From: Acidobacteriota bacterium
GTDB taxonomy: Bacteria; Acidobacteriota; Blastocatellia; Chloracidobacteriales; Chloracidobacteriaceae
NCBI GenBank assembly: GCA_016208495.1
Contig: JACQXX010000070.1
Span: 1-64,000, forward strand
Reading direction: 5' to 3'
DNA: 64,000 nucleotides
Each line of letters begins with the position of its first letter. Positions within the stretch are counted from its first letter, which is position 1. The notes under the pieces were generated by a model. That model made no database searches. It was given only the letters and a program-made list of their open reading frames with translations, and was not told the DNA's origin. Positions 1 through 64,000 of this stretch are shown piece by piece. Made by a program: the position numbers and the translations under genes.

Positions 1-192
1 TCAGGGATTTCCAGTATCGTTTTTCCAGGCACAGATGACTTTGCTCCTTGGTTGGTAATTTTCTTTTTTCTCAAGTATCAAAGTTTTTGGTCTGTGCCAA
101 GTCTTCTTTCTCTGTTCCAATCCCTTGTGGACCGATTTAGTTACAAGCTGGTTTTTCTCAAAAACGAACTCATTAAAATATCAGGATTTGGT

Positions 193-223
193 CTACTGAC
201 TACTGACTACTGACTACTGACTA
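193..223. repeat. TAGTCAG heptamer array overlapping a stop codon
   Basis: Four exact tandem copies of CTACTGA (TAGTCAG on the minus strand) cover 193-220. The next bases, CTA at 221-223, continue the repeat and are the TAG stop codon of the large propeller-NTPase gene on the minus strand. The rest of 1-220 shows no gene that I can support. Confidence 0.9.
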
Positions 224-3200
224 AAGTGTCTTCACTTCGCGAACGACTTGCCAGATGCTGTGGCTGCGCTTGATCCAGTACCGCATCAGGTCAATGCGAT
301 AGGCAAAATCCTCGTTGCCTTCCTTGATGAGGATTTCACTGCGGAACAATTCTTCGAGCGTGAGACGGATGGTGTTTTCCGAGAGCGTGACCGGATAGTC
401 ATTTCGGACAATGACTCGGGCAAGCCTGGCAGCCGTGGCAAATTGGGAATCATCTGAAATTACTTCAGCCAGTAGGGAAAGCACAAGCTTTTCATCGTCA
501 CTTAGACCTTCCCAGAAGTAAATCATTTGCGGAAGCGGGTTATCTACGATTTCTCCGATGATGTGTTTAAGGTCGGCCCGCACAATAAAGTGGCGTTTGT
601 GTTCATTTAAGTAGTCAATCACGTTTTGGCAAATGACCTGGGTGTAGAACGGCTGGCCTGCCGTCAGGCGGTAAATCCGTTCCACCACGCCGCGTCCATA
701 CACCACCTGGTCGCGTACGGGTTCGGTTGTCAGACGGAATGTGTCACGCTGGCTGAGATATCCGACTTTGCGGAAGAGCGACCGGCGCAGCATTTCACGC
801 CAGTAGCGTCGGTCCCGTTGTTCGATTTTCTTCGAACCAGTAAAAATGAACGAAAGTTGATCGTGGCTATCAATCAGACCAGCCAGAAAGGCAAAAATTT
901 CGCGGTTGAGTTTTTTATTTTCGACTTTGGTTTCGAGCAACTCATATTCATCCACGAGCAAGATCAACCGGCGGTCGCCAATCATGCGCAACACTTCATT
1001 AATGAATTCCCGAAACAAATCAAAGGGATTGGTACCAACCTGGGTAAATGGATAGCGCTTGGAGTCATAGCGCGGCGTGCCGGACTGGGAATGAAATGGA
1101 AATTCGAGGGTGCTTTCCGGTCCCAGGTGCCGGTGAACTGATTCGGCAATCAGCCGGGCCATGCGTTGAAAGAATTCACCATCGCTTTCGATGATCATTT
1201 CCTGCATATCAATAAACACCGGCACAAACCGCACGCCCAGCCGCCCATTCTGAATTTGATACAAAATCGAACTTTTTCCGGTTCGTCGTTCGCCACAAAA
1301 CACAATCACGAGTCCCTGAGCGGTGCCTTCCAGTTTTTTGCGGACGTAGTTGAAATCATCCTCGCGTCCAAAAAACATTTGCGGCTGGCGGATTGGATTC
1401 CCGACAATGTACGGGTTGGGCTCGATGGGGCGGAATGTCTTGAGATGCGGAGGCAGGAAATATTCACGCCGTTGGTGGCGTCGAATCAGGAAGATCCCGG
1501 TTCCACCACTGGCCAGCAGGGTGATGCCCACCGCCAGAAACCAGGGTTTGGTGTAAATCGGGCGATCAATGCGCACGGTTAACTGGGTGGGCGGGGCATT
1601 CCAGCCATAGAGATCCCGGTTTAAGGCGCGGACCTCAAAGGTATATTCACCTGGCGGTAAATCCATCACCGGTGACTCGGTTTTATTTGGCCGGTCGGCA
1701 TCAATCAGCTTCCACTCATCATTTCCGTTTTTATCGCCAACCAGCCGATACAGATATGCCACATCACTCATCATGCTGATGCCGACATATTGAAATTTCA
1801 GCCGATGCTGGCCGGAACTGATATAGACCGGGGAGGGCTGGCTGATTTCAGCCCCATCCACTTCAAGTTTGATATCAATCGGCGGTGTCAGCCGATTGGG
1901 GACATGACGAGTTAATCCCTGGTCGGTGGCAAACCAGAGAATCCCCGCCGCATCCTGGGTAATGGTGCGAATTCGGGTGCCGGTGAGATCATAATCATCA
2001 CGTTTATAGGTTTTGGTCAGTCCGGCAATCTGCGGGAGAAACTTGCGCAGGTTCCCATCTCCAAGCCCAACCCATAAATATCCATCCTGATCCAGAAACA
2101 AACATCGGACATCGGCCCCTTTGGTGGCACTGCTGATCGGTTCCAGGTCAAACCGGCTGCCATCATAACTTTCAACGCTATGTCCGGTGGCAAACCAGAA
2201 TTGTCCTTTGGTGGGTTGTTCCAAAATCCAACGCACATCGAGGCTCTTCAAGCCCTGGTCGGTGCCGATGACGACCAGTTCAGCTTTGGTCGGGTCATAC
2301 CGGTACGCGCCACGGTCAGTTGCCACCCACAACAACCCCGACGACGCCTGCATCAGAAATCGAACTTTTCCATCAATCCGGACTGGCTCGCCTTCCGGTT
2401 TGAGGGTGACAGGGTTGATTGGAATGACCGAATTGGTGGTGGCAACCCACACCAGTGGTCGTTTGGTGTCAATGACAATGTCCTGCAACTCAAGGTTGGG
2501 GAACAGCGTCGGCTCTGTTTTCAAGAGGCTGCTCCCGTCCCATCGAAACAAACCAGTGGAGGCCGCGATCCAAAGCGCGCCATCAGGCGCCACCAACAAT
2601 CTGCGAACCATGACGTCAGGCGGCAACTGGTCAAGCTGGCGGAACTGGATTCCGTCAAATTCAGAAACCCCGCGTGAGGTGCCGACCCAGAGGTGTTTTC
2701 GGCTTGTATCGGGCGCAATTGCATAGACATCGCTGTCAGTTAAGCCGCGACTGGTGTCAAATCCAACAAAACTAAAGACATCGTGAAAAATGGCGCCTTC
2801 GTTGGTGCCAAACCATAAGCTTCCTTCCCGGTCAACGGCCAGGGTCAGAACCTGATCTGTCCCGAGCAATTCGGCTGCTTCCCGGCGGAGTGGGTCATAC
2901 ACGACAATGCCTTTTCCAGTTGGCACACACCACACATTTCCCAGCGCATCAACCGCACATCGGGTCAGTGGAACATTGACGGCGCCAGGCTCGGCTTTAA
3001 AGAGGATATCGCCAATCAAGGAATACAACCCGGTGGCCGTGGTCATCCACAGAGTTTGTGAGTTGTCTTCGCTCAGCCCAAAAATTTCACCAATCGGATT
3101 CCCCGATGGATTCTGGATCGAGACCAACGACCATTGCCCATTAAACCGAAACAAGCCCTGGTCAGTCGCTGCCAGTACCTGACCTCCGACTTTGGACTCA

Positions 3201-4363
3201 ATCAATGCATTGACCCGTCCATCGGTGAGCCCCTGATCTTTTCCCCAGAGGGTGACTGCCTCATCCACCAACCGTGCCACGCCGCGTTTGGTGGCAAACC
3301 ACATCACCCCTGAGCGATCCTGGAGTATCGAGGTGACTTCCAACGAAGATAAAATTGATTCTGGGAGTACTCGTTCGAGGGAGTGTTTGGCGGCTGGCTG
3401 GAGATAGATCCCTTCACTGGTGGCAAACCACAATCCGCCATTCCGATCCCGTAGGATCGCGTTGACCTGCAATGTGCCAATCAGGTGCCAGGGCACATCC
3501 GTGCGTTCGGAGGATTCATAATTCTGGCCATTGTACCGACACACACCGTGCGTGGTGCCAAACCAGATGCTTGAGTCCCGGTCCGGATACACGCAGAGCA
3601 CCTGGTTAGCTGGGAGTTTCGGGACAGTAAAAGACCGGTTTTTTTGCTTATTTCCAAGCGGGATGGTTGATACCCGAGCCAGCACAACGGTTTGTTCGTT
3701 CGTCACGCCTGACGTAATGGAAATGCCATCCAGGTCACGCGTTTCATACCCGGTCACCGATACCCGCATTTCATAGAATCCATTGACCAGTCGTCCAAAA
3801 AAATACTCACCGTTTCCCACATCAAAGGCCCGTCGCGTGGTTTCGTCATTTGGACTGCGGATCGTAATCACGCCGCCGGCCAGGCGCTCGTTGGTTTTTT
3901 GGTCATAGAGGGTAATGCGCAATGAGGTGGGGAGCAGTTGCCGTGGAGGAAGGATGACGGTGGTTTCTTCGGGTTTGGGGAGCGCAATTGGTTGCTGGAC
4001 AGGACGATAGCCGCCGGCGCGAATGAGCAGCGTGTAGTTGCCCGTGCGCGGCACCGTGATTGAGAACTTCCCATCGGCCTGCGACAGCGCCAGTTGCTTA
4101 AAATTTGCCGCGCCAGTCAGCGTGAGTTGTGCTCCACTAATCGGACGATTGAGTTCATCCGTCAAAATGCCCTGGACAGTAATGGTGCCAGGTTGCTGGA
4201 AGAAGACAAAGAAGTGGTTTTTTGCAAAGTTTGAATTACTGGAAATTGCTATCGCTCCGCTCCCCTCCAACACCAGTAAAGCCACGCCAATCAGAAACAA
4301 GCGAGTCGCGAGTCGCTTGTCGCGAGTAGTTCCTGAAGAAGGGGTGGAGAGATTACTGGCCAT
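221..4363 (-). CDS. Membrane beta-propeller sensor fused to a STAND-like NTPase
   Basis: A 1380-residue protein that probably senses a ligand outside the cytoplasm and signals through an NTPase. In order: an N-terminal hydrophobic segment (about 20-40), a carboxypeptidase-regulatory-like beta domain (about 60-125), a second beta domain (about 146-215), many two-component-regulator propeller blades with recurring W-F-A-T-x-x-G units (about 250-830), a Y_Y_Y domain (about 855-930), one membrane helix (about 943-963), then a cytoplasmic ATPase with the entry motif FFGRED, Walker A GERRTGKSS (near 1029) and Walker B LILLVDE (near 1134), and a winged-helix-like C terminus. Such propellers normally precede a histidine kinase; here there are no H-box or HATPase motifs. 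The ATPase resembles the AAA/STAND type, so the output could be NTP-dependent assembly or DNA binding, which is inference. The stop codon lies inside a heptamer array. Confidence 0.88.
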   Translation of the reverse strand: MASNLSTPSSGTTRDKRLATRLFLIGVALLVLEGSGAIAISSNSNFAKNHFFVFFQQPGTITVQGILTDELNRPISGAQLTLTGAANFKQLALSQADGKFSITVPRTGNYTLLIRAGGYRPVQQPIALPKPEETTVILPPRQLLPTSLRITLYDQKTNERLAGGVITIRSPNDETTRRAFDVGNGEYFFGRLVNGFYEMRVSVTGYETRDLDGISITSGVTNEQTVVLARVSTIPLGNKQKNRSFTVPKLPANQVLCVYPDRDSSIWFGTTHGVCRYNGQNYESSERTDVPWHLIGTLQVNAILRDRNGGLWFATSEGIYLQPAAKHSLERVLPESILSSLEVTSILQDRSGVMWFATKRGVARLVDEAVTLWGKDQGLTDGRVNALIESKVGGQVLAATDQGLFRFNGQWSLVSIQNPSGNPIGEIFGLSEDNSQTLWMTTATGLYSLIGDILFKAEPGAVNVPLTRCAVDALGNVWCVPTGKGIVVYDPLRREAAELLGTDQVLTLAVDREGSLWFGTNEGAIFHDVFSFVGFDTSRGLTDSDVYAIAPDTSRKHLWVGTSRGVSEFDGIQFRQLDQLPPDVMVRRLLVAPDGALWIAASTGLFRWDGSSLLKTEPTLFPNLELQDIVIDTKRPLVWVATTNSVIPINPVTLKPEGEPVRIDGKVRFLMQASSGLLWVATDRGAYRYDPTKAELVVIGTDQGLKSLDVRWILEQPTKGQFWFATGHSVESYDGSRFDLEPISSATKGADVRCLFLDQDGYLWVGLGDGNLRKFLPQIAGLTKTYKRDDYDLTGTRIRTITQDAAGILWFATDQGLTRHVPNRLTPPIDIKLEVDGAEISQPSPVYISSGQHRLKFQYVGISMMSDVAYLYRLVGDKNGNDEWKLIDADRPNKTESPVMDLPPGEYTFEVRALNRDLYGWNAPPTQLTVRIDRPIYTKPWFLAVGITLLASGGTGIFLIRRHQRREYFLPPHLKTFRPIEPNPYIVGNPIRQPQMFFGREDDFNYVRKKLEGTAQGLVIVFCGERRTGKSSILYQIQNGRLGVRFVPVFIDMQEMIIESDGEFFQRMARLIAESVHRHLGPESTLEFPFHSQSGTPRYDSKRYPFTQVGTNPFDLFREFINEVLRMIGDRRLILLVDEYELLETKVENKKLNREIFAFLAGLIDSHDQLSFIFTGSKKIEQRDRRYWREMLRRSLFRKVGYLSQRDTFRLTTEPVRDQVVYGRGVVERIYRLTAGQPFYTQVICQNVIDYLNEHKRHFIVRADLKHIIGEIVDNPLPQMIYFWEGLSDDEKLVLSLLAEVISDDSQFATAARLARVIVRNDYPVTLSENTIRLTLEELFRSEILIKEGNEDFAYRIDLMRYWIKRSHSIWQVVREVKTL

Positions 4364-4396
4364 TCACGGTGAGGCTTTCGGGGATTAGAAATGCCA

Positions 4397-4645
4397 GTTA
4401 AGAGTTGAAGCAGTTTTTGGTTTTCAGCCCAGGAACTGGGTGTCGGCTCGTAGCCCAGGGTGAGTCTTCGAGCCCTGGGAATTCGGGTCATTCCCCACTT
4501 TTCCCTGCCCGGCCAGCCGCCGCCTACGGCGGCGGCTGGCCGGGTAGGGGTGAGGATGCGACGTTTTCCCAGGGTTAAAACCCTGGGCTAGCGTGCCTTC
4601 CGCCCAGTTCCTGGGCTCAAATCCGCTCTTTTTTCAACTCTTAAC
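4397..4645. mobile_element. Nested palindromic element with terminal inverted repeats
   Basis: This 249-bp element fills most of the gene-free stretch 4364-4734. Exact 13-bp terminal inverted repeats (GTTAAGAGTTGAA at 4397-4409, its complement at 4633-4645) enclose a second inverted pair around GCCCAGGAACTGGG and its complement near 4605-4620. At the centre is a hairpin at 4503-4549 with roughly 22-bp arms, one G-T wobble and a TAC loop. Further CCCAGGG/CCCTGGG pairs lie between. No ORF is supported. The 5' edge resembles the start of the element at 7489, so they form a family with different interiors. Confidence 0.75.
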
Positions 4646-4734
4646 CAGCAGTAGAAGACGACTTTCAAGGACTTGAAAGGGCTTGAGTGGTTGTCTGGTC
4701 CGACTATTCGCTATTTCCTACTTCACTATTTTAC

Positions 4735-6321
4735 TCAATACGCATTATCCCCACGCAGCACAACCGGGATGGTCAGGAGCAGGATTTTGAGTTCCAACCA
4801 GATTGACCAGTTTTCGATGTAATAGAGGTCAAGTTGCACCATCTGTTCGAAATTCAACCGGTTGCGGCCTGAAACCTGCCAGAGTCCGGTGATGCCGGGT
4901 TTGATGTTAAACCGGGAGCGGTGCCACTCTTCATATAGTTCGACTTCGTAAGGGATCGGCGGTCGTGGACCGACCAGGCTCATTTCACCAATCAGGACAT
5001 TGAGCAGATTGGGTAATTCATCAACGCTATAGCGTCGGATCCATTCGCCAATATGAGTCAATCGGGGATCATTGGCAATTTTGCCGAAGATGGGCTGTTC
5101 GTCATCGCCTTGATTGGCGGATTGGGCGTTGGTGATGTTTTGGCGCATCACTTCGCGATGAATTGAATCATCGGCATCAACCCGCATTGATCGGAATTTG
5201 TACATCTGGAAGACACGGCCATCCATGCCGACACGCTCCTGTTTGTAGAGCGCAGGTCCTGGAGACTCGCGTTTAATCAGAAAGGCAATCACCGCCCAGA
5301 ACGGGGCCAGGAGAATGATCCCGACACTGGCGCCAAGAATGTCAATGGTGCGTTTGAGGATTCGATTTGGACCAGCCAGGGGGTCTTCAAAAAGTTTGAT
5401 CATCGGCAGCGAGCCAATTTGATCAATTTCCGTTTTGCGCGGCAGGCAGTTAAACAAGTTTGGCACCACCCGAAAGGTCAAATGGTGTTTGCGTCCCACG
5501 CGCATCATGGACTGGAAAATATCACGGGACGGAAGGGTTGAATCAGTAATCAAGATTTCCGTCACCCCAGATTGCTTGGCCAGCGCCGGTAAGTCATCAA
5601 ATTGACCTAAAATCGGCACTCCCTGAACTTCACCCCTTTCTAATTCTTCCGGCGTTGAGCTGCGTGTGGCCAACGCACCGACAACATAGTACCCAAGCCG
5701 TGGTTCCTCGGAAATTTCAGCAATGCACACCTGCGAACTCTGACCCGTGCCCACCACCAGCGTTGGAATCAGGTTCAGTGACCGGCGGCGCAAGATATTC
5801 TGGAGGCTTCGCAGCAGGATCCGCACCAGAGCATAGCCTCCCAGTGCCAGGGCCCAGTCATAGACAAACACCAGCCGGGAGTAGGAAAACGTCTGAAAGG
5901 CAAACCCGCCGCGGAAGAAAAACACAATCACAATCACCAACAAGGAACTCATGGTGACAGCTTTGACCAGATGGGTGGCATCTTCAAAAAAGGCGTATTC
6001 GCCGCGCAGTTGATAGAGTCCGTAATAGCGCAAAGTCAAAATGCGCACCACTGGAATAAAGGCCAGCAGCGCAAAATATGGACGAAACCCCCAGGTGATA
6101 TCTGTCGGCAACCAGGCACCAAGCGGGCGATAAAAAACTGCTTCATTGTGCCGCAGGTAAAATGCCACCAGAAACGAAGCCGTGGCCACGATCAAGTCAC
6201 ATAAAACCAGCGCCACCGTGGCCGTGCGCAGGACGTGGGCGTCGGATGGAACCACCCGCGGAAAAGGCAAAACCTGTGTCTGAGGAAGTGCGGAGGAAGA
6301 CCCCGGACCTTTGGATGACAT
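4735..6321 (-). CDS. Polyprenyl-phosphate sugar-1-phosphate transferase (exopolysaccharide initiation)
   Basis: This inner-membrane enzyme should move a sugar-1-phosphate from a nucleotide sugar onto undecaprenyl phosphate, the first step of capsule, O-antigen or exopolysaccharide assembly. The 528 residues show four N-terminal membrane helices (about 35-56, 80-98, 120-137, 150-168), a Rossmann-like CoA-binding domain (about 185-300, starting LIPTLVVGTG), and a C-terminal bacterial sugar-transferase domain (about 323-528). Signature motifs there are KFRSMRVDAD, VDELPNLLNV, MSLVGPRPP and PGITGLWQVSGRN. The size and layout fit the WbaP/PssY type. The sugar cannot be told from the sequence, and no other polysaccharide genes lie beside it. 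Confidence 0.93.
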   Translation of the reverse strand: MSSKGPGSSSALPQTQVLPFPRVVPSDAHVLRTATVALVLCDLIVATASFLVAFYLRHNEAVFYRPLGAWLPTDITWGFRPYFALLAFIPVVRILTLRYYGLYQLRGEYAFFEDATHLVKAVTMSSLLVIVIVFFFRGGFAFQTFSYSRLVFVYDWALALGGYALVRILLRSLQNILRRRSLNLIPTLVVGTGQSSQVCIAEISEEPRLGYYVVGALATRSSTPEELERGEVQGVPILGQFDDLPALAKQSGVTEILITDSTLPSRDIFQSMMRVGRKHHLTFRVVPNLFNCLPRKTEIDQIGSLPMIKLFEDPLAGPNRILKRTIDILGASVGIILLAPFWAVIAFLIKRESPGPALYKQERVGMDGRVFQMYKFRSMRVDADDSIHREVMRQNITNAQSANQGDDEQPIFGKIANDPRLTHIGEWIRRYSVDELPNLLNVLIGEMSLVGPRPPIPYEVELYEEWHRSRFNIKPGITGLWQVSGRNRLNFEQMVQLDLYYIENWSIWLELKILLLTIPVVLRGDNAY

Positions 6322-6656
6322 ATGAAGAATAAAGAATTGAGAATGAAGAATGAAAAAGAGACGAAATAGTTATGATTCAGTGAAATACACTATCCATCGT
6401 TCATAATTCATGGTTCATTTTTGGTATTTGAGATGAGGACGTTGGAAAATATGTGCTGTCGCTTTGGAAATTCGTTTTCTGCCGTGAATGGTCGCGAGCA
6501 TACCAAACTTGCGGGGAAGTTTCGAGTTTTTGGCGCCGTGTGTTAAGTTTTATTCTCATTGTCATCAGATCCAGTTGTATTTCATTCAGGTTTTGGGATT
6601 TCCCAAGTTTCAAGGAGAGCCAAACCCTGACCCCTGATCCCTGAACCCTAACTTGC
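6322..6656. other. Gene-free interval
   Basis: No convincing gene. The left part, upstream of the sugar transferase, carries degenerate GAATGAA-type heptamers. The right end carries degenerate CCCTGAA heptamers (6624-6650) that stop a few bases before the ATG of the phosphoesterase gene. Divergent promoters for both flanking genes are expected here but none could be assigned. Confidence 0.5.
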
Positions 6657-7463
6657 ATGCGTGTTTTTGCTCTCGGTGATCCACATCTTTCATTTGCCCG
6701 CCCGAAGCCAATGCACATCTTTGGTGAACACTGGAGAGACCATGCCCGCAAAATTGCCGATGCCTGGGCGGCGCTCGCCCTTCAACCCGGTGAAAATGGA
6801 GCGGCAGGTGCCGAAGACGATGTTTTCATTTTAGCTGGTGACCTTTCGTGGGCGTTGAAAGCCGAAGATGCGCAACCGGACCTCGACTGGATTGCCAACC
6901 TGCGGGGGCGAAAAATCATCATTCGAGGCAACCACGATTTCTGGTGGCATTCAATCAACAAAGTTCGGGTTGCGACAGGTCCCACCGTGGAGCCACTTCA
7001 GGCCAGTTGTTGTATTTTCAATCGAGTGGCTTTTGTTGGAACGCGCGGCTGGCAGTGTCCGGGAGCGGATTCCAGCCTTGATTTGATGGAACGAATTGAG
7101 CAATCCGGGCGTGAAGCAACTGACACATCCCGTGAACCCGCCCCACATCGGGGCTATACCGAACAAGATCTCAAAATTTACCAGCGAGAAGTTGGCCGAT
7201 TGCGCATTGGATTAGAGCAGGCACGCCGGCGGGCCGCCGAATTTGACCGCCTGGTGGTGATTTTGCACTACCCGCCAATGAACAGCCAGCACGAGCCCAG
7301 CGGCTTTACTGAATTGCTGGATGAATACCAGGCCATCTGGTGCGTGTATGGCCATTTGCACGGCGATGCCATCGCCACTGCCTTCAACGGACAGCGCAAC
7401 GCCACCAGGTATCAACTTGTCAGCGCCGACAGCATTCATTTCACCCCATTTCGGTTGTTTTAG
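6657..7463 (+). CDS. Calcineurin-like metallophosphoesterase
   Basis: A 268-residue soluble phosphohydrolase with the metal-ligand motifs of the calcineurin-like superfamily in order: GDPHLSF at the N terminus (a D-x-H pair), ILAGDLSW, IRGNHDFWW, LHYPP and VYGHLHG. The arrangement and the early MHIFGEHW-type segment resemble the uncharacterised COG1768 phosphohydrolases. The substrate is unknown. No Shine-Dalgarno sequence is visible before the ATG; instead a CCCTGAA-type repeat ends 7 bases upstream. The gene stands alone between two repeat-filled gaps. Confidence 0.88.
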   Translation: MRVFALGDPHLSFARPKPMHIFGEHWRDHARKIADAWAALALQPGENGAAGAEDDVFILAGDLSWALKAEDAQPDLDWIANLRGRKIIIRGNHDFWWHSINKVRVATGPTVEPLQASCCIFNRVAFVGTRGWQCPGADSSLDLMERIEQSGREATDTSREPAPHRGYTEQDLKIYQREVGRLRIGLEQARRRAAEFDRLVVILHYPPMNSQHEPSGFTELLDEYQAIWCVYGHLHGDAIATAFNGQRNATRYQLVSADSIHFTPFRLF

Positions 7464-7488
7464 TTGCTAGTCAGTAGTCAGTAATGCA

Positions 7489-7749
7489 AGTTAAGGGTTG
7501 AAGTGTTTTTTGGTTTTCATCCTGAAGGGATGGAGTAAAGTGAGCCGGTGGTCAGCGTCGCTTTGGACGCGCCACCACCGGATGCGGGTCATCTCCAATC
7601 CAAATTTCTCCCGCCCCACCGGCAACCGCCGTAGGCGGTTGCCGGTGGGGCGGGAGAAATTTGGGACGACCGTAAACCCAGGGTTTCGAAGACTCCACCC
7701 TGGGCTACGAGCCTACCACCCGCTTCGCAGGTTAAAACCAAAACCTCGT
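7489..7749. repeat. Dispersed palindromic element with a 31-bp-arm hairpin
   Basis: The start (GTTAAGGGTTGAAG followed by a TTTTTTGGTTTTCA segment) matches the 5' edge of the element at 4397, while the interior differs. A near-perfect palindrome spans 7600-7664: arms of 31 bases, fully complementary, with a GTA loop at 7631-7633. A shorter hairpin pairs CCGGTGGT with ACCACCGG around 7540-7581. The element fills the gene-free stretch 7464-7868 together with TAGTCAG heptamers at 7464-7482 and 7814-7854. Confidence 0.75.
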
Positions 7750-7813
7750 TGTATAGCTAAATAACTTAAATCAAACAAAATACACTTGACAGATACTTTA
7801 AACCCCAACGTTT

Positions 7814-7854
7814 GACTACTGACTATTGACTACTGACTACTGACTACTGACTAC
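7814..7854. repeat. GACTACT heptamer array ending at a ribosome binding site
   Basis: About six tandem copies of the TAGTCAG-family heptamer, one with a T substitution, end directly at the GAGGAGGT Shine-Dalgarno sequence (7855-7862) of the next gene. That ribosome binding site sits 6 bases before the GTG at 7869 and fixes the start. Confidence 0.85.
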
Positions 7855-7868
7855 GAGGAGGTTTTTCC

Positions 7869-9122
7869 GTGACAGCATTTCAGCCCGGTCGCACCGTTTT
7901 CAAATATCGCATCCCCATCCAGTGGCGACGAATTGCCTTCGTAGTGCTGGTGGTCGGGATGTTGCTGGCCAATTACACCCTGGTTGGTCTTTCCACTTCA
8001 TTGGCTCAGTCTGGCACGGGCCGACCTCAGTCAAACCAGAAGAAAAACCCGGACATTCCTGAAAAAGAGCCGGAACCGACTGTGAAGCAGGAAGAGCCGG
8101 AAAAAACCCCGTCACAGGGGACACTCCGCAGCAAAGGTCCCGGACGCCGTCCGCCGCTCAAACGTGACAAGCCCCAAACGGATACCGACGAACCCATCGT
8201 GATCGAAACCAATGTGGTGAACACGGAGGTGGTCGTCTATAACAAGAAAACCGGCGCCATCTATCAAAATCTCAAGAAAGAGAATTTCACTATTATTGAA
8301 GATGGCGTGAAGCAGGAAATTTCCAATTTCCGTCCGGTCGAAGCCCCAGTCACGATGGTGATGGTGCTCGAATACAGTCGGGTCATCTCCGGAATTCGAA
8401 TTGAAGTCCTGCAAGCCGCTGGTGCGTTTTTGCAGTATTTTGTCAAACCAGAAGACTATATCTCGATTGTTGCCTATGACATCCGTCCAAAAGTCCTCAA
8501 TGACTTTTCAAATAACCCATCTGAACTCATTGGGAGCGTCAACCTGCTGTGGCGCAATGTTCCAGCGTTTTCAGAAAGCAATCTCTTTGACACGCTGCGG
8601 TTTGTGATCAAGGGTGGGCAACTGGATGGTGAAGAATATGTCGGGCTTGAAGAAGTTCAGGGCCGAACCGCGATTCTGCTCGTCAGTCTCGGAATTGATA
8701 CTTTCAGCAAGCTCAATTTTGACGAAGCCCGCCGGATGGTTGATCGGGCCGGGATTCCGGTCTATAGCATTGGTATCGGGAATTTGTTCTATAAAATGAA
8801 TGATTTCCGGATGCCGCCCGAGCAAAATCTGACGTTCCTGCAGGCGTTTAACACACTCCGGACTTTTTCCGACTCCACTGGCGGCAAATATTTCCCGGTG
8901 ACCTTTCAGGGGGAATTGCCAACCACGATGAAGTCCATCAGTGCCCTGATGCGCAACCAGTACAGCCTTGGGTATGAGCCGAGCAACACCCGGCGCGAAG
9001 GCAAACGCCGCAAAATTGAACTCCAGGTTGATGTCAACAACGATGGAAAACCTGACAACAAGGAACTTGAGCTGCAATACCGCAAAACCTACACCGAACC
9101 TGGCGGCAAGCCGGATAAATAG
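7869..9122 (+). CDS. VWA-domain secreted protein, Acidobacterial type
   Basis: A 417-residue protein starting at GTG after a strong GAGGAGG site. It has an N-terminal membrane/signal segment (about 22-45), a Lys/Pro/Glu-rich linker (about 50-105), a beta segment with NTEVVVYNKKTG and EDGVKQEISNF, and a VWA domain (about 165-390). This is the layout of the VWFA-related Acidobacterial domain family. The usual metal-site motif DxSxS is degenerate: the matching strand reads VLEYSRVIS, so MIDAS metal binding is doubtful. The C terminus holds YSLGYEPSN, typical of the family. Function unknown; probably periplasmic or surface-exposed. A MITE-like element begins 3 bases after the stop. Confidence 0.87.
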   Translation: MTAFQPGRTVFKYRIPIQWRRIAFVVLVVGMLLANYTLVGLSTSLAQSGTGRPQSNQKKNPDIPEKEPEPTVKQEEPEKTPSQGTLRSKGPGRRPPLKRDKPQTDTDEPIVIETNVVNTEVVVYNKKTGAIYQNLKKENFTIIEDGVKQEISNFRPVEAPVTMVMVLEYSRVISGIRIEVLQAAGAFLQYFVKPEDYISIVAYDIRPKVLNDFSNNPSELIGSVNLLWRNVPAFSESNLFDTLRFVIKGGQLDGEEYVGLEEVQGRTAILLVSLGIDTFSKLNFDEARRMVDRAGIPVYSIGIGNLFYKMNDFRMPPEQNLTFLQAFNTLRTFSDSTGGKYFPVTFQGELPTTMKSISALMRNQYSLGYEPSNTRREGKRRKIELQVDVNNDGKPDNKELELQYRKTYTEPGGKPDK

Positions 9123-9124
9123 TC

Positions 9125-9227
9125 ATCCCAGTTTGTAGTCAGTAGTCCGTAGTCAGTCGTTCACTAAGTTTATTTGATTGAACTAATTAACTGATTTCTA
9201 ATACGAGGCTGCCGTACAAATTGGTAT
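9125..9227. mobile_element. MITE-like element, copy 1
   Basis: A 103-bp copy of a family bounded by imperfect inverted repeats of the form ATACCAGTTTG / CAAATTGGTAT. The left end is ATCCCAGTTTG (9125-9135), the right end CAAATTGGTAT (9217-9227). The interior holds TAGTCAG heptamers, then TTCACTAAGTTTATTTGATT. It begins 3 bases after the stop codon of the VWA gene. Confidence 0.8.
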
Positions 9228-9275
9228 CACCTCAGAGAGTTCGCTTCTTTGCTCAGAAATGATTGGTCAAAAATT

Positions 9276-10181
9276 ATGTTAATCCTCAAAAAGAATATCC
9301 TGTGGCTGCTGTTCTGGGTGATAGCAGCCAGTGTACCGACGCTGGCTCAGGAAACAGCCAAACCTGAGAAATCAGCCCAACCACAGGTGAAAGACGCCGC
9401 TCCAGCGGCACTTCTGCGCAAGGAATATACCCAGGAGAAACGGTTTGGGTTTTCATACGCCCGAGGCTTAAAGATATATATGCCGCCGGTGGGAAATATT
9501 TCGATTGAAGGCTGGTCAAAACGAGAGCTTACGATTCAGGCTAAAATTGTAGTTGAGGCCAAAACGGAAGCTGATTTGGAAACCCTGGCCCAAAACACCG
9601 GGTTTGCACTTTCAACTGATGCCATGACCTGGGTGCTGGCTTCAATTGGGCCACAGGCCAAAATGGATCGAAAACAAAAGAAAGAGTATGACAAACAGGT
9701 GCCTGGCCGGTTGCAAAAAATCCCCTATCGCATTGACTATGTGCTTCGAGTCCCAGATTTTACCGATCTCGAAATCGAACAGACACAGGGCGATCTTTCA
9801 ATCGGGAATGTCTACGGAGGGTTAAATTTCAATATTCATACCGGGAAAGCGACATTGTATGGCCTGGGTGGAGTTGTCCTGGGGCGGATTGCCAATGGTG
9901 AGGCCCTGGTGGTCTGTGGCGGCTCAACCTGGCGGGGAAGCGGCTTAAACCTGCAACTTGGGATTGGCAATGTCGAGCTTCGTCTTCCGACCCCCTATGC
10001 GGCTGATTTAACCCTGGCCTCAACCCAGCCATTGAAAGTTGCCTACACCCTTCCGGTTGAAGAAGGCGAGGATTTGGACGCACCCATTGGAATTGCTCTT
10101 CATAAAAAGCTCAATGGCGGCGGACCATCCATGTTGCTCAGTACCAAACTTGGGCAAATTCAACTGGTTTCGACCAACTAA
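9276..10181 (+). CDS. Secreted DUF4097-like protein, function unknown
   Basis: From ATG 9276 the protein has 301 residues and begins with a clear signal peptide (KKNILWLLFWVIAASVPTLAQ-like region, cleavage after LAQ expected). An upstream TTG at 9249 is possible but would spoil the signal peptide. The mature part is rich in repetitive beta strands with GNISIEGW, DLSIGNVYGGLNF, TGKATLYGLGG and GNVELRLP, which resembles the DUF4097 putative-adhesin beta-helix fold. It follows the VWA gene in the same direction, separated by a MITE-like element, so the two may be co-expressed. Ligand and partner unknown. Confidence 0.72.
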   Translation: MLILKKNILWLLFWVIAASVPTLAQETAKPEKSAQPQVKDAAPAALLRKEYTQEKRFGFSYARGLKIYMPPVGNISIEGWSKRELTIQAKIVVEAKTEADLETLAQNTGFALSTDAMTWVLASIGPQAKMDRKQKKEYDKQVPGRLQKIPYRIDYVLRVPDFTDLEIEQTQGDLSIGNVYGGLNFNIHTGKATLYGLGGVVLGRIANGEALVVCGGSTWRGSGLNLQLGIGNVELRLPTPYAADLTLASTQPLKVAYTLPVEEGEDLDAPIGIALHKKLNGGGPSMLLSTKLGQIQLVSTN

Positions 10182-10483
10182 AGCGAATTAGCGAACTAGC
10201 GAAGTAGTGAAATAGTTCAGTATTGATTCTGAAAAAGACCTGTTGCCCAATAACCTCAATTTCTTCAACTGTTTCGGCATTTCTTTCCTCTGTTATTCAC
10301 TGTTTTGCTATTCACTCTTTCGCTACTTCACTCTTTCGCTATTTTGTATGGCTGTCGCCTTTGCCTTGACTGAATCAGCAAAAAAAGCAATAAGGTGTGT
10401 TCTCCCCATCAGTTTTCAACTGACCTCTAACTACTGCGCTGTGTTTCCATACAACTCAAAATTTATCTGAAGAGAGGTAGACT
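10182..10483. repeat. Gene-free interval with TAGCGAAG octamers
   Basis: Starting directly after the previous stop codon, degenerate octamers of the form TAGCGAAG / GTGAAATA run from about 10182 to 10216. A second patch of CTACTTCACTC-like units lies at 10285-10350. No gene is supported. A GAAGAGAGG Shine-Dalgarno sequence at 10469-10477 belongs to the next gene. Confidence 0.65.
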
Positions 10484-11710
10484 GTGACCGAATCACAATC
10501 TCGTCAATTAAACGTCGTGTGTCTGGCAAGCTATTTTAAGGGTGCTGAATTTATCGAGGAATGCAAAAAACAAGGCTGCCGGGTTATTTTGGTGACAAAG
10601 GAAAAGTTGCTCCGCGAAGAATGGCCGCGTGAGAGCCTGGATGAAATTATTGCGGTTCCCAATGATGCCAGCCCGGAATTGTTTATTCACACTGTGAGCC
10701 AGGTTGCCCGTCGGATGAAACTGGATCGGATTGTGGCGCTTGAAGAGTTTGACGTGCTGACAGCCGCATTGATCCGCGAGCATTTGCGGATTCCAGGAAT
10801 GGGCAGCACCACCGCCCGCCATTTCCGTGACAAACTGGCAATGCGGGTGCAGGCGCGAGATGCGGGCGTACCCGTGCCGGATTTTGTTCACGTGCTCAAC
10901 TATGATGACCTGGCGGAATATATGCGGCGGGTGCCGCCTCCGTGGGTGATGAAACCCCGGTCAGATGTTTCCGCGATTGGCATCAAGAAAATGCACAACT
11001 CAGAACAGGTCTGGCGCACGATTGATATTCTGGACGCACGACCCGCCCTGACCGAACGCTCATCCTATTACCTGCTCGAAAAATATGTCGCCGGAGACGT
11101 CTATCACGTTGATTCACTGGTCGAAAACAGCCAGGTTGTGTTTGCCGGGACCAACCGCTATGGGCGTCCTCCGATGAATGTCGCGCACGACGGCGGTGTG
11201 TTTGTGACCTATACCCTGGAGCATGATTCTGATGACCGGAAAGCACTGCTTGAAGAAAACATCAATCTGATCAAAGGGTTAGGGTTGGTGCGTGGGGCAA
11301 CCCATGCCGAATTCATCAAGAGCACTGAAGACGGCAAATTTTATTTTCTGGAAATTGCGGCTCGCGTCGGTGGTGCCTACATTGCCGAAACCCTCGAAGC
11401 CGCGACTGGTGTCAACATCTGGCGCGAATGGGCGACCATCGAGTTGAATCGAGGTGAAAAACCGTACACCTTAGTCCCCGAACGCGATGAATACGCCGGG
11501 ATTGCACTATCACTTGCCAAACAGGAACATCCAGACACTTCAGCCTATACTGACCCGGAAATCATTTATCGAGTCAAGCGAAGCCACCACGTCGGTCTGA
11601 TCGTGCATTCACCCAGCTATGACCGGGTGCAGGAGTTGCTTGGCCAGTATGTCAAACGGATCGAACACGACTTTTCTGCAATCCAGCCTGTCCCTGAACG
11701 GGCTGAATGA
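10484..11710 (+). CDS. ATP-grasp carboxylate-amine ligase family protein
   Basis: A 408-residue protein starting at GTG, supported by a GAGAGG site 8 bases upstream. It has an N-terminal pre-ATP-grasp Rossmann-like part (about 10-100), then the ATP-grasp fold (about 115-330). Recognisable elements are PPWVMKPRSDVSAIGIKK (nucleotide-binding lysine strand), YLLEKYVAGDVYHVDSLV, and the metal-binding FYFLEIAARVGG. The family joins a carboxylate to an amine or other nucleophile through an acyl phosphate; the substrate here is unknown. The neighbours give no pathway. A MITE-like element begins 8 bases after the stop. Confidence 0.87.
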   Translation: MTESQSRQLNVVCLASYFKGAEFIEECKKQGCRVILVTKEKLLREEWPRESLDEIIAVPNDASPELFIHTVSQVARRMKLDRIVALEEFDVLTAALIREHLRIPGMGSTTARHFRDKLAMRVQARDAGVPVPDFVHVLNYDDLAEYMRRVPPPWVMKPRSDVSAIGIKKMHNSEQVWRTIDILDARPALTERSSYYLLEKYVAGDVYHVDSLVENSQVVFAGTNRYGRPPMNVAHDGGVFVTYTLEHDSDDRKALLEENINLIKGLGLVRGATHAEFIKSTEDGKFYFLEIAARVGGAYIAETLEAATGVNIWREWATIELNRGEKPYTLVPERDEYAGIALSLAKQEHPDTSAYTDPEIIYRVKRSHHVGLIVHSPSYDRVQELLGQYVKRIEHDFSAIQPVPERAE

Positions 11711-11717
11711 CCACGTG

Positions 11718-11814
11718 ATACCAGTTTGTAGTCAGTAGTCAGTAGTTCACTAAGTTTATTTGATTGAATTACTTGACTATTTTCTAATACGATCATTTCA
11801 TTGCAAATTGGTAT
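11718..11814. mobile_element. MITE-like element, copy 2 (complete, 97 bp)
   Basis: The best-preserved copy: ATACCAGTTTG at 11718-11728 and CAAATTGGTAT at 11804-11814 form an 11-bp terminal inverted repeat with one mismatch. Inside are three TAGTCAG-type heptamers and TTTATTTGATTGAATTACTT. The sequence ATGACCA occurs at 11707-11713 and again at 11813-11819, which may be chance rather than a target-site duplication. Confidence 0.85.
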
Positions 11815-11889
11815 GACCATCGGACAAGCTGAACTCAAAGAAAGAAGGGCGCTGCTGGTTGCCGCGCCCTTTTGCTATCCTGAAAGACT

Positions 11890-12471
11890 ATGAAATTACG
11901 AAAACAACTCACCGAAGACAAAAAGCTGCCGATCACTCCGCCGAGTGGTGTAGTTGATTATATTGCCTTAATTTGGGCGACTGGATTGTTGTCAGGGTAT
12001 GCGCCGATTGCACCAGGGACGTTCGGCTCCGCCGTAGCCGTGATTGGCTATTATGGCGCCGCAAAACTGGGCTGGTTTTCGCCTTTTAGCACGGCTTCGG
12101 TCTTGCCGTTGATGCTGGTGTGTGTGGTGGTTTCTTACACCGGGATTTGGGCCAGTAATCGAGCGGAACACTTTTTCGGATACAAAGATCCGAACGAAGT
12201 CGTGGTTGACGAAGTCGCCGGCCAGCTTATTACCTACCTTTTTCTTTCCTTGACTCCAAATTTGGCCAAAGTTGCCTGGAGTTTCGAAGCCTGGACACTG
12301 GTTGGTTTTTTCGTATTTCGCGCCCTGGATATCCTCAAGCCCTATCCAGTCAGAGACTTAGAACGACTGGAAAGTGGGCTTGGCATTATGGGCGATGACA
12401 TTCTGGCGGGGATCCAGGGTGCCGTACTGATGGCCATTGCCAGTTTTGTCGCCAGCTTGATGATTGGGTGA
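11890..12471 (+). CDS. pgpA: Phosphatidylglycerophosphatase A
   Basis: A 193-residue membrane enzyme that removes the phosphate from phosphatidylglycerophosphate to give phosphatidylglycerol. Family motifs are clear: SGYAPIAPGTFGSAVAV near the N terminus, DPNEVVVDEVAGQLIT (acidic catalytic segment) and FRALDILKPYPVRDLE followed by GIMGDDILAGI. Membrane segments are visible around 40-60, 75-95, 115-135 and 170-190. It is somewhat longer than the usual 160-175 residues because of a charged N-terminal extension. It stands alone, and its 3' end runs into a long GGTTCAG array. Confidence 0.95.
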   Translation: MKLRKQLTEDKKLPITPPSGVVDYIALIWATGLLSGYAPIAPGTFGSAVAVIGYYGAAKLGWFSPFSTASVLPLMLVCVVVSYTGIWASNRAEHFFGYKDPNEVVVDEVAGQLITYLFLSLTPNLAKVAWSFEAWTLVGFFVFRALDILKPYPVRDLERLESGLGIMGDDILAGIQGAVLMAIASFVASLMIG

Positions 12472-12477
12472 TGAAAT

Positions 12478-12558
12478 CAGGGTTCAGGGTTCAGGGTTCA
12501 GGGTTCAGGGTTCAGGGTTCAGGGTTCAGGGTTCAGGGTTCAGGGTTCAGGGTTCAGG
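12478..12558. repeat. GGTTCAG heptamer array, about 11 copies
   Basis: About eleven uninterrupted exact copies of GGTTCAG begin 6 bases after the pgpA stop codon. The same unit recurs at 31258, 54243 and, in degenerate form, near 6624, 16983 and 61245. Confidence 0.95.
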
Positions 12559-12610
12559 GTCTTCGAATTTATGTCCTTTATGTCCTTTCGTCTTTTCTGA
12601 CCCCGACTCC

Positions 12611-12678
12611 TGACAAGGTGACAAGGTGACAAGGTGACAAGGAGATCTTTTTCATCCCTCATCCTTCATCCCTCATCC
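12611..12678. repeat. TGACAAGG octamers followed by TCATCCC heptamers
   Basis: Four exact TGACAAGG octamers cover 12611-12642. After 8 unrelated bases, four TCATCCC heptamers (one with a T change) cover 12651-12678. Two different tandem families therefore sit side by side in one gap, close to the 3' end of the glycosyltransferase gene. Confidence 0.9.
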
Positions 12679-12708
12679 CTTCGAAGACCCCCTGACCTCT
12701 AAACCCCA

Positions 12709-14244
12709 CTAAATAAAATGTTTCGTCTTTGGCCAAACCTCGTGCATCGGCTTTTTCAAGCGCCGGCAAACAAAGATCGGCAGGTTGTTTTCATAGGGCA
12801 TTGCATAGTCATCAACAAACACACCTTCAATTTTAACCTCTTCAAAGGATTGTTCATGGTCTTCGGCATCCCCGCCGATGATGATCATGACCTCACCGGT
12901 TTGATTGCCGGGTCCCCAAAAGAAATAGTTGTTGTGCCCACAAATGGCTTTCGGTAACCCGTAGCGTGTGCCGAAGAAATCCACCGCTCCGGCTTCGCCA
13001 TAGTTTTGGGCATACACTCCGCATTTTTTCTGCTCTTCGGCTGGCAGTTTGTGAAATACCTCAGCCACCGTCACGACCATTTTTTCCCAGCCATGCATAT
13101 CGGCAAAAAATTGTGGCAATTTGCCCATTTTGTGATTTTCAGACTTGGTGCCGGTGATTTTGAGTGATTTGGCGTAGCTGATGAAGGTTTCTTCCGGCAG
13201 CAACGGCATGGCGAGCGGCGCAACGATGATTCCGCCCAACACCAGTACCGTGGCATATGTCGGAGGGAGAAACCGTCCCCACCGTTGACGACTCAGGATT
13301 TCAATTGAAATGCCCCCAGCCGCAAAGAGGACAGGCAGAATCGGTGCCAGATAGTAGGGCTTTGCCTTCTGAACTAAAAACAATCCCAGAATCGCCACAA
13401 ACATCCAGCCCAGGAGCCGAAATGGCTTTCCTTCACGCAAAACAAAGAAAAAGAACAAACTCCCCAGCGTCAACGGAAGCGTGAACGGATTGGCTTCCAG
13501 AGTGACCTGAATCAAAAACTCCGGTGGGGAAATCTGATAGTTTTTATAGCGCTGGGCATTGCGCATAAATTCAAGCGTTGGAAAGTCATGCGTGATTTGC
13601 CAGATGATATTTGGAAGGAATAAAAGCAAGGCAATCCCGGCACCAATCCAAATCCATTTGGAAAGAAAGTATTTTCTGGCTGGTGTCAGCAACAATCCCA
13701 CAAACACGCCAAAACACAAAAAGAGCATGGACACTTTATTTTCCAGCCCCAATCCCGCGACCAGACCAAACCAGACCCACAATTTTGGTTCATCCTGTTT
13801 GAGAATTGCCACAAGCACGAGTGCTCCGAGCAGCCAGAACAGATGATCAAAGGCATTCATTGACAGGTAGTTATGAATGTTTAAAAACACCGGCGCCCCA
13901 ATCGAAGCGATGGCTGCCAGAATTTGCGCCGCCCGATTCCCACCCAATTCCCGTGTCAGATAGCCGGTCAAAAAGGTGATTGTCGCGCCGCACAATGCCG
14001 GCAAAATCCGAATTGCCAGCAGCGACTCGCCAAACAGTGTCGTTGCCAGTTTGGCCACAACGGCCACCATCGGCGGGTGATCAACATAGCCAAAGGCGAG
14101 ATGTTCGCCGCACGCCAGGTAGTAAAACTCATCCCGAAAATAGCCATAGCCTTTGATGGCAAATAAATGAATCAGGAGTTTAACCCCTGCCAGAAGCAAC
14201 CAAAGCTTCACATCAGTCGAAAGACGCCACGAATCCCGGTTCAT
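12709..14244 (-). CDS. GT39-like membrane glycosyltransferase
   Basis: A 511-residue polytopic protein of the dolichyl-phosphate-mannose / ArnT-like class (PMT_2), which transfers a sugar from a polyprenyl-phosphate donor to an acceptor outside the inner membrane. The first loop carries GYFRDEFYYLACGEH and GYVDHPPMVA, with the acidic residues expected at the active site. About ten hydrophobic helices follow up to about residue 345, and a soluble C-terminal domain of about 150 residues (MHGWEKMV, CGVYAQNYGEAGAVDFF) closes the protein. Donor and acceptor are unknown. No neighbouring glycan genes on this strand; the sugar transferase at 4.7 kb could act in the same pathway, which is only a guess. 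Confidence 0.88.
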   Translation of the reverse strand: MNRDSWRLSTDVKLWLLLAGVKLLIHLFAIKGYGYFRDEFYYLACGEHLAFGYVDHPPMVAVVAKLATTLFGESLLAIRILPALCGATITFLTGYLTRELGGNRAAQILAAIASIGAPVFLNIHNYLSMNAFDHLFWLLGALVLVAILKQDEPKLWVWFGLVAGLGLENKVSMLFLCFGVFVGLLLTPARKYFLSKWIWIGAGIALLLFLPNIIWQITHDFPTLEFMRNAQRYKNYQISPPEFLIQVTLEANPFTLPLTLGSLFFFFVLREGKPFRLLGWMFVAILGLFLVQKAKPYYLAPILPVLFAAGGISIEILSRQRWGRFLPPTYATVLVLGGIIVAPLAMPLLPEETFISYAKSLKITGTKSENHKMGKLPQFFADMHGWEKMVVTVAEVFHKLPAEEQKKCGVYAQNYGEAGAVDFFGTRYGLPKAICGHNNYFFWGPGNQTGEVMIIIGGDAEDHEQSFEEVKIEGVFVDDYAMPYENNLPIFVCRRLKKPMHEVWPKTKHFI

Positions 14245-14382
14245 ATCGCACCTCTTGGAATTATGAGTTATGAATGATGAATTATGAGGTCTATGCCAGC
14301 TAAGTATCTTTTATCCAATGAGATAGATTTATTCTGAGGCAACTGGCGGACTTCAACTGAAGGTTGAAAAATCTGCTTTTTT

Positions 14383-14410
14383 CATAATTCATAATTCATA
14401 ATTCATAATT
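14383..14410. repeat. CATAATT heptamer array
   Basis: Four exact CATAATT heptamers. Degenerate copies (GAATTATG units) occur at 14259-14290 and at 22247-22330. It lies in the gene-free stretch 14245-14686, which is otherwise made of an octamer array and a dispersed hairpin repeat. Confidence 0.85.
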
Positions 14411-14491
14411 CCAGGCTGGTTTGACAACTTGCGGGGGACCACCGGGCTGCAATCAGGGACGTGCGGGCCTGGCCCCACAGCAGGCAAGGGC

Positions 14492-14575
14492 CAAGGTGAC
14501 AGGGTGACAAGGTGACAAGGTGACAAAATGACAAGGTGACAAGGTGACAAGGTGACAAGGTGACAAGGTGACAGG
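14492..14575. repeat. TGACAAGG octamer array, about 10 copies
   Basis: About ten tandem TGACAAGG units, a few with single changes. The same octamer is found at 12611 and at the 3' end of hemA (35765). Confidence 0.92.
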
Positions 14576-14591
14576 GCATACACTTCAAGCG

Positions 14592-14655
14592 AAGGGTTTT
14601 AGGCCCGCAGGGTCGTTGTGTAATAGCCGTGGTGCGAAGCCCACGGTCTGGAGCA
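14592..14655. repeat. Dispersed hairpin repeat (GCCGTGG family), copy 1
   Basis: Sequence reading GGCCCGCAGGGTCGTTGTG, then ATAGCCGTGG TGCGAAGC CCACGGTC, where CCGTGG and CCACGG can pair. Copies occur at 25672 (same orientation) and at 35938 (opposite orientation). Confidence 0.8.
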
Positions 14656-14686
14656 GACAAAATGACGATGTTTCATTCTCAATTCT

Positions 14687-15475
14687 TCATTCTTCATTCT
14701 TCATTCTGTTTCGGTTGAGCAATTCGGCTGCCCGGCCAACGTAGCGCCGGGTCCACATCAATTCGGTACCGTCGGTGAGGATGATGCGATATTCGCCGTG
14801 AAACCAGGGCTGGAGTTCACGGATACAGTCCAGGTTGACGATGCTTGAGCGATTGACCTGGACAAATTTTTGCGGGTTGAGCTTGAGGGCAAAATTTTCG
14901 AGCGTGCTGCGCAGGGTGTAGGTTTCAGTTTGGGTATGCAGATTGACGTAGTTTTTGGCGGCTTCCACCCAATGAATTTTTTCAACCGCCAGAAAAAAAG
15001 CCCGTTCGTCGAGTTCAATCAGGATGCGATCTGGAAAGGTGGGCGAGGCTGGCTGCAATTGCGCCAGCAGCGATTGCAGATTGTGGCTCAAATCGCGGTT
15101 GGTGCGGAGCTTGACCTGTTCTTTGGCCCGCGTAAGCGCCTGCCGGAACCGATCTGGGTCAAAGGGTTTGAGCAGGTAGTCCACGGCCTGGACTTCAAAC
15201 GCCTGGAGCGCGTGTTGATCAAACGCAGTGATAAACACCACCACCGGGTTTGGTTCTCCGGCAATGGCTTTGGCCAGTTCAAGTCCATTCATTCCTGGCA
15301 TTTGAATATCCAAAAAGACCAGCCCCGGCTTGAGACTTCGAATCTGTGCCAGCGCTTCCGAACCGGTGGACGCTTCGCCGACCACTTCAATTTCCGGGTC
15401 GGTTTCGAGCAGCCGACGGATTTTGCGACGGGCTGGACCTTCGTCATCCACAATCAGCGTTCGAATCAGCGTCAT
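14687..15475 (-). CDS. LytTR-family response regulator
   Basis: A 262-residue transcription regulator. The receiver domain (about 3-120) has the acidic pair DDE, the phospho-acceptor in LVFLDIQMPG (Asp near 56) and the lysine in YLLKPFD. The LytTR DNA-binding domain (about 155-258) carries EKIHWVEAAKNYVNLHT and VQVNRSSIVNL. Its start overlaps the 3' end of the kinase gene by 4 bases (ATGA), so the two form a translationally coupled pair, and the kinase is the expected phosphodonor. The last residues, MKNEE and the TGA stop, lie in a CTTCATT heptamer array at 14684-14707. Confidence 0.95.
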   Translation of the reverse strand: MTLIRTLIVDDEGPARRKIRRLLETDPEIEVVGEASTGSEALAQIRSLKPGLVFLDIQMPGMNGLELAKAIAGEPNPVVVFITAFDQHALQAFEVQAVDYLLKPFDPDRFRQALTRAKEQVKLRTNRDLSHNLQSLLAQLQPASPTFPDRILIELDERAFFLAVEKIHWVEAAKNYVNLHTQTETYTLRSTLENFALKLNPQKFVQVNRSSIVNLDCIRELQPWFHGEYRIILTDGTELMWTRRYVGRAAELLNRNRMKNEE

Positions 15476-16602
15476 GCCGGTACTTTCTCCTGGAGCGAAG
15501 TTTGAAACGGCAGAGTCAGATGAACGGTCAGCCCGGCGTGGACGCCATTGTGAACCGCCAGTGTATGATGTTCGGGATACATCACTTGCAGGCGTTCGCG
15601 CAGATTTGCCAGCCCAACTTTGGTTGATTCTGACGGGGATCCATTTCCATTCAAACCTGGCCCCTGGTCGCTGACTTCAAGTTCGAGATGCAACCCGTTG
15701 ATTTTGGCCGAAACATCAATCCGAATCTTGCCTGTTGTCTGGTCAACGCCGTGTTTGAGCGCATTTTCAACCAGTGGCTGCAGGACCAGCCGGGGAACGA
15801 GTGCTGGTCGGGCTTCGGCTTCGATTTCCAGCCTGACGGCGAGCTGTTCTTCAAACCGGGCCTGCATAATTTCAAGGTAAAGGTTCAGGAACTCAATTTC
15901 GTCTCCGAGCGGAATTTGCTGGGTGCTGGCGGTTTTGAGCGTGGCTCGGAGAAAATCACTCAGCCGGGCAATCATCCGGTCAGCTTTTTCAACGTCTTCA
16001 TACAGCACTGCCGAGATGGTGTTGAGGGTGTTAAATAGAAAATGGGGTTGAAGTTGCAGTTGCAGTGCCTGAAGTCGGGATTGAGCGAGTTGTGATTCAA
16101 GTCGCGAGGCTCGCAGTTCCTGGTCACGCAATTCCTGATAGCGATCAAAGAGGTGGATAAACCCAACCACGGCTGAATACCAGAGCAACTGGTTGGGAAA
16201 TTCCATCGGGTAGCGCAACGGCATATACCCATAGTCATAGACCCCGAGTCCACACAGGGAAAAAATGGCCTGCCGGGTCACTGCCATCAACGATGTATGC
16301 AGAAACGATTGAAGCACCACCGTACCGAGGTGGGCCGCCAGTGATTTGAGCAGATGCGGGCGATAGAGTCGAAACCGGCGGGCTGACCAAAACACCAGCG
16401 GCACCAGCAGCATGGCTGTATAAGCACCAGTCATTTCTTCAATCAGTCGAGTTAGAAATGTACCGGACTTAAACCGTGTCAAATCATCCAGATAACGGTA
16501 GGAAAACAACAACAGCCCATTGAGGGTAAAGAAGCCAAACACCATCAACCAGACAAATTTCTGGTTGCGCTTCTGGTCTGACTGGCTTATATCATTTGCC
16601 AT
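15472..16602 (-). CDS. LytS-type sensor histidine kinase
   Basis: A 376-residue membrane kinase. ATG 16602 is preferred because AGAGAG lies 8 bases upstream; a longer reading frame reaches 16680. Four hydrophobic helices (about 18-125) precede a short coiled coil and the His_kinase domain with LQPHFLFNTLNTIS (phospho-acceptor His). The ATPase domain follows with LQPLVENALKHGV (N box), SDQGPGL (G1) and GLANLRERL. This is the usual partner of LytTR regulators, and the overlapping gene encodes one. The signal is unknown. Confidence 0.93.
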   Translation of the reverse strand: MANDISQSDQKRNQKFVWLMVFGFFTLNGLLLFSYRYLDDLTRFKSGTFLTRLIEEMTGAYTAMLLVPLVFWSARRFRLYRPHLLKSLAAHLGTVVLQSFLHTSLMAVTRQAIFSLCGLGVYDYGYMPLRYPMEFPNQLLWYSAVVGFIHLFDRYQELRDQELRASRLESQLAQSRLQALQLQLQPHFLFNTLNTISAVLYEDVEKADRMIARLSDFLRATLKTASTQQIPLGDEIEFLNLYLEIMQARFEEQLAVRLEIEAEARPALVPRLVLQPLVENALKHGVDQTTGKIRIDVSAKINGLHLELEVSDQGPGLNGNGSPSESTKVGLANLRERLQVMYPEHHTLAVHNGVHAGLTVHLTLPFQTSLQEKVPA

Positions 16603-16798
16603 ACCGGTGCTCTCTTTCTTTTCCACTTTCCCAAAATAAAAAGGTTGACAAAATAAAATTACGGAGTAATTTATTGCCATTGGCCCAACCTTACGGGTTA
16701 AAGGTTGGCGATTGCTCGAAGGAAGGGTGGAGGATTGGTGAATTCAGGGGTAAAAGGAGTTTATCAACCTTTTTCCCTTCCGAGCAAACTCACAAATG

Positions 16799-16870
16799 AT
16801 ACCAGTCAGTAGTCAGTAGTCAGTAGTCAATAGTCAGTGGTTCATTAAGTTCATTTGATTGAATTATCAT
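16799..16870. mobile_element. MITE-like element, copy 3 (truncated)
   Basis: Begins ATACCAGTCAGTAGTCAG with four to five heptamers, then TTCATTAAGTTCATTTGATT as in the complete copies. The right half is missing and is replaced by a different repeat (16900-16946). It lies in the gene-free stretch 16603-17012 between the divergent kinase and WGR genes. Confidence 0.7.
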
Positions 16871-16899
16871 AAGTTTCATGAGATTGATTTTGGTAAGTA

Positions 16900-16946
16900 T
16901 TTGATTTTTTGTGTTTTTCGTGTTTTTCGTGGTTAAAAATGCCTTG
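16900..16946. repeat. CCACGAAAA 9-mer repeat (reverse orientation)
   Basis: Reads TTTGATTTTTTGTG, TTTTTCGTG, TTTTTCGTG, GTTAAAAA. The reverse complement matches the repeats at 61933 (including the flanking ATCAAACACTTAC part) and at 47256, so it is a dispersed family. Downstream, a degenerate CCCTGAA stretch (16983-17010) ends next to the ATG at 17013. Confidence 0.75.
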
Positions 16947-17012
16947 GGATTTTCAGTTGGATATTTACAAACACCCAACTCAAACCCTGACCCCTAATCC
17001 CTGAACCCCGAT

Positions 17013-20000
17013 ATGAAGCTCATCAAACAAACCCTTCTTTCATTTCGCGAAGGCTCATCCGACAAGGTCTATGAAGTTGACCTGTGTGAGGTCAGCCAGA
17101 ATCGGTATGTGGTGAACTATCGGTACGGGCGACGCGGAACGACCCTCAAAGAAGGAACTCAAACCGTTTCGCCGGTCTCACAGGCTGATGGCGAACGGAT
17201 ATTTGCTGAGCTGGTCAAATCAAAAACCAAAAAAGGGTATCGTGAAGGTGCGTCTCCCGAACCTGCTCCCACGGAACCTGCCGCCAAACCCGCCACACCT
17301 CTCGGTCCGCCCAATCAGGAAGCTCGAAATCAACAAATTCTCCATTTACTGGCTCATCCTGAACTGGCCCAGCGCAAACCGGTCACTACCGGAGTTCTGG
17401 GGGCCGTTCGAACTGTCTTGAGCGGGCGGCAACCAGAGAAAAAGGGCTGGCCGCTGGAACGTGTCATCTGGCGCGCCGGGGAACTCAAACTCCGTGAAGC
17501 GGCCCCGCTCCTGATTCGATTGATTGGGACGGGTGATACACTTCGGGATTATTGCATTGCCTGGGCGCTTGGGTGGTGTGGGGATGAAAAAACAGTTTCA
17601 ACTCTGGGCCGAATGTATGGTGACGCTGGCACCCAGGAGTTTGTCCGCCGGATTGCCTGCGAAGCCCTGCTCAAACTCTCTGACCCGGAAACCCGTGCTG
17701 AATTTCAATCGGATATGATTGACCGGCTGCCGTCGCCGCTCAAAGAAACTGCCCGTGCCGGGAAGCCGGAAGAGTTTACCTCAGCGTTGCGTGGCTATCT
17801 CGACAGCGGTGGACCGTCGCACTACGGCGTACTCGACACAATCTATCTGATTGACAATCAGACAGTTCGCCCGGCATTGCTTGGAATATTAAAAGGCGCG
17901 CCGCTTCGGCCAAATTACTTTCGGGCATTTCGGCACATTTTCAAAGCGGCTGAATATCGGCGTGATGCCGAAGTCTTTGGCCTCCTCGCCTATCGGTTTG
18001 AAAAAGAAAAACCGATGTTTCGGAAACTGGGGAGTTACAGTAGCTACTACATTGATGATTCGAGCCGGACCCATTCGAAGGAAGACGTCAAGAAGACACT
18101 GAAATCAGCCTCGTCAAAGCTGGCCTACAGCCAGAACACCCGCAATTTCTTGCGGATGCGAGTCTGGCGTACGCTTCGCCGGCTGGGTGAACTTGGCGAC
18201 CATGATTTTGTGAAAATGGCGGTTGGCGTCTTGTTGCCGTATTCAGATGCGGATGCTCACCCCACGCGAACATCAACCCGGTATGTGGCGCGACCAACCA
18301 CCAATCAACGTGGACGGCGCTCGGTGGACTATGTTGCGGTGACCAATCATTGGGACACGTTTGCCCCATATTTTGCCTTCAATGCCATTTTGTACCAACA
18401 CAGCCCTCGATATTTTCGACAGAAGGAAAATATGGTCTGGCGCTGCAAACCCAATGCTCGCCCTGGTCAGCCTGTCCCGACGGTTCGCGAAGAAGCTTTT
18501 CCCAAACTCTGGGAGGCAATGCCGGTTGGTTTGCTCCATCTGTTATCGGAAAGTAACTGTCTACCAGTTCACCAGTTTGCAGTGCGGGCGCTCCGAGCCT
18601 GTGCTGAGTTTTGCAATCAGCTTCCGGTTGATGCGGTGGTGATGATGTTGAATCGGCCATATGAAGTGACGGCCCAGTTTGGGTTTGAACTGGCGAAGGT
18701 CCGATACAAGCCGGAAGTGCCTGATTTTGAACTGGTTCTGGCTGTGGCCAGTTGTGCGTATGGTGCTGCCCGTCAGCAGGCTTACCAGTGGGTCACCACC
18801 AGTCGTGACCAGTTTGTGAAGGACAGCAGTTTCCTGGCTGGACTGGCCTCCAGTTTTTATGCTGACACCCGCGTCTTTGCCCGGACACTGCTCCGCTCAG
18901 TTTCCTTTACCGAAGACGCCGCCCGAGCCTGCATTGTCAAACTGATTGCTCATTTACTGGTACTTGAACCCCAACAGGCCGAGCAGGCCAAAGATATTGC
19001 CGAAACGGTCTTTACCGTGTTTAGTGCGCAGTTGCGGACGATTGGACTCAATGTCGTGGCCGATCTGGTGACGCACCCGATGGTTGAAGTTCAGGAACTT
19101 GGCGGAAACATTCTGCTCAACCACGAGACCAAAGCCCACAACCTGCCGGAAAGCCTGATTCATGCGCTGATTCAATCAAATTTTGAAACCATTCGGGCGA
19201 TTGGGATCCGGTTGCTGGGTGAGTTACCAGATGAAGTGCTCGTCAACCGCAAAGGTGTGTTGCGGGCAATTTGTGTTCATGCGCTGCCAGATTTGCGTCA
19301 GGCCATTCGGCCTCTCATTCGCCGCCTTGGCGCCACCGAGGCCCATCCTGACTTTATTCTTGGATTTTCGACACTCCTGCTTGAATCGCTCCTCAAACCA
19401 CAACCCAACGATGGGGTCTACTCACATCTGGTGCTGGTCCTCAAAGAAGACCTTAACCCGATCTGGGCCCGCCAGGTTTCAAAGGAACTGGTCTGGCACC
19501 TGATCAAGTCCCGTGGTTCGGCTGCCCAGGATGTTGGCGGGTATTTGCTCAAGCTCAATGTTGCCTGGGCCGAGGACCTGACAACCGACGACATCACCCG
19601 GCTGTGCAATCATGAAATGCTTTCGGTTCGTGAAGCGGTTCAGGCACTGTTTCAGGCCATTGTGCTGCGATTGCGCGGAAATCATGAAGAAATGGGCAAG
19701 GCGATCCGGCTGCTTGATTCCAAATGGCCTGATGTGCGGCAGTTTGGCGTGAAGACCTTGCGCGAGGAATTTTCAGAAAGTGATTTTAATCCGCAGATTC
19801 TGGTTAGTTTGTGCGATAGTATCCGCCCTGATATTCAGCAATTTGGCCGCGAGATGATCACCCGCTACTTTACCGAAGCCGACGGCCAGGAGTATTTGCT
19901 CAAGCTCAGTGAGCACCCTGCGGCGACGTTGCAAATGTTTGCCACCAATTATCTGGAAGGGTATGCGGCTGGAAACGTCGAACGGCTAGGGCATCTAACC

Positions 20001-20261
20001 CCATATTTTGTGACCGTGCTTTCACACGTGAACAAAGCCAGAGTGGCCAAAACCCGCATTCTCCAGTTTTTAGAAGCCGAAGCCGTCAAAAGTGAAGCTG
20101 CCGCCCAACTGGTGGCCGAGATCATGAGTCGTCAATCAGTAACCATGGCAATCGGCGACAAGGCTTCGACGATTGAAATCATGGTCCGACTTCATCAGAA
20201 GTACCCATCCATCCCGCTGCCAATGGCAGTCAAACCCGCCGAGGTGCGCTATGCAGTTTGA
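17013..20261 (+). CDS. WGR-domain protein with HEAT-like repeats
   Basis: A 1082-residue cytoplasmic protein. The N terminus (about 1-75) is a WGR domain, with SFREGSSDKVYEVDLCEV, YVVNYRYGRRGTTLKEGT and a closing FAELVKSKTKKGY. A Pro/Ala-rich linker (76-105) follows, then a long run of HEAT/armadillo-type alpha repeats to the end (for example VQELGGNILLNHE, AIGIRLLGELPDEV, VRQFGVKTLREEF). WGR domains bind DNA ends in PARP-like proteins, and HEAT arrays bind proteins or nucleic acid. The catalytic activity, if any, is not visible. The SWIM gene starts inside its last codons, so they are probably made together. No Shine-Dalgarno sequence is seen; a repeat precedes the ATG. Confidence 0.85.
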   Translation: MKLIKQTLLSFREGSSDKVYEVDLCEVSQNRYVVNYRYGRRGTTLKEGTQTVSPVSQADGERIFAELVKSKTKKGYREGASPEPAPTEPAAKPATPLGPPNQEARNQQILHLLAHPELAQRKPVTTGVLGAVRTVLSGRQPEKKGWPLERVIWRAGELKLREAAPLLIRLIGTGDTLRDYCIAWALGWCGDEKTVSTLGRMYGDAGTQEFVRRIACEALLKLSDPETRAEFQSDMIDRLPSPLKETARAGKPEEFTSALRGYLDSGGPSHYGVLDTIYLIDNQTVRPALLGILKGAPLRPNYFRAFRHIFKAAEYRRDAEVFGLLAYRFEKEKPMFRKLGSYSSYYIDDSSRTHSKEDVKKTLKSASSKLAYSQNTRNFLRMRVWRTLRRLGELGDHDFVKMAVGVLLPYSDADAHPTRTSTRYVARPTTNQRGRRSVDYVAVTNHWDTFAPYFAFNAILYQHSPRYFRQKENMVWRCKPNARPGQPVPTVREEAFPKLWEAMPVGLLHLLSESNCLPVHQFAVRALRACAEFCNQLPVDAVVMMLNRPYEVTAQFGFELAKVRYKPEVPDFELVLAVASCAYGAARQQAYQWVTTSRDQFVKDSSFLAGLASSFYADTRVFARTLLRSVSFTEDAARACIVKLIAHLLVLEPQQAEQAKDIAETVFTVFSAQLRTIGLNVVADLVTHPMVEVQELGGNILLNHETKAHNLPESLIHALIQSNFETIRAIGIRLLGELPDEVLVNRKGVLRAICVHALPDLRQAIRPLIRRLGATEAHPDFILGFSTLLLESLLKPQPNDGVYSHLVLVLKEDLNPIWARQVSKELVWHLIKSRGSAAQDVGGYLLKLNVAWAEDLTTDDITRLCNHEMLSVREAVQALFQAIVLRLRGNHEEMGKAIRLLDSKWPDVRQFGVKTLREEFSESDFNPQILVSLCDSIRPDIQQFGREMITRYFTEADGQEYLLKLSEHPAATLQMFATNYLEGYAAGNVERLGHLTPYFVTVLSHVNKARVAKTRILQFLEAEAVKSEAAAQLVAEIMSRQSVTMAIGDKASTIEIMVRLHQKYPSIPLPMAVKPAEVRYAV

Positions 20262-21909
20262 CTATGCTTACCGGGGAAACTCTGGTGTTGATAATCAGGC
20301 AAACCGCACCGCGCTGTCATTTGCGCCGGACCTGAAGCGCGAGCCGACGTTTTTTGTCGCTGAATTGCGGAAAAACATCGCCTTTCGCGAAGCCATCAGT
20401 GCTCTTCATGATGTGGTTGTTTCTGATTTGCGGTTTAAGCCCAAGGATAAAACAGCCTACAAAGAATGGGCTGCCCAACGTGAAGAGATTGACTGGCAAC
20501 AAGTTACCTCAATGCGCAAAGAGGTGGCCGAAAAGATAAAAGTTCTGCAGACAGAGATGAATGAACTGAACCAGCGCAGTACCAGCCGCTGGGGCCCGTA
20601 CTGGCAGGCGCAACGCCGGTTCTTTGATTATCTATATCAAAAAGAACGCGATGTCTGGTTTGTCCTGGATCCGGTCATCACCGTGCATCCTGACGAAGTG
20701 TTTTTCGAGTGTTTTAGCCAGGATGAATCGAGCTATGGTCGGCTGGGCGTCAACTATGATGTCTTCAAAAACATTGATGAAGTTTCCTACGGTACGACCA
20801 ACATTGATTATTCAGCCGCACTCTATGACGAATTCCAAAAAATCCGCAGCTACAAATCAACCCGCTTTGTGATTGATCCAACTGGGTTTACGGCTGAGAC
20901 TGGCGAGGATGAAGCCTATAAGGAAGTCAAAATTGACTTGCCGGAGAGCTGGGTGCGCGGGTTTTTGCAGGTCAGTTCGGCCATGTCATTGCCGACCACC
21001 TCGTTTACGCTGCACCCGATGGACATTCACAATTTGTGTTTTGTGTTGCGACGGCACAAGGAACGCCAGGGGCCACGGTCGTTGCGCTACCATTTGACCC
21101 CCGGTGAACCAGTCAAAATTGTGCTTGAACCCTGGGGAACGGAAATTCTTTGCCCTCGCTCGCCATATCTGGGCAAGGCTCAGGACGTGATTCGTGTCTG
21201 GGGCCGTCGGAGAATCCACATTCTGGAACGGCTGATCCCGGTGGCGAAATCCTTCACGGTCCACCTGATGGGAACCGGATTGCCATCCTTTTATATTGCT
21301 GATCTTGGGGATATGTCGTTCACGCTTGGTTTATCGGGCTGGACCATCAATGACTGGGCCAAAGCCGGGAACTTTGATTTGATGGCACCCCGAGCCGAAG
21401 TTGACGACTATACCAAACGGCTGGTGTTTGAAGCGCTCAAACGCCACTGGGCCGAACATCCTGACCAGCTTGCGGAACGGTTAAATCTGGATCGGGCGGT
21501 TGTTCTCGGCGCCCTTGGCGCATTTACCCAGGCGGGTCGAGCCATTTACGATCTCAATAAAGGCGTGTATCGGGCACGTGAACTCAGTCGTGAACCGCTT
21601 CCGATGGACAAATTGCGGTTTGCTAACCCGCGTGAAGAAAGCGCCACGCAGTTGCTTGTCAAAAACGTGGTGCTGGTGACTGCCAGCCAGGATGGACAGG
21701 GGAATCTGGTCCTGCAGGGCAACATTCGCGAGAATAGCCACATGTACCACACCTCGGTTACCATTGATCAGGACGAACGCATGATCAATGCTTCCTGTGC
21801 CTGTAACTGGCATCAACACAACAAATTGTACAAGGGTCCGTGCGAACATCTGCTGGCGACCCGGTTGCAATACCGGCGTCAAACAGAATCGGTGCGGGCA
21901 AGTGCTTAA
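20251..21909 (+). CDS. SWIM zinc-finger protein
   Basis: Starts at ATG 20251, overlapping the WGR-HEAT gene by 11 bases; the reading frame is open further upstream (to 20173), but only inside the other gene. The 552 residues include a charged helical part near 60-100, a central region without a recognised fold, and a C-terminal SWIM finger (about 505-530) with the pattern CACNWHQHN...GPCEHLLA, that is CxC then CxH. SWIM fingers bind DNA or proteins. The obligate coupling with the WGR-HEAT gene suggests one complex. In other bacteria SWIM genes are often seen with MoxR-type ATPase and VWA genes; those are not adjacent here. Confidence 0.85.
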   Translation: MQFDYAYRGNSGVDNQANRTALSFAPDLKREPTFFVAELRKNIAFREAISALHDVVVSDLRFKPKDKTAYKEWAAQREEIDWQQVTSMRKEVAEKIKVLQTEMNELNQRSTSRWGPYWQAQRRFFDYLYQKERDVWFVLDPVITVHPDEVFFECFSQDESSYGRLGVNYDVFKNIDEVSYGTTNIDYSAALYDEFQKIRSYKSTRFVIDPTGFTAETGEDEAYKEVKIDLPESWVRGFLQVSSAMSLPTTSFTLHPMDIHNLCFVLRRHKERQGPRSLRYHLTPGEPVKIVLEPWGTEILCPRSPYLGKAQDVIRVWGRRRIHILERLIPVAKSFTVHLMGTGLPSFYIADLGDMSFTLGLSGWTINDWAKAGNFDLMAPRAEVDDYTKRLVFEALKRHWAEHPDQLAERLNLDRAVVLGALGAFTQAGRAIYDLNKGVYRARELSREPLPMDKLRFANPREESATQLLVKNVVLVTASQDGQGNLVLQGNIRENSHMYHTSVTIDQDERMINASCACNWHQHNKLYKGPCEHLLATRLQYRRQTESVRASA

Positions 21910-21959
21910 TAGAGGGCTTGGGGCTTGGGGCTGAAAGAACCAGTGGCCAAGAACCAAAT

Positions 21960-21980
21960 AGTGGTTAGTGGTTAGTGGTT
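21960..21980. repeat. AGTGGTT heptamers
   Basis: Three exact copies. This is the reverse complement of the AACCACT unit that ends hemC at 37033. It opens the 767-base gene-free stretch 21910-22676. Confidence 0.8.
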
Positions 21981-22039
21981 AGAAATCAATACTTTCGAAG
22001 AAGAACCAGGAACCAAGCACCAAGAACCAACCAGATTTT

Positions 22040-22227
22040 CCTTGCAACCCGGACGGTGGATCGCCGTCCTTGCGCGCAGTTTGAACCAGCATCACTGGTC
22101 TGCTCTTCACTTTGCACCCTAATGTGCTAATAGCCCAATCCCGGTTTGGATGTCCCACATCAAATGTGGGCTATTAGCACATGGGTGCTTGAGTTGAGCA
22201 AGCCCAGTCCTGAGAGGTTTTCGAAGG
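22040..22227. repeat. Twin hairpin element A (188 bp)
   Basis: Conserved left shoulder (22040-22113) with two small hairpins, GGACGG TGGATCG CCGTCC and CCAGCATCACTGG, then a core hairpin: left arm 22114-22137, right arm 22167-22188, 22 pairs with a 2-base bulge. Inside its loop are CGGTTTG and a 5-bp stem-loop GATGT CCC ACATC. A conserved right shoulder (22189-22227) reads TTGAGTTGAGCAAG...CCTGAGAGGTTTTCGAAGG. No ORF. See element B for the comparison. Confidence 0.85.
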
Positions 22228-22353
22228 AAACTGGAATTTTTCTCGAATTATGAATTATGAAGTATGAGACAGTTAACTGTTTGATATCAATGAGATAGCT
22301 TTCTCATAATTCATTCTTCATAACTCATCATCAGTGGTTTGAAAATAGAGGGG

Positions 22354-22541
22354 CCTTGCAATCTGGGCGGTGGATCGCCGTCCGTGCGTGGAGTTTTAAC
22401 CAGCATCACTGGTTCGCTCTTCACATTGCCCGAGAGCCCCGGATGCGGAACTAACGGTTTGGCTTGCCCCAAGCAAAGGTTCCGCATCCGGGGCGCTCGG
22501 GCTTGAGTTGAGCAGACCCAGTCCTGAGAGGTTTTCGAAGG
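22354..22541. repeat. Twin hairpin element B (188 bp)
   Basis: Same length and shoulders as element A, 126 bases downstream of it. The core arms (22428-22451 and 22479-22502, 24 pairs, one mismatch) are unrelated in sequence to those of A but pair just as well. The loop keeps CGGTTTG and a 5-bp stem around CCC, with a different stem sequence (GCTTG CCC CAAGC). The fold is conserved while the bases change. Confidence 0.85.
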
Positions 22542-22543
22542 CT

Positions 22544-22640
22544 ATACCATTCTGGGATGAGATACTCGTAGCAGTTAAGTAACTCGAAAAACTAGAGTTA
22601 GTGAACTACTGACTACGGGCTACCAACTACAAACTGGTAT
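22544..22640. mobile_element. MITE-like element, copy 4 (97 bp, reverse orientation)
   Basis: The reverse complement of the copy at 11718, exactly the same length: ATACCA at 22544 and CAAACTGGTAT at 22630-22640. It begins 2 bases after hairpin element B and ends 36 bases before the Uma2 gene, so it probably lies in that gene's promoter or leader. Confidence 0.82.
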
Positions 22641-22676
22641 TATTTTCAAACCACCGCTTTTTTCAGGAAGATTTTT

Positions 22677-23309
22677 ATGGCGGCTGTACTCCCAAAACCT
22701 GAGTTGTGGCCTGTCGTGCTGAGATTTGACCCAGTCATCCAGATGACTGAGGGGCAGTTCTTTGACTTTTGTCAGCAAAATGATGACTGGCAAATTGAAC
22801 GCACGGCGGGAAATGAGATCGAAGTCAGCCCATTGTCTGGAGGAATTACAGGACACCAAAATTTATTGGTTGCCTATCAGTTTGGCTCTTGGGAACAAGA
22901 GTTCCCATTGGGATTTTGTTTTGGTTCAAATTGTGGATTTATTCTCCCAAATGGGGCCGAGCGGTCACCAGATATTGCCTGGGTGGCAAATGAACGATGG
23001 GAGGAATTGACTGAAGCAGAGCAGGAGCACTTTGTTCCCGTTTGCCCAGACTTTGTTCTTGAACTTCGGTCCCCAACCGACAATCTCAGTCGTCTCCAGC
23101 AAAAAATGGAAGAATACATCGAAAACGGCGCCAAGTTGGGCTGGTTGATTGATCCGAAAAATATGCGAGTTTATGTGTATCAACCAGATCAGCCAGTTCA
23201 AACCCTTGAGAATCCTGCAGAGCTTTCTGGTGAGCCGGTGCTCAAGGGATTCACGCTGGATCTGGCTCAAATCTGGTCATCAAAACCCAGAATGAAAAAT
23301 TCTAAATAG
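22677..23309 (+). CDS. Uma2 family PD-(D/E)XK nuclease-like protein
   Basis: A 210-residue protein with an AGGAAG site 5 bases before the ATG. It follows the Uma2 (DUF820) layout: MTEGQFFDFCQQN near the start, a central strand with PDIAWVANERW (Asp of the nuclease core), FVLELRSPTDNLSRLQQKM and ENGAKLGWLIDPKNMRVYVY. The family has a restriction-endonuclease-like fold and is abundant in repeat-rich genomes. Its biological role is not settled. It lies just upstream of the reverse transcriptase in the same direction, 57 bases apart, so co-transcription is likely. Confidence 0.88.
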   Translation: MAAVLPKPELWPVVLRFDPVIQMTEGQFFDFCQQNDDWQIERTAGNEIEVSPLSGGITGHQNLLVAYQFGSWEQEFPLGFCFGSNCGFILPNGAERSPDIAWVANERWEELTEAEQEHFVPVCPDFVLELRSPTDNLSRLQQKMEEYIENGAKLGWLIDPKNMRVYVYQPDQPVQTLENPAELSGEPVLKGFTLDLAQIWSSKPRMKNSK

Positions 23310-23323
23310 TTGAAAAAAAAGTA

Positions 23324-23353
23324 CTACTGACTACTGACCACTGACTACTGACT
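23324..23353. repeat. CTACTGA heptamer array
   Basis: About four copies of the TAGTCAG-family heptamer, one with a C change, in the 57-base gap between the Uma2 and reverse transcriptase genes. The gap holds no room for a usual retron msr-msd RNA. Confidence 0.85.
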
Positions 23354-23366
23354 TCGCCTACTCATT

Positions 23367-24917
23367 ATGGACCAGCCACGCACTCGTCAGGAACTCTATG
23401 AACGCATTCGGCGGACTTCGCGCGAGGAGTTTATCCTTGAGGAAATGATCCGGCTTGGGTTTTGGCCGCGTGAAGGTCAGACGCCTTCGGATCCAGCCGA
23501 TGAAATCCGTCGCCGCGGAGAACTGTCACGGGAGTTGACCAAGCTCCGGACAGAGAATGCCCGGTTGTACAATGAACAGGCGTTGATTCAGGAAATGCGT
23601 AAGCGCCGGCTGGCTGAATCGCGTCAAAAGCAACAGGAAACGAAAGCCCGGCACGAACGCGAACGCCAGGAACGGGCCCAAAAGTGGCGTGAGAAAAAAC
23701 AACACGAAATTGTTTTTCTTGGAGAGAAAGTTTCCGGTGGGTTGAACTACACGGAATGTGACGAAGCTCGGTTAAACCAAAACGGGCTGTCAGCATTTTC
23801 CACGGCTGAAGACATTGCGGCGGCAATGGGGATTTCGCTGAGTGACTTGCGGTTTCTGGCCTTTGATCGAAAAACCTCGACCGTTTCGCATTATGTCCGA
23901 TTCAAAATTCCCAAAAAAACCGGTGGCGAACGATTGATTTCAGCGCCCAAACCACACTTGAAGGCTGCCCAGGAGTGGATTTTACACACGATTTTGGAAA
24001 AGGTGACCCTTCACGAAGCTGCCCATGGCTTTCGGACTGGACGTTCGATTGTGAGCAATGCCCGGCCACACCTCAAAGCCGAAGTCATTATAAATATTGA
24101 TTTAAAAGATTTTTTCCCTTCGATTGCCTATCCACGGGTGAAAGGGTTGTTTCGGTCGCTTGGGTATTCTGAACAAGCCGCAACCATTTTTGGCCTGATT
24201 TGCACTGAGCCGGATGTTGAGGAAGTCGAACTAGACGGAAAAACCTATTTTGTCGCGCTTTCAACCCGTCACCTTCCGCAAGGAGCACCAACCAGCCCGG
24301 CGTTGACCAATATTTTGTGCCGTCGGCTCGACCGAAGGTTGACCAAACTGGCTGAGAATCGGGGATTTGTGTACAGCCGGTATGCTGATGATTTGACGTT
24401 TTCAGCTTCGGGCAACGCAAAACAGAATATTTGCAATGTACTGCGCGGGGTGGAGTCCATTACCGCCCACGAAGGTCTGGCCATCAACACAGAAAAAACC
24501 CGCATTCTGCGCCATTCACGTCAGCAGGAAGTCACTGGCGTTGTGGTCAACGAAAAGCTCAATGTCTCGCGTGAGGAATTAAAGCGCTTTCGGGCCGTGT
24601 TGTTTCAGATTGAAAAAGATGGTCCAGAAGGGAAGCGGTGGGGAAATTCGAAGGATGTGATTGCTTCGATTCAGGGGTTTGCCAATTACGTGGCCATGGT
24701 CAATCCCGAAAAAGGCGCTGAGTTTCAGGCTCAGGTGAAAGCAATCATTCAGAAATATGGGTGGCAACGCCCGGCGTCGCATCGAAGGTCAATGGCCAGT
24801 TCTGAATCGCAGTATCCAGGTCCTGCTTCAGCTCCAGAACCGGAAGTGACTTCACCTGCCACCCCGGAATCTGAATCGTCGAAAAGCAATGATAAGAAGT
24901 GGTGGAAGCTGTTTTAA
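23367..24917 (+). CDS. Retron-like reverse transcriptase
   Basis: A 516-residue RNA-directed DNA polymerase. A charged helical N-terminal extension (about 1-120, rich in Arg/Glu/Gln) precedes the polymerase (about 150-440). Visible motifs: FKIPKKTGGERLI (RT1), NIDLKDFFPSI (RT3, catalytic Asp near 245), LPQGAPTSP (RT4), SRYADDLTF (RT5, YADD at 339-342) and INTEKTRI (RT6). Two retron hallmarks are present: NARPH at 231-235, matching NAxxH, and VTG at 389-391. The C-terminal about 60 residues are low-complexity Ser/Pro/Glu. No maturase or HNH domain is seen, so it is not a group II intron protein. Known retrons have an msr-msd RNA upstream; see the findings for candidates. Confidence 0.9.
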   Translation: MDQPRTRQELYERIRRTSREEFILEEMIRLGFWPREGQTPSDPADEIRRRGELSRELTKLRTENARLYNEQALIQEMRKRRLAESRQKQQETKARHERERQERAQKWREKKQHEIVFLGEKVSGGLNYTECDEARLNQNGLSAFSTAEDIAAAMGISLSDLRFLAFDRKTSTVSHYVRFKIPKKTGGERLISAPKPHLKAAQEWILHTILEKVTLHEAAHGFRTGRSIVSNARPHLKAEVIINIDLKDFFPSIAYPRVKGLFRSLGYSEQAATIFGLICTEPDVEEVELDGKTYFVALSTRHLPQGAPTSPALTNILCRRLDRRLTKLAENRGFVYSRYADDLTFSASGNAKQNICNVLRGVESITAHEGLAINTEKTRILRHSRQQEVTGVVVNEKLNVSREELKRFRAVLFQIEKDGPEGKRWGNSKDVIASIQGFANYVAMVNPEKGAEFQAQVKAIIQKYGWQRPASHRRSMASSESQYPGPASAPEPEVTSPATPESESSKSNDKKWWKLF

Positions 24918-25038
24918 GTGAAAAGCGAGTAGCAAAATGAAGAGTGAGTAGCGAGTTGGATGACAGGCATTGAGTCAGGCTCAATCATTGTCTTCATTAT
25001 TAAATAGTTTGATTTCATACACTTACCGAGGTCAGAGT

Positions 25039-25512
25039 ATGGGATACACAACCACATTTTCTGGGGTGTTCTACTTCAATAAATCACTCACACCTAAAAT
25101 CATTGAAAAACTGAGAGAGCTTGAGGGAATGGACGGACGTGATTTTGACGATGATCGTCCCCAGGGGTATTGTAAGTGGAATTTGACGAAGGATTTAAAG
25201 GGGTTGGCCTGGGATGGGGGAGAGAAATTCTACGGCTATATCGAGTGGCTCGAATGGATTATTAAACGAATTCTGAAACCTGCGAAAATTGAAATAAACG
25301 GAATGGTCGAATACCAGGGTGAATTTGTTGAGGATTGTGGCGCCATCATTGTAAAAGCCAATCAGGTACGACTGGCGAGAGTTTCAGTTCTGGAAGCATT
25401 GGAACTGAAAGCCTTTAAAGACTTTGTTTTAGATAGTGAATACGGTGAAGCCATTTGGGAGCTGTGGAGCCTGCATAAAAAGACGTTGCAGGAAAAATTG
25501 AGCCAATCATAA
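25039..25512 (+). CDS. Conserved-looking protein of unknown function
   Basis: I do not recognise this family. From ATG 25039, preceded by GAGG at a suitable distance, it has 157 residues; the frame is open back to a TTG at 24970. It is a small soluble mixed alpha/beta protein with GYTTTFSGVFYFNK at the start, GYCKWNLTKD and a repeated Trp/Gly-rich middle (WDGGEKFYGYIEWLEW), and MVEYQGEFVEDCGAIIV. No signal peptide or membrane helix. It follows the reverse transcriptase in the same direction after 121 bases and ends before a strong hairpin, so it could belong to the same transcript. Confidence 0.65.
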   Translation: MGYTTTFSGVFYFNKSLTPKIIEKLRELEGMDGRDFDDDRPQGYCKWNLTKDLKGLAWDGGEKFYGYIEWLEWIIKRILKPAKIEINGMVEYQGEFVEDCGAIIVKANQVRLARVSVLEALELKAFKDFVLDSEYGEAIWELWSLHKKTLQEKLSQS

Positions 25513-25534
25513 ACTCAATGGCTGGTTCTTGATT

Positions 25535-25578
25535 CAAAGCAAAAGCCGTGGTTTTGAGAAACCACGGCTTTTGCTTTG
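25535..25578. terminator. Perfect 20-bp stem, 4-base loop
   Basis: Arms at 25535-25554 and 25559-25578 are fully complementary around the loop TGAG. The stem carries an AAAAGCCGTGGTTT core. There is no long T-run after it on either strand, but TTTT lies within the right arm. It sits 22 bases after the stop of the preceding gene and faces the convergent TerD gene, so it may terminate both transcripts. Beyond the repeat at 25672, the remaining gap to 25862 shows nothing else. Confidence 0.7.
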
Positions 25579-25671
25579 AGTTGTGATTTGTCTGACCCGT
25601 CAGAGTAAGCAGGATTGAGCAAATGAGGGTGGAAAGCCAGCCTGGGTATCAAGCCATAAGCGCCAGGCTAA

Positions 25672-25728
25672 GGATTTGAGGCCCGCCGGGTCGTCGTGTC
25701 ATAGCCGTGGTGCGAAGCCCACGGTCAC
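25672..25728. repeat. Dispersed hairpin repeat (GCCGTGG family), copy 2
   Basis: GGCCCGCCGGGTCGTCGTG, then ATAGCCGTGG TGCGAAGC CCACGGTC. Near-identical to 14592 and to the complement of 35938. Confidence 0.8.
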
Positions 25729-25862
25729 GGCCAGGACGAGACCCAAGCCCGACAACAGCATCATTCAATGCCAACGGAAAGGACACGGGTTTTCTTATCC
25801 TGGTGCTCATGGGGTATCAAGCATATCGCTACTCGCTCTCCATATCACTACTCGCATCTTTC

Positions 25863-26441
25863 TCACCCAACATCCACGCCAAATTGACGAGCCATCGCCG
25901 CCAGGCCGCCCTTGTACCCCTGGCCAACAGCCCGGAACTTCCATTCATTGTTGTGGCGGTAAATTTCGCCAAAAATCATGGCTGTTTCAATACTGGCGTC
26001 TTCCGAAAGGTCATAGCGGACAATTTCACGGGTGTTTTCGTCATTCACAATTCGAATGAAGGCTGAACCAATCATGCCAAAATTCTGCCGTCTGGCTTCA
26101 GCATCGTGAATCGTCACACAGAACACCATTTTGTGAACATCACCCGGAACCCGGGTTAAATCAATGCGAACTGCTTCGTCATCGCCTTCACCCGCCCCGG
26201 TGCGGTTGTCGCCGCTATGGACAACTGAACCATCCGGCGATGTCAGGTTGTTGTAAAACACAAAATCATAATCACTGCGAACTTTCCCCGTTGCGGCCAG
26301 CATAAAGACACTGGCATCAAGGTCAAAATCCGCGCCGTCAGTGCCGCGTGCATCCCAACCGAGCCCCACCAGAACCTTTTTCAGCCCTGGTTCGCTTTTT
26401 TCGAGGGAAACATTGCCACCTTTGGAAAGTGAGATTCCCAT
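25863..26441 (-). CDS. TerD family protein
   Basis: ATG 26441 is chosen because GGGAGG lies 5 bases upstream; the frame opens slightly earlier. The 192 residues match the whole TerD fold: [14 protein letters not shown] at the start, [20 protein letters not shown] (calcium-binding acidic segment), [19 protein letters not shown] (second acidic segment) and [21 protein letters not shown]. TerD proteins bind calcium and are linked to tellurite resistance, stress and phage responses. Only this single ter gene is present, so resistance should not be assumed. Confidence 0.94.
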
Positions 26442-26478
26442 TGTTGCCTCCCATGACAAAGTGTTGAAGAAACAAAAG

Positions 26479-26940
26479 TTAGCGTTTTGAATCGCGAGAC
26501 GGATGATTGAGATACCGGGTCGCGGTTCGTAAGTATTGATCCCTCAGTTTGGGATCTTCGATGGTGTTGGCTACATCCAGTAAATCAGGGTCAGGTGGTG
26601 GAAGTGGCTGCAGTGGAAGGAGCGTCGGGAGTGACCGTCGCTTTTCTTCCACCCAGGCTGAATCCACGACGATCTGAATGCGGGCCACGAGTGGCTGACC
26701 CAGGGTAGAGTTTAACCGGAATAAAACTTGGTCGGTGAGGGTGTCAAGTTGTTTTTTCCATCGCTGATCAAGTGTGGCCACGGTTAAAAGCTTGCCTGAG
26801 AGGCTGACGGGAGCGCTGATTCGAGACGTCGCCTGTCCAACTGCCAGGTCCCAGGCCGCAAAGCAGGCACTCTCCAGAATTTCTTCATTTTGCCCTGCTG
26901 CCTTAATCATCAGAGGCAGCAATCGTGACATACTTTCCAT
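26479..26940 (-). CDS. DUF721 (DciA-like) protein
   Basis: A 153-residue protein. The N-terminal half fits the DUF721 domain: a helix with [25 protein letters not shown] and then [23 protein letters not shown]721 proteins include DciA, which helps load the replicative DnaB helicase in bacteria without DnaC. The C-terminal tail (about 105-153) is Pro-rich and charged. The gene is on the same strand as TerD and the UshA-like gene, with gaps of 37 and 81 bases, so they may be co-transcribed. Assignment to DciA itself is by general resemblance. Confidence 0.75.
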
Positions 26941-27021
26941 AACAGTCTGTTACCAGATGGTTGAGATCATGATTTCTGAAAAAAGCGATCTCTGGTGGTT
27001 TTGGCCGTTCACTCGTCCTGA

Positions 27022-28131
27022 CTATTTTCCACCAGATGCTGGTTGTTGTTGTCTGGCTCGTTTGATTTGCTCTTCCACCATTTCCTGTCGGGCTTTTTCA
27101 ATCGCGGCTTTCGCTTCAGCGACCACCGAGGCAGCCTGTGCATCGTCAGGAATAAATGAATCAAGCGGGACATACCGGTTGAGAAACGTTGGTTTCCCGG
27201 CTTTGTCAAACTTGACGCGTAACTCCCCAAGCTGTTTGGTCTCACTGAAACTGGTAATGAATGAAACATTGCCAATCGGTTCAATTGGCGAGACATAGGG
27301 TTGGTTAAACCCGGAAATGACCACATCTGCCTCCTGGCAGGAGGTGGCCAGCAATTTGGCTTTATCCACCGGCATATAAGCCAGCACGATCAACAAATTG
27401 ACTTTTTTGCGCAACTCGGGAAGGACCTCCCGGGCGGCTTTTTCCGGATCACGCCAGACGTACCCGAGATGGGCGGCTGGCGCTGGCTCACTCAACCCAA
27501 CAATCCCGACTTTGATTTTTCCCTTTGGCAACCGTGGGCTCTTGACCTCTCGAATCACATACGGCACCACGGGAAGATGGCTTTGGGCGCTCACTTCCGG
27601 TGTCAGATTGGCCGAGATCATGGTTTTGAGGCCAGGGAATTCAATCAGTGCCGTTTTTTCTTGTTCTTTGGTCAACCACTGGCTCAGGTACGGCAAATCA
27701 TGGAATGAAATATTGGCGGCATCAAACGGAAACTGGCTATATCCCTGCAGGGCATAGTGGTTTTGAGCCGCAATGTCTTTGAGCGGCGGCGTGTAATTCG
27801 CCCCAGCATCGTTGAGGTAATAGCCCACGTTCAACTCCAGAACGGGAGTGGTCGGGAACAATTTTCGAAAAGCCTGTGTGTAACTGACGCGCCGCGCCAG
27901 ACCCCCCATGGGATGGGCCCGTCAACCACAGGTATCAATATTCCCGCGGGTATCCCCACCGTACAGAATGGTCAGCTCGGTCCCATCATCAGTACCAAGC
28001 AGGTTTTTAAATGCCTCTGACATGGCGGGTTGTCCGGGAGACTGGCGTGGGGCCGAAAAGGCTGAGGCCAGGCCATTGACCAGAACAAACAATAATGCAA
28101 AGGACAAAAATCGAAGGAATCGTGAATTCAT
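27022..28131 (-). CDS. UshA-like metallophosphoesterase, probable selenoprotein (in-frame TGA = Sec70)
   Basis: Read through the TGA at 27922-27924, one frame of 369 residues runs from ATG 28131 to 27022. It starts with a signal peptide (FLRFLSFALLFVLVNGLASA) and continues as a periplasmic 5'-nucleotidase-like phosphoesterase: LTILYGGDTRGNID, then T-C-G-(TGA)-R-A-H-P-M-GGLARR, later KVGIVGLSEP and ADVVISGFNQP. Homologous UshA-like proteins that I recall carry CGC followed by GGLARR, so the TGA replaces the second Cys. The frame has no other interruption, which argues against decay. A suitable hairpin lies 21 bases downstream. Without read-through the gene would make only a 69-residue stub. 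Reading it as two separate genes or as a pseudogene is the alternative. Sec insertion would need selA, selB, selC and selD elsewhere in the genome. Confidence 0.78.
27884..27900 (-). promoter_or_regulatory. Candidate bacterial SECIS hairpin
   Basis: On the minus strand CTGGCGC GGC GCGTCAG forms a 7-bp stem (one G-U pair) with a 3-base loop beginning with GG. It begins 21 bases after the TGA, and the loop lies about 28-30 bases after it. This fits the usual description of bacterial SECIS elements: apical loop roughly 16-37 bases downstream and a G among the first two loop bases. It lies inside the coding region, as expected in bacteria. Confidence 0.55.
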
Positions 28132-28211
28132 GACAGGTACTACCTTGGAGTAAAAAATAGAGTTACCTGGGAGCAACCGGGAATTGTCCAGGAGTAAATC
28201 GCAAGCCGGGG

Positions 28212-29855
28212 TTACGACGGTTTGGTCGGGAACGTCCCTTTTCGATCTGGAAGACCCTCTTCCCCTTTTGGAGCTTTGGTGACTGCCTTTTTGGCATTTT
28301 CCAAATCCGTATGAATTTCCTGGATGGTTTGTTGTTTGACTTCGTGAGTGATGGTTTGGTTTTCGATCAAGTGTTTGAGCTTTTGTTCTCCCCGTTCCAA
28401 CCGGCTCAGATGGTTATGGAGTTCGGTTTGGGAAATGGAAAGTTGATCAGGTGCGGAAAGGTGTTGCTTGAGTTTGAAAATTGTTTCCCGGACTTCGTTG
28501 AGCATCCGCGCCGGGTCATTTGGTTCCGGGGTTCGCCCAGGGTCTCCAGCCGGCATTGATCCATTTGTGCCACCAGTCCGATCTGGAAATGATTCCGGGG
28601 CCGGAGCAGGTGGATCCGGTAAGTGACCGGATTGAGCTGGTGGTGGGGTTGACTCAGTGCCCGTCAGTTTGAAATACCCGGCGAAAAAAATCAGCAGCAG
28701 TCCAATCAAAAGAATCAGTCCACCACCAATTCCCACCACGATCCATCGCACCGGAACCCGACCCGGTACCGGCTGGGGCTTGTGGGGGAGCACTTGCGGC
28801 GCCATGGCAGGTGCCGGCGCGGGCGCTGGTCGGGTACTGGCCAGCGGGGCAGTTGGGGGAGGTGGCAAGGACGCAACGGCTCCAGGTTGAGGCTGCGTGT
28901 GTGATGGAAATGCCGAGTAATTGGGTGACGGGGGGGGCAGTGACCCAAGCAGCGCCGTCATTGGGGAACTCTGGGGAGGGGTGCCGTTCTCAGGATCGGT
29001 TACTGGCGGTAACACATTGAACGTCTGGGTAATGGTCAGATTGCTGCCGACTGGAAGCGATTCGCCGTCAAACCGTACCACGATAACGGTGATGTTATCT
29101 TCGCCGCCCCGTTCATTGGCCAGATCAATCAGAGCCCGGCAGGCCGCTTCAAGGCTTGGGGAACTGAGCACAATGCTTTGCATTTCCAGGTCCTGGACTT
29201 TGTTTGAGAGTCCATCACTGCACAGGAGCAGGAAATCGCCGCGACAAAGTGCAATCGTGGTGACTTCGGCATTTAAATGTGGCTGAGTTCCAAGTGCTTG
29301 TAAAATAACATTGTTGGGGATATTGCGCGGATCAACCCCAGTTTTTTTGATGGCATTGGCCCAGGATTGATCTTCGGTGATTTGTTTAATTTGCCGGCCC
29401 CGGACGATGTAGGCCCGTGAATCACCAACTTGTGAAACATAGAGGTGGCCTTGATGAACAAACGAAGCCGTGAGCGTTGCTCCCAGGCCGCGAACACTCA
29501 TATCGGACTGGGATTTCTCCCAAATGCGCTGATTGGCAATTTCCGACGCCCGACGCAAGGCTTCAGCGATTGGGACCCCGGGATTGGTTTCCCGGGCCAT
29601 TTCTTCGAGCAGGATTTGCACCGCCATTGCACTGGCAACTTCACCGGCGGCGGCCCCGCCCATGCCATCACTGACCACAAACAGGCTGCCTCGATGGCCA
29701 AGGCGGTGAGTGAGGACTTCCGGACACAACCCGGTCTGACCAGTGGACACATCAGCCACCAGAAAGCTGTCTTCATTCCCGCTTCGGCGCCGGCCTACGT
29801 CTGTGCGCGCTGAAACAGAAATCAGAATGTCATTCTGAGAAACCGACATATCCAT
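28212..29855 (-). CDS. PP2C-type Ser/Thr phosphatase with membrane anchor
   Basis: ATG 29855 is preferred (AGG 6 bases upstream); a TTG at 29876 would add 7 residues. The 547 residues begin with a PP2C domain (about 10-250): RRRSGNEDSF, VVSDGMGGAAAGEVAS, GDSRAYIVRG, LLLCSDGLSN and GGEDNITVIVVRF, with the metal-binding aspartates in place. A Pro/Ser/Ala-rich linker (about 260-365) leads to one membrane helix (about 372-395), then an outer Pro-rich part and a helical, Gln/Glu/His-rich tail. It should reverse Ser/Thr phosphorylation at the membrane. The FHA protein upstream is on the same strand, so a kinase-phosphatase-reader circuit is likely; the nearest kinase in the window is at 57-60 kb. 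Confidence 0.93.
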   Translation of the reverse strand: MDMSVSQNDILISVSARTDVGRRRSGNEDSFLVADVSTGQTGLCPEVLTHRLGHRGSLFVVSDGMGGAAAGEVASAMAVQILLEEMARETNPGVPIAEALRRASEIANQRIWEKSQSDMSVRGLGATLTASFVHQGHLYVSQVGDSRAYIVRGRQIKQITEDQSWANAIKKTGVDPRNIPNNVILQALGTQPHLNAEVTTIALCRGDFLLLCSDGLSNKVQDLEMQSIVLSSPSLEAACRALIDLANERGGEDNITVIVVRFDGESLPVGSNLTITQTFNVLPPVTDPENGTPPQSSPMTALLGSLPPPSPNYSAFPSHTQPQPGAVASLPPPPTAPLASTRPAPAPAPAMAPQVLPHKPQPVPGRVPVRWIVVGIGGGLILLIGLLLIFFAGYFKLTGTESTPPPAQSGHLPDPPAPAPESFPDRTGGTNGSMPAGDPGRTPEPNDPARMLNEVRETIFKLKQHLSAPDQLSISQTELHNHLSRLERGEQKLKHLIENQTITHEVKQQTIQEIHTDLENAKKAVTKAPKGEEGLPDRKGTFPTKPS

Positions 29856-29968
29856 GAGAACCTGATCCTTCAACACTCAAAGTCGCCTGGGATGAGGGCC
29901 CAGGTCTGGTGAAAAAACGGCATTCTGGGTATCGGGCGTGTCATCCAGATGCAATTTTCAGAACGGTT

Positions 29969-30916
29969 CTATTGCACTTCAAACCGAAACAATTGTTTGC
30001 CGATTAAAACGACATCTCCTGGTTTGAGAACGACATCCCCATCAATCTTAATAAATGTTCCGTTGCGCGAGTTTTCGTCATTGAGAATGAACTGGTCCCC
30101 GCGTCGTGAAATTTTGGCGTGTCGGCCTGACATGTACCCGTCATGAGGAAATCGAATGTCGCCTGAATTGCGACCAACCGTAACCTGATCGGAATCCAGG
30201 TTATACACTTCGCCTTCGCCGCCACCTTCCTGAATGAGCCGGAGTCGGGCAACCGGTCCCCGAGTCGGCGAGGCAATAGCAATGGTGGATTCGGCGGGTT
30301 GCCCGGTGAGTTTATTGCCACAGGAGGCGCAAAAACTGCTGCCGGCTGGATTGGATTTACGGCAGTTGGAGCAAATACTGCCCCCGGAAGGCTTTTCGTC
30401 CTGGCGGGGAGGCGAGACTTGAGTGGGGCCTGGGTAGCCGCCTTGCATTGGGCCACCTGGACCAACCTGGGCCACCACGGTTGGCGGGGCGGCCATCGGC
30501 TGGGCAATGACGGTCGGAGGCGCCACCATCGGCTGGGCAATCACAGTTGGGGGGGCCGCCATCGGCTGGGCAATCACCGTCGGGGGGGCTACTGGAGGTG
30601 ACGGCGGCGGGGCCTGTTTCGGAGCAACCGGGACCGCCATCGGTGGTGCCGCCGCAACTGGAGCCCGGTGAAGCGGAGACCCGCATTGTTGACAAAATGC
30701 CCAGGAGGAATCATTCACTGCACCACAGGTGCCACATAAAACTTCGCCAGGTCCAGGCATGTCCCCAGGCCCTTTGGGGGCATCATATCCACCGGCCACA
30801 ACATTTGCTGGAGCAACAAGGGTTGCTGGGGCCTCAAGCGGTGTCGCACACATCCGACACATGGTTGCCGTGGGTTTGTTTTCCGCCCCACATCGAGGAC
30901 AGGTCGTGATTGCCAT
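29969..30916 (-). CDS. Zinc-ribbon and FHA-domain protein
   Basis: GAGGAG 9 bases before ATG 30916 sets the start; the frame opens further upstream to 31048. The 315 residues carry three zinc-ribbon-like Cys pairs (CPRCGAENKPTATMCRMC near the start, CGTCGAVNDSSWAFCQQC near 55-75, CSNCRKSNPAGSSFCASC near 185-205). Between the second and third is a Pro-rich stretch of four 11-residue APPTVIAQPMA repeats. The C-terminal FHA domain (about 225-315) has VTVGRNSGDIRFP, MSGRHAKISRR and LNDENSRNGTFI, which bind phosphothreonine. It likely reads kinase output beside the PP2C phosphatase, 113 bases downstream on the same strand. Confidence 0.92.
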   Translation of the reverse strand: MAITTCPRCGAENKPTATMCRMCATPLEAPATLVAPANVVAGGYDAPKGPGDMPGPGEVLCGTCGAVNDSSWAFCQQCGSPLHRAPVAAAPPMAVPVAPKQAPPPSPPVAPPTVIAQPMAAPPTVIAQPMVAPPTVIAQPMAAPPTVVAQVGPGGPMQGGYPGPTQVSPPRQDEKPSGGSICSNCRKSNPAGSSFCASCGNKLTGQPAESTIAIASPTRGPVARLRLIQEGGGEGEVYNLDSDQVTVGRNSGDIRFPHDGYMSGRHAKISRRGDQFILNDENSRNGTFIKIDGDVVLKPGDVVLIGKQLFRFEVQ

Positions 30917-31459
30917 TGCGAAAAATCTCCTCTGTCTCAGGTTATGTGAAAGTAAGGGTCCTATAGTAGCCTGGAACCAAAAAATGATGGCTGGAAGGAA
31001 GATAGCGTCGTTGATGCGTGCCCGTGTTGTATTGCCGAAATATACCACAGGCGTTGCAAATCAAGACAAGGCTAATTCAGTGGGTTTAGGGTTTTCAATC
31101 AGGGCAAAGGGCTGAGGGCTGAGGGTTGAACAAAACCCATGTCCTTCAGCCCACATTCCCTGGGTTCAGAGACAATGGCGTCAATCTCAACTCTTCGGAT
31201 TGATTTTATCCCTCGCCCCTTAGATTTTAGGGAGTCGGATGGAAATATCATACCACCAGGGTTCAGGGTTCAGGGTTTAGGGTTCAGGGTAGGTTAATCC
31301 AACTTGAGCCCTAACCGCCGGTTTCCAGGTACTTATCTTGAGCGGGATCAGTCGCTTCATCGCCTCAAACCCTGAACCCTGAACCCCGTTTCATTGGGAT
31401 TTTATTTTCTTCTGGGTCCCTTATCCTCCATCCGTTGATGTTTGCCGTCCAAACCCAGA
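30917..31459. other. Gene-free interval with GGTTCAG heptamers
   Basis: No supported gene. GGTTCAG-family heptamers lie at 31258-31291 and, in complementary orientation, at 31368-31388. The stretch must contain the promoter of the zinc-ribbon/FHA gene, but no promoter boxes could be assigned with confidence. Confidence 0.6.
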
Positions 31460-32980
31460 TTAGAGTTCAATTTCCTGCCCCGGTTCAAGGATTTTCTGCT
31501 GGAGAAGTTCACCGATCAGGACCAGTGTTTCGAGTTCACCATTTAATTCCTCACAGCAGGTCCGCAGGGTATTGCGTCCATTAAACAGTTTCTTGATCCG
31601 GGCCATGTTGGGTTCAAATTCTTTTTCAATCGGCAGGGTATAAAAACTATCACCACAGACAAAAACCAATGACAGGTCTGGAAATTCTTCGTCAATCAAC
31701 CGGCTGGCTTCATCATACCGACGCATGGCTTCCATCAACAACTGCTGGGTATTGAGTGAGATTTTGCATTCACGCGTGACCTGGAGAGAGCGGAAGGCAA
31801 ATTCCCCGCGCATCCAGTAGACCAGTTTATAGATGACGACTTCACCCCGAAAATCCTTCATTTCAGCATCAACGATAAATCCTTGATCAAAATACAGATG
31901 GGCTTCGCGTCCAGCCGATTGAACTGTCAAAATTCCGGTTTTTCGGCCACCTTCCAACATTTGGAGCAATTCCGGCAAGGCGATTTGGGCCAGTTGCCCC
32001 GACATATCGGCTGGGCGACGGGTTCGTTGCAACAGTTTGCGGACCCGGATCGTGAGTTCGGCAATGCTAAAGGGTTTGACCCAATAGTCTTCGACGCCGC
32101 GGTCGAGCGCCGCAATCCGCTCCATCTCTTGACCACGCGAGGTCAGGCACACAAATGGAACCCGGCTCAGCGTTGGGTGACGGCGCAGTTGGGCAAACAA
32201 CTGGCTGCCATCCATTTTGGGCATCAGAAGGTCGGAAATAATGAGGGTTGGCTCGGTTTCAACCGCAAGATTAAAGGCTTCCTCGCCGTTGCTGGCAGTG
32301 AGGATCTTGCAGCCCAGGCGGTTGAAGGCCGCATTTAAGAGCTGGACCACGCCCGGTTCGTCATCAACCAGCAGCAAGGTGTGATCGGGAAATTTCATGT
32401 CCGTATCCCGCAGGGCGGCTTCCGGGGTTGGCGGAGTTTCCCCCTCAATCACCCAGGTACCTTTGGCCCCTTGGGCCCATTCGTCCCGGTTGACATTGAC
32501 CATTTCAACCAGTTCTTTTCGGTACTGGGCATCTTTGGGACCCAGTGCCGGCAGGGCATTGACCAGGCCAATTGCGGTGTCGGCTTCTTTTTTATTAATC
32601 AGAATTTCCAGCAGGTTGCGCATGCGCTGGTAGGCATCTTCAAACCGGCCAAGCTGCATGTTGATGTCAACGAGTTGGCGCAAAATCGTCATGCGTTGGT
32701 CGCTCGTACCCAGGCGCTCAGCCTTGCGGAAAAACGCCAGGGCCAGATCCATTTCTTTCCGCCCCCGGTGCAATTCAGCCGCCTGACACAAAATGGAGAC
32801 CGACTTATCGGGCAAACCCGCTGCCTGATACAGGTCGCCAAGTTGCTGCATGCTGAAAATATTGGTTGGATCTGTCAAAAGATCCTTTTCAAACCTGTCA
32901 ATTTCACGACGTATTTTGGCTTCATCAAGCATGCTGGCCATTTGTTGACCAACCGAGCGAACACGATCAAACAATCCCAT
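31460..32980 (-). CDS. TPR - receiver - DUF4388 response regulator
   Basis: A 506-residue cytoplasmic signalling protein. The N-terminal part (about 30-160) is TPR-like helical repeats (LGDLYQAAGLPDKSVSILCQAAEL and similar). A receiver domain follows (about 195-320) with LLVDDEP, LIISDLLMPKMDG (phospho-acceptor Asp), FVCLTSRG and DYWVKPF. The C-terminal part (about 330-440) resembles the DUF4388/PATAN domain (GQLAQIALPELLQMLEGGRKTGILTV and LYFDQGFIVDAEM), known from gliding and polymer-secretion regulators in several phyla. No DNA-binding domain. Output is probably protein-protein contact. It heads the run of minus-strand signalling genes. Confidence 0.9.
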   Translation of the reverse strand: MGLFDRVRSVGQQMASMLDEAKIRREIDRFEKDLLTDPTNIFSMQQLGDLYQAAGLPDKSVSILCQAAELHRGRKEMDLALAFFRKAERLGTSDQRMTILRQLVDINMQLGRFEDAYQRMRNLLEILINKKEADTAIGLVNALPALGPKDAQYRKELVEMVNVNRDEWAQGAKGTWVIEGETPPTPEAALRDTDMKFPDHTLLLVDDEPGVVQLLNAAFNRLGCKILTASNGEEAFNLAVETEPTLIISDLLMPKMDGSQLFAQLRRHPTLSRVPFVCLTSRGQEMERIAALDRGVEDYWVKPFSIAELTIRVRKLLQRTRRPADMSGQLAQIALPELLQMLEGGRKTGILTVQSAGREAHLYFDQGFIVDAEMKDFRGEVVIYKLVYWMRGEFAFRSLQVTRECKISLNTQQLLMEAMRRYDEASRLIDEEFPDLSLVFVCGDSFYTLPIEKEFEPNMARIKKLFNGRNTLRTCCEELNGELETLVLIGELLQQKILEPGQEIEL

Positions 32981-33551
32981 GTCGTTTTTCGCGCCAACAG
33001 AGTTCCTTCTCTCTTCAAACCAGGGCTTGATTTTAGACAGAACTTCACGCCAGTCAGCGCTTCAACCAGGTGAAGCGACTCAGGAGCGTGAGGGCGGGCG
33101 CGACCTCCTTCCAGGTAAATGATAAAAGACACGATTCCAGGCGGAATTCAAAAATCCCGGTTGAGTTAAATGATGGCTCAACCGGGAAGCAGGGCAGGAT
33201 TGGGGTCAAAGAGCCAAAGCTGGTTCAATCTGAGGCAAACGAGCTTTCGGTACGGGGTTTGCTTAGGAAAATTGCGTTCTTGCGGAGCGGAAAATCCCTG
33301 GTGAGTTGCTTTCTGGGTGGTGCCGTTCGGGGTTGGTAACGCTCAAGGCCCATCATCCCTGGGCTTCTTGCCTGTACCAGATCGAGTGGCATTTGACCGT
33401 AGCTGAGAGCAAAAATGACCGACCGGGGAGATTTGGGGCATTATAGGCGTGTTCGCAAATCCTGGAAAGGATAAAGAAACCATGCATCGCAAGTTGTTTC
33501 AGGTCACATCCAGCGGTACAATTGAGTTCTCCTTATCCTCAAATTGACGAC
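32981..33551. other. Divergent intergenic region with a possible short leader ORF
   Basis: Separates the response regulator (minus) from the heme genes (plus). No full gene is supported. A 21-codon ORF (33482-33547, starting MHRKLFQVTSSG) has a GGAAAGG site 11 bases upstream and stops 4 bases before ATG 33552, so it could be a translationally coupled leader. This is weak, since short ORFs arise by chance. Confidence 0.35.
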
Positions 33552-34382
33552 ATGTGGATTTCTCCTGTGAAAATGCTCCTTTTCCTCAGCTTGATGTGCT
33601 ACGGCGTGGGCGTGGTTCATTCCCTCTGGCTGCTGATCCGGAAACAGAACGTATTGTTTCCAGTCGCCATGGGGGCCATGGTGGTTGGGTTTCTGGCCCA
33701 CACCGCATCGCTGGTGGTGCGGGGGGTTGAAGTGCAGCGCTACCCGCTGATGATGCATCAGGAAGTCAGTTCCTTTCTGGCCTGGGCCGTGATGGCCTAT
33801 TTTCTCGGCGCTCAATTCTGGTATCGCTCCAAATCACTCTCGCTGTTTGTGATTCCGGTCGTGTTCATTTTCACCGCTACGGCACTGCTTTTGCCTGCTG
33901 ATCAGGAAGTTCCCTCATTGCTCCGATTTGGGGAAAATTCCACACTGCTGGTGGTGCATGCCAGCGTTTTTGTCCTGGCCTATGCGGCGTTTGTGATCAC
34001 TTTTTTAGCTGGGGTGATGTACCTCATTCAGGAACGCGAATTGAAACTCAAACGCTTTGGTTCCTTTGTGTTCCGGTTACCTTCGCTCGATACCTGCGAT
34101 GATTTGAGCTACAAGTCGCTGGGCATTGGGTTTGTTTTAATGACACTGGGAATTGTGACTGGAATTGTCGGCTCTCATCACGTCGCGGGAATTTACTGGC
34201 GCGGCGATCCGTCAGAATTTCTTGCCCTGGCCACCTGGATCATCTACCTGTTTATGGTCCACTGTCGCCTGACCGCCGGATGGCGAGGCCGAAGGGCCGC
34301 CCTGGTGGGCATTGTCGGCTTTGCAATGACCCTGGTGAGTTTGGTCGGGGTCGGATATTTAAGCGGCTTTCACTTTGAATGA
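33552..34382 (+). CDS. CcsA/HemX-like cytochrome c assembly membrane protein
   Basis: From ATG 33552 (a TTG 30 bases upstream is possible) the protein has 276 residues and about eight membrane helices. It belongs to the CcsA/CcmC/HemX superfamily of heme-handling membrane proteins: conserved features are the helix with VHSLWLL, MMHQEVSSFLAWAVMAYFLG, VVHASVFVLAYAAFVITF and the late segment with HHVAGIYWRGDPSEFLALATW, which corresponds to the WWD-like loop. Its position directly before hemA, as in hemAXC operons, suggests that it is the HemX-type protein that modulates glutamyl-tRNA reductase or handles heme. Confidence 0.88.
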   Translation: MWISPVKMLLFLSLMCYGVGVVHSLWLLIRKQNVLFPVAMGAMVVGFLAHTASLVVRGVEVQRYPLMMHQEVSSFLAWAVMAYFLGAQFWYRSKSLSLFVIPVVFIFTATALLLPADQEVPSLLRFGENSTLLVVHASVFVLAYAAFVITFLAGVMYLIQERELKLKRFGSFVFRLPSLDTCDDLSYKSLGIGFVLMTLGIVTGIVGSHHVAGIYWRGDPSEFLALATWIIYLFMVHCRLTAGWRGRRAALVGIVGFAMTLVSLVGVGYLSGFHFE

Positions 34383-34433
34383 GGTCACCCACCACACACA
34401 AGAACAGACTTTTTCATCCCTCCTGGTCGTCAC

Positions 34434-35783
34434 ATGATCGAAACTATGAATCTGGTACTCATTGGACTCAATCACAAAACCGCACCGGTTGAAATTCGCG
34501 AACGACTGGCATTTGGTTCGCAGATGCTCCCTCACGCCCTCCATCATCTGGTGGATCGAGCGAATGTGGAGGAGGGAATGATTGTCTCGACTTGCAACCG
34601 GGTTGAAGTACTGGCCAAAACGGCTGCTCATCCAAGCGAAGCACGACACATTATCACCCAGTTTTTGTACAATTATCACACACTGCCTCAATCTGAGGTA
34701 GCACCCCACCTGTATATTCATGAGGGGCAGCAGGCTGTCCGCCATGTTTTCCGAGTGGCTGCCAGTCTTGACTCGATGGTGGTTGGGGAGCCCCAAATTT
34801 TGGGGCAAGTCAAAGATGCCTACAACGAAGCCGTCAAAGCCGGAGTCGTTGGACGAACCCTGTATCGGCTCCTGCCGCGCGCGTTTTCGGTTGCCAAGCG
34901 AGTCCGGACTGAAACCGGGATTGCCTCATTTGCCGTGTCGCTGAGTTATGTGGCGGTTGAACTGGCTCGAAAAGTGTTTGAAGACCTGCGCACCAAAACC
35001 GCACTCCTGATCGGAGCTGGCGAAATGGCCGAACTGGCGGCCAAACATCTGGTGGCTTCGGGGATTCGCAAAGTCCTGGTTGCCAATCGGACCCCTGAAA
35101 ATGCCAAAAAACTGGCCGAATCGTTGGGTGGGAGTGACTGGATGACCTTAGAATCGTTGCCAGGTCGGCTTCACGAAGCGGACATCATCATTGCGTCAAC
35201 TGGGGCTGAGACCTACGTGGTTGATGCGATGATGGCGAGATGGGCGCTCGAAAAACGCCGAAATCGTCCGATGTTATTGATTGATATGTCGGTTCCGCGC
35301 AATATTGACCCCTCTATCGCTGACTATGACAATCTGTTTGTGTTTGATGTGGATGACCTGGAAAGCGTCATCGCGGCCAATTTGCGCGAGCGGCAACGGG
35401 AAGCTCAGCGGGCAGAAGGCATTATCGAGGTTGAAACCGAGCAGTTTGTCGCCTCTTTTCATGAATCTGACCTGGGCCCCACTGTGGCTGCCTTGAAATC
35501 TCGACTGACTCAACTTGCCCATACCGAATTTGAGCGTCAGCGGCGACACCTGGGAAATTTAACCCCTGAACAGGAAGAAGCCATCAAAACCATGTTGCTC
35601 GGGTCATTTGTCAACAAAGTCATGCATCCGATGATCCGTGGTTTGCGAGAAGCCGTCCATCAGGAAGATGGTCGGGTTGATTTGCGCCAGATTTTTGAAC
35701 TCGAACAACAGGTACATTGCCTGAAAGACGACCCGGAACCTGCGGAACAACGGGTGGCAAAGCCTGACAAAATGACAAGGTGA
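34434..35783 (+). CDS. hemA: Glutamyl-tRNA reductase
   Basis: The enzyme reduces glutamate on tRNA-Glu to glutamate-1-semialdehyde with NADPH, the first committed step of tetrapyrrole synthesis. The 449 residues show the three usual parts: catalytic domain with GLNHKTAPVEIRERL, VSTCNRVE (active Cys) and VVGEPQILGQVKDAY; the NADPH domain with LIGAGEMAELAAKHL and LVANRTPENA; and the helical dimerisation domain. ATG 34446 matches the common family start slightly better. The last residues, DKMTR, and the TGA stop are encoded by a TGACAAGG octamer array, so the natural C terminus has been replaced or extended by repeat DNA. hemC follows. Confidence 0.97.
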   Translation: MIETMNLVLIGLNHKTAPVEIRERLAFGSQMLPHALHHLVDRANVEEGMIVSTCNRVEVLAKTAAHPSEARHIITQFLYNYHTLPQSEVAPHLYIHEGQQAVRHVFRVAASLDSMVVGEPQILGQVKDAYNEAVKAGVVGRTLYRLLPRAFSVAKRVRTETGIASFAVSLSYVAVELARKVFEDLRTKTALLIGAGEMAELAAKHLVASGIRKVLVANRTPENAKKLAESLGGSDWMTLESLPGRLHEADIIIASTGAETYVVDAMMARWALEKRRNRPMLLIDMSVPRNIDPSIADYDNLFVFDVDDLESVIAANLRERQREAQRAEGIIEVETEQFVASFHESDLGPTVAALKSRLTQLAHTEFERQRRHLGNLTPEQEEAIKTMLLGSFVNKVMHPMIRGLREAVHQEDGRVDLRQIFELEQQVHCLKDDPEPAEQRVAKPDKMTR

Positions 35784-35837
35784 CAAAGTGACAAAGTGAC
35801 AAGGTGACAGGGGACAAAGTGACAAAATGACAGGGGG
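35765..35837. repeat. TGACAAGG octamer array overlapping the hemA stop
   Basis: About nine copies of TGACAAGG / TGACAAAG, partly degenerate. The copy at 35781 supplies the TGA stop codon of hemA. Confidence 0.92.
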
Positions 35838-35937
35838 ATTTTTTCACCTTCATCCCTAGCTCTTCCACACCGCAGGCCGTAACCAACCTGCCTCAATTCA
35901 GCCACTGCTCTGCGGCGAAAACTGACAACTGATCGGG

Positions 35938-35995
35938 ACCGTGGGCTGCGCACCACGGCTATTACACAACGACCCTTCGGGCCTAAAACTCCTTA
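35938..35995. repeat. Dispersed hairpin repeat (GCCGTGG family), copy 3, inverted
   Basis: GACCGTGGGC TGCGCACCACGGCTAT followed by CACAACGACCCTTCGGGCC is the reverse complement of the copies at 14592 and 25672. It lies in the 308-base gap between hemA and hemC; TCATCCC heptamers follow at 36055-36076. Confidence 0.8.
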
Positions 35996-36091
35996 TCCTG
36001 ACGCATATGGGGTGACAGGTGACAATATAACAGGGTGAAAAAGGTGGTTTCTTTCATCCCTCATCCCTCATCCTTTCGAAGAACCCCAAAC

Positions 36092-37048
36092 ATGACATCT
36101 TCCCACTTATCTCGACTCGACGCTGATTTGATTATTGGCTCACGCGGCAGTGCGCTTGCACTCTGGCAGGCCAACTGGGTCAAAGCTCAATTAGAAGCCA
36201 CCGTGCCTGACCGCCGGGTGGCAATTGAAATTATTAAAACCACTGGCGATAAGATTTTAGATGCCCCGCTCTCCAAAATTGGCGGGAAAGGCTTGTTCAC
36301 CAAAGAAATTGAAGAGGCGTTGCTGGCTGGAAGCATTGATCTGGCCGTCCATAGCCTCAAGGATTTGCCGACAGTGTTGCCCGATGGATTGGGCTTAGGC
36401 GCGATTACCCGGCGTGAGGATGTTCGGGACGCGTTGGTTGCCCGGTCTGGCATTCGATCACTGGCTGAACTTCCACATGCGGCGATAGTTGGGACAAGTA
36501 GTTTGCGGCGCCAGGCCCAATTGCGCCTGCGCCGACCTGATGTTGAAATAAAAGATTTGCGGGGAAACGTTGATACCCGGCTGCGAAAGCTCCGTGAAGG
36601 CCAGTATGATGCGATTATTCTGGCAGCCGCTGGAATCACCCGGCTTGGATTGGCCGATCAAATTACCGAATACTTGTCGGCTGAGTTTATGTTGCCGGCA
36701 GTTGGTCAGGGAGCGCTGGCTATTGAAATTCGAGAGAATGACACGATCACAGGTGAGGCCGTCGGAGCACTGAACCACCAGGAAACCCGGCTGGCATGCG
36801 AAGCCGAGCGAGCCTTTCTGGCTGCGCTTGGTGGTGGATGCCAGGTCCCCATTGCAGCAACCGCAACGGTTGATGGCGATAGCCTTCGTTTGTGTGGGTT
36901 AGTGGCAAGCGTTGAAGGGCGTTCGGTGGTGCAAGGGGAACAGGTTGGAAGCGCCGTTGATGCGGTTCATCTGGGCCAAAATTTGGCCCAAACTCTCCTG
37001 ATGATGGGGGCACGAGAACTTCTGAATGAAGAAACCACTAACCACTAA
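36092..37048 (+). CDS. hemC: Porphobilinogen deaminase
   Basis: This enzyme joins four porphobilinogens into hydroxymethylbilane. ATG 36092 is chosen: the 19 codons upstream in frame are TCATCCC-type repeat DNA. The protein of 318 residues has all family marks: [17 protein letters not shown] at the start, [57 protein letters not shown] and GGGCQVPIA with the Cys that carries the dipyrromethane cofactor. The terminal TTNH and the TAA stop are encoded by an AACCACT array. hemD and hemB are not in the window. Confidence 0.97.
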
Positions 37049-37085
37049 CCACTAACCACTAACCACTAACCACTAACCACTAACC
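37033..37085. repeat. AACCACT heptamer array overlapping the hemC stop
   Basis: Seven and a half exact copies. The second copy supplies the TAA stop codon of hemC (37046-37048). Confidence 0.95.
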
Positions 37086-37107
37086 ATTTTCTTCATTCTT
37101 CATTTTC

Positions 37108-37539
37108 TTATCGCGGATCCAGGCCCTTCATCATTTCGCGGAACCGGGTGATTCGTTCTTTGCCATCGGGCATCCGTTCGATGAGTTGTTCCAGTTGGGA
37201 AAGGTATTGAGGACCAAAAAACTGGCGTAATTCGGATAAAAATGGCTCCACCTTGGCAAAAACGGCGAGGTGTTCGCCATTGCAATCCAGGAAGAGTTCT
37301 TCATTGAGTGCGCCACGGTTGACCAGTGAGGCAGCCATTTCCCAATAACTGGTGACCTGGCGAAAGTAGGCGCCTGGCTCCGGGTTATCCCGATCCGTTA
37401 AAATTGCCCGAATGTCATCAACTGATGACGGAAAAAACAAAAACAAATAATAGTTTCGTGCCTGCCGCATAACGTCTTCGCGACGCAATTCATAGAGCTT
37501 CAAAATCAACTGGGCGTCTTCGTGAGTTGCTGATTTCAT
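37108..37539 (-). CDS. Hypothetical alpha-helical protein
   Basis: A 143-residue soluble protein that I do not assign to a family with confidence; its helices (ELRREDVMRQARNYYLF, YFRQVTSYWEMAASLVNRG, LNEELFLDCNGEHLAVFAKV) are reminiscent of DUF4760. An AAAGGAA site precedes the ATG. No signal peptide or membrane helix. It lies directly downstream of the propeller kinase on the same strand but after 71 bases, so a functional link is open. Confidence 0.7.
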   Translation of the reverse strand: MKSATHEDAQLILKLYELRREDVMRQARNYYLFLFFPSSVDDIRAILTDRDNPEPGAYFRQVTSYWEMAASLVNRGALNEELFLDCNGEHLAVFAKVEPFLSELRQFFGPQYLSQLEQLIERMPDGKERITRFREMMKGLDPR

Positions 37540-37610
37540 AAGTATTCAAATTCCTTTCTCTGATCATGGATTGCTAAGTCATTGTTGGAAAAAGCGTAAT
37601 TGACCACTGC

Positions 37611-40600
37611 CTATTGTTTCAATTCTTCATTCTCAACCCGCTGCAGCCGATCTGATGAGGTTATAATCGGCAGCATAATCGTGAAACTCGTCCCCACTCC
37701 AAGCTGGCTTCGAACCGAAATATTGCCCCCATGAGCCGCCACAATGCGCTTGACAATCGCGAGTCCGAGACCGACGCCGAGCCGGGCTTTTCCGGACTGA
37801 GCCTGATGATAGGGGTCAAACAAATAGGGCAAGTCTTCGGCGGGGATTCCTTCGCCGGTGTCGGTGATGGTGATGAGCAGCTTGGTAATTCCGGTTTCGA
37901 CGCCCTGGCCCTGAACCGTGCGTGACTCAAGGACAATTCCTCCGCCAGGCTGGGTAAATTTGATGGCATTGGAAAACAGGTTGCTAAACACCCGCCCCAG
38001 TTTTTCCTGGTCGGCAAAGAGTGAGGGCAAATCAGGTTCAATGCGATAGGTAACCGAAATGGTGTGGGCTGCTGCCGCCACCCGAGCTTCTTCGGCGCAT
38101 TCCCGGAGGAGTTTTTCAGTATCAATAAAGGATTTGCGGAGCGTGATCCCCTGCGTTTCAGAGCGAAAGACTTCGAGGACCTCGTTAATCAACGCCAGTA
38201 TTTTGTCAATGCTGCGTTCTGAAGCCGTGACCAGGGGCATCAAGGTGCTTTGTTGGATGCTTTCTTCGACTTCAAACAATTCAAGGGTTGCCTTGACCAC
38301 ACTGAGCGGAGACTTCAGATCATGGACGAGCATGGCGGTAAAGTTGACCTTGATTTGATCGAGTTCCCGGAGTTTGAGATTGGCTTCCGCCAGCTCATTT
38401 TTCTGCGCGACGACTTGAGCGGTACGTTCGGCAACTTTGGCTTCCAGTTCCTGGGTTCGACGTTGTAAGACCCGCAGTCGAAAGCGAAACAGGGCAAAGA
38501 TGGCCCCGGTGGCCACCAGCGCATAGACCACATAGGCTGGCCAGGAGCGCCAGGGCGCCGGGCGAATCTCAAATTGGACGGCAACCGGGCCCGTTACATT
38601 CCCCGCATAGTCCTTTCCCCACACTTGAAAGCAATACTCACCTTCACCCAGGTTTAAATATTCTTTTTTGAAATCAGTTGTCCAGGCAGTGGGCGATGCC
38701 TCGATCCCAACCAGTTGGGTTTGAAATCGGGTGTCACCCTCACGAAAAAATGAAAGCAGTGCATATTCAAAGGACAGGTTGTTTTCAGTGTGCCTGAGTG
38801 ATCCAATCGCCTGAGGTGTTGCTGGCTGGCCGCCAACTAGAATGCGTTCGAGGAAAAGAGGTTTTGGGGAGGTATCTGGAATTTCTTTGGTTGGATCAAA
38901 CACAACCGCACCCGCAATTGTGCCAAACCAGAGCCGACCCTGATGATCAACAAACGAAGCCCCACGATTACATTCATTGCTTGGCAATCCATCTTCAAGC
39001 AAAAACGATTCAACTGCATAGTCTTGCAGGGAAACGGATTGAGCCGTAAGGCGGATAATTCCCCGGTTGGTTGAAAAGTACATCCGGTGGCGAGAGTCCT
39101 CACGAATCTGGTACACCGTGTCGTCAGGCAGTGCCGGACTGGTGGTTTCAGTAAAATTCTTCCAGGTAGGGGTCGAGGCTGACAGGTCAAGTCGGGAAAC
39201 CCCGCCGCGGGTTCCAATCCAGAGAAAGTGCGAACCGGTATCCGGGCGTGATTCGCACAGGCTCAGGATGTGATCGTACACCAGTCCGTTTTGGCGGGTA
39301 TAGACCGTCCATTGCTGGTTTTCAAATCGTGCCAGTCCGGCTGTGGTTGCTGCCCAGACAACTTGCTGACCATTTTGATTGGCTGTGACCAGCAATTGGG
39401 TAACCGTATTGCTCGGTAAGCCCGATTCGGTGGTATAGGTGGTGACGGTGCCGTTGTTGAAGTGGAGTAGCCCGTTACTTAACCCAACCCAGACTTCGCC
39501 TGGTTTCTCTGACGCATTCAAGCCCGGCGAGAGTGACATCACCCCACCCGTAGTCGGGTTGAGTTGGATTGGAATTTTTTTCCACACTTGATCAGACAAT
39601 TCAAACAAACCGCCATTGGATCCATACCAGAGCTTCTTTTTTCCATCAGTCGTCGTGATTTCGCTCAGAACCCACCCGACACTATTGGGAATGACAGAAT
39701 GGTTTTCAAAACTGGTCCACTGCCCATTTTCAAATTTCGAGAGTGCTCCACCAAGCCCACCTCCAAATGAACCAAACCAGAACGTCGGAGGTCCATCCGG
39801 TCGCACGCTTTCCAGAATTGAAAGCACAAATGGATTCGGAAGCCCGGCCTGGGTATCAATCGCGAGCCATTTTCCTTCGACCAGCCGGGACAGCCCGCCA
39901 AGGGTGCCAATGAAGAGAATGGGAGTTGAATCCCCAGATTTGATTTCCAGAAGCTGGTACACAAAGTTATGGGGCAATCCCTTCCGGGTATCAAAAAGCG
40001 CCCATTGTCCATTGTGATATTTCAACAGGCCGGCATTGGTTCCAACCCAGAGGATGTTTTGTCCCTGAGCGTCAGTGGTTGCCAGAGTCGTCACAATGTG
40101 TGGCAGTTGAGTTCCAAACAGTGAGCGGGGCAACTCAATTTGTGTCCAGACAGTATCCAACTGCCAGATAGTTCTGCCAACTGTCACCCACAACCGGGCT
40201 GTTCCTTCCCGATCAATAAGTGGGGAAATATTCGACAGCGGAATATTGGAAAGTTCTTCAGGGAGACTGTTTCTGAGCCAATCCAAGCCTGAATTTTGGT
40301 AAATCTGTTGGTTTCGTGTCCCAATCCAGACCTGAGGTTTCCCATTTGGGGCGGTTGCTTCGGCAAACGTGGTCACCCAATCGCCTGGGTGTTTGGGGAA
40401 ACTTTCCAGCGGATGCCACTGCCCCTGCTCAAAAACAAGGACCTCACCATTCGTGGTGGCAACCACGAGTGTTCGCTGATTTTGAGGGAGAACCGGTAAG
40501 ACGCGAGCCGCGCTGATCGTGGACGTTGTGGCCTTGGGCGGCGCAATCGAAAAATACTGCCAGGTCCCATCTTGTTGATTGAGGCAGCAGATATCATCCT

Positions 40601-40973
40601 TGTCAGTGGTAAACCAGATGCGATCTTCGGGGGCGGGGCAAATATGCTGGACAAAATTGGAGACTGCTTCCTTTGGAAGGCGAACCGTCGTCCATTGGCG
40701 GCCATTGTAATAGGCTGCACCATCCTGGGTGCCAATCCAGAGATAGCCACGGGGATCAATTGCCAACGCCTGGATTGTATTTTGAGGTAGCCCATCCCGG
40801 TCGGTGTACGTCCTGAAAAATGGTCGTCCGAGCGTGGCCAGATCGGAGATGGGTGTTGATACGACTGACGGTACCGGGCGTTCAGGTGGTACGGCCAGCG
40901 TTGTTAGCCAGGTGAAGCCAACCATGCCGCACAGCACCGCAAGTATGATGCAAATCCTGATTCGGGGTCTCAT
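37611..40973 (-). CDS. Propeller sensor histidine kinase
   Basis: A 1120-residue membrane histidine kinase. In order: N-terminal signal/membrane helix (about 8-28), a periplasmic two-component-regulator double propeller (about 50-700, repeated LWIGT.GG.. blades), a Y_Y_Y domain (about 735-800), a membrane helix (about 808-828), a coiled coil, then HisKA with AMLVHDLKSPLS (His884) and HATPase_c with NLFSNAIKFTQPGG (N box), ITDTGEGIPAEDLPYLFDPY (G1/F) and GVGLGLAIVKRIV (G2). Unlike many such propeller kinases it has no receiver or AraC domain, so its response regulator must be encoded elsewhere. It shares the propeller type with the NTPase fusion at 0.2 kb. Confidence 0.95.
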   Translation of the reverse strand: MRPRIRICIILAVLCGMVGFTWLTTLAVPPERPVPSVVSTPISDLATLGRPFFRTYTDRDGLPQNTIQALAIDPRGYLWIGTQDGAAYYNGRQWTTVRLPKEAVSNFVQHICPAPEDRIWFTTDKDDICCLNQQDGTWQYFSIAPPKATTSTISAARVLPVLPQNQRTLVVATTNGEVLVFEQGQWHPLESFPKHPGDWVTTFAEATAPNGKPQVWIGTRNQQIYQNSGLDWLRNSLPEELSNIPLSNISPLIDREGTARLWVTVGRTIWQLDTVWTQIELPRSLFGTQLPHIVTTLATTDAQGQNILWVGTNAGLLKYHNGQWALFDTRKGLPHNFVYQLLEIKSGDSTPILFIGTLGGLSRLVEGKWLAIDTQAGLPNPFVLSILESVRPDGPPTFWFGSFGGGLGGALSKFENGQWTSFENHSVIPNSVGWVLSEITTTDGKKKLWYGSNGGLFELSDQVWKKIPIQLNPTTGGVMSLSPGLNASEKPGEVWVGLSNGLLHFNNGTVTTYTTESGLPSNTVTQLLVTANQNGQQVVWAATTAGLARFENQQWTVYTRQNGLVYDHILSLCESRPDTGSHFLWIGTRGGVSRLDLSASTPTWKNFTETTSPALPDDTVYQIREDSRHRMYFSTNRGIIRLTAQSVSLQDYAVESFLLEDGLPSNECNRGASFVDHQGRLWFGTIAGAVVFDPTKEIPDTSPKPLFLERILVGGQPATPQAIGSLRHTENNLSFEYALLSFFREGDTRFQTQLVGIEASPTAWTTDFKKEYLNLGEGEYCFQVWGKDYAGNVTGPVAVQFEIRPAPWRSWPAYVVYALVATGAIFALFRFRLRVLQRRTQELEAKVAERTAQVVAQKNELAEANLKLRELDQIKVNFTAMLVHDLKSPLSVVKATLELFEVEESIQQSTLMPLVTASERSIDKILALINEVLEVFRSETQGITLRKSFIDTEKLLRECAEEARVAAAAHTISVTYRIEPDLPSLFADQEKLGRVFSNLFSNAIKFTQPGGGIVLESRTVQGQGVETGITKLLITITDTGEGIPAEDLPYLFDPYHQAQSGKARLGVGLGLAIVKRIVAAHGGNISVRSQLGVGTSFTIMLPIITSSDRLQRVENEELKQ

Positions 40974-41246
40974 GAGGATGAGCGGAAATCGGAAAATGGA
41001 ATGTTAGAATGGCGCTGAAGGGACAAGACTCCTTCATTTACCTGAAACCGTGGTGAGACACAAGAGGGAGGGGGTTTTTACTGAAGGTTCTGACTTCAAT
41101 TGGGTCTTTGACAAGAGCGGGAATCGTGCCGAACTTGTTGCCAAATTTCGACTTGCCACGTATGCTTTCGCGCGCATTTTATTCGTCCCCCATACCTCTT
41201 GGACGAATCCATTTTTCATACATGTCAGAATAGAAGGGAATTGTTT

Positions 41247-42170
41247 ATGGGTCGTAAAAAAGTCACTGTTGTCGGTGCGGGCAACGTCGGTGCAACTGTT
41301 GCCGAACTGGTTGCATTGAAAGAACTTGCGGATGTTGTTCTGATTGATATCGTCGAAGGTTTGCCACAGGGAAAAGCCCTGGATATGAATGAAATGGCAC
41401 CGGTCGAAGGCTATGATGCGCTGTTGACTGGGTCAACTTCATATGAGGCGAGTGCCAATTCCGATATCGTTGTCATCACCTCTGGGAAACCACGTCGGCC
41501 AGGCATGAGCCGCGATGATCTGGTCGAAGAAAACAAAAAGATTGTGGCGGCGGTCACCGAACAGATTGCCAAATATTCGCCCAATGCCATTCTGGTGATG
41601 GTTGCCAACCCGCTCGATGCCATGTGTACCGTCGCGCAACGAGTTTCCGGCTTTCCACGCAATCGCGTGATCGGGATGGCGGGTGTGCTCGACTCGGCCC
41701 GCATGCGGTTTTTCCTGGCTGAAGCCCTCAACGTGTCGGTTGAAAACATCACGGCGTTTGTGCTTGGCGGTCACGGTGACACGATGGTGCCGCTGCCACG
41801 CTATTCAACCTGTGCTGGCATTCCGATTCCGGAATTGCTTGCTGCCGAAACGATTGAAGCGATTATGAACCGGACTCGCAACGGCGGCGCCGAAGTCGTC
41901 AAGCTGCTCGGCACCTCTGCCTGGTATGCTCCGGCGTCAGCTTCGGTTGAAATGGTGGAAGCGATTCTCAAGGACAAGAAGAAAATTCTGCCTTGTGCCG
42001 CCTTGCTTGAAGGCGAATATGGTTACAATGGACTGTTTATTGGCGTTCCAGTCAAACTGGGGGCCAATGGGATCGAGCAGATCATTGAAATCAGCCTGAC
42101 TCCGGAAGAAAAAGCCGCGCTGGATAAATCAGCCGCGGCGGTTCAGGAACTGGTTGATTTGTTGAAGTAA
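41247..42170 (+). CDS. mdh: Malate dehydrogenase (LDH-like type)
   Basis: Catalyses malate + NAD to oxaloacetate + NADH in the citric acid cycle. ATG 41247 follows GAAGGGAA at a suitable distance; the open frame begins earlier (41199). The 307 residues have the NAD fold [12 protein letters not shown], an acidic residue ending strand 2 (LIDIVEG), the substrate loop [38 protein letters not shown] and [10 protein letters not shown] with the catalytic His. Two Arg in the loop favour malate over lactate. Alone between two non-coding gaps. Confidence 0.95.
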
Positions 42171-42422
42171 TGGTTTGGAAATAAGGGGGATGTCAGATCT
42201 GTTGAGCTGGCTTTCCCCTTTGGTTTTTCCCGAGATTCCCATCTCTGGTTGTTCCTGAACCCAGGTTCATTTCCCGCCTATCCTCACGGGAATCATTCCC
42301 ATTTTCTGTCATTGATATGCCTTTATTTCCACAGGCTTGGATTTTTGCAGCCTGTCCGCTGGAGGTGTCGTTGCCTGTGATTTTTGAAGCGAAGCCATGA
42401 TCGAGGAGTTACGGAGTCGAAA

Positions 42423-43481
42423 ATGCTATCTGAAGTTTGGAAACAACTCGTTGAGAATGTGTGGTTTACCTTTTGGATCTCAGTATTGACTGGGATTTTG
42501 GGGGAAATCGGATTCCGCTATTTTTATAAGTGGTTTCGGGATTTTACCGAAAGCACTGAAACCCAGCTTGATAATATCTTACTGGCTCGGATGCACTACC
42601 CGATGCGGATCGCCGTCTGGTTGGGGGCGGTACTGGTCTTTCTGCACTGGCAACCCCAGTTTTCGACCTCGATCATTCGCAAAGTAATTGATGTCGTTGA
42701 GGTTGGACTGATTCTCTACATCATTGTCGAAACGCTGGAAACGCTTGGGGTTGATTATTTTTTGGTGGAACGCCGGAAGGTTGATATTCCCTGGCTGTTG
42801 CGCGACATCGGGCGGGTTTTGATTTTCAGCATTCTGGGAATTGTGCTCATCCAGAATGTGTTTGGGGCGGATTTAACCCCGTTTTTGGCGACTTCGACCG
42901 TCATCAGCGTGGTTTTAGGGCTGGCGCTTCAGAGTACGCTGGGCAATTTGTTTGCCGGTATTGCGCTTCACCTGGAGCGCCCGCTTCGACTGGGAGATTG
43001 GATCCTCTACCGCACCTTCGAAGGGAAAGTGGTCCAGATGGGTTGGCGTTCCGTTACCTTGCAAAACTTCGATGGTGACCTGATTACGGTGCCCAATCAT
43101 GCGATTTCAACCGCCGACGTGGTGAATTTTTATGCGCCAACCAGGTTGCACGCCCGAAAGCTCCGAATCCTGGTCAAGCATCAGGTATCACCGGAACAAG
43201 TCGAGGAAGCTGTGATGCTGGCGATTGAGCAGGTGCCGCAAGTCCTCAAGGACCAGCCCATCAAAGTTTGGCTGGTTGAATACTCACCCGTGGCGATTCA
43301 TTACACAGTGAAATTCTGGATCGAGGATTTTGCTTTTCACGACGACATCGAGAGCCATTTAATGAAGCAGTTCTGGCATGCTTTTGCCAAACTTGGGCTT
43401 GAGCATCCGCTGGCGGTTTCAGTTTTGCTGCCCACCACCAAAGATGAATGGCTGGGAATCAAGTCAGTACCACCCGCGTGA
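42423..43481 (+). CDS. MscS-family mechanosensitive channel
   Basis: ATG 42423 follows ACGGAG at 7 bases; the open frame extends to a TTG at 42384. The 352 residues have about four membrane helices (up to about 165) and then the MscS core: the pore helix with TPFLATSTVISVVLGLALQSTLGNLFAGIALH, the beta domain RLGDWILYRTFEGKVVQMGWR and LITVPNHAIS, and an alpha/beta C-terminal domain. It should release solutes on hypo-osmotic shock. The last codons (KSVPPA) and the TGA stop lie within the left arm of a hairpin repeat, so the C terminus is repeat-derived. Confidence 0.92.
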   Translation: MLSEVWKQLVENVWFTFWISVLTGILGEIGFRYFYKWFRDFTESTETQLDNILLARMHYPMRIAVWLGAVLVFLHWQPQFSTSIIRKVIDVVEVGLILYIIVETLETLGVDYFLVERRKVDIPWLLRDIGRVLIFSILGIVLIQNVFGADLTPFLATSTVISVVLGLALQSTLGNLFAGIALHLERPLRLGDWILYRTFEGKVVQMGWRSVTLQNFDGDLITVPNHAISTADVVNFYAPTRLHARKLRILVKHQVSPEQVEEAVMLAIEQVPQVLKDQPIKVWLVEYSPVAIHYTVKFWIEDFAFHDDIESHLMKQFWHAFAKLGLEHPLAVSVLLPTTKDEWLGIKSVPPA

Positions 43482-43535
43482 GCGGGTGGGTTTGGGCACA
43501 ACCAGGCCCACCCACTGACGCGGGTGGTACTGACT
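43462..43535. terminator. 29-bp-arm inverted repeat between convergent genes
   Basis: Left arm 43462-43490, right arm 43507-43535, two mismatches, 16-base loop. It joins the end of the MscS gene (stop TGA at 43479-43481 inside the left arm) to the end of the methyltransferase gene on the other strand (stop at 43535-43537 touching the right arm). A hairpin this strong could end both transcripts. No clear T-run is present, so the terminator role is inferred. Confidence 0.65.
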
Positions 43536-44434
43536 CACCTGGGTTTGCGCAAGACCGCCACCACGCGATGGGTAAACATTTCCTGGATGAAGGGAATCGT
43601 TGCCAGCCAGACAAAAAACCAGCCGTAATATTTCATTTTCCAGGCGTGGTACCGCCGGTTGGCTTTGGTAAAAAGCGGCAGGCAGGTGAAGGTGTCAACC
43701 TCAAATCCAGATTGTTGGAGCATGGCGCGAAATGATCGAATCGTCAGGCCATTAAGCGAATACAAAATATGGCCAGGATAAAGCGCCAGCGGTTGGAACG
43801 TCCCTTTTCGACTGGCCAGGATTTCGTCAATTGCCTGCAACAGTGTCGAGGCGGAAAACAGCACGCTGGCATAAGGCATGTGCGAGACATAGCCTTCCAG
43901 GTGGGCACCGGTTGGATGATGGTATGGCGGAAAAACAAGCCAGAATTCGCCGCCTGGTTTGAGCACTCGAAAGCATTCGGCCAAACATTGCTGCGGATTT
44001 TGAACGTGCTCAAAGACGTCATAACAAAAAATGGCGTCAAGGCTGGCGGATTCAAACGGCAGCGATTCGCCGACACCAGCCACAAACGACACACTGGTTG
44101 TCTCTTTGCGTCGGGCAAATTCGCGGGCACAATCCACAATGCGCTGGTCAATTTCAATACCAATGGTGGTTCCCTGGATTTTCTGCTGAAAGGCAACTGT
44201 CCGCCCGCCAAAGCCGCAGCCCAGGTCGAGCAGTGTTTTCCCCAGGGGAAGCGGCCTGTTTTCAAACAGTTTCAAAAAACCACTGGTGAGTTCGTCGTTG
44301 AATTCTTCTTGAGCCCGACCAAGGCCACTTTCAAGCGTGAGTTGGTCAAGCGGGAGGTAATCGGGTGAGGGAAAAGCCGGAGCCAAACGAAGATACGCTT
44401 TGGCCAGCCCCACCCACAGTGTATGGATAACCAT
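43535..44434 (-). CDS. Class I SAM-dependent methyltransferase
   Basis: A 299-residue protein with the class I fold: motif I LLDLGCGFGGRTVAF (about 73-87), motif II acidic end GIEIDQRIVD, GVGESLPFESASLDAIFCYDVFEHV (motifs III/IV), and LKPGGEFWLVFPPY. Substrate unknown. The C-terminal third ends with a hydrophobic helix (YYGWFFVWLATIPFIQE), which suggests a lipid, quinone or membrane substrate. It is divergent from the second MscS gene (37-base gap) and convergent with the first. Confidence 0.9.
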   Translation of the reverse strand: MVIHTLWVGLAKAYLRLAPAFPSPDYLPLDQLTLESGLGRAQEEFNDELTSGFLKLFENRPLPLGKTLLDLGCGFGGRTVAFQQKIQGTTIGIEIDQRIVDCAREFARRKETTSVSFVAGVGESLPFESASLDAIFCYDVFEHVQNPQQCLAECFRVLKPGGEFWLVFPPYHHPTGAHLEGYVSHMPYASVLFSASTLLQAIDEILASRKGTFQPLALYPGHILYSLNGLTIRSFRAMLQQSGFEVDTFTCLPLFTKANRRYHAWKMKYYGWFFVWLATIPFIQEMFTHRVVAVLRKPR

Positions 44435-44471
44435 GCTGGATTCCTGATGAAAAGTGAGATGTGTTTACACC

Positions 44472-45269
44472 ATGCCTTTATCCGAACATCTTTGGCAAGT
44501 CTTCTTCAAGGTCAACGACTTTGTCCTCAGCCATGCCCCCGAAGTCATTGGGGCGTTGCTCTGTGTTGGCCTGACCTGGATTATGGGTCGGGTGACCCGG
44601 ACGGCGATCCAGGTCGCAATGACCAGAACCGATGCTGGTCCCAATATTCGTTCGCTGGTGTCCCAGAGCGGTTACATTGGCGTGTGGGTTCTTGGGCTGG
44701 CGATTTCGCTTTCCCTGCTCAATGTCAATCTGGCTGGAGTGCTGGCAGCGTTGGGAATCACCGGGGCGGCCCTGGGGTTGGGGCTGCGCGATGTCATCTC
44801 CAACATGGTCTGCGGGATTATCTTATTGAGTGTGCAGCCATTTAGCCTTGGTGATACGGTGGTGATTGAAGGGAATGAAGGCACGGTCGAAGATATTAAA
44901 ATCCGAGTGACGACACTGCGAACCGGGGATGGGAAACAAATCCAGATTCCAAATAGCCGTGTCTTTGCCGCCAATATTACCAATCTGTCAGCCTATACCG
45001 AGCGACGGCCAGGTTTTGTAATCAAAGTTGCCGGTTTCCATCAACCAGATGCGGTCAGAAAAATTTTGCTTGAATCTGTAAAATCAGTTTCCGGCGTACT
45101 AGCCGAGCCTGCCGCCTCGGTTCAGTTAACGGATTTGAACGGAGAAGCCCTCACCTTTGAAATTGCTTTTTCAGTTGATACCACCCGCGCCTCTCTTGGC
45201 GACGTTCAGCGCACGGTGCGGGAAACGGTCCGAGCCCGGCTGCTAACCAACCACATCCGGTTGGTTTAA
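44472..45269 (+). CDS. Small MscS-family channel
   Basis: From ATG 44472 the protein has 265 residues, similar in size to E. coli MscS (286). Three N-terminal membrane helices end in the pore helix ALGITGAALGLGLRDVISNMV, then the beta domain FSLGDTVVIEGNEGTVEDIKIR with LRTGDGKQIQIPNSRVF, and a C-terminal alpha/beta domain. The paralogue 1 kb upstream is longer. A VWA gene follows on the same strand after 26 bases, so the two may be co-transcribed. Confidence 0.92.
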   Translation: MPLSEHLWQVFFKVNDFVLSHAPEVIGALLCVGLTWIMGRVTRTAIQVAMTRTDAGPNIRSLVSQSGYIGVWVLGLAISLSLLNVNLAGVLAALGITGAALGLGLRDVISNMVCGIILLSVQPFSLGDTVVIEGNEGTVEDIKIRVTTLRTGDGKQIQIPNSRVFAANITNLSAYTERRPGFVIKVAGFHQPDAVRKILLESVKSVSGVLAEPAASVQLTDLNGEALTFEIAFSVDTTRASLGDVQRTVRETVRARLLTNHIRLV

Positions 45270-45295
45270 TTCCTCTTGAAAGGTAATTGAGCAGC

Positions 45296-46303
45296 ATGAA
45301 GATGTTTTATCTGATAGGTGTGCTTGCGCTGTGTTTATGCAGTGCCCCAGTAAAAGCACAAACCGAGAACAATCAAACTGACGATGTGATTCGTCAACAC
45401 ATTGATGTTGTGACATTTGATGCGTTTGTTCACACGCACAAAACCGGCCAGTCCATTGCAAACTTGAAAGCAACGGATTTCAAGCTGTATGAAGACGGCG
45501 TTGAGAAGGAAATTGAGTATTTCAGCCAGGACAAACTCCCACTTTCGGTGCTTTTTTTGCTTGATGTCAGCGGGAGCGTCTTGCCAATTTACAAGGAATT
45601 GCGTGACGAGGCGCTGCACGCAGTCGAGCGCTTTAAACCCGAAGATGAAATCGCCTTGATGGTTTTCTCAACGGAAGCCCAGCTTGTTCAGGGATTTACC
45701 AAAGATCGAAACCAGTTCGCCGATGCACTGGAAAATCTTGATCAAAAGGTCAAAGTTGGTGGTGGAACGTTTCTCAATGAAGGGGTGTATCATGCCACGC
45801 GGTATTTACGGAACGCGGCCACCCCAAATAACCGAAAAGTGGTGATTGTGATCACTGATAATCTGGCGAATAAACCTTTGAAAAAAGGCAAGACTCACAA
45901 TGAAAACGAAGCAATGGCTGAATTAATCGAATCAGGAGGGGTCATCTGTGGAATTATCGTGAAAAGCTGGATTTCCAATGTGGCAACCTATCATCCAGTT
46001 GCCGCTCTGATGCGAACGCTGACCCAGCCTGGATCGGTCAATCATTATGCCGAAGAATCAGGCGGGACGGTTATTTCCAGCCGAACTGAGCAGTTTGAGG
46101 AAACGCTGGGAAAGTTGGTTGATAATCTGCGAGCCCGGTACAGCTTTGGGTATACCTGCTCACCTGATGCCCGGGATGGGAAAGTCCACAAAATCAAATT
46201 GAAGCCGCGTCCGGAAGTCGAAAAGCGCGAAGGAAAAATTGCCATCAAAACCATTCGTGGTTTCAAATTTTCAAAAACAGGTGAGCGCACCAGGACAAAA
46301 TAA
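45296..46303 (+). CDS. VWA-domain secreted protein with an intact metal site
   Basis: From ATG 45296 (a TTG at 45287 also opens the frame) the protein has 335 residues with a signal peptide (MFYLIGVLALCLCSAPVKAQ region). It then has DFKLYEDGVEKEIEYFS and a VWA domain whose strand LLDVSGSVLP carries the full DxSxS metal-binding motif, unlike the paralogue at 7.9 kb. Later parts read VVIVITDNL and YSFGYTCSPD. This is the Acidobacterial VWFA family. Function unknown; probable extracytoplasmic binding protein. A MITE-like element starts at the stop codon. Confidence 0.9.
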   Translation: MKMFYLIGVLALCLCSAPVKAQTENNQTDDVIRQHIDVVTFDAFVHTHKTGQSIANLKATDFKLYEDGVEKEIEYFSQDKLPLSVLFLLDVSGSVLPIYKELRDEALHAVERFKPEDEIALMVFSTEAQLVQGFTKDRNQFADALENLDQKVKVGGGTFLNEGVYHATRYLRNAATPNNRKVVIVITDNLANKPLKKGKTHNENEAMAELIESGGVICGIIVKSWISNVATYHPVAALMRTLTQPGSVNHYAEESGGTVISSRTEQFEETLGKLVDNLRARYSFGYTCSPDARDGKVHKIKLKPRPEVEKREGKIAIKTIRGFKFSKTGERTRTK

Positions 46304-46407
46304 GACCAGTTTGTAGTCAGTGGTCAGTGGTCAGTCGTTCACGCACTTCATTTGATTGAATGACCTGACTGTTTTCTCATCTTTCCAGATCTTACCTGCC
46401 TGGTGCC
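46303..46407. mobile_element. MITE-like element, copy 5 (divergent)
   Basis: Begins at the last base of the VWA stop codon with AGACCAGTTTGTAGTCAG, then TAGTCAG-like heptamers (TGGTCAG variants) and TTCATTTGATTGAATGACCT. The right terminal repeat is degraded (CTGGTGCC in place of TTGGTATC). Length about 105 bp. Confidence 0.65.
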
Positions 46408-46579
46408 ATTTCAAAGGTATTTCAAAAAAGAAACCAAAACACACTGCAAGTCGAAAGAGAATAAAATCGCAATTTTCAGTTTCAGTGAATATGTACCGTG
46501 AGGGCCTGTGAGCACAGAAGTGTAATGACTCTGTTGTCACAGGCCCTTTTTAACAAGACTTAAAAGACTTCTGGCTGGT

Positions 46580-47089
46580 TTAGTGTTTTTCCGGTTGCCT
46601 GGCTTGCTTGTTTGGAATTGGAGTGGATGGATCGCCGATTTCCTTTAGAGGAAATAAATTTGTCGGCAAAGCCCAGTGAGTTCTACAACTTTCGTCAAAG
46701 AATACTTCAACGCACTGATCTTCTTTGGTATTGAACGAAAAAGGATCTTTTCGATAAAAAAAATAAACCCAGACTGATCCAATGTATGGAGGCGGGCTGA
46801 TATCTGGGAGATACAACTCCTTCGAAAAATGAGGAGTTCCCAGTATCTGTTGAACCTCATCCTTGCTCAGGCCAGTTTTGAGTTTTTTATAGTTCGCTAA
46901 AACTCTTTTCTTCATGAGGTCGGAAATTGTGAATGGAAAGGTGTTTTTCATCACAAATTCGCGGAACTGCTTTTGGTAATCCTGACACGGAGATTTTTGA
47001 ACCGGAGGTACTTGACCCCTGATAGATTGAAAAATCAGAGGCGATAGACAAACCAGACTCAAGAAAAGAAACCAGGAGTGTCGAGACAT
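46580..47089 (-). CDS. Exported BamE/SmpA-like small protein
   Basis: From ATG 47089 (the frame opens to 47131) the protein has 169 residues with a signal peptide (SWFLFLSLVCLSPLIFQSIRG region). The middle holds KLKTGLSKDEVQQILGTPHF, the helix-turn typical of the SmpA/OmlA (BamE) fold, followed by strands with WVYFFYRKDP and CVEVFFDESC. True BamE is a lipoprotein of the outer-membrane assembly complex. No lipobox Cys is clearly placed here, so only the fold is proposed. Confidence 0.65.
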   Translation of the reverse strand: MSRHSWFLFLSLVCLSPLIFQSIRGQVPPVQKSPCQDYQKQFREFVMKNTFPFTISDLMKKRVLANYKKLKTGLSKDEVQQILGTPHFSKELYLPDISPPPYIGSVWVYFFYRKDPFSFNTKEDQCVEVFFDESCRTHWALPTNLFPLKEIGDPSTPIPNKQARQPEKH

Positions 47090-47255
47090 AATCAGTTTGA
47101 TAGTTTTGGAGTCTGCTTGGATAAGCAACACTGGTCAGTGTCGCGATCAATTGAATGAGATGAATTGAATTCAATATTCTTTCTTAGGGACTGTAAAAAT
47201 ACAACTTCCCGTTTTTATCGAAAGTCACCCGGAGAGATCCAATTTCAGAACAGGA

Positions 47256-47284
47256 AACCACGAAAACCACGAAAACCACGAAAA
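47256..47284. repeat. CCACGAAAA 9-mer repeat
   Basis: Three tandem copies of CCACGAAAA, of the same family as 16900 and 61933. It lies in the 333-base gene-free stretch 47090-47422; nothing else is supported there. Confidence 0.8.
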
Positions 47285-47422
47285 AGAAATCCAAAGACTT
47301 CAATGGGGTCTGAGCTTTTGTCAGGGAAAGTGCCACCGAACTCAAAAGAAAATGGCTTCGACCCAAATGAAAATCGGGAAGTTGTTTTTTAACGCTCCCT
47401 TAATTTCGTCAGCCCGACGTCT

Positions 47423-49666
47423 TCAGCCCCTCTTCCGCCGTTGCCGGACGGCTTCTTTCACGCGCTTCAGCATTTCCTGCATCCGCTTGACGTCAAGTGC
47501 TGCCTGTTCATCGCGTCCATACCGAACCCGATTGTAATACTCAGTGACCGCCAGAACCTCAGGCATATGCGTCTGGGCGGCAAATTCAAGTGGTGTCAAA
47601 TACTTTGGTTTTTTCCAGCCAAAGCGGGCCATGATGGACAGCATTTCATTATAGAAAAGCACCACTGCACCCTGTGGGTTTTTCGGCGCCGTCAATCGAA
47701 TCCAGGGAACCAGTAACCACTTGCTCCACCAGGCGGTAAAAAAGGTTTCGGGTGACTTTCTCAACTGGCGAATGAGGACCATGATTTGCACAAGTATGAT
47801 CAAGGCGCCGGTTAACAGGGCAAATGACCAGAGTGCGGCTGGAAACATTGGGTGATGAAGTGTTCCAGCCGCCACCTGATCAAACTGGCGCAGGAATGTG
47901 GAAACTCGTTCGCGATAGGACTTCATCCAGAGCTGGTATTTGGATTGATACCCAATGACAGTTTCCTGGGCAGTTCGAGCCAGTGATTTTTGCCGGTCAG
48001 TATCATAGGTCACCACCCAGTCAATCCAAAACAACCGCAACGCATCCAAATAGCGATTGAAATAGCCCGAAAACGTGGCATCCACGACATCAGGCCCAGC
48101 CGGCGGTGTTGGATCAAAGTCATTCCAGTTCTGGGAATTCGGGAAATAGACTTCAACCCAGGAGTGAGCATCTGATTGACGTACAATATAACTATTATTG
48201 AGCGAATTGTACTCTCCGGTTTGAAACCCATTGACCACACGAGCGGCCACGCCGACCGACCGCAACATAATGGTCATGGCTGAGGCAAAATATTCGCAAT
48301 GTCCTTTCTGGCGAAGGAACAAAAAGTCAACCAACGGATCAGGTTCGCCAGGGGTAGGGGTCTGGTCCAGCGTGTAGGTAAACTGAGATTTGAGATATTT
48401 CTCAATCGCAACAGCCTTTTGATAGGGCGTTTGAGCGTTGCCCACCACTTTTTGAGCCAGTTGGCGAATGCGAGGATCAAAGGTGTCTGGGAGTTGGAGA
48501 TAGAAGGTTCGAATGTCAGGGGTGTAGTTGCCTGGATCCCGTTGCATGGCTTCTTCGGTCAATGAAACTGATTCGGCAACCACCGTATATGAAAGGCGTT
48601 GGGCGGAATGAAACCCTGTGTACAGAGAATTTGTCCGGTCATAAGCCAGTTGTTCAAACTGACTGCTCAGAAGCAACGGTTTGCCGGCTACGAACAGAAC
48701 ATCGGTCCCCATCGGCTCCAAATAAAACGTTTGCGTACTTTTTCGCTCAACCGGGACCTGCCGGTTATCCAGCAGAAAGACGCCTCTGGCATCGGGTAAA
48801 ACCCGTTGTTTTTTATGCGTGAAAGGATTTTTGATCCAGCTATGGCCAGTGAAGGTTGAAAGTGCCAGTCCTCGCCAGCGTAATCTTCGGGTGGCATCGG
48901 CTGATCCCTGAACCCGGACATACATGACGACCTTTCTGCTCATCTGGATTTTCCCGACCGACCCAAGTTCAACCGAATCGCTAAATCCACTCAGGGTCAC
49001 TGATGATTCTGGAGCATTGTAAGCCAGTAGTCCTGTATTCACCCGCGGTATCAAAAAAAAGACTGGAACACTGAGACACATAATCAGGATTCCCATGACA
49101 CAGGTTGCAACGAGGAGTAGCCGGGTCGGTTTGACGGGTTTTTTCAGGTGCAATCCATCGTGTGAAAAAACGCGTTCAACCTTGGTTGGCCGGATTCCCT
49201 GCTGTGCCCGTTTGATCTCAAACGCTTCAAGGGCTGCCAGTCCAGACATCACAAACACCAGAAGCATCACAATGAACAGGGCATCAATGGTTAACCCGGC
49301 AGCCAGCAGAACTTCAAACACTGCAAGTAGATACAGGAAAACCCAGTCGCGATCTTCCTTGACCTGAAAGAGCTTGAAAATCGAGACAAACAAGAAAAAG
49401 TGAATCAGCACCAGTATCCAGGAATTACTTAAATAACGGTAATCAATCCACAAAAAAGGCAGAAATCCCAATACCAGGCGATTGGCGGTTGTTGCCTGAA
49501 TCTGGAGTCCGGAATCAGGTGTATCAGCCCGCCAACTGAGAATGATGGCGACCAGATAGACCACAATTGAAAACCCATCAACCTTCCCGGTCAGTGCCAG
49601 CGTGGCAAACCCGGAAGTGATCAATGTGTAGGAAACGGTCTTGAAAAACTTATCAATTGAGGTCAT
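47423..49666 (-). CDS. TgpA-like transglutaminase membrane protein
   Basis: From ATG 49666 (GGAG 10 bases upstream; the frame opens to 49780 through repeat-like DNA) the protein has 747 residues. The N terminus has about seven membrane helices with a DUF3488-like region, then a periplasmic transglutaminase core with the catalytic Cys in KGHCEYFASAMTIMLR, His in SDAHSWVEVYFP and Asp in WNDFDPTPP. Another helix (near 630) and a cytoplasmic DUF4129-like tail (GWKKPKYLTPLEFA) close it. This is the layout of TgpA, an essential transglutaminase-like protein in Pseudomonas. The usual neighbours (a MoxR ATPase and a DUF58 protein) are absent here. Confidence 0.92.
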   Translation of the reverse strand: MTSIDKFFKTVSYTLITSGFATLALTGKVDGFSIVVYLVAIILSWRADTPDSGLQIQATTANRLVLGFLPFLWIDYRYLSNSWILVLIHFFLFVSIFKLFQVKEDRDWVFLYLLAVFEVLLAAGLTIDALFIVMLLVFVMSGLAALEAFEIKRAQQGIRPTKVERVFSHDGLHLKKPVKPTRLLLVATCVMGILIMCLSVPVFFLIPRVNTGLLAYNAPESSVTLSGFSDSVELGSVGKIQMSRKVVMYVRVQGSADATRRLRWRGLALSTFTGHSWIKNPFTHKKQRVLPDARGVFLLDNRQVPVERKSTQTFYLEPMGTDVLFVAGKPLLLSSQFEQLAYDRTNSLYTGFHSAQRLSYTVVAESVSLTEEAMQRDPGNYTPDIRTFYLQLPDTFDPRIRQLAQKVVGNAQTPYQKAVAIEKYLKSQFTYTLDQTPTPGEPDPLVDFLFLRQKGHCEYFASAMTIMLRSVGVAARVVNGFQTGEYNSLNNSYIVRQSDAHSWVEVYFPNSQNWNDFDPTPPAGPDVVDATFSGYFNRYLDALRLFWIDWVVTYDTDRQKSLARTAQETVIGYQSKYQLWMKSYRERVSTFLRQFDQVAAGTLHHPMFPAALWSFALLTGALIILVQIMVLIRQLRKSPETFFTAWWSKWLLVPWIRLTAPKNPQGAVVLFYNEMLSIMARFGWKKPKYLTPLEFAAQTHMPEVLAVTEYYNRVRYGRDEQAALDVKRMQEMLKRVKEAVRQRRKRG

Positions 49667-49943
49667 ATGGATGGTGCTCCGGTCAAAAGAAACTGAAATA
49701 GTGAAAGAGTGAAATAGTGAGATAGGAACCCCCGATCTCTTCAGATATTTAGTGACTGGCAGGTGCATAGCAGAAGTCAACCTGGACTACTTCACTACTT
49801 CGCTACTTCGCTACCTGCTTTGATTGTATGAGCACCAATCAGAGAATCCAACTGCAATCCCCAACTGGTGACATCTATTGTGCCAGTTATCTTCGGAAAG
49901 ACGACGCATCATTTCAAACTCAAACAATCAGAGGAAATTAGAT

Positions 49944-50498
49944 ATGTCGTCGAATGAATATCATTTTATCACCCGGTGGTGTGTGGACGGGACTATTCAG
50001 GAAGTTTCGGATGTGATTGGAGATGTCACTGGACTGGTGCGCTGGTGGCCCTCAGTATATCTGGATGTAACTGTTTTGGAACCAGGTAATTCTGAAGGGG
50101 TTGGCAAACTGGTTGAGTTGTATACCAAAGGTTGGTTGCCCTATACGCTCCGCTGGCGATTTCGAGTGACCGAATCACGCAAGCCGTATGGTTTTTCTCT
50201 GGAAGCCATCGGCGATTTTGTCGGACGTGGAATCTGGACGTTTACCCAAAATGGCGATCAGGTTGATATTCAGTATGACTGGAAAATCCAGGCGGAAAAA
50301 CCACTTTTGAAAATGCTGTCAGCGGTGCTCAAACCAATTTTTTCAGCCAATCACCAGTGGGCAATGGCCCGTGGTGAAGAAAGTCTCAAGCTGGAACTCG
50401 CCCGCCGTCGTGCTCAAACTGAAATCGAGCGGGTCCAAATTCCAAACCCACCGGGTCCGACTTTTCCTCACAGTTTATGGTACAAGCCAGCCAATTAA
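49944..50498 (+). CDS. SRPBCC / polyketide-cyclase-like protein
   Basis: ATG 49944 follows GAGGAAA; the frame opens back to 49878. The 184 residues form a START-like fold: YHFITRWCVDGTIQEVSDVIGDV at the start with VRWWPSVYLDVTVLEPG, then TLRWRFRVTES, a long strand QNGDQVDIQYDWKI and a C-terminal helix. Such proteins bind hydrophobic small molecules; the ligand is not known. A nuclease-like gene follows on the same strand after 78 bases. Confidence 0.82.
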   Translation: MSSNEYHFITRWCVDGTIQEVSDVIGDVTGLVRWWPSVYLDVTVLEPGNSEGVGKLVELYTKGWLPYTLRWRFRVTESRKPYGFSLEAIGDFVGRGIWTFTQNGDQVDIQYDWKIQAEKPLLKMLSAVLKPIFSANHQWAMARGEESLKLELARRRAQTEIERVQIPNPPGPTFPHSLWYKPAN

Positions 50499-50576
50499 AG
50501 TGTGATTGACTGGAACGTGCCTTGCTCAAGTTGCATTGAGAGAGACGATTCAATTTTGAAAAGAAAGTGCAACTCA

Positions 50577-51482
50577 ATGCAAACAGACAACTTATGTAAA
50601 TATTTAGCTGAAAAGTATCCCCAGGATTTTGCTGCCTGGGTTTTAGGGCAACGACCCACCCACATTGAAGTTTTAAAAACCGAACTCAGTATTGAGCCAA
50701 TTCGGGCTGATTTTGTAACATTTCTTCGTGCGGATGGATGTATTCTTCACCTCGAATTCCAAACCACGGCTGAGAGTGACCCCCCATTGCCATTACGGGT
50801 GCTCGATTATTTTGTGCGACTCTATCGCCAGTACCGGGTCCCAATCATCCAGGTTGTAATTCTTTTGGTCGAAACTCAGTCTGGACGTGATTTACCGAGC
50901 GAATTTCGACTTGGCGGTACTGTTCACCCGTTTCACGTTATCCGATTATGGGAACAACCACCAGAAGTGTTTTTAAACAACCCGGCGTTGTTACCGTTGG
51001 CCGCTTTAACCAGAACCACTGACCCCGGCAGGTTGCTAAAACAAATTGCAACTCAAATTCAATCAATTAACAATGGTGATGTCCGTCGTGACATCAGTAC
51101 CTGTACTCAGATTTTGGCTGGGCTTCGCTTTGATCAAAATCTCATTCGAGCTTTGCTGAGGGAAAAAACGATGCGTGAATCTGTCATTTACCAGGAAATT
51201 TTAGAAGAAGGTTTGCAAGAAGGTCGAGAAAAAGGGTTGCAGCAAGGGTTGCAACAAGGGTTGCAACAAGGGTTGCAACAAGGGTTGCAACAAGGGTTGC
51301 AACAAGGGGAAGCGACGGTTGTTTGGCGACTTCTGAATCGTCGGTTGGGCAATCTTCCTCCGGAAATTCACACCCAATTAGAGCAACTTCCGCTCAATCA
51401 GCTCGATGAGTTAACCGACATTTTGTTGGATTTTACTTCTATCGAGGAACTCACTGGCTGGTTTGAGAAAAACAAATCGTAG
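50577..51482 (+). CDS. Rpn-like PD-(D/E)XK nuclease / DUF4351 protein
   Basis: From ATG 50577 (the frame opens to 50502) the protein has 301 residues. The N-terminal part (about 1-190) fits the PD-(D/E)XK fold of the Rpn family of recombination-promoting nucleases, with RADFVTFL and HLEFQTT as the probable catalytic strand pair. A Gln-rich segment of six LQQG units (about 219-243) follows, and the tail (TVVWRLLNRRLGNLPPEI, LDFTSIEELTGWF) is DUF4351-like. Copy number of the LQQG unit can change by slippage. Role unknown. Confidence 0.82.
   Translation: MQTDNLCKYLAEKYPQDFAAWVLGQRPTHIEVLKTELSIEPIRADFVTFLRADGCILHLEFQTTAESDPPLPLRVLDYFVRLYRQYRVPIIQVVILLVETQSGRDLPSEFRLGGTVHPFHVIRLWEQPPEVFLNNPALLPLAALTRTTDPGRLLKQIATQIQSINNGDVRRDISTCTQILAGLRFDQNLIRALLREKTMRESVIYQEILEEGLQEGREKGLQQGLQQGLQQGLQQGLQQGLQQGEATVVWRLLNRRLGNLPPEIHTQLEQLPLNQLDELTDILLDFTSIEELTGWFEKNKS
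51234..51305. repeat. In-frame 12-bp tandem repeat, six copies
   Basis: GGGTTGCAACAA repeated six times (first copy with G for A) inside the nuclease gene, encoding LQQG. The length of 12 keeps the frame when copies change. Confidence 0.95.
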
Positions 51483-51560
51483 CCATTTTTTTGGGGCTGA
51501 AGAAGTCGGATAAATCAGCCCGACGTCTTCAGCCCCAAGCCCAATGTCTTCAGCCCGACC

Positions 51561-54233
51561 TCACACCAACTGGCTTTGCAGTGCAATCAGGGCTTTTTTC
51601 GCTTCTTCCGGCGTAAGGTGTTCAACATCGAGTACCCGCAGGTCGTCAATGACCGACTCGTTGGCTTTATCAAAGAGCGTCGGCTGATTTTTCTTCCAGT
51701 CTTTGCGAGACGGCATATGCCGGGCAAGTTTTGGTTTCCCCAAAACATCAAGTTCATTGGCTTCAAGGTTTTCCAGGATTTCCCGTGCGCGACCCAGCAC
51801 GGCTGCCGGGAGTCCAGCGAGTTTGGCGACTTCGATTCCATAGGATTTACTGGCGCTTCCTTGCACGACCTTGTGGAGAAAGATCAGATGGCCATCTTTG
51901 GCGGTAACGGCAAGTTGCACGTTGTGAACGCCAGGAAGTAATTTTTCAAGCTCCACCATTTCGTGATAATGCGTGGCAAAAAGTGTTTTCGCCGCGTGTT
52001 GTGGGCTGTTGTGAAGGTGTTCAGCAATGGCCCAGGCCAGCGAGAGTCCATCAAAAGTGGCGGTTCCACGGCCAATTTCATCAAGCAGCACCAGGCTGCG
52101 TGGCGTGGCGGTGTTCAAAATATTGGCAGCTTCGGTCATTTCGACCATAAAGGTTGACCGCCCACGCGCCAGATTGTCAGACGCACCAACGCGGGTAAAG
52201 ACTCGATCCAACAGTGGAAGCCGTGCTTGCGAGGCCGGAACAAAACATCCAATCTGCGCCAAAATCACAATCAATGCCGTTTGCCGCAAATAGACGCTTT
52301 TCCCGCCCATGTTCGGTCCAGTGATAATCACCAGCCGGTCTGTGGTGTTGTTGAGATGCACATCATTGGGGACAAATCGTGTCGTGTGAGTTTCAACCAC
52401 TGGATGGCGCCCATTGATAATGGTCAGTTCGTCATCTTCGTGGAGTTCAGGTCTGACATAGTTGCGCATGGCCGCCAGTTGCGCAAAAGACCCGAGGACA
52501 TCGAGCGTTGCCAGGATTCGGGCGGTGATTTGAATTCGTCCGATTTGAGCGGCAATCCGTTGTTTCAGTTCAGTAAAGAGCGTTGTTTCAAGCTGGAGAA
52601 TATTTTGCTCGGCGCTCAGAATTTTTTCTTCATAGTCCTTGAGTTCAGGTGTGATAAAGCGCTCGCCGGTGGCAATGGTTTGTTTGCGTTGATAATCACC
52701 AGGGACATTTTTCAAATTGGATTTGGTGATTTCGATAAAGTAGCCAAACACATTATTTGACTTGACCTTGAGCGAAGCAATTCCGGTGCGTTCGCGTTCG
52801 CGACGTTCAACCTCGGCAATAAAGCTTTGGGTATTGCTCCGAAGTTCCCGAAGGCTATCCAGTTCAGCATGAAATCCGGCCCGGATGACATTGCCCTCGT
52901 CAATTTTCATGGGCGGGCTTTCCGTCAATGCCTCACCGATCCAGCTCCGAACATCGGTCAATTCATCCAGTGATTCATACAGGACCTGGAGCAGTGAACT
53001 CTTCATCGTTCCCAGCAATTGTTTCAGGGCCGGAAGCGGTTCCAGACTCGACCCAAGCGCGACCAGATCACGCGGGTTGGCTGTCCCCAGCGAAACCCGG
53101 CCCAGCAAGCGCTCGACGTCATACACCTGGGTCAGCCACTGCCGGAGTTTATCCCGATTCATGGTTTGTCGGTGAAGTTCCCCAACTGCATCAAGTCGGG
53201 CATTGAGTTCACCCAGTTTAAGCGATGGTCGGAGCAACCACGATTTGAGCAGCCGGGCGCCCATTCCGGTTTGGGTCAGGTCAATCGTTCCAAAGAGCGT
53301 TTCACGTTTTCCGCCCTGGATGGCTTCGATGAGTTCCAGATTGCGAACCGTCGCGGCATCAAGCTGCATGTACTCTTGTGGCTCAAAGTAGGAAAGCTCC
53401 GTAATGTGTTTGGCATCACACATTTGCGTATCGCGCACATACCGCACAATCGCGGCTGATGCACCAATCGCCCATTTTTTATCACTCAGGCCAAATCCAT
53501 CGAGTGTTGTGACTTCAAAATGTTGCGTGAGAAAGTCGGTTCCCTGCTCCGGGGCAAACGACCAGTCGTCCAGCAGTGTCAGCACCGTACTGAGCCGAAG
53601 GCGCTGGTCGGCTGATTCTTCATCTTCGGCTGGTGTCGGAAGAGCTTCAGTTGAACGTGGCGCAATATGTGGGGCAAAGAGTGGCTCCAAACTCCGTGGA
53701 CAGAGGATTTCACGTGGATTGAACTGCTCAAGTTGTAAGAGTGTATTGGTGAAATGATCGGGCCCGGCAAATTCTGTCGCTTGAAATTCACCGGTGGAAA
53801 GATCGAGAAACGCAGCGGCCATGTGGTCTCCGGCGCCAAAAACGGCGGCCAGATACTGATTGTCAGTACCTTCCAGAAGCTGTTCGTCAATGGCTGTTCC
53901 TGGGGTAATCACGCGCACGACTTTGCGTTTTACCAGCTTCACGGCGGCAGAGGCTTCTTCGACCTGTTCGCACAGCGCGACGCGATACCCTTTTTTGATC
54001 AATCGCGAAAGATAATGTTTAAGGGCATGGTGGGGCACGCCGCACATCGGCACCGGGTTGTCGGTTTCTTTATGGCGGGCGGTGAGGGTGATTGAAAGTT
54101 CACGCGCGCCGATTTCAGCGTCTTCATAAAACATTTCATAAAAGTCGCCAAGCCGGAAAAATAACAGGGTGCCAGGATATTGTTTGCGAATTTCGTGATA
54201 CTGCCGAAGCATCGGCGTATTTGGGCTGCTCAT
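51561..54233 (-). CDS. mutS: DNA mismatch repair protein MutS
   Basis: The 890-residue mismatch sensor and ATPase, close to the usual length. Mismatch-binding domain with LLFFRLGDFYEMFYEDA (Phe-x-Glu motif GDFYEMF), connector and lever parts, then the ATPase with GPNMGGKSVYLRQTALI (Walker A), VLLDEIGRGTATFDG (Walker B/signature) and FATHYHEM. The C terminus has QPTLF, matching the beta-clamp-binding consensus, and the conserved LTPEEAKKALIALQSQL tail. mutL is not in the window. Confidence 0.97.
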   Translation of the reverse strand: MSSPNTPMLRQYHEIRKQYPGTLLFFRLGDFYEMFYEDAEIGARELSITLTARHKETDNPVPMCGVPHHALKHYLSRLIKKGYRVALCEQVEEASAAVKLVKRKVVRVITPGTAIDEQLLEGTDNQYLAAVFGAGDHMAAAFLDLSTGEFQATEFAGPDHFTNTLLQLEQFNPREILCPRSLEPLFAPHIAPRSTEALPTPAEDEESADQRLRLSTVLTLLDDWSFAPEQGTDFLTQHFEVTTLDGFGLSDKKWAIGASAAIVRYVRDTQMCDAKHITELSYFEPQEYMQLDAATVRNLELIEAIQGGKRETLFGTIDLTQTGMGARLLKSWLLRPSLKLGELNARLDAVGELHRQTMNRDKLRQWLTQVYDVERLLGRVSLGTANPRDLVALGSSLEPLPALKQLLGTMKSSLLQVLYESLDELTDVRSWIGEALTESPPMKIDEGNVIRAGFHAELDSLRELRSNTQSFIAEVERRERERTGIASLKVKSNNVFGYFIEITKSNLKNVPGDYQRKQTIATGERFITPELKDYEEKILSAEQNILQLETTLFTELKQRIAAQIGRIQITARILATLDVLGSFAQLAAMRNYVRPELHEDDELTIINGRHPVVETHTTRFVPNDVHLNNTTDRLVIITGPNMGGKSVYLRQTALIVILAQIGCFVPASQARLPLLDRVFTRVGASDNLARGRSTFMVEMTEAANILNTATPRSLVLLDEIGRGTATFDGLSLAWAIAEHLHNSPQHAAKTLFATHYHEMVELEKLLPGVHNVQLAVTAKDGHLIFLHKVVQGSASKSYGIEVAKLAGLPAAVLGRAREILENLEANELDVLGKPKLARHMPSRKDWKKNQPTLFDKANESVIDDLRVLDVEHLTPEEAKKALIALQSQLV

Positions 54234-54242
54234 AAGTCTCGG

Positions 54243-54272
54243 GTTCAGGGTTCAGGGTTCAGGGTTCAGGGT
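54243..54272. repeat. GGTTCAG heptamer array
   Basis: About four GGTTCAG copies directly upstream of mutS on its 5' side, in the gap before the restriction-modification island. The rest of this gap (to 54441) is AT-richer and shows no further repeat. Confidence 0.88.
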
Positions 54273-54441
54273 TTCAAAACCGAAACCAGAGACTTTAGAG
54301 AGGAAGCCCAAAGTGAGCAAGGGAAGAGTGATAATATGATTCGTTGACCAACGAGCCAAAGGCAAAGCCATATCGCGATTGACGAATACTTGCTACTTAT
54401 AGACTGTCGCTCATTGGTTATCTTGAGTGTTAAAAAAAGAT

Positions 54442-54654
54442 ATGGACGTTACCCGTATCTTTGCTGAGAACATTAAGAAATTCAGGCGAATAAAAGGACT
54501 TTCGCAAGAAGCTTTAGCCGATAAAGCTGGGCTTCATCGAACTTATATTGGTGCCGTTGAACGAGGGGAGCGGAATATCACTCTCGTCAATGCCAATCGA
54601 ATTGCTAAAGCCTTGGACGTCAGTTTGAGCGATTGTTTAAGTGAAAAACCATGA
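54442..54654 (+). CDS. XRE-family helix-turn-helix regulator (controller-like)
   Basis: A 70-residue DNA-binding protein starting at ATG 54442; a GTG at 54427 would add 5 residues. The helix-turn-helix is clear: FRRIKGLSQEALADKAGLHRTYIGAVERGERN. Its stop overlaps the start of the restriction-enzyme gene by 4 bases (ATGA), the usual setting of C (controller) proteins that delay restriction after entry into a new host. DNA sites (C boxes) were not identified. Confidence 0.9.
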   Translation: MDVTRIFAENIKKFRRIKGLSQEALADKAGLHRTYIGAVERGERNITLVNANRIAKALDVSLSDCLSEKP

Positions 54655-55217
54655 CCAACCAACTCCCACTTCAAAAAGCGTTAGATGGGGTTCTTCAACA
54701 CTATCGAGATTCTTTTTCGAGCAAAGTATATGAAGAAGAAAACAATGAGATTGATCCGCTTATGGATGTATTTGGGATTACACCTGAGTTGAAGCGTGAA
54801 AACCGTCAATACTGGGGAAGAGAATTGGGGATGTGCTGGCAGCGACTTATTGTTGAAGTATGCCGCCAAACCCGCCCTGACTTTGCACCACCCTTGAAGT
54901 TCAATGCTGATGAGCCATGTGACTTACTGGTTGGGAATCAGGCAATTGATACCAAATATCGAATTGGCTCAGGTGACTCTGGAACGCTCAAAAAGTTTAA
55001 AACCTATGCTTCATTATTACGAAACGCCGGGTATGAACCCATTTTGCTGATTGTTCGTGATGATAATCTACCAGCGGCAATCAACGCCTGCCAGATTGGT
55101 GGATGGAGTGTTCTAACCGGTAACGCAACCTTCAGTTTTATCCATCAACTCACTGGTTTTGATATCAGAGCTTATCTGATGGCCACAACGTCGGGGTATA
55201 AGATTGATCGGTCGTAG
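54651..55217 (+). CDS. Probable type II restriction endonuclease
   Basis: A 188-residue protein overlapping the controller gene at its start. A candidate PD-(D/E)XK site is CDLLVGNQAIDTKYRI, with Asp, then Asp-Thr-Lys. I cannot name the recognition sequence. Assignment as the restriction subunit rests on the position between a controller-like gene and a DNA methyltransferase and on the small size. Its 3' end overlaps that of the methyltransferase by 53 bases on opposite strands. Base composition is AT-richer than the surroundings, suggesting transfer. Confidence 0.75.
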   Translation: MTNQLPLQKALDGVLQHYRDSFSSKVYEEENNEIDPLMDVFGITPELKRENRQYWGRELGMCWQRLIVEVCRQTRPDFAPPLKFNADEPCDLLVGNQAIDTKYRIGSGDSGTLKKFKTYASLLRNAGYEPILLIVRDDNLPAAINACQIGGWSVLTGNATFSFIHQLTGFDIRAYLMATTSGYKIDRS

Positions 55218-56142
55218 ATTTTGGTAGCAGGTCTTTTAATTCTGTTTCTGATAACCGACTTTCAATAATCTCCACATACTCTGGCACAATTTCAATGCCA
55301 ACATAACTCCTCCCAAGGCGCTTGGCCGCCACAAGGGTTGTTCCTGACCCTGCAAATGGGTCCAAGACGATATGCTCACTTGAAGGAGGTACAAAAATGT
55401 CAATGAGTTTTTCCATGAGTGCCACAGGTTTGACTGTGCAATGGACATTGTAGTGGTTGTTTTTATCTCGTGGGATGTTTTCTAAAATATTGGATTGGAA
55501 CGACCCATCCTCATTGATTGCGTGAAATAATCCGACTCCAAATTCAACCAGGGTTTCAAAATAGTTGTTTACAAGTGGCTTTTGGACAACCACGATTGCT
55601 TCCCATTCATTTCGTAAACAACTATGCCAGCCTTCCCATTGCTGATACTCAGGCATGCCTTTTTCTTTGAGCTTGGATTGAATATTAAGCCCTTTGGGAA
55701 TCCCACTTGCCCTCCTGTAAACCAGACAGTCTCGGGCATAAAAACCAGCTCGTTCCATGGCAATTTGGACATGGGCCATTGTTCGAGTACTGTTGAATGC
55801 GGCAACAATCGCTCCAGGTTTACACACCCGAAAAACCTCTTCCGCCCACTCAAAACACCATTGCTCATAACTTAGAATGTTTTCTCTCACTCGTTTGTAC
55901 CACTGGGCATTCCGGACGCCTCCTGCCAGACCGCTCCCATAGGGAATATTCTTGATAAGTGTTTTACTGCTGCTATCTTTCACTTTTTGTAAACGCCGTT
56001 CGATTTCTTTGCTATCCCAGTTATGACCAATAAATTCATAGTTATAAGGTGGGTCCGTGATACAGGCGGAAATCGAATCAGCCGGAAATTCCAATAATAC
56101 CTGTCTGCAATCACCAGTAAAAATCTGGTTTGTGATTTTCAT
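55165..56142 (-). CDS. DNA adenine-N6 or cytosine-N4 methyltransferase
   Basis: From ATG 56142 the protein has 325 residues. The catalytic motif CITDPPYNYEF comes first (about 31-41) and the SAM motif LDPFAGSGTTLVAAKRL comes late (about 270-286), the order of beta-class methyltransferases. It should protect host DNA from the adjacent endonuclease. The target base is either N6-adenine or N4-cytosine; DPPY favours adenine slightly. It is convergent with the restriction gene, overlapping by 53 bases. Confidence 0.93.
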   Translation of the reverse strand: MKITNQIFTGDCRQVLLEFPADSISACITDPPYNYEFIGHNWDSKEIERRLQKVKDSSSKTLIKNIPYGSGLAGGVRNAQWYKRVRENILSYEQWCFEWAEEVFRVCKPGAIVAAFNSTRTMAHVQIAMERAGFYARDCLVYRRASGIPKGLNIQSKLKEKGMPEYQQWEGWHSCLRNEWEAIVVVQKPLVNNYFETLVEFGVGLFHAINEDGSFQSNILENIPRDKNNHYNVHCTVKPVALMEKLIDIFVPPSSEHIVLDPFAGSGTTLVAAKRLGRSYVGIEIVPEYVEIIESRLSETELKDLLPKSTTDQSYTPTLWPSDKL

Positions 56143-56293
56143 ATGCAAACACCCTGGTCCAAATCAAAAATGATATGAATAGTATGCAGGAATGTGATAA
56201 GTGTCAAATTTGAGTGTGGTTTAGGAAAGTCTTGATATGGAAAACAGTCGTGGAAAGTGTTAAGACCTGAATAGCTGTAAAGGTATACATGTC

Positions 56294-56794
56294 CTATTTT
56301 CCTGAACGTTGCTGATGAAAATAAGTCTGGGCCACCCGGGTATGGAGCGGGAACGCCAGTTCTTCAAGTACCTCTAACACAACCATTTCCATCGTCTCAT
56401 CAGTTGGAACGAAGTTAGGGAGTTCGGCCCTTGTCTGTGGCCCGGCCTGACCAAAAATCAACACGGTGCTGTCGGGGGCACTGATCACATCAAAGAGGGA
56501 AATTTCAGCCGGGTCAAGCGGAAGACCTGTCTCTTCAAAGACTTCACGGGCTGCAGCCTGTTGCCAGGATTCGCCGAAGTTCACATATCCGCCCGGCAAT
56601 GCCAGCATTCCTTTGCGTGGTTCGATGCCACGCCGGATCATCAGCAACCCGCTTTCAACTGGAACCAGGACCACGGCGACCGGAATCGGATTACGAAACG
56701 TGATGTTTTGGCAATTGCCACAGACACGTGGCCAGGGCTGATCGTCGGCAAATGGGGCGCCGCAAAAGGAACAATGTGAATTGCGTTTGTGCAT
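56294..56794 (-). CDS. Nudix hydrolase with zinc ribbon
   Basis: A 166-residue protein. The N-terminal ribbon (CSFCGAPF and CGNCQNITF) is like that of NADH pyrophosphatases, and the Nudix box GGYVNFGESWQQAAAREVFEETGL matches G-x5-E-x7-REVxEExG fully. It hydrolyses a nucleoside diphosphate linked to another moiety; the specific substrate cannot be told. Stands alone. Confidence 0.93.
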   Translation of the reverse strand: MHKRNSHCSFCGAPFADDQPWPRVCGNCQNITFRNPIPVAVVLVPVESGLLMIRRGIEPRKGMLALPGGYVNFGESWQQAAAREVFEETGLPLDPAEISLFDVISAPDSTVLIFGQAGPQTRAELPNFVPTDETMEMVVLEVLEELAFPLHTRVAQTYFHQQRSGK

Positions 56795-57066
56795 AGCGAA
56801 TACCGTTCAGGGTTCAGGGAAGTGTAATTATTTCAATGATTTAACCCTCAAATAGATCAAAGGTATACTTCCAAAATGATATGAGATGTTAAAGGCGAAA
56901 AAAGAACCTGCATTTAGACCGCTTCAGAAACTACTGTCAACAAAAAAACACCACGTGAAAGCCGCAGAGGGTGCTGCTTCCACGTGGTGGACAATCTTCG
57001 CTCCAGTGCGAAGGGAGTCTAGGGGTTTTGTGCGGGGAGATTGCAGGGTTCTGAGTTCCGGAAAAG

Positions 57067-57201
57067 ACCAAAAGGACTTAAAGGACTTAAAGGACTTAAA
57101 AGGTTCAAATTCGAAAACCCGGAACCCGGAACCCGGAACCCGGAACCCGGAACCCGGAACCCGGAACCCGGAACCCGGAACCCGGAACCCGGAACCCGGA
57201 A
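57067..57201. repeat. TTAAAGGAC repeats and a 12-copy AACCCGG array
   Basis: Three TTAAAGGAC units (57067-57098) are followed by about twelve exact AACCCGG heptamers (57117-57201). The heptamers end 3 bases before the stop codon of the kinase gene on the other strand. The stretch 56795-57066 shows no supported gene, apart from a GGTTCAG-type remnant near 56807. Confidence 0.93.
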
Positions 57202-57204
57202 TTC

Positions 57205-60138
57205 TCACATCGGAATCACCACAACTCGAAATCCCTGATTGCTCCGGCGGCTATCAGGTGTGGCCCGATACCGAAACGAAGAGCGGCAGTAGCTGGCATA
57301 GTAGGACCACGATCCACCGCGCAAAACCCGGTATTCATAGTCTTTACCGTCATCCCAAACGCTGCCGTCGGTGGGGGCGCCGGCATAGGTATCGTGATAC
57401 CAGTCTTCACACCATTCATACACATTGCCGTGGACATCGTGCAGACCAAACGCATTCGCCCGTTTTTTCCCGACTGGATGCGTGGTGTCATTCGAATTTT
57501 CGTTGTACCAGGCATATTCAATGAGCATTTGCTTGCCACCGCCAAAACAGAAATTGGAATCTGATCCAGCCCGGCAGGCATATTCCCATTCGGCCTCAGA
57601 CGGCAGGCGATAATAAAACCCTTCCTTCCGCTCATTGAGTTTTTTCAGAAACTCCTGAATATCGAGCCACGACACATTTTCAACCGGGTTATCATTCCGT
57701 TTGAAATTGCTTGGGTTGGTACCCATAACCACTTTCCACTGTTCCTGGGTAACTGGGAATTTCCCCATGTAAAAAGGTTGCGGAATAGTCACCGTGTGAA
57801 TGGGCCGCTCGTTTTCATAGTCATTCGAACCCATTTGAAATTCGCCGGCTGGAATTAGTGCCACTTCAATTTTGATCCCACGACCGATATCCAGCGCGCG
57901 TGTCCGAGGAAGATCAGACAGTTGGCGACTGCCTGAACCCCGCGCCAGTGTGGCGGTTGGCGTGGAAATCATACTTGTCGCTGGAAGGGAAGGGCTCATT
58001 GGGGCGACTCGTGACGGTGTTGGATGGCTGACTGCCTGGAAGGAACCTGATTTTTGAGCTGCACTGCTTCCTTCGACCAGAATGACCCGAAAGCCGGTGT
58101 ATCCATTGCGGGCATCCATTGGGCGACTGGCACGACTGGCTGAGCGACAGTTGACGGCACCGGTAATCCAGGACCCTCCTCTGACGACTCGTTTGGATTC
58201 ACTTGGATTGACCCAGGGAACACCATTGGCCGGGGCACCCTTGTAATTCGGATTCCAGGTGTCGAGACACCACTCGTTGACATTACCGTGCATGTCAAAC
58301 AACCCAAACAGGTTGGCGGCCCCGAGACTTCCGACCCGCGTGGTTTCATTCCAGTATTTCCCTTTCGGGGCGGAGGCAAACGGGAAATTTCCATCATAAT
58401 TCACCAAATCTGCCGTCACCGTGTCACCAAACGCAAAAGGAGTGCTGGTATTGGCGCGCGCGGCATATTCCCATTCGGCTTCGGACGGGAGGCGGTACTG
58501 TTTGCCGGTTTTCCGCGACAGTCGCTCACAGAACTCAACCGCGTCTTCCCAGGAAATCTGCTCAACCGGACGGTGATCGTCCTTACGAAATGATGGTTCA
58601 GGTTTTATATCGCGAGTTACTTTCGGATAACTGGCCACGGCTCGCCATTGAGCCTGGGTTACTGGAAACCGTCCAATGTGAAAAGCTGATACCCGAACCT
58701 GATGGATTGGTTTTTCAGATTCCTGGTCAGTGGACCCCATTTGAAAGACCCCCGCGGGCAATGCCACCATTTCCAGTGCCACACCTTGCCCAAGATCTTC
58801 GACGAGGCCCTGAACTTTCTTATTTTTAAAATCAATGATATTTCCGGCGGCATCGAGCGTGACCGTGTCAAAGACGAAGGTTTGAATGACGGGTTGTTGG
58901 GCCACCGACGTCATTTCTTCCAGTCGAATTTTGGCCAGCTCGACAAATTGCCCGCTGGGAAATTTCGCCAGATAGGCTTCAAAACTCTTGGGATTGGTGC
59001 TGCCTTTGATGGAATCCCAAAACGCCAGATCCATCGCATCGGAATTGGTACTGCTGAGCGCTCCAGGCTGGGAATTTTGATTTTGCGGGGTGTCTTCCCG
59101 AGCGAATGCCGCGGGCGCTGCTGGCGGAATAAGCGGGCTGACGGGTTGAACTGGCTGGGGGGACTGTCGTTGCGGCATCACGGTTGAAAATTGGGCCAGC
59201 GATGCCGATTGCGGCGGGGTTGGGGAGAGTTCAACTTTTGGAAGCTGAAATGGGAACTTGCCGGTTTGTCTTAGCACATTGCCATTGGAAGGTCTGGCAA
59301 AGGCCACGGTTGAAGAAACCGCCAGGATTGCTTCCTGCATTTCCCGGGCAGTTTTAAATCGGTCACGGTAGTGCGATTCAATCCCTTTATTTAAAACAGC
59401 GGCCAGATGTGGGCTGACCTGACGGGCATATTCGCGCCATTTAATCTCGCCGGTTAACGGGTCATGGAGCGCCGTCGGACATTTCCCGGTCAATGCACTT
59501 ATGGCAGTCAGGCTTAAACTGTAGAGATCACTTGAAAAGAGCGGCTTTCCGGCGGCTTGCTCAAGCGGCATAAACGCTGGGGTTCCAGCCACAATCGAGC
59601 TGGTCGGGTTGGCAGCCATCGTGCCTTGCCCCATGACTTCTTTGACGATGCCAAAATCAATCAGCACATAGCTGTTGGTCTGACGACGGGCGATAATGTT
59701 GTCCGGCTTGATGTCGCGATGAATGATTCCCTGGGAATGAATGTAGTCGAGGACTGGCAGGAGATTGAGCAGCATGGTCTGGACTTCATCTTCGCTCATC
59801 GAACCTTGCTGTGAGACCTTTTGAGTCAAGGTCAGGCCATCAATCCATTCCTGAACCAGATAAAACATATTGGATTCGGTAAAGTAGGCATACAGCTTTG
59901 GAATCTGGCCATTTGAGCCTTCGCTGAGGCGTTCCAAAATGGCAGCTTCGCGGTCAAAGCGTTCCTGAATCAATTGATATTGTTGTGAATCGGCAATTGG
60001 TTTGAGCTGTTTGAGGACACAACAGCGTCGGGATGGGAGGTCGAGGTCTTCGGCCACAAACGTGTGTCCAAAAGCGCCTGACCCAAGGGCCTGCAAAATT
60101 CGATAGCGGTTTTTTAAGAGAGCCGTGGTCGCAATCAT
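57205..60138 (-). CDS. Ser/Thr protein kinase with two FGE-sulfatase-like domains
   Basis: ATG 60138 follows GGAGGG at 9 bases; the frame opens to 60165. The 977 residues start with a bacterial kinase domain: LGSGAFGHTFVAED (P loop), CVLKQLKP, IHRDIKPDNII, LIDFGIVKE and GTPAFMPLEQAAG, with catalytic Lys and Asp present. A Pro/Gln-rich linker (about 290-430) leads to two SUMF1/formylglycine-enzyme-like domains (about 450-690 and 745-975), each with MGS, W..A..FC, LPSEAEWEYA, HGNV.EWC and RGGSW. The paired active-site Cys of true FGE is not kept (NCRSASR, YCRSSFR), so these are probably binding modules in the C-type lectin fold. No membrane helix is obvious. Confidence 0.93.
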   Translation of the reverse strand: MIATTALLKNRYRILQALGSGAFGHTFVAEDLDLPSRRCCVLKQLKPIADSQQYQLIQERFDREAAILERLSEGSNGQIPKLYAYFTESNMFYLVQEWIDGLTLTQKVSQQGSMSEDEVQTMLLNLLPVLDYIHSQGIIHRDIKPDNIIARRQTNSYVLIDFGIVKEVMGQGTMAANPTSSIVAGTPAFMPLEQAAGKPLFSSDLYSLSLTAISALTGKCPTALHDPLTGEIKWREYARQVSPHLAAVLNKGIESHYRDRFKTAREMQEAILAVSSTVAFARPSNGNVLRQTGKFPFQLPKVELSPTPPQSASLAQFSTVMPQRQSPQPVQPVSPLIPPAAPAAFAREDTPQNQNSQPGALSSTNSDAMDLAFWDSIKGSTNPKSFEAYLAKFPSGQFVELAKIRLEEMTSVAQQPVIQTFVFDTVTLDAAGNIIDFKNKKVQGLVEDLGQGVALEMVALPAGVFQMGSTDQESEKPIHQVRVSAFHIGRFPVTQAQWRAVASYPKVTRDIKPEPSFRKDDHRPVEQISWEDAVEFCERLSRKTGKQYRLPSEAEWEYAARANTSTPFAFGDTVTADLVNYDGNFPFASAPKGKYWNETTRVGSLGAANLFGLFDMHGNVNEWCLDTWNPNYKGAPANGVPWVNPSESKRVVRGGSWITGAVNCRSASRASRPMDARNGYTGFRVILVEGSSAAQKSGSFQAVSHPTPSRVAPMSPSLPATSMISTPTATLARGSGSRQLSDLPRTRALDIGRGIKIEVALIPAGEFQMGSNDYENERPIHTVTIPQPFYMGKFPVTQEQWKVVMGTNPSNFKRNDNPVENVSWLDIQEFLKKLNERKEGFYYRLPSEAEWEYACRAGSDSNFCFGGGKQMLIEYAWYNENSNDTTHPVGKKRANAFGLHDVHGNVYEWCEDWYHDTYAGAPTDGSVWDDGKDYEYRVLRGGSWSYYASYCRSSFRYRATPDSRRSNQGFRVVVIPM

Positions 60139-60355
60139 GGGAGTCAACCCTCCTTCAACGAACATTTCTGGAGCGAACGGGGACGTGCAGATTTCTGGGA
60201 GAATCTGTCTTGTATCTGTGAAGCCGTGTTGTTTGGGGATTCTTTGCTGGAGAGTCTAGCGAGGATTGAAAAAGCAGGTAGTGGGGAAAGTTGGGGCTTT
60301 TCCCCTAACTTTCGATAGGGGTTTTTTCCAGGAGATGAATGACAGGAAGGTTGGG

Positions 60356-60874
60356 TTAGGGATTCAACAGGCGGGCAATCGTCTTCATCTGGATAAACAG
60401 TCGGAATGGTTGATCAATAAATGGTTGGAAGCCATATTTTTCATAGAATGTTTTGGCCCGGTCGTCCTTGGCATCGGCGATAATGGCATAAACAGCCAGG
60501 GCCTGACTTGCTTTGAGCACCCGATTGAAAATATCCATCAATAAATACTCACCAAGCCGTTGACCTTGAGTGGACTGATCCACTGCCAGTCGTCCGATGA
60601 GGGTTGCTGGTACCGGGTAACGAGGGAGTTTCCTGAGAACTTCCACTGGCAGGCCATCTCGTTCAAAACTTGCCGCACTCAGGGTGTAATAGCCTTTTAC
60701 TGAAATTTCTCCAAAGGGACAGGCAACAAACACCCGAGCAATATTGCGGGTTTCATCCTGACTGGCATAGTGGCGAATGTAGGTGTCCAGCGCTTTGTAT
60801 CCACAACGGAAATGCTCGCGTTGATGCTTCTTCGTATCAAAATGCTCGACACGCCAGCGGCCAGGTTGGCTCAT
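60356..60874 (-). CDS. GNAT acetyltransferase toxin (TacT-like)
   Basis: A 172-residue acetyltransferase. The acetyl-CoA loop is IGRLAVDQSTQGQRLGEYLL (R-x-x-x-G-x-G variant), with YTLSAASFERD upstream and FYEKYGFQPF near the end, as in TacT/AtaT toxins that acetylate aminoacyl-tRNA. Overlaps the antitoxin gene by 4 bases. Toxicity is inferred from the pairing. Confidence 0.9.
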   Translation of the reverse strand: MSQPGRWRVEHFDTKKHQREHFRCGYKALDTYIRHYASQDETRNIARVFVACPFGEISVKGYYTLSAASFERDGLPVEVLRKLPRYPVPATLIGRLAVDQSTQGQRLGEYLLMDIFNRVLKASQALAVYAIIADAKDDRAKTFYEKYGFQPFIDQPFRLFIQMKTIARLLNP

Positions 60875-61158
60875 TCAGCCTCCTGCATTTCCTGGTAGTG
60901 GAGCCAGGCAGCTCGCAAGGCATCGTTTGGTGCTGGCGGATGAATGAGTGCTTCATAAAAAAGATTCCAATCCGGTTCTGACAACGTGATGGTTTCATAA
61001 TCCGCAATCACTTTCTCTGCAGCCGGTATCGCCTGTGACAATACAAAATCACCAAGCGGGACATGCAGTAATGCCGCCGCCCGTTCAAGTTTGCGTTTGG
61101 TACGATCATCCACGCGGATTTGCAGTCGTTCCTGTTTGGTTGGTGTCTTGAGTGCCAT
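60871..61158 (-). CDS. DUF1778 antitoxin (TacA-like)
   Basis: A 95-residue protein with an N-terminal ribbon-helix-helix (LQIRVDDRTKRKLERAAALLHVPLGDFVLSQAI) that should bind the operon's promoter. The C-terminal part (WNLFYEALIHPPAPNDAL) matches the segment that wraps the GNAT toxin in this family. Precedes and overlaps the toxin gene, the standard order for such modules. Confidence 0.92.
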   Translation of the reverse strand: MALKTPTKQERLQIRVDDRTKRKLERAAALLHVPLGDFVLSQAIPAAEKVIADYETITLSEPDWNLFYEALIHPPAPNDALRAAWLHYQEMQEAE

Positions 61159-61271
61159 TGTTACCTCCTTCTTTCACCTTGATTGAATGATCAATGTACT
61201 CCGAGCTGGAGTACGCTTCAAGATGTTGAAAGAATTTCATCTCCCTGACCCCTGAACCCCGAACCCTGACT

Positions 61272-61901
61272 TTAGTCCAACCGGACCAGCCCACGTTGGA
61301 GCGCCGTCGTCACCGCCTGGGTGCGGTCATTGACGTTGAGCTTGCTCAAAATAATGCTCACATAGCCTTTGACCGTGCCTTCGGTCAGCCCGAGCATGTT
61401 TGCAATCTCCCGGTTGCTCTTGCCACGCGTCATCAGGCGCAGGACGTCAAGCTCGCGTGGGGTCAATTCAGTGACCGTAAAGCGTTTGGCCAGTTGTTGG
61501 GCGACTTCGGCGGGAATACAGCTCTGGCCCTGATGGGCGGCTCGAATCGCATTTAGTAAATCTTTTCCGAGCGTGTCCTTTAATAAATAGCCTTTGGCAC
61601 CAGCCTGGAGTGCCCGAAAGATGTCTTCGTCGCCGTTGGCAACGCTCAAGACCAGAATGCGGCAGGCGGGGAATTCCGCATGAATGGCCGCCGTGGCTTC
61701 GACGCCGTCTTTGATCGGCATGTTGAGGTCCATCACGACCACATCCGGTTGATGACGGCGGTACTGGTCAATCGCTTCCTGACCATTTTTGGCCTGTGCC
61801 ACAATCTCCATGTCCGCTTCGCGCTGGATAATCACTGACAGCCCTTCACGGACCACTTCGTGATCGTCAACCACCATGACTCGGATTGGATTCACACTCA
61901 T
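61272..61901 (-). CDS. NarL/LuxR-type response regulator
   Basis: A 209-residue regulator: receiver domain (about 6-122) with VMVVDDHEVVREGL, VVVMDLNMPIKDG (phospho-acceptor Asp), ILVLSVANGD and GYLLKD, then a LuxR helix-turn-helix (about 143-205) with LTPRELDVLRLMTRGKSNREIANML and TVKGYVSIIL. The cognate kinase is not adjacent. A degenerate CCCTGAA repeat lies at its 3' end. Confidence 0.95.
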   Translation of the reverse strand: MSVNPIRVMVVDDHEVVREGLSVIIQREADMEIVAQAKNGQEAIDQYRRHQPDVVVMDLNMPIKDGVEATAAIHAEFPACRILVLSVANGDEDIFRALQAGAKGYLLKDTLGKDLLNAIRAAHQGQSCIPAEVAQQLAKRFTVTELTPRELDVLRLMTRGKSNREIANMLGLTEGTVKGYVSIILSKLNVNDRTQAVTTALQRGLVRLD

Positions 61902-61932
61902 AAGTATCTTACCGAAAATTCCAAGACATTTT

Positions 61933-61970
61933 TAACCACGAAAACCACGAAAAACACGAAAAAAATCAAA
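61933..61970. repeat. CCACGAAAA 9-mer repeat
   Basis: TTTTTAACCACGAAAA then CCACGAAAAACACGAAAA, followed by ATCAAACACTTAC. This matches the inverted copy at 16900, including the flank. Confidence 0.8.
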
Positions 61971-62023
61971 CACTTACAAAATTCAACCTCTCAGTAACCT
62001 GGTGACAAGGTACTTCGCCACAT

Positions 62024-63175
62024 CTATTTTCGAAGTTTCAGCAATCGCTCCCCGGCCTGATGGAGCGTCTCGGTTTTTTTGGCAAACATAAAGCGGACTT
62101 TGGTGCGGCCATCTTCGGGCGGAGCATAAAAACTGCTGCCTGGAACCACCGCCACGCCAATATCTTTGACCAGCCAGTTGGTGAATTCCAGATCGTGATT
62201 CCATCCCAGGCCGGCAATGTCGGTCATCACATAGTAGGCGCCCTCCGGTGCCGAGAAGACAAACCCGGCCTGTTCCAGATAGCCAAGCAACACTTCGCGA
62301 CGTTCGCGGTATTCGGCCAGCATTTTCTGATAGTAACTGTCTGGAAACGCCATTGCGATGGCCCCGGCCACTTGAAGTGGATGCGGAGCGCCAACCGTCA
62401 GAAAATCATGCACTTTCCGAATGCCGTTGGTGACTTCACGCGGCGCGATGCAGTACCCGAGTCGCCAACCCGTCACACTGTAAGTTTTAGAGAGCCCGCT
62501 GATGGTCACCGTTCGTTCGGCCATTCCTGGCAGGGTCGCAATGCTGATGTGCGGCTGATCGTTGTAGATGATGTGCTCATAAATTTCATCCGTCAGTGCA
62601 TAGACATCGTGTTCCTGGCACAGTTCAGCAATCAGGGTCAGTTCTTCGCGGGTGAAAACACGTCCGGTTGGGTTGTTTGGCGTGTTGATGATGATAGCTT
62701 TGGTTTTTGGCCCGAACGCCCGGCGGAGTTCGTCAGGGTCAAATTTCCAGTCCGGCGCATACATCGGCACCCACACCGGCTTGGCGCCTGAAAGTAACCC
62801 ATCTGGACCGTAATTTTCATAAAATGGCTGAAAGGCAATCACTTCATCGCCGGGGTTCACCAGCGCCAGCATGGCAGCCATCATGGCCTCGGTGGCACCA
62901 CAGCACACCGTGATGTTTTCATCCGGCAGGCAGTCAATCCCATTGAATTGTTTGGCTTTTTCCGCAATCGCTTTGCGCAGGACCGGAGCGCCCCAGGTAA
63001 TCGCATACTGGTTGAATCCTTCCTGGATGGCACGACAGGCCGCGTCTTTTAACTCCTGGGGTGCTTCGAAATCAGGCATGCCCTGGGCCAGATTGACCGC
63101 GCTGTAGAGATTGGCCTGACGGGTCATTTCGCGAATGACCGATTCGGTGAAAAATTTGACTCGTTCAGCTAACAC
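62024..63175 (-). CDS. PLP-dependent class I/II aminotransferase
   Basis: A 383-residue enzyme of the fold type I family: NLAQGMPDFEAP near the start, FQPFYENYGPD, INTPNNPTGRVF, LTDEIYEHIIY and SGLSKTYSVTGWRLGY with the PLP-binding Lys. The LAQGMPDF/FYENY pattern resembles methionine aminotransferase (YbdL) and kynurenine aminotransferase homologues. It transfers an amino group from an amino acid to a keto acid; the exact donor is not known. It overlaps the following upstream gene by 7 bases, so the two are probably one transcript. Confidence 0.92.
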   Translation of the reverse strand: MLAERVKFFTESVIREMTRQANLYSAVNLAQGMPDFEAPQELKDAACRAIQEGFNQYAITWGAPVLRKAIAEKAKQFNGIDCLPDENITVCCGATEAMMAAMLALVNPGDEVIAFQPFYENYGPDGLLSGAKPVWVPMYAPDWKFDPDELRRAFGPKTKAIIINTPNNPTGRVFTREELTLIAELCQEHDVYALTDEIYEHIIYNDQPHISIATLPGMAERTVTISGLSKTYSVTGWRLGYCIAPREVTNGIRKVHDFLTVGAPHPLQVAGAIAMAFPDSYYQKMLAEYRERREVLLGYLEQAGFVFSAPEGAYYVMTDIAGLGWNHDLEFTNWLVKDIGVAVVPGSSFYAPPEDGRTKVRFMFAKKTETLHQAGERLLKLRK

Positions 63176-64000
63176 AAAAACTCCTTTTCCAAAGGGGAAG
63201 TCACCAGTTGATTCAAAACTTCGTGCAACTCGATATGGTAGGCATAGGTTTCTTTCAGATGTGTGACATAGGCATTCCAGCCAGGTTCATCCTTTGTCTG
63301 GGAAAGAAAAATGTTACGAATGGCTGACACGTGCTGCCAGGCTCGTTCCAGGTGTTGATCTTCACCAAGTTCAAGGTAATCAATGACCAGTTTCTGGTAA
63401 ATCACAATTGCTTCAACTGGGAACAGGTCTTTGATCTTTTCAGCAATCAGCATCTGGGCGCGTTCGGTGATATCCTGTCTGGCAAAGGCGATAACTTCAT
63501 CCCACTGTTGTTCATACAGCAGGATTTCAGCCAGGAGTTGAGCATTGCCCCGGGCCAGTTCGTGCAGGATTCGCCGCTGATCCGGCCAGTTTCCCAGTTG
63601 GGTAGCCAGTGTTTCGATTTGCTGGTACAGCTCAGGCGTAAACCGGCTATAGTGGGCGGTGGCCATCAAAATCCGGCAGAGATTGTGGCTATCAGCCTTC
63701 GCCGTATAGTGCTCTGCCAGTCGAAGCAACACCGGGCTGGTCTCGGGTGCTTCAACCTCAGCGGCAAACGCATAGTGGGCAATCTGGATCCGAACCGGCA
63801 ACTCAGTGACAAACCGTTCCAGGATTTCAACAGATCGCCGGGCATTTCCCTTTGACTGCCAGTAATCAGCCAGTTGGAGAAAGTTGGCTTCGGTTTCCAG
63901 ATGAGATTCGCGGATGTTGAGAAACTCGTCTTCTTCGCCGAGTTTCAAGTAATACTCAGCCATCCAGTCAAATGCACCTGGAAGGTTGCTTTCGACCAGT
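63169..64000 (-). CDS. C-terminal part of a TPR-like repeat protein (partial)
   Basis: The frame is open to the window edge; the in-frame ATG at 63963 is probably internal because VESNLPGAFDW precedes it in the same frame. The visible 277 residues are all alpha-helical repeats (AEYYLKLGEEDEFLNIRESHLETEANFLQLADYW and similar). This resembles the C-terminal region of large SWIM zinc-finger proteins, but the finger itself, if present, is outside the window. It overlaps the aminotransferase gene by 7 bases. Confidence 0.65.
   Translation of the reverse strand, partial: LVESNLPGAFDWMAEYYLKLGEEDEFLNIRESHLETEANFLQLADYWQSKGNARRSVEILERFVTELPVRIQIAHYAFAAEVEAPETSPVLLRLAEHYTAKADSHNLCRILMATAHYSRFTPELYQQIETLATQLGNWPDQRRILHELARGNAQLLAEILLYEQQWDEVIAFARQDITERAQMLIAEKIKDLFPVEAIVIYQKLVIDYLELGEDQHLERAWQHVSAIRNIFLSQTKDEPGWNAYVTHLKETYAYHIELHEVLNQLVTSPLEKEFLC

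Follow-up and report, generated by a model that had tools for sequence, protein, structure and literature searches.

A probable UshA-like selenoprotein without the tetraheme domain in an acidobacterial genome

Does an in-frame TGA within a long open frame mark a broken gene, the gap between two genes, or a codon for selenocysteine? The window analysed here, a stretch of 64,000 nucleotides from an Acidobacteriota genome, raises this question on its minus strand, where a frame of 369 codons running from 28131 to 27022 is interrupted just once, by a TGA at 27922-27924. Our recheck returned the same frame that the first-pass annotation had described. Translated with the TGA as an amino acid, it yields a protein of 369 aa, MNSRF...NIDTCG(U)RAHPMGGLARRV...SGGK, which starts MNSRFLRFLSFALLFVLVNGLASAFSA... 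and reads NIDTCG-(TGA)-RAHPMGGLARRVSY around the interruption; TCGU, followed by GGLARR, is what the motif of the family model NF041198 (C-x-U/C, then GG[LIV]ARR) describes. A helix is predicted over residues 4-25 in the structure model, within the probable signal peptide. Reading the interval as two genes, a 69-aa peptide and a 295-aa ORF starting at the ATG at 27909, was rejected: the two halves align continuously with homologues that carry Cys. The features of the locus are collected in Table 1.

Table 1. Positions in the window of the predicted selenoprotein gene, its elements and its neighbours, with the basis for each assignment.
Feature	Position	Strand	Basis or remark
Probable UshA-like selenoprotein gene, 369 aa, TGA=Sec at codon 70	27022..28131	(-)	homology on both sides of the TGA; NF041198, 1.1e-29
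In-frame TGA, read as selenocysteine 70	27922..27924	(-)	TGA or Cys codon in 61/61 motif-intact sequences
C-G-U motif, Cys68-Gly69-Sec70	27922..27930	(-)	C-x-C/U invariant in alignment A6
bSECIS hairpin CTGGCGC-GGC-GCGTCAG	27884..27900	(-)	kept in register and covarying where homologues have TGA, decayed where they have Cys
Probable signal peptide, MNSRFLRFLSFALLFVLVNGLASAFSA...	28057..28131	(-)	judged by eye from a positive n-region, a hydrophobic core and A-x-A
dciA (PF05258, 2.6e-11), next gene downstream	26479..26940	(-)	pairing conserved across the class
PP2C-type phosphatase gene, upstream	28212..29876	(-)	also upstream in Chloracidobacterium-type relatives; neighbour only

If the TGA encodes an amino acid, what stands at the same column in relatives? 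Scanning public genome contigs with the single protein gave no relative; a four-sequence profile gave four, the best of them from Blastocatellia and Chloracidobacterium, so that the window probably comes from this part of the Acidobacteriota. A search of the phylum produced matches in 72 of 396 genomes. Among 61 non-redundant family members of this phylum whose motif is intact, the window gene included, the second motif residue is specified by TGA in 34 and by a Cys codon in 27, with nothing else at that position, and both C-x-[Cys/TGA] positions are invariant. The earlier proposal that the TGA occupies the column of a second Cys is therefore borne out, homologues with the motif intact having Cys or TGA there and never a random residue. 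TGA is found at the same codon in a sister genome (G051, contig JAIBAN010000007.1, 58% identical) and in 32 further loci from many families; within the window's own family of genomes, the sister carries TGA and three Chloracidobacterium-type genomes carry Cys. Sec and Cys forms are intermingled in a tree of the 61 sequences, which implies frequent switches between the two. Genome G339 contains two close paralogues (branches of 0.1 each), L078 with Sec and L053 with Cys; where the SECIS element would lie, L053 retains a hairpin of 7 bp, probably the RNA relic of a recent switch from Sec to Cys.

Cys stands at this column in many relatives, and a multi-contig assembly may contain errors, so one might suppose a nonsense mutation, a sequencing error or a decaying pseudogene, with TGA in place of TGC or TGT and no full-length protein made, but we give this a negligible chance and reject it, because the TGA shared with the sister genome and the 32 other loci excludes a sequencing error and because the frame is otherwise intact, with third-position-biased changes on either side of the TGA and a conserved, covarying hairpin behind it. 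The first-pass annotation had judged decay unlikely on the intact frame, and had named a resequencing result that removes the TGA as the way it might fail; the former stands, and the latter fails given the shared TGA.

Published rules for bacterial SECIS elements specify a loop of 3-9 nt, a stem of 4-16 bp, a G in loop position 1 or 2, a spacing of 16-37 nt after the UGA and a minimum free energy of at most -7.5 (PMC13188914). The hairpin at 27900-27884 conforms to every one of them: it has 7 bp including one G.U pair and a 3-nt loop (GGC) with G first, begins 21 nt after the TGA, places its loop 28 nt after it (about 28-30 bases in the earlier description, which had recognised the same stem and loop) and has a folding energy of -8.6 kcal/mol. 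How often would this happen by chance? Across the 2898 TGA triplets of the window, 2.6% are followed by a hairpin that passes, and 1.8% by one of equal stability. Five TGAs in the window bridge at least 60 open codons upstream and at least 150 downstream, and the one at 27922-27924 is the only one of these with any such hairpin. Note that when 61 nt reaching upstream of the TGA are folded without constraint, a different structure is preferred, and the fold is no more stable than those of shuffled sequences (z = -0.16), so that support for the hairpin comes from comparison between species rather than from the energy of a single sequence.

For this comparison, gapless alignments were anchored on the GGLARR codons, and the same columns were scored in TGA-type (A1) and Cys-type (A2) members. 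In the former, 91.6% of cells are paired, against 78.2% after shuffling (0 of 500 shuffles as high), pairing falls to 30-43% when the partner is slid, and covariation is 0.475 against 0.227 shuffled (0 of 500), with two-sided changes in five pairs. In the latter, 64.1% of cells are paired and covariation is 0.262 against 0.209 shuffled; the shuffles leave relatedness in, and the contrast between the two alignments is drawn over one and the same protein motif. Judged from these alignments, the SECIS hairpin decays in Cys-type members. The sister genome offers a second view (L009 against L073): the 12 codons after the TGA contain one change in 36 nt, whereas third-position changes affect 15 of 26 codons before the TGA and 159 of 276 in the remainder. 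A constraint on the RNA in this stretch would produce such a near-absence of changes.

The source genome (8.4 Mb, 99% complete) encodes the machinery that decoding would need. A search for selA, selB, selC and selD, as proposed with the first description of the locus, recovers all four: selB on contig C92, selA on C109 (1.6e-166), the tRNA-Sec gene selC on C136 (63.1 bits, gathering score 47) and selD on C116. Since selA is widespread, occurring in most of the phylum and also in genomes that have no member of the UshA-like family, we regard its presence as necessary and not as diagnostic. One genome, G104, has a TGA-bearing family member and selB and gave no match to selA in an assembly that is 91% complete.

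A column restricted to TGA or Cys, the Sec machinery, and a rule-conforming hairpin that covaries in TGA members and decays in Cys members together make selenocysteine the best reading of TGA 27922-27924, and we put its probability at roughly 0.95 on this comparative evidence. The same three lines uphold the earlier suggestion that Sec replaces Cys in a CGU motif. Under this reading, SelB and Sec-tRNA, placed by the hairpin 28 nt downstream, would decode UGA codon 70 as Sec, and the product, presumably translated through the UGA in vivo and exported by way of its signal peptide, would be a periplasmic protein of 369 aa with a Cys-Gly-Sec motif.

To which family does the protein belong? Its best match is NF041198, the UshA-like (seleno)protein model, at 103.5 bits; the curated cut-off of 275 is not reached, and the match covers positions 20-270 of a profile of 519. 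Both the score and the partial match follow from the absence of a C-terminal tetraheme cytochrome c domain: the window protein contains no CxxCH, and the tetraheme region of the model (profile about 350-519) is absent from it. The cut-off is also a strict one, since even a tetraheme homologue from the same class scores 266.6 bits. A tetraheme-bearing relative matches PF13435 (Cytochrome_C554). Counting CxxCH matches, 25 of the 61 sequences in the tree have at least three, made up of 20 Sec and 5 Cys forms; the other 36 are short. By these sequence criteria, the window gene is a short, divergent homologue of the NF041198 family, not an equivalog, and its product is the tetraheme-less form of a known family of UshA-like (seleno)proteins. 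The suggestion at first reading that the family may not be new is confirmed by the NF041198 match and the CxU motif. A 2008 ocean survey reported UshA-like selenoproteins as COG0737 with a CxU motif and counted them with the small number of major Sec families that lack a conserved redox motif based on Cys (PMC2398784); reviews list the family as well. A score below the NF041198 cut-off, together with an ordinary ORF call that begins after the TGA, makes it likely that the current curated model passes over the gene; a standard pipeline probably overlooks it, as the first-pass annotation foresaw, and calls a 295-aa fragment instead.

Could the protein be the phosphoesterase that its name suggests? 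A profile of 45 family members searched against the PDB finds 5'-nucleotidases, CD73, UshA and SoxB, and Foldseek on the predicted model returns the same fold relatives (CD73, UshA, SoxB). Aligned with the Thermus thermophilus 5'-nucleotidase 2z1a, the family profile has D-x-[R/H/Q] in place of DTH, G-[N/H/Y] in place of GD, xx[R/H] in place of GNH, [A]Y in place of SH and nothing conserved in place of GHSH. Invariance in the family lies elsewhere: in both C-x-C/U positions, the GG after them, two further Gly and one Asn.

One could still imagine that Sec is inserted into a working metal-dependent phosphoesterase or nucleotidase, in which Cys-Gly-Sec modulates activity or binds metal. The UshA/CD73/SoxB fold is clear, and the window protein retains D60, an aspartate of DxH, as well as one histidine of the GNH type. 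At the ligand motifs DxH, GD, GNH, H and GHxH, however, it reads D-T-R, G-Y, F-H, Y and none: the bridging Asp of GD is Tyr (Asn, His, Tyr or another residue in relatives), the SH histidine is Tyr, and the GHxH pair is gone. It also lacks the C-terminal domain of 5'-nucleotidases and has no match to Pfam Metallophos, unlike L011, a genuine metallophosphoesterase of this type in the same genome, which matches the model and has its ligands intact. We therefore consider a surviving phosphoesterase activity quite improbable. Of the first-pass label "UshA-like phosphoesterase", the fold is retained and the chemistry is not, the dinuclear-metal ligands being almost all gone throughout the family. 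Around the motif the AlphaFold model is weak, with a pLDDT below 50 at residues 60-76, and gives no firm place for Sec with respect to the former metal site.

Neighbouring genes, delimited with a simple ORF chooser, offer some context. The local order is PP2C-type phosphatase, UshA-like gene, dciA and then terD. About a dozen other loci, within the class and outside it, also have a dciA-like gene adjoining the family gene; in 13 loci the opposite flank is occupied by a maf-like gene (named by eye) that points the other way. The order maf-like (opposite strand), UshA-like (seleno)protein, dciA is seen in L080, L081, L090, L094 and L095, which come from several families. These adjacencies look like inherited gene order rather than a functional clue. 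On the far side of the PP2C phosphatase gene, and adjoining it, 29969-31048 (minus strand) encodes a protein that combines a zinc ribbon, an FHA domain and a low-complexity repeat (APPTVIAQPM...); the two are likely a phospho-signalling pair, and this pair too is found beside the Chloracidobacterium-type relatives. Elsewhere in the window, 23367-24917 (plus strand) encodes a reverse transcriptase that matches PADLOC's RT model for type XIII retrons very strongly (PDLC02956, 7.3e-200), followed by a short ORF (24970-25512).

A different setting surrounds the second family member of the source genome (L054, contig C148; locus at 3523-5676), which has CGC and no TGA. It is directly followed by a gene for a MauE-family membrane protein whose C-terminus, read by eye, is thioredoxin-like. 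The pairing of Cys paralogue and MauE-thioredoxin-like protein recurs in three other genomes (L055, L087, L060), and it is possible that the two form an electron-donor pair.

What, then, might the conserved motif do? The main rival to a redox role is binding of sulfur or metal. Cys-Gly-Sec would then be no redox pair but a site that binds sulfur or a metal(loid), and might carry sulfane sulfur by analogy with the related SoxB. SoxB is among both the sequence and the structure relatives, which speaks for this idea; against it, none of the genes that recur beside the family loci was recognised as a sox gene, and the tetraheme cytochrome fusion and the MauE-thioredoxin-like gene beside the Cys paralogue favour electron transfer, while being compatible with sulfur binding. 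We hold sulfur or metal binding to be unlikely, if less so than phosphoesterase activity.

For the window protein, we favour at slightly better than even odds a periplasmic redox role, that of a pseudo-phosphoesterase whose function is suggested by its sequence: a 5'-nucleotidase/metallophosphoesterase domain with a degenerate dinuclear metal site would carry Cys-Gly-Sec/Cys as its conserved centre, and Cys68-Sec70 would serve in redox or thiol-selenol exchange. Extended to the whole family, there is about an even chance that a former metallophosphoesterase has turned into an extracytoplasmic Cys-x-Sec redox protein with C-x-C/U as its active centre, wired to heme by a c554-type tetraheme fusion or working with a separate partner. 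Fused relatives would then exchange electrons between the Cys-Sec centre and haem, and the short form would do so with a separate partner; no partner gene is encoded beside the window copy. The motif had at first been called possibly redox active or metal binding, and of these the redox reading agrees with the data more closely than a phosphatase would.

The novelty of the locus is modest, in that a known but uncharacterised family gains another member. The invariant C-x-C/U, the lost metal site and the four haems in many relatives nonetheless make a redox role a concrete and testable proposal, and with its repeated Sec/Cys switches, one of them in the recent duplicate pair of G339 with its SECIS remnant, the phylum is well suited to studies of how Sec is lost.

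How does the protein compare with systems already described? With NF041198 it shares C-x-U followed by GGLARR, a metallophosphoesterase-like domain and the position taken by Sec or Cys, and differs in having no C-terminal tetraheme cytochrome c region. Likeness to UshA-like (seleno)protein family 2 (NF049981) is weak (1.9e-8; 34.1 bits against a cut-off of 140), and the Sec motif of that family is CxxU, unlike CxU (PMC13188914). UshA and CD73 (PDB 1ush, 4h2i, 2z1a) resemble it in the fold of the N-terminal metallophosphoesterase domain, whereas the window protein has most ligands replaced, no C-terminal substrate domain and C-x-C/U added. The thiosulfohydrolase SoxB (PDB 2wdf, TIGR04486) has the same fold and weak sequence similarity (3.4e-5), from which the window protein is set apart by a score of 22.3 bits (cut-off 550), the loss of the metal site and a neighbourhood in which no Sox genes are seen.
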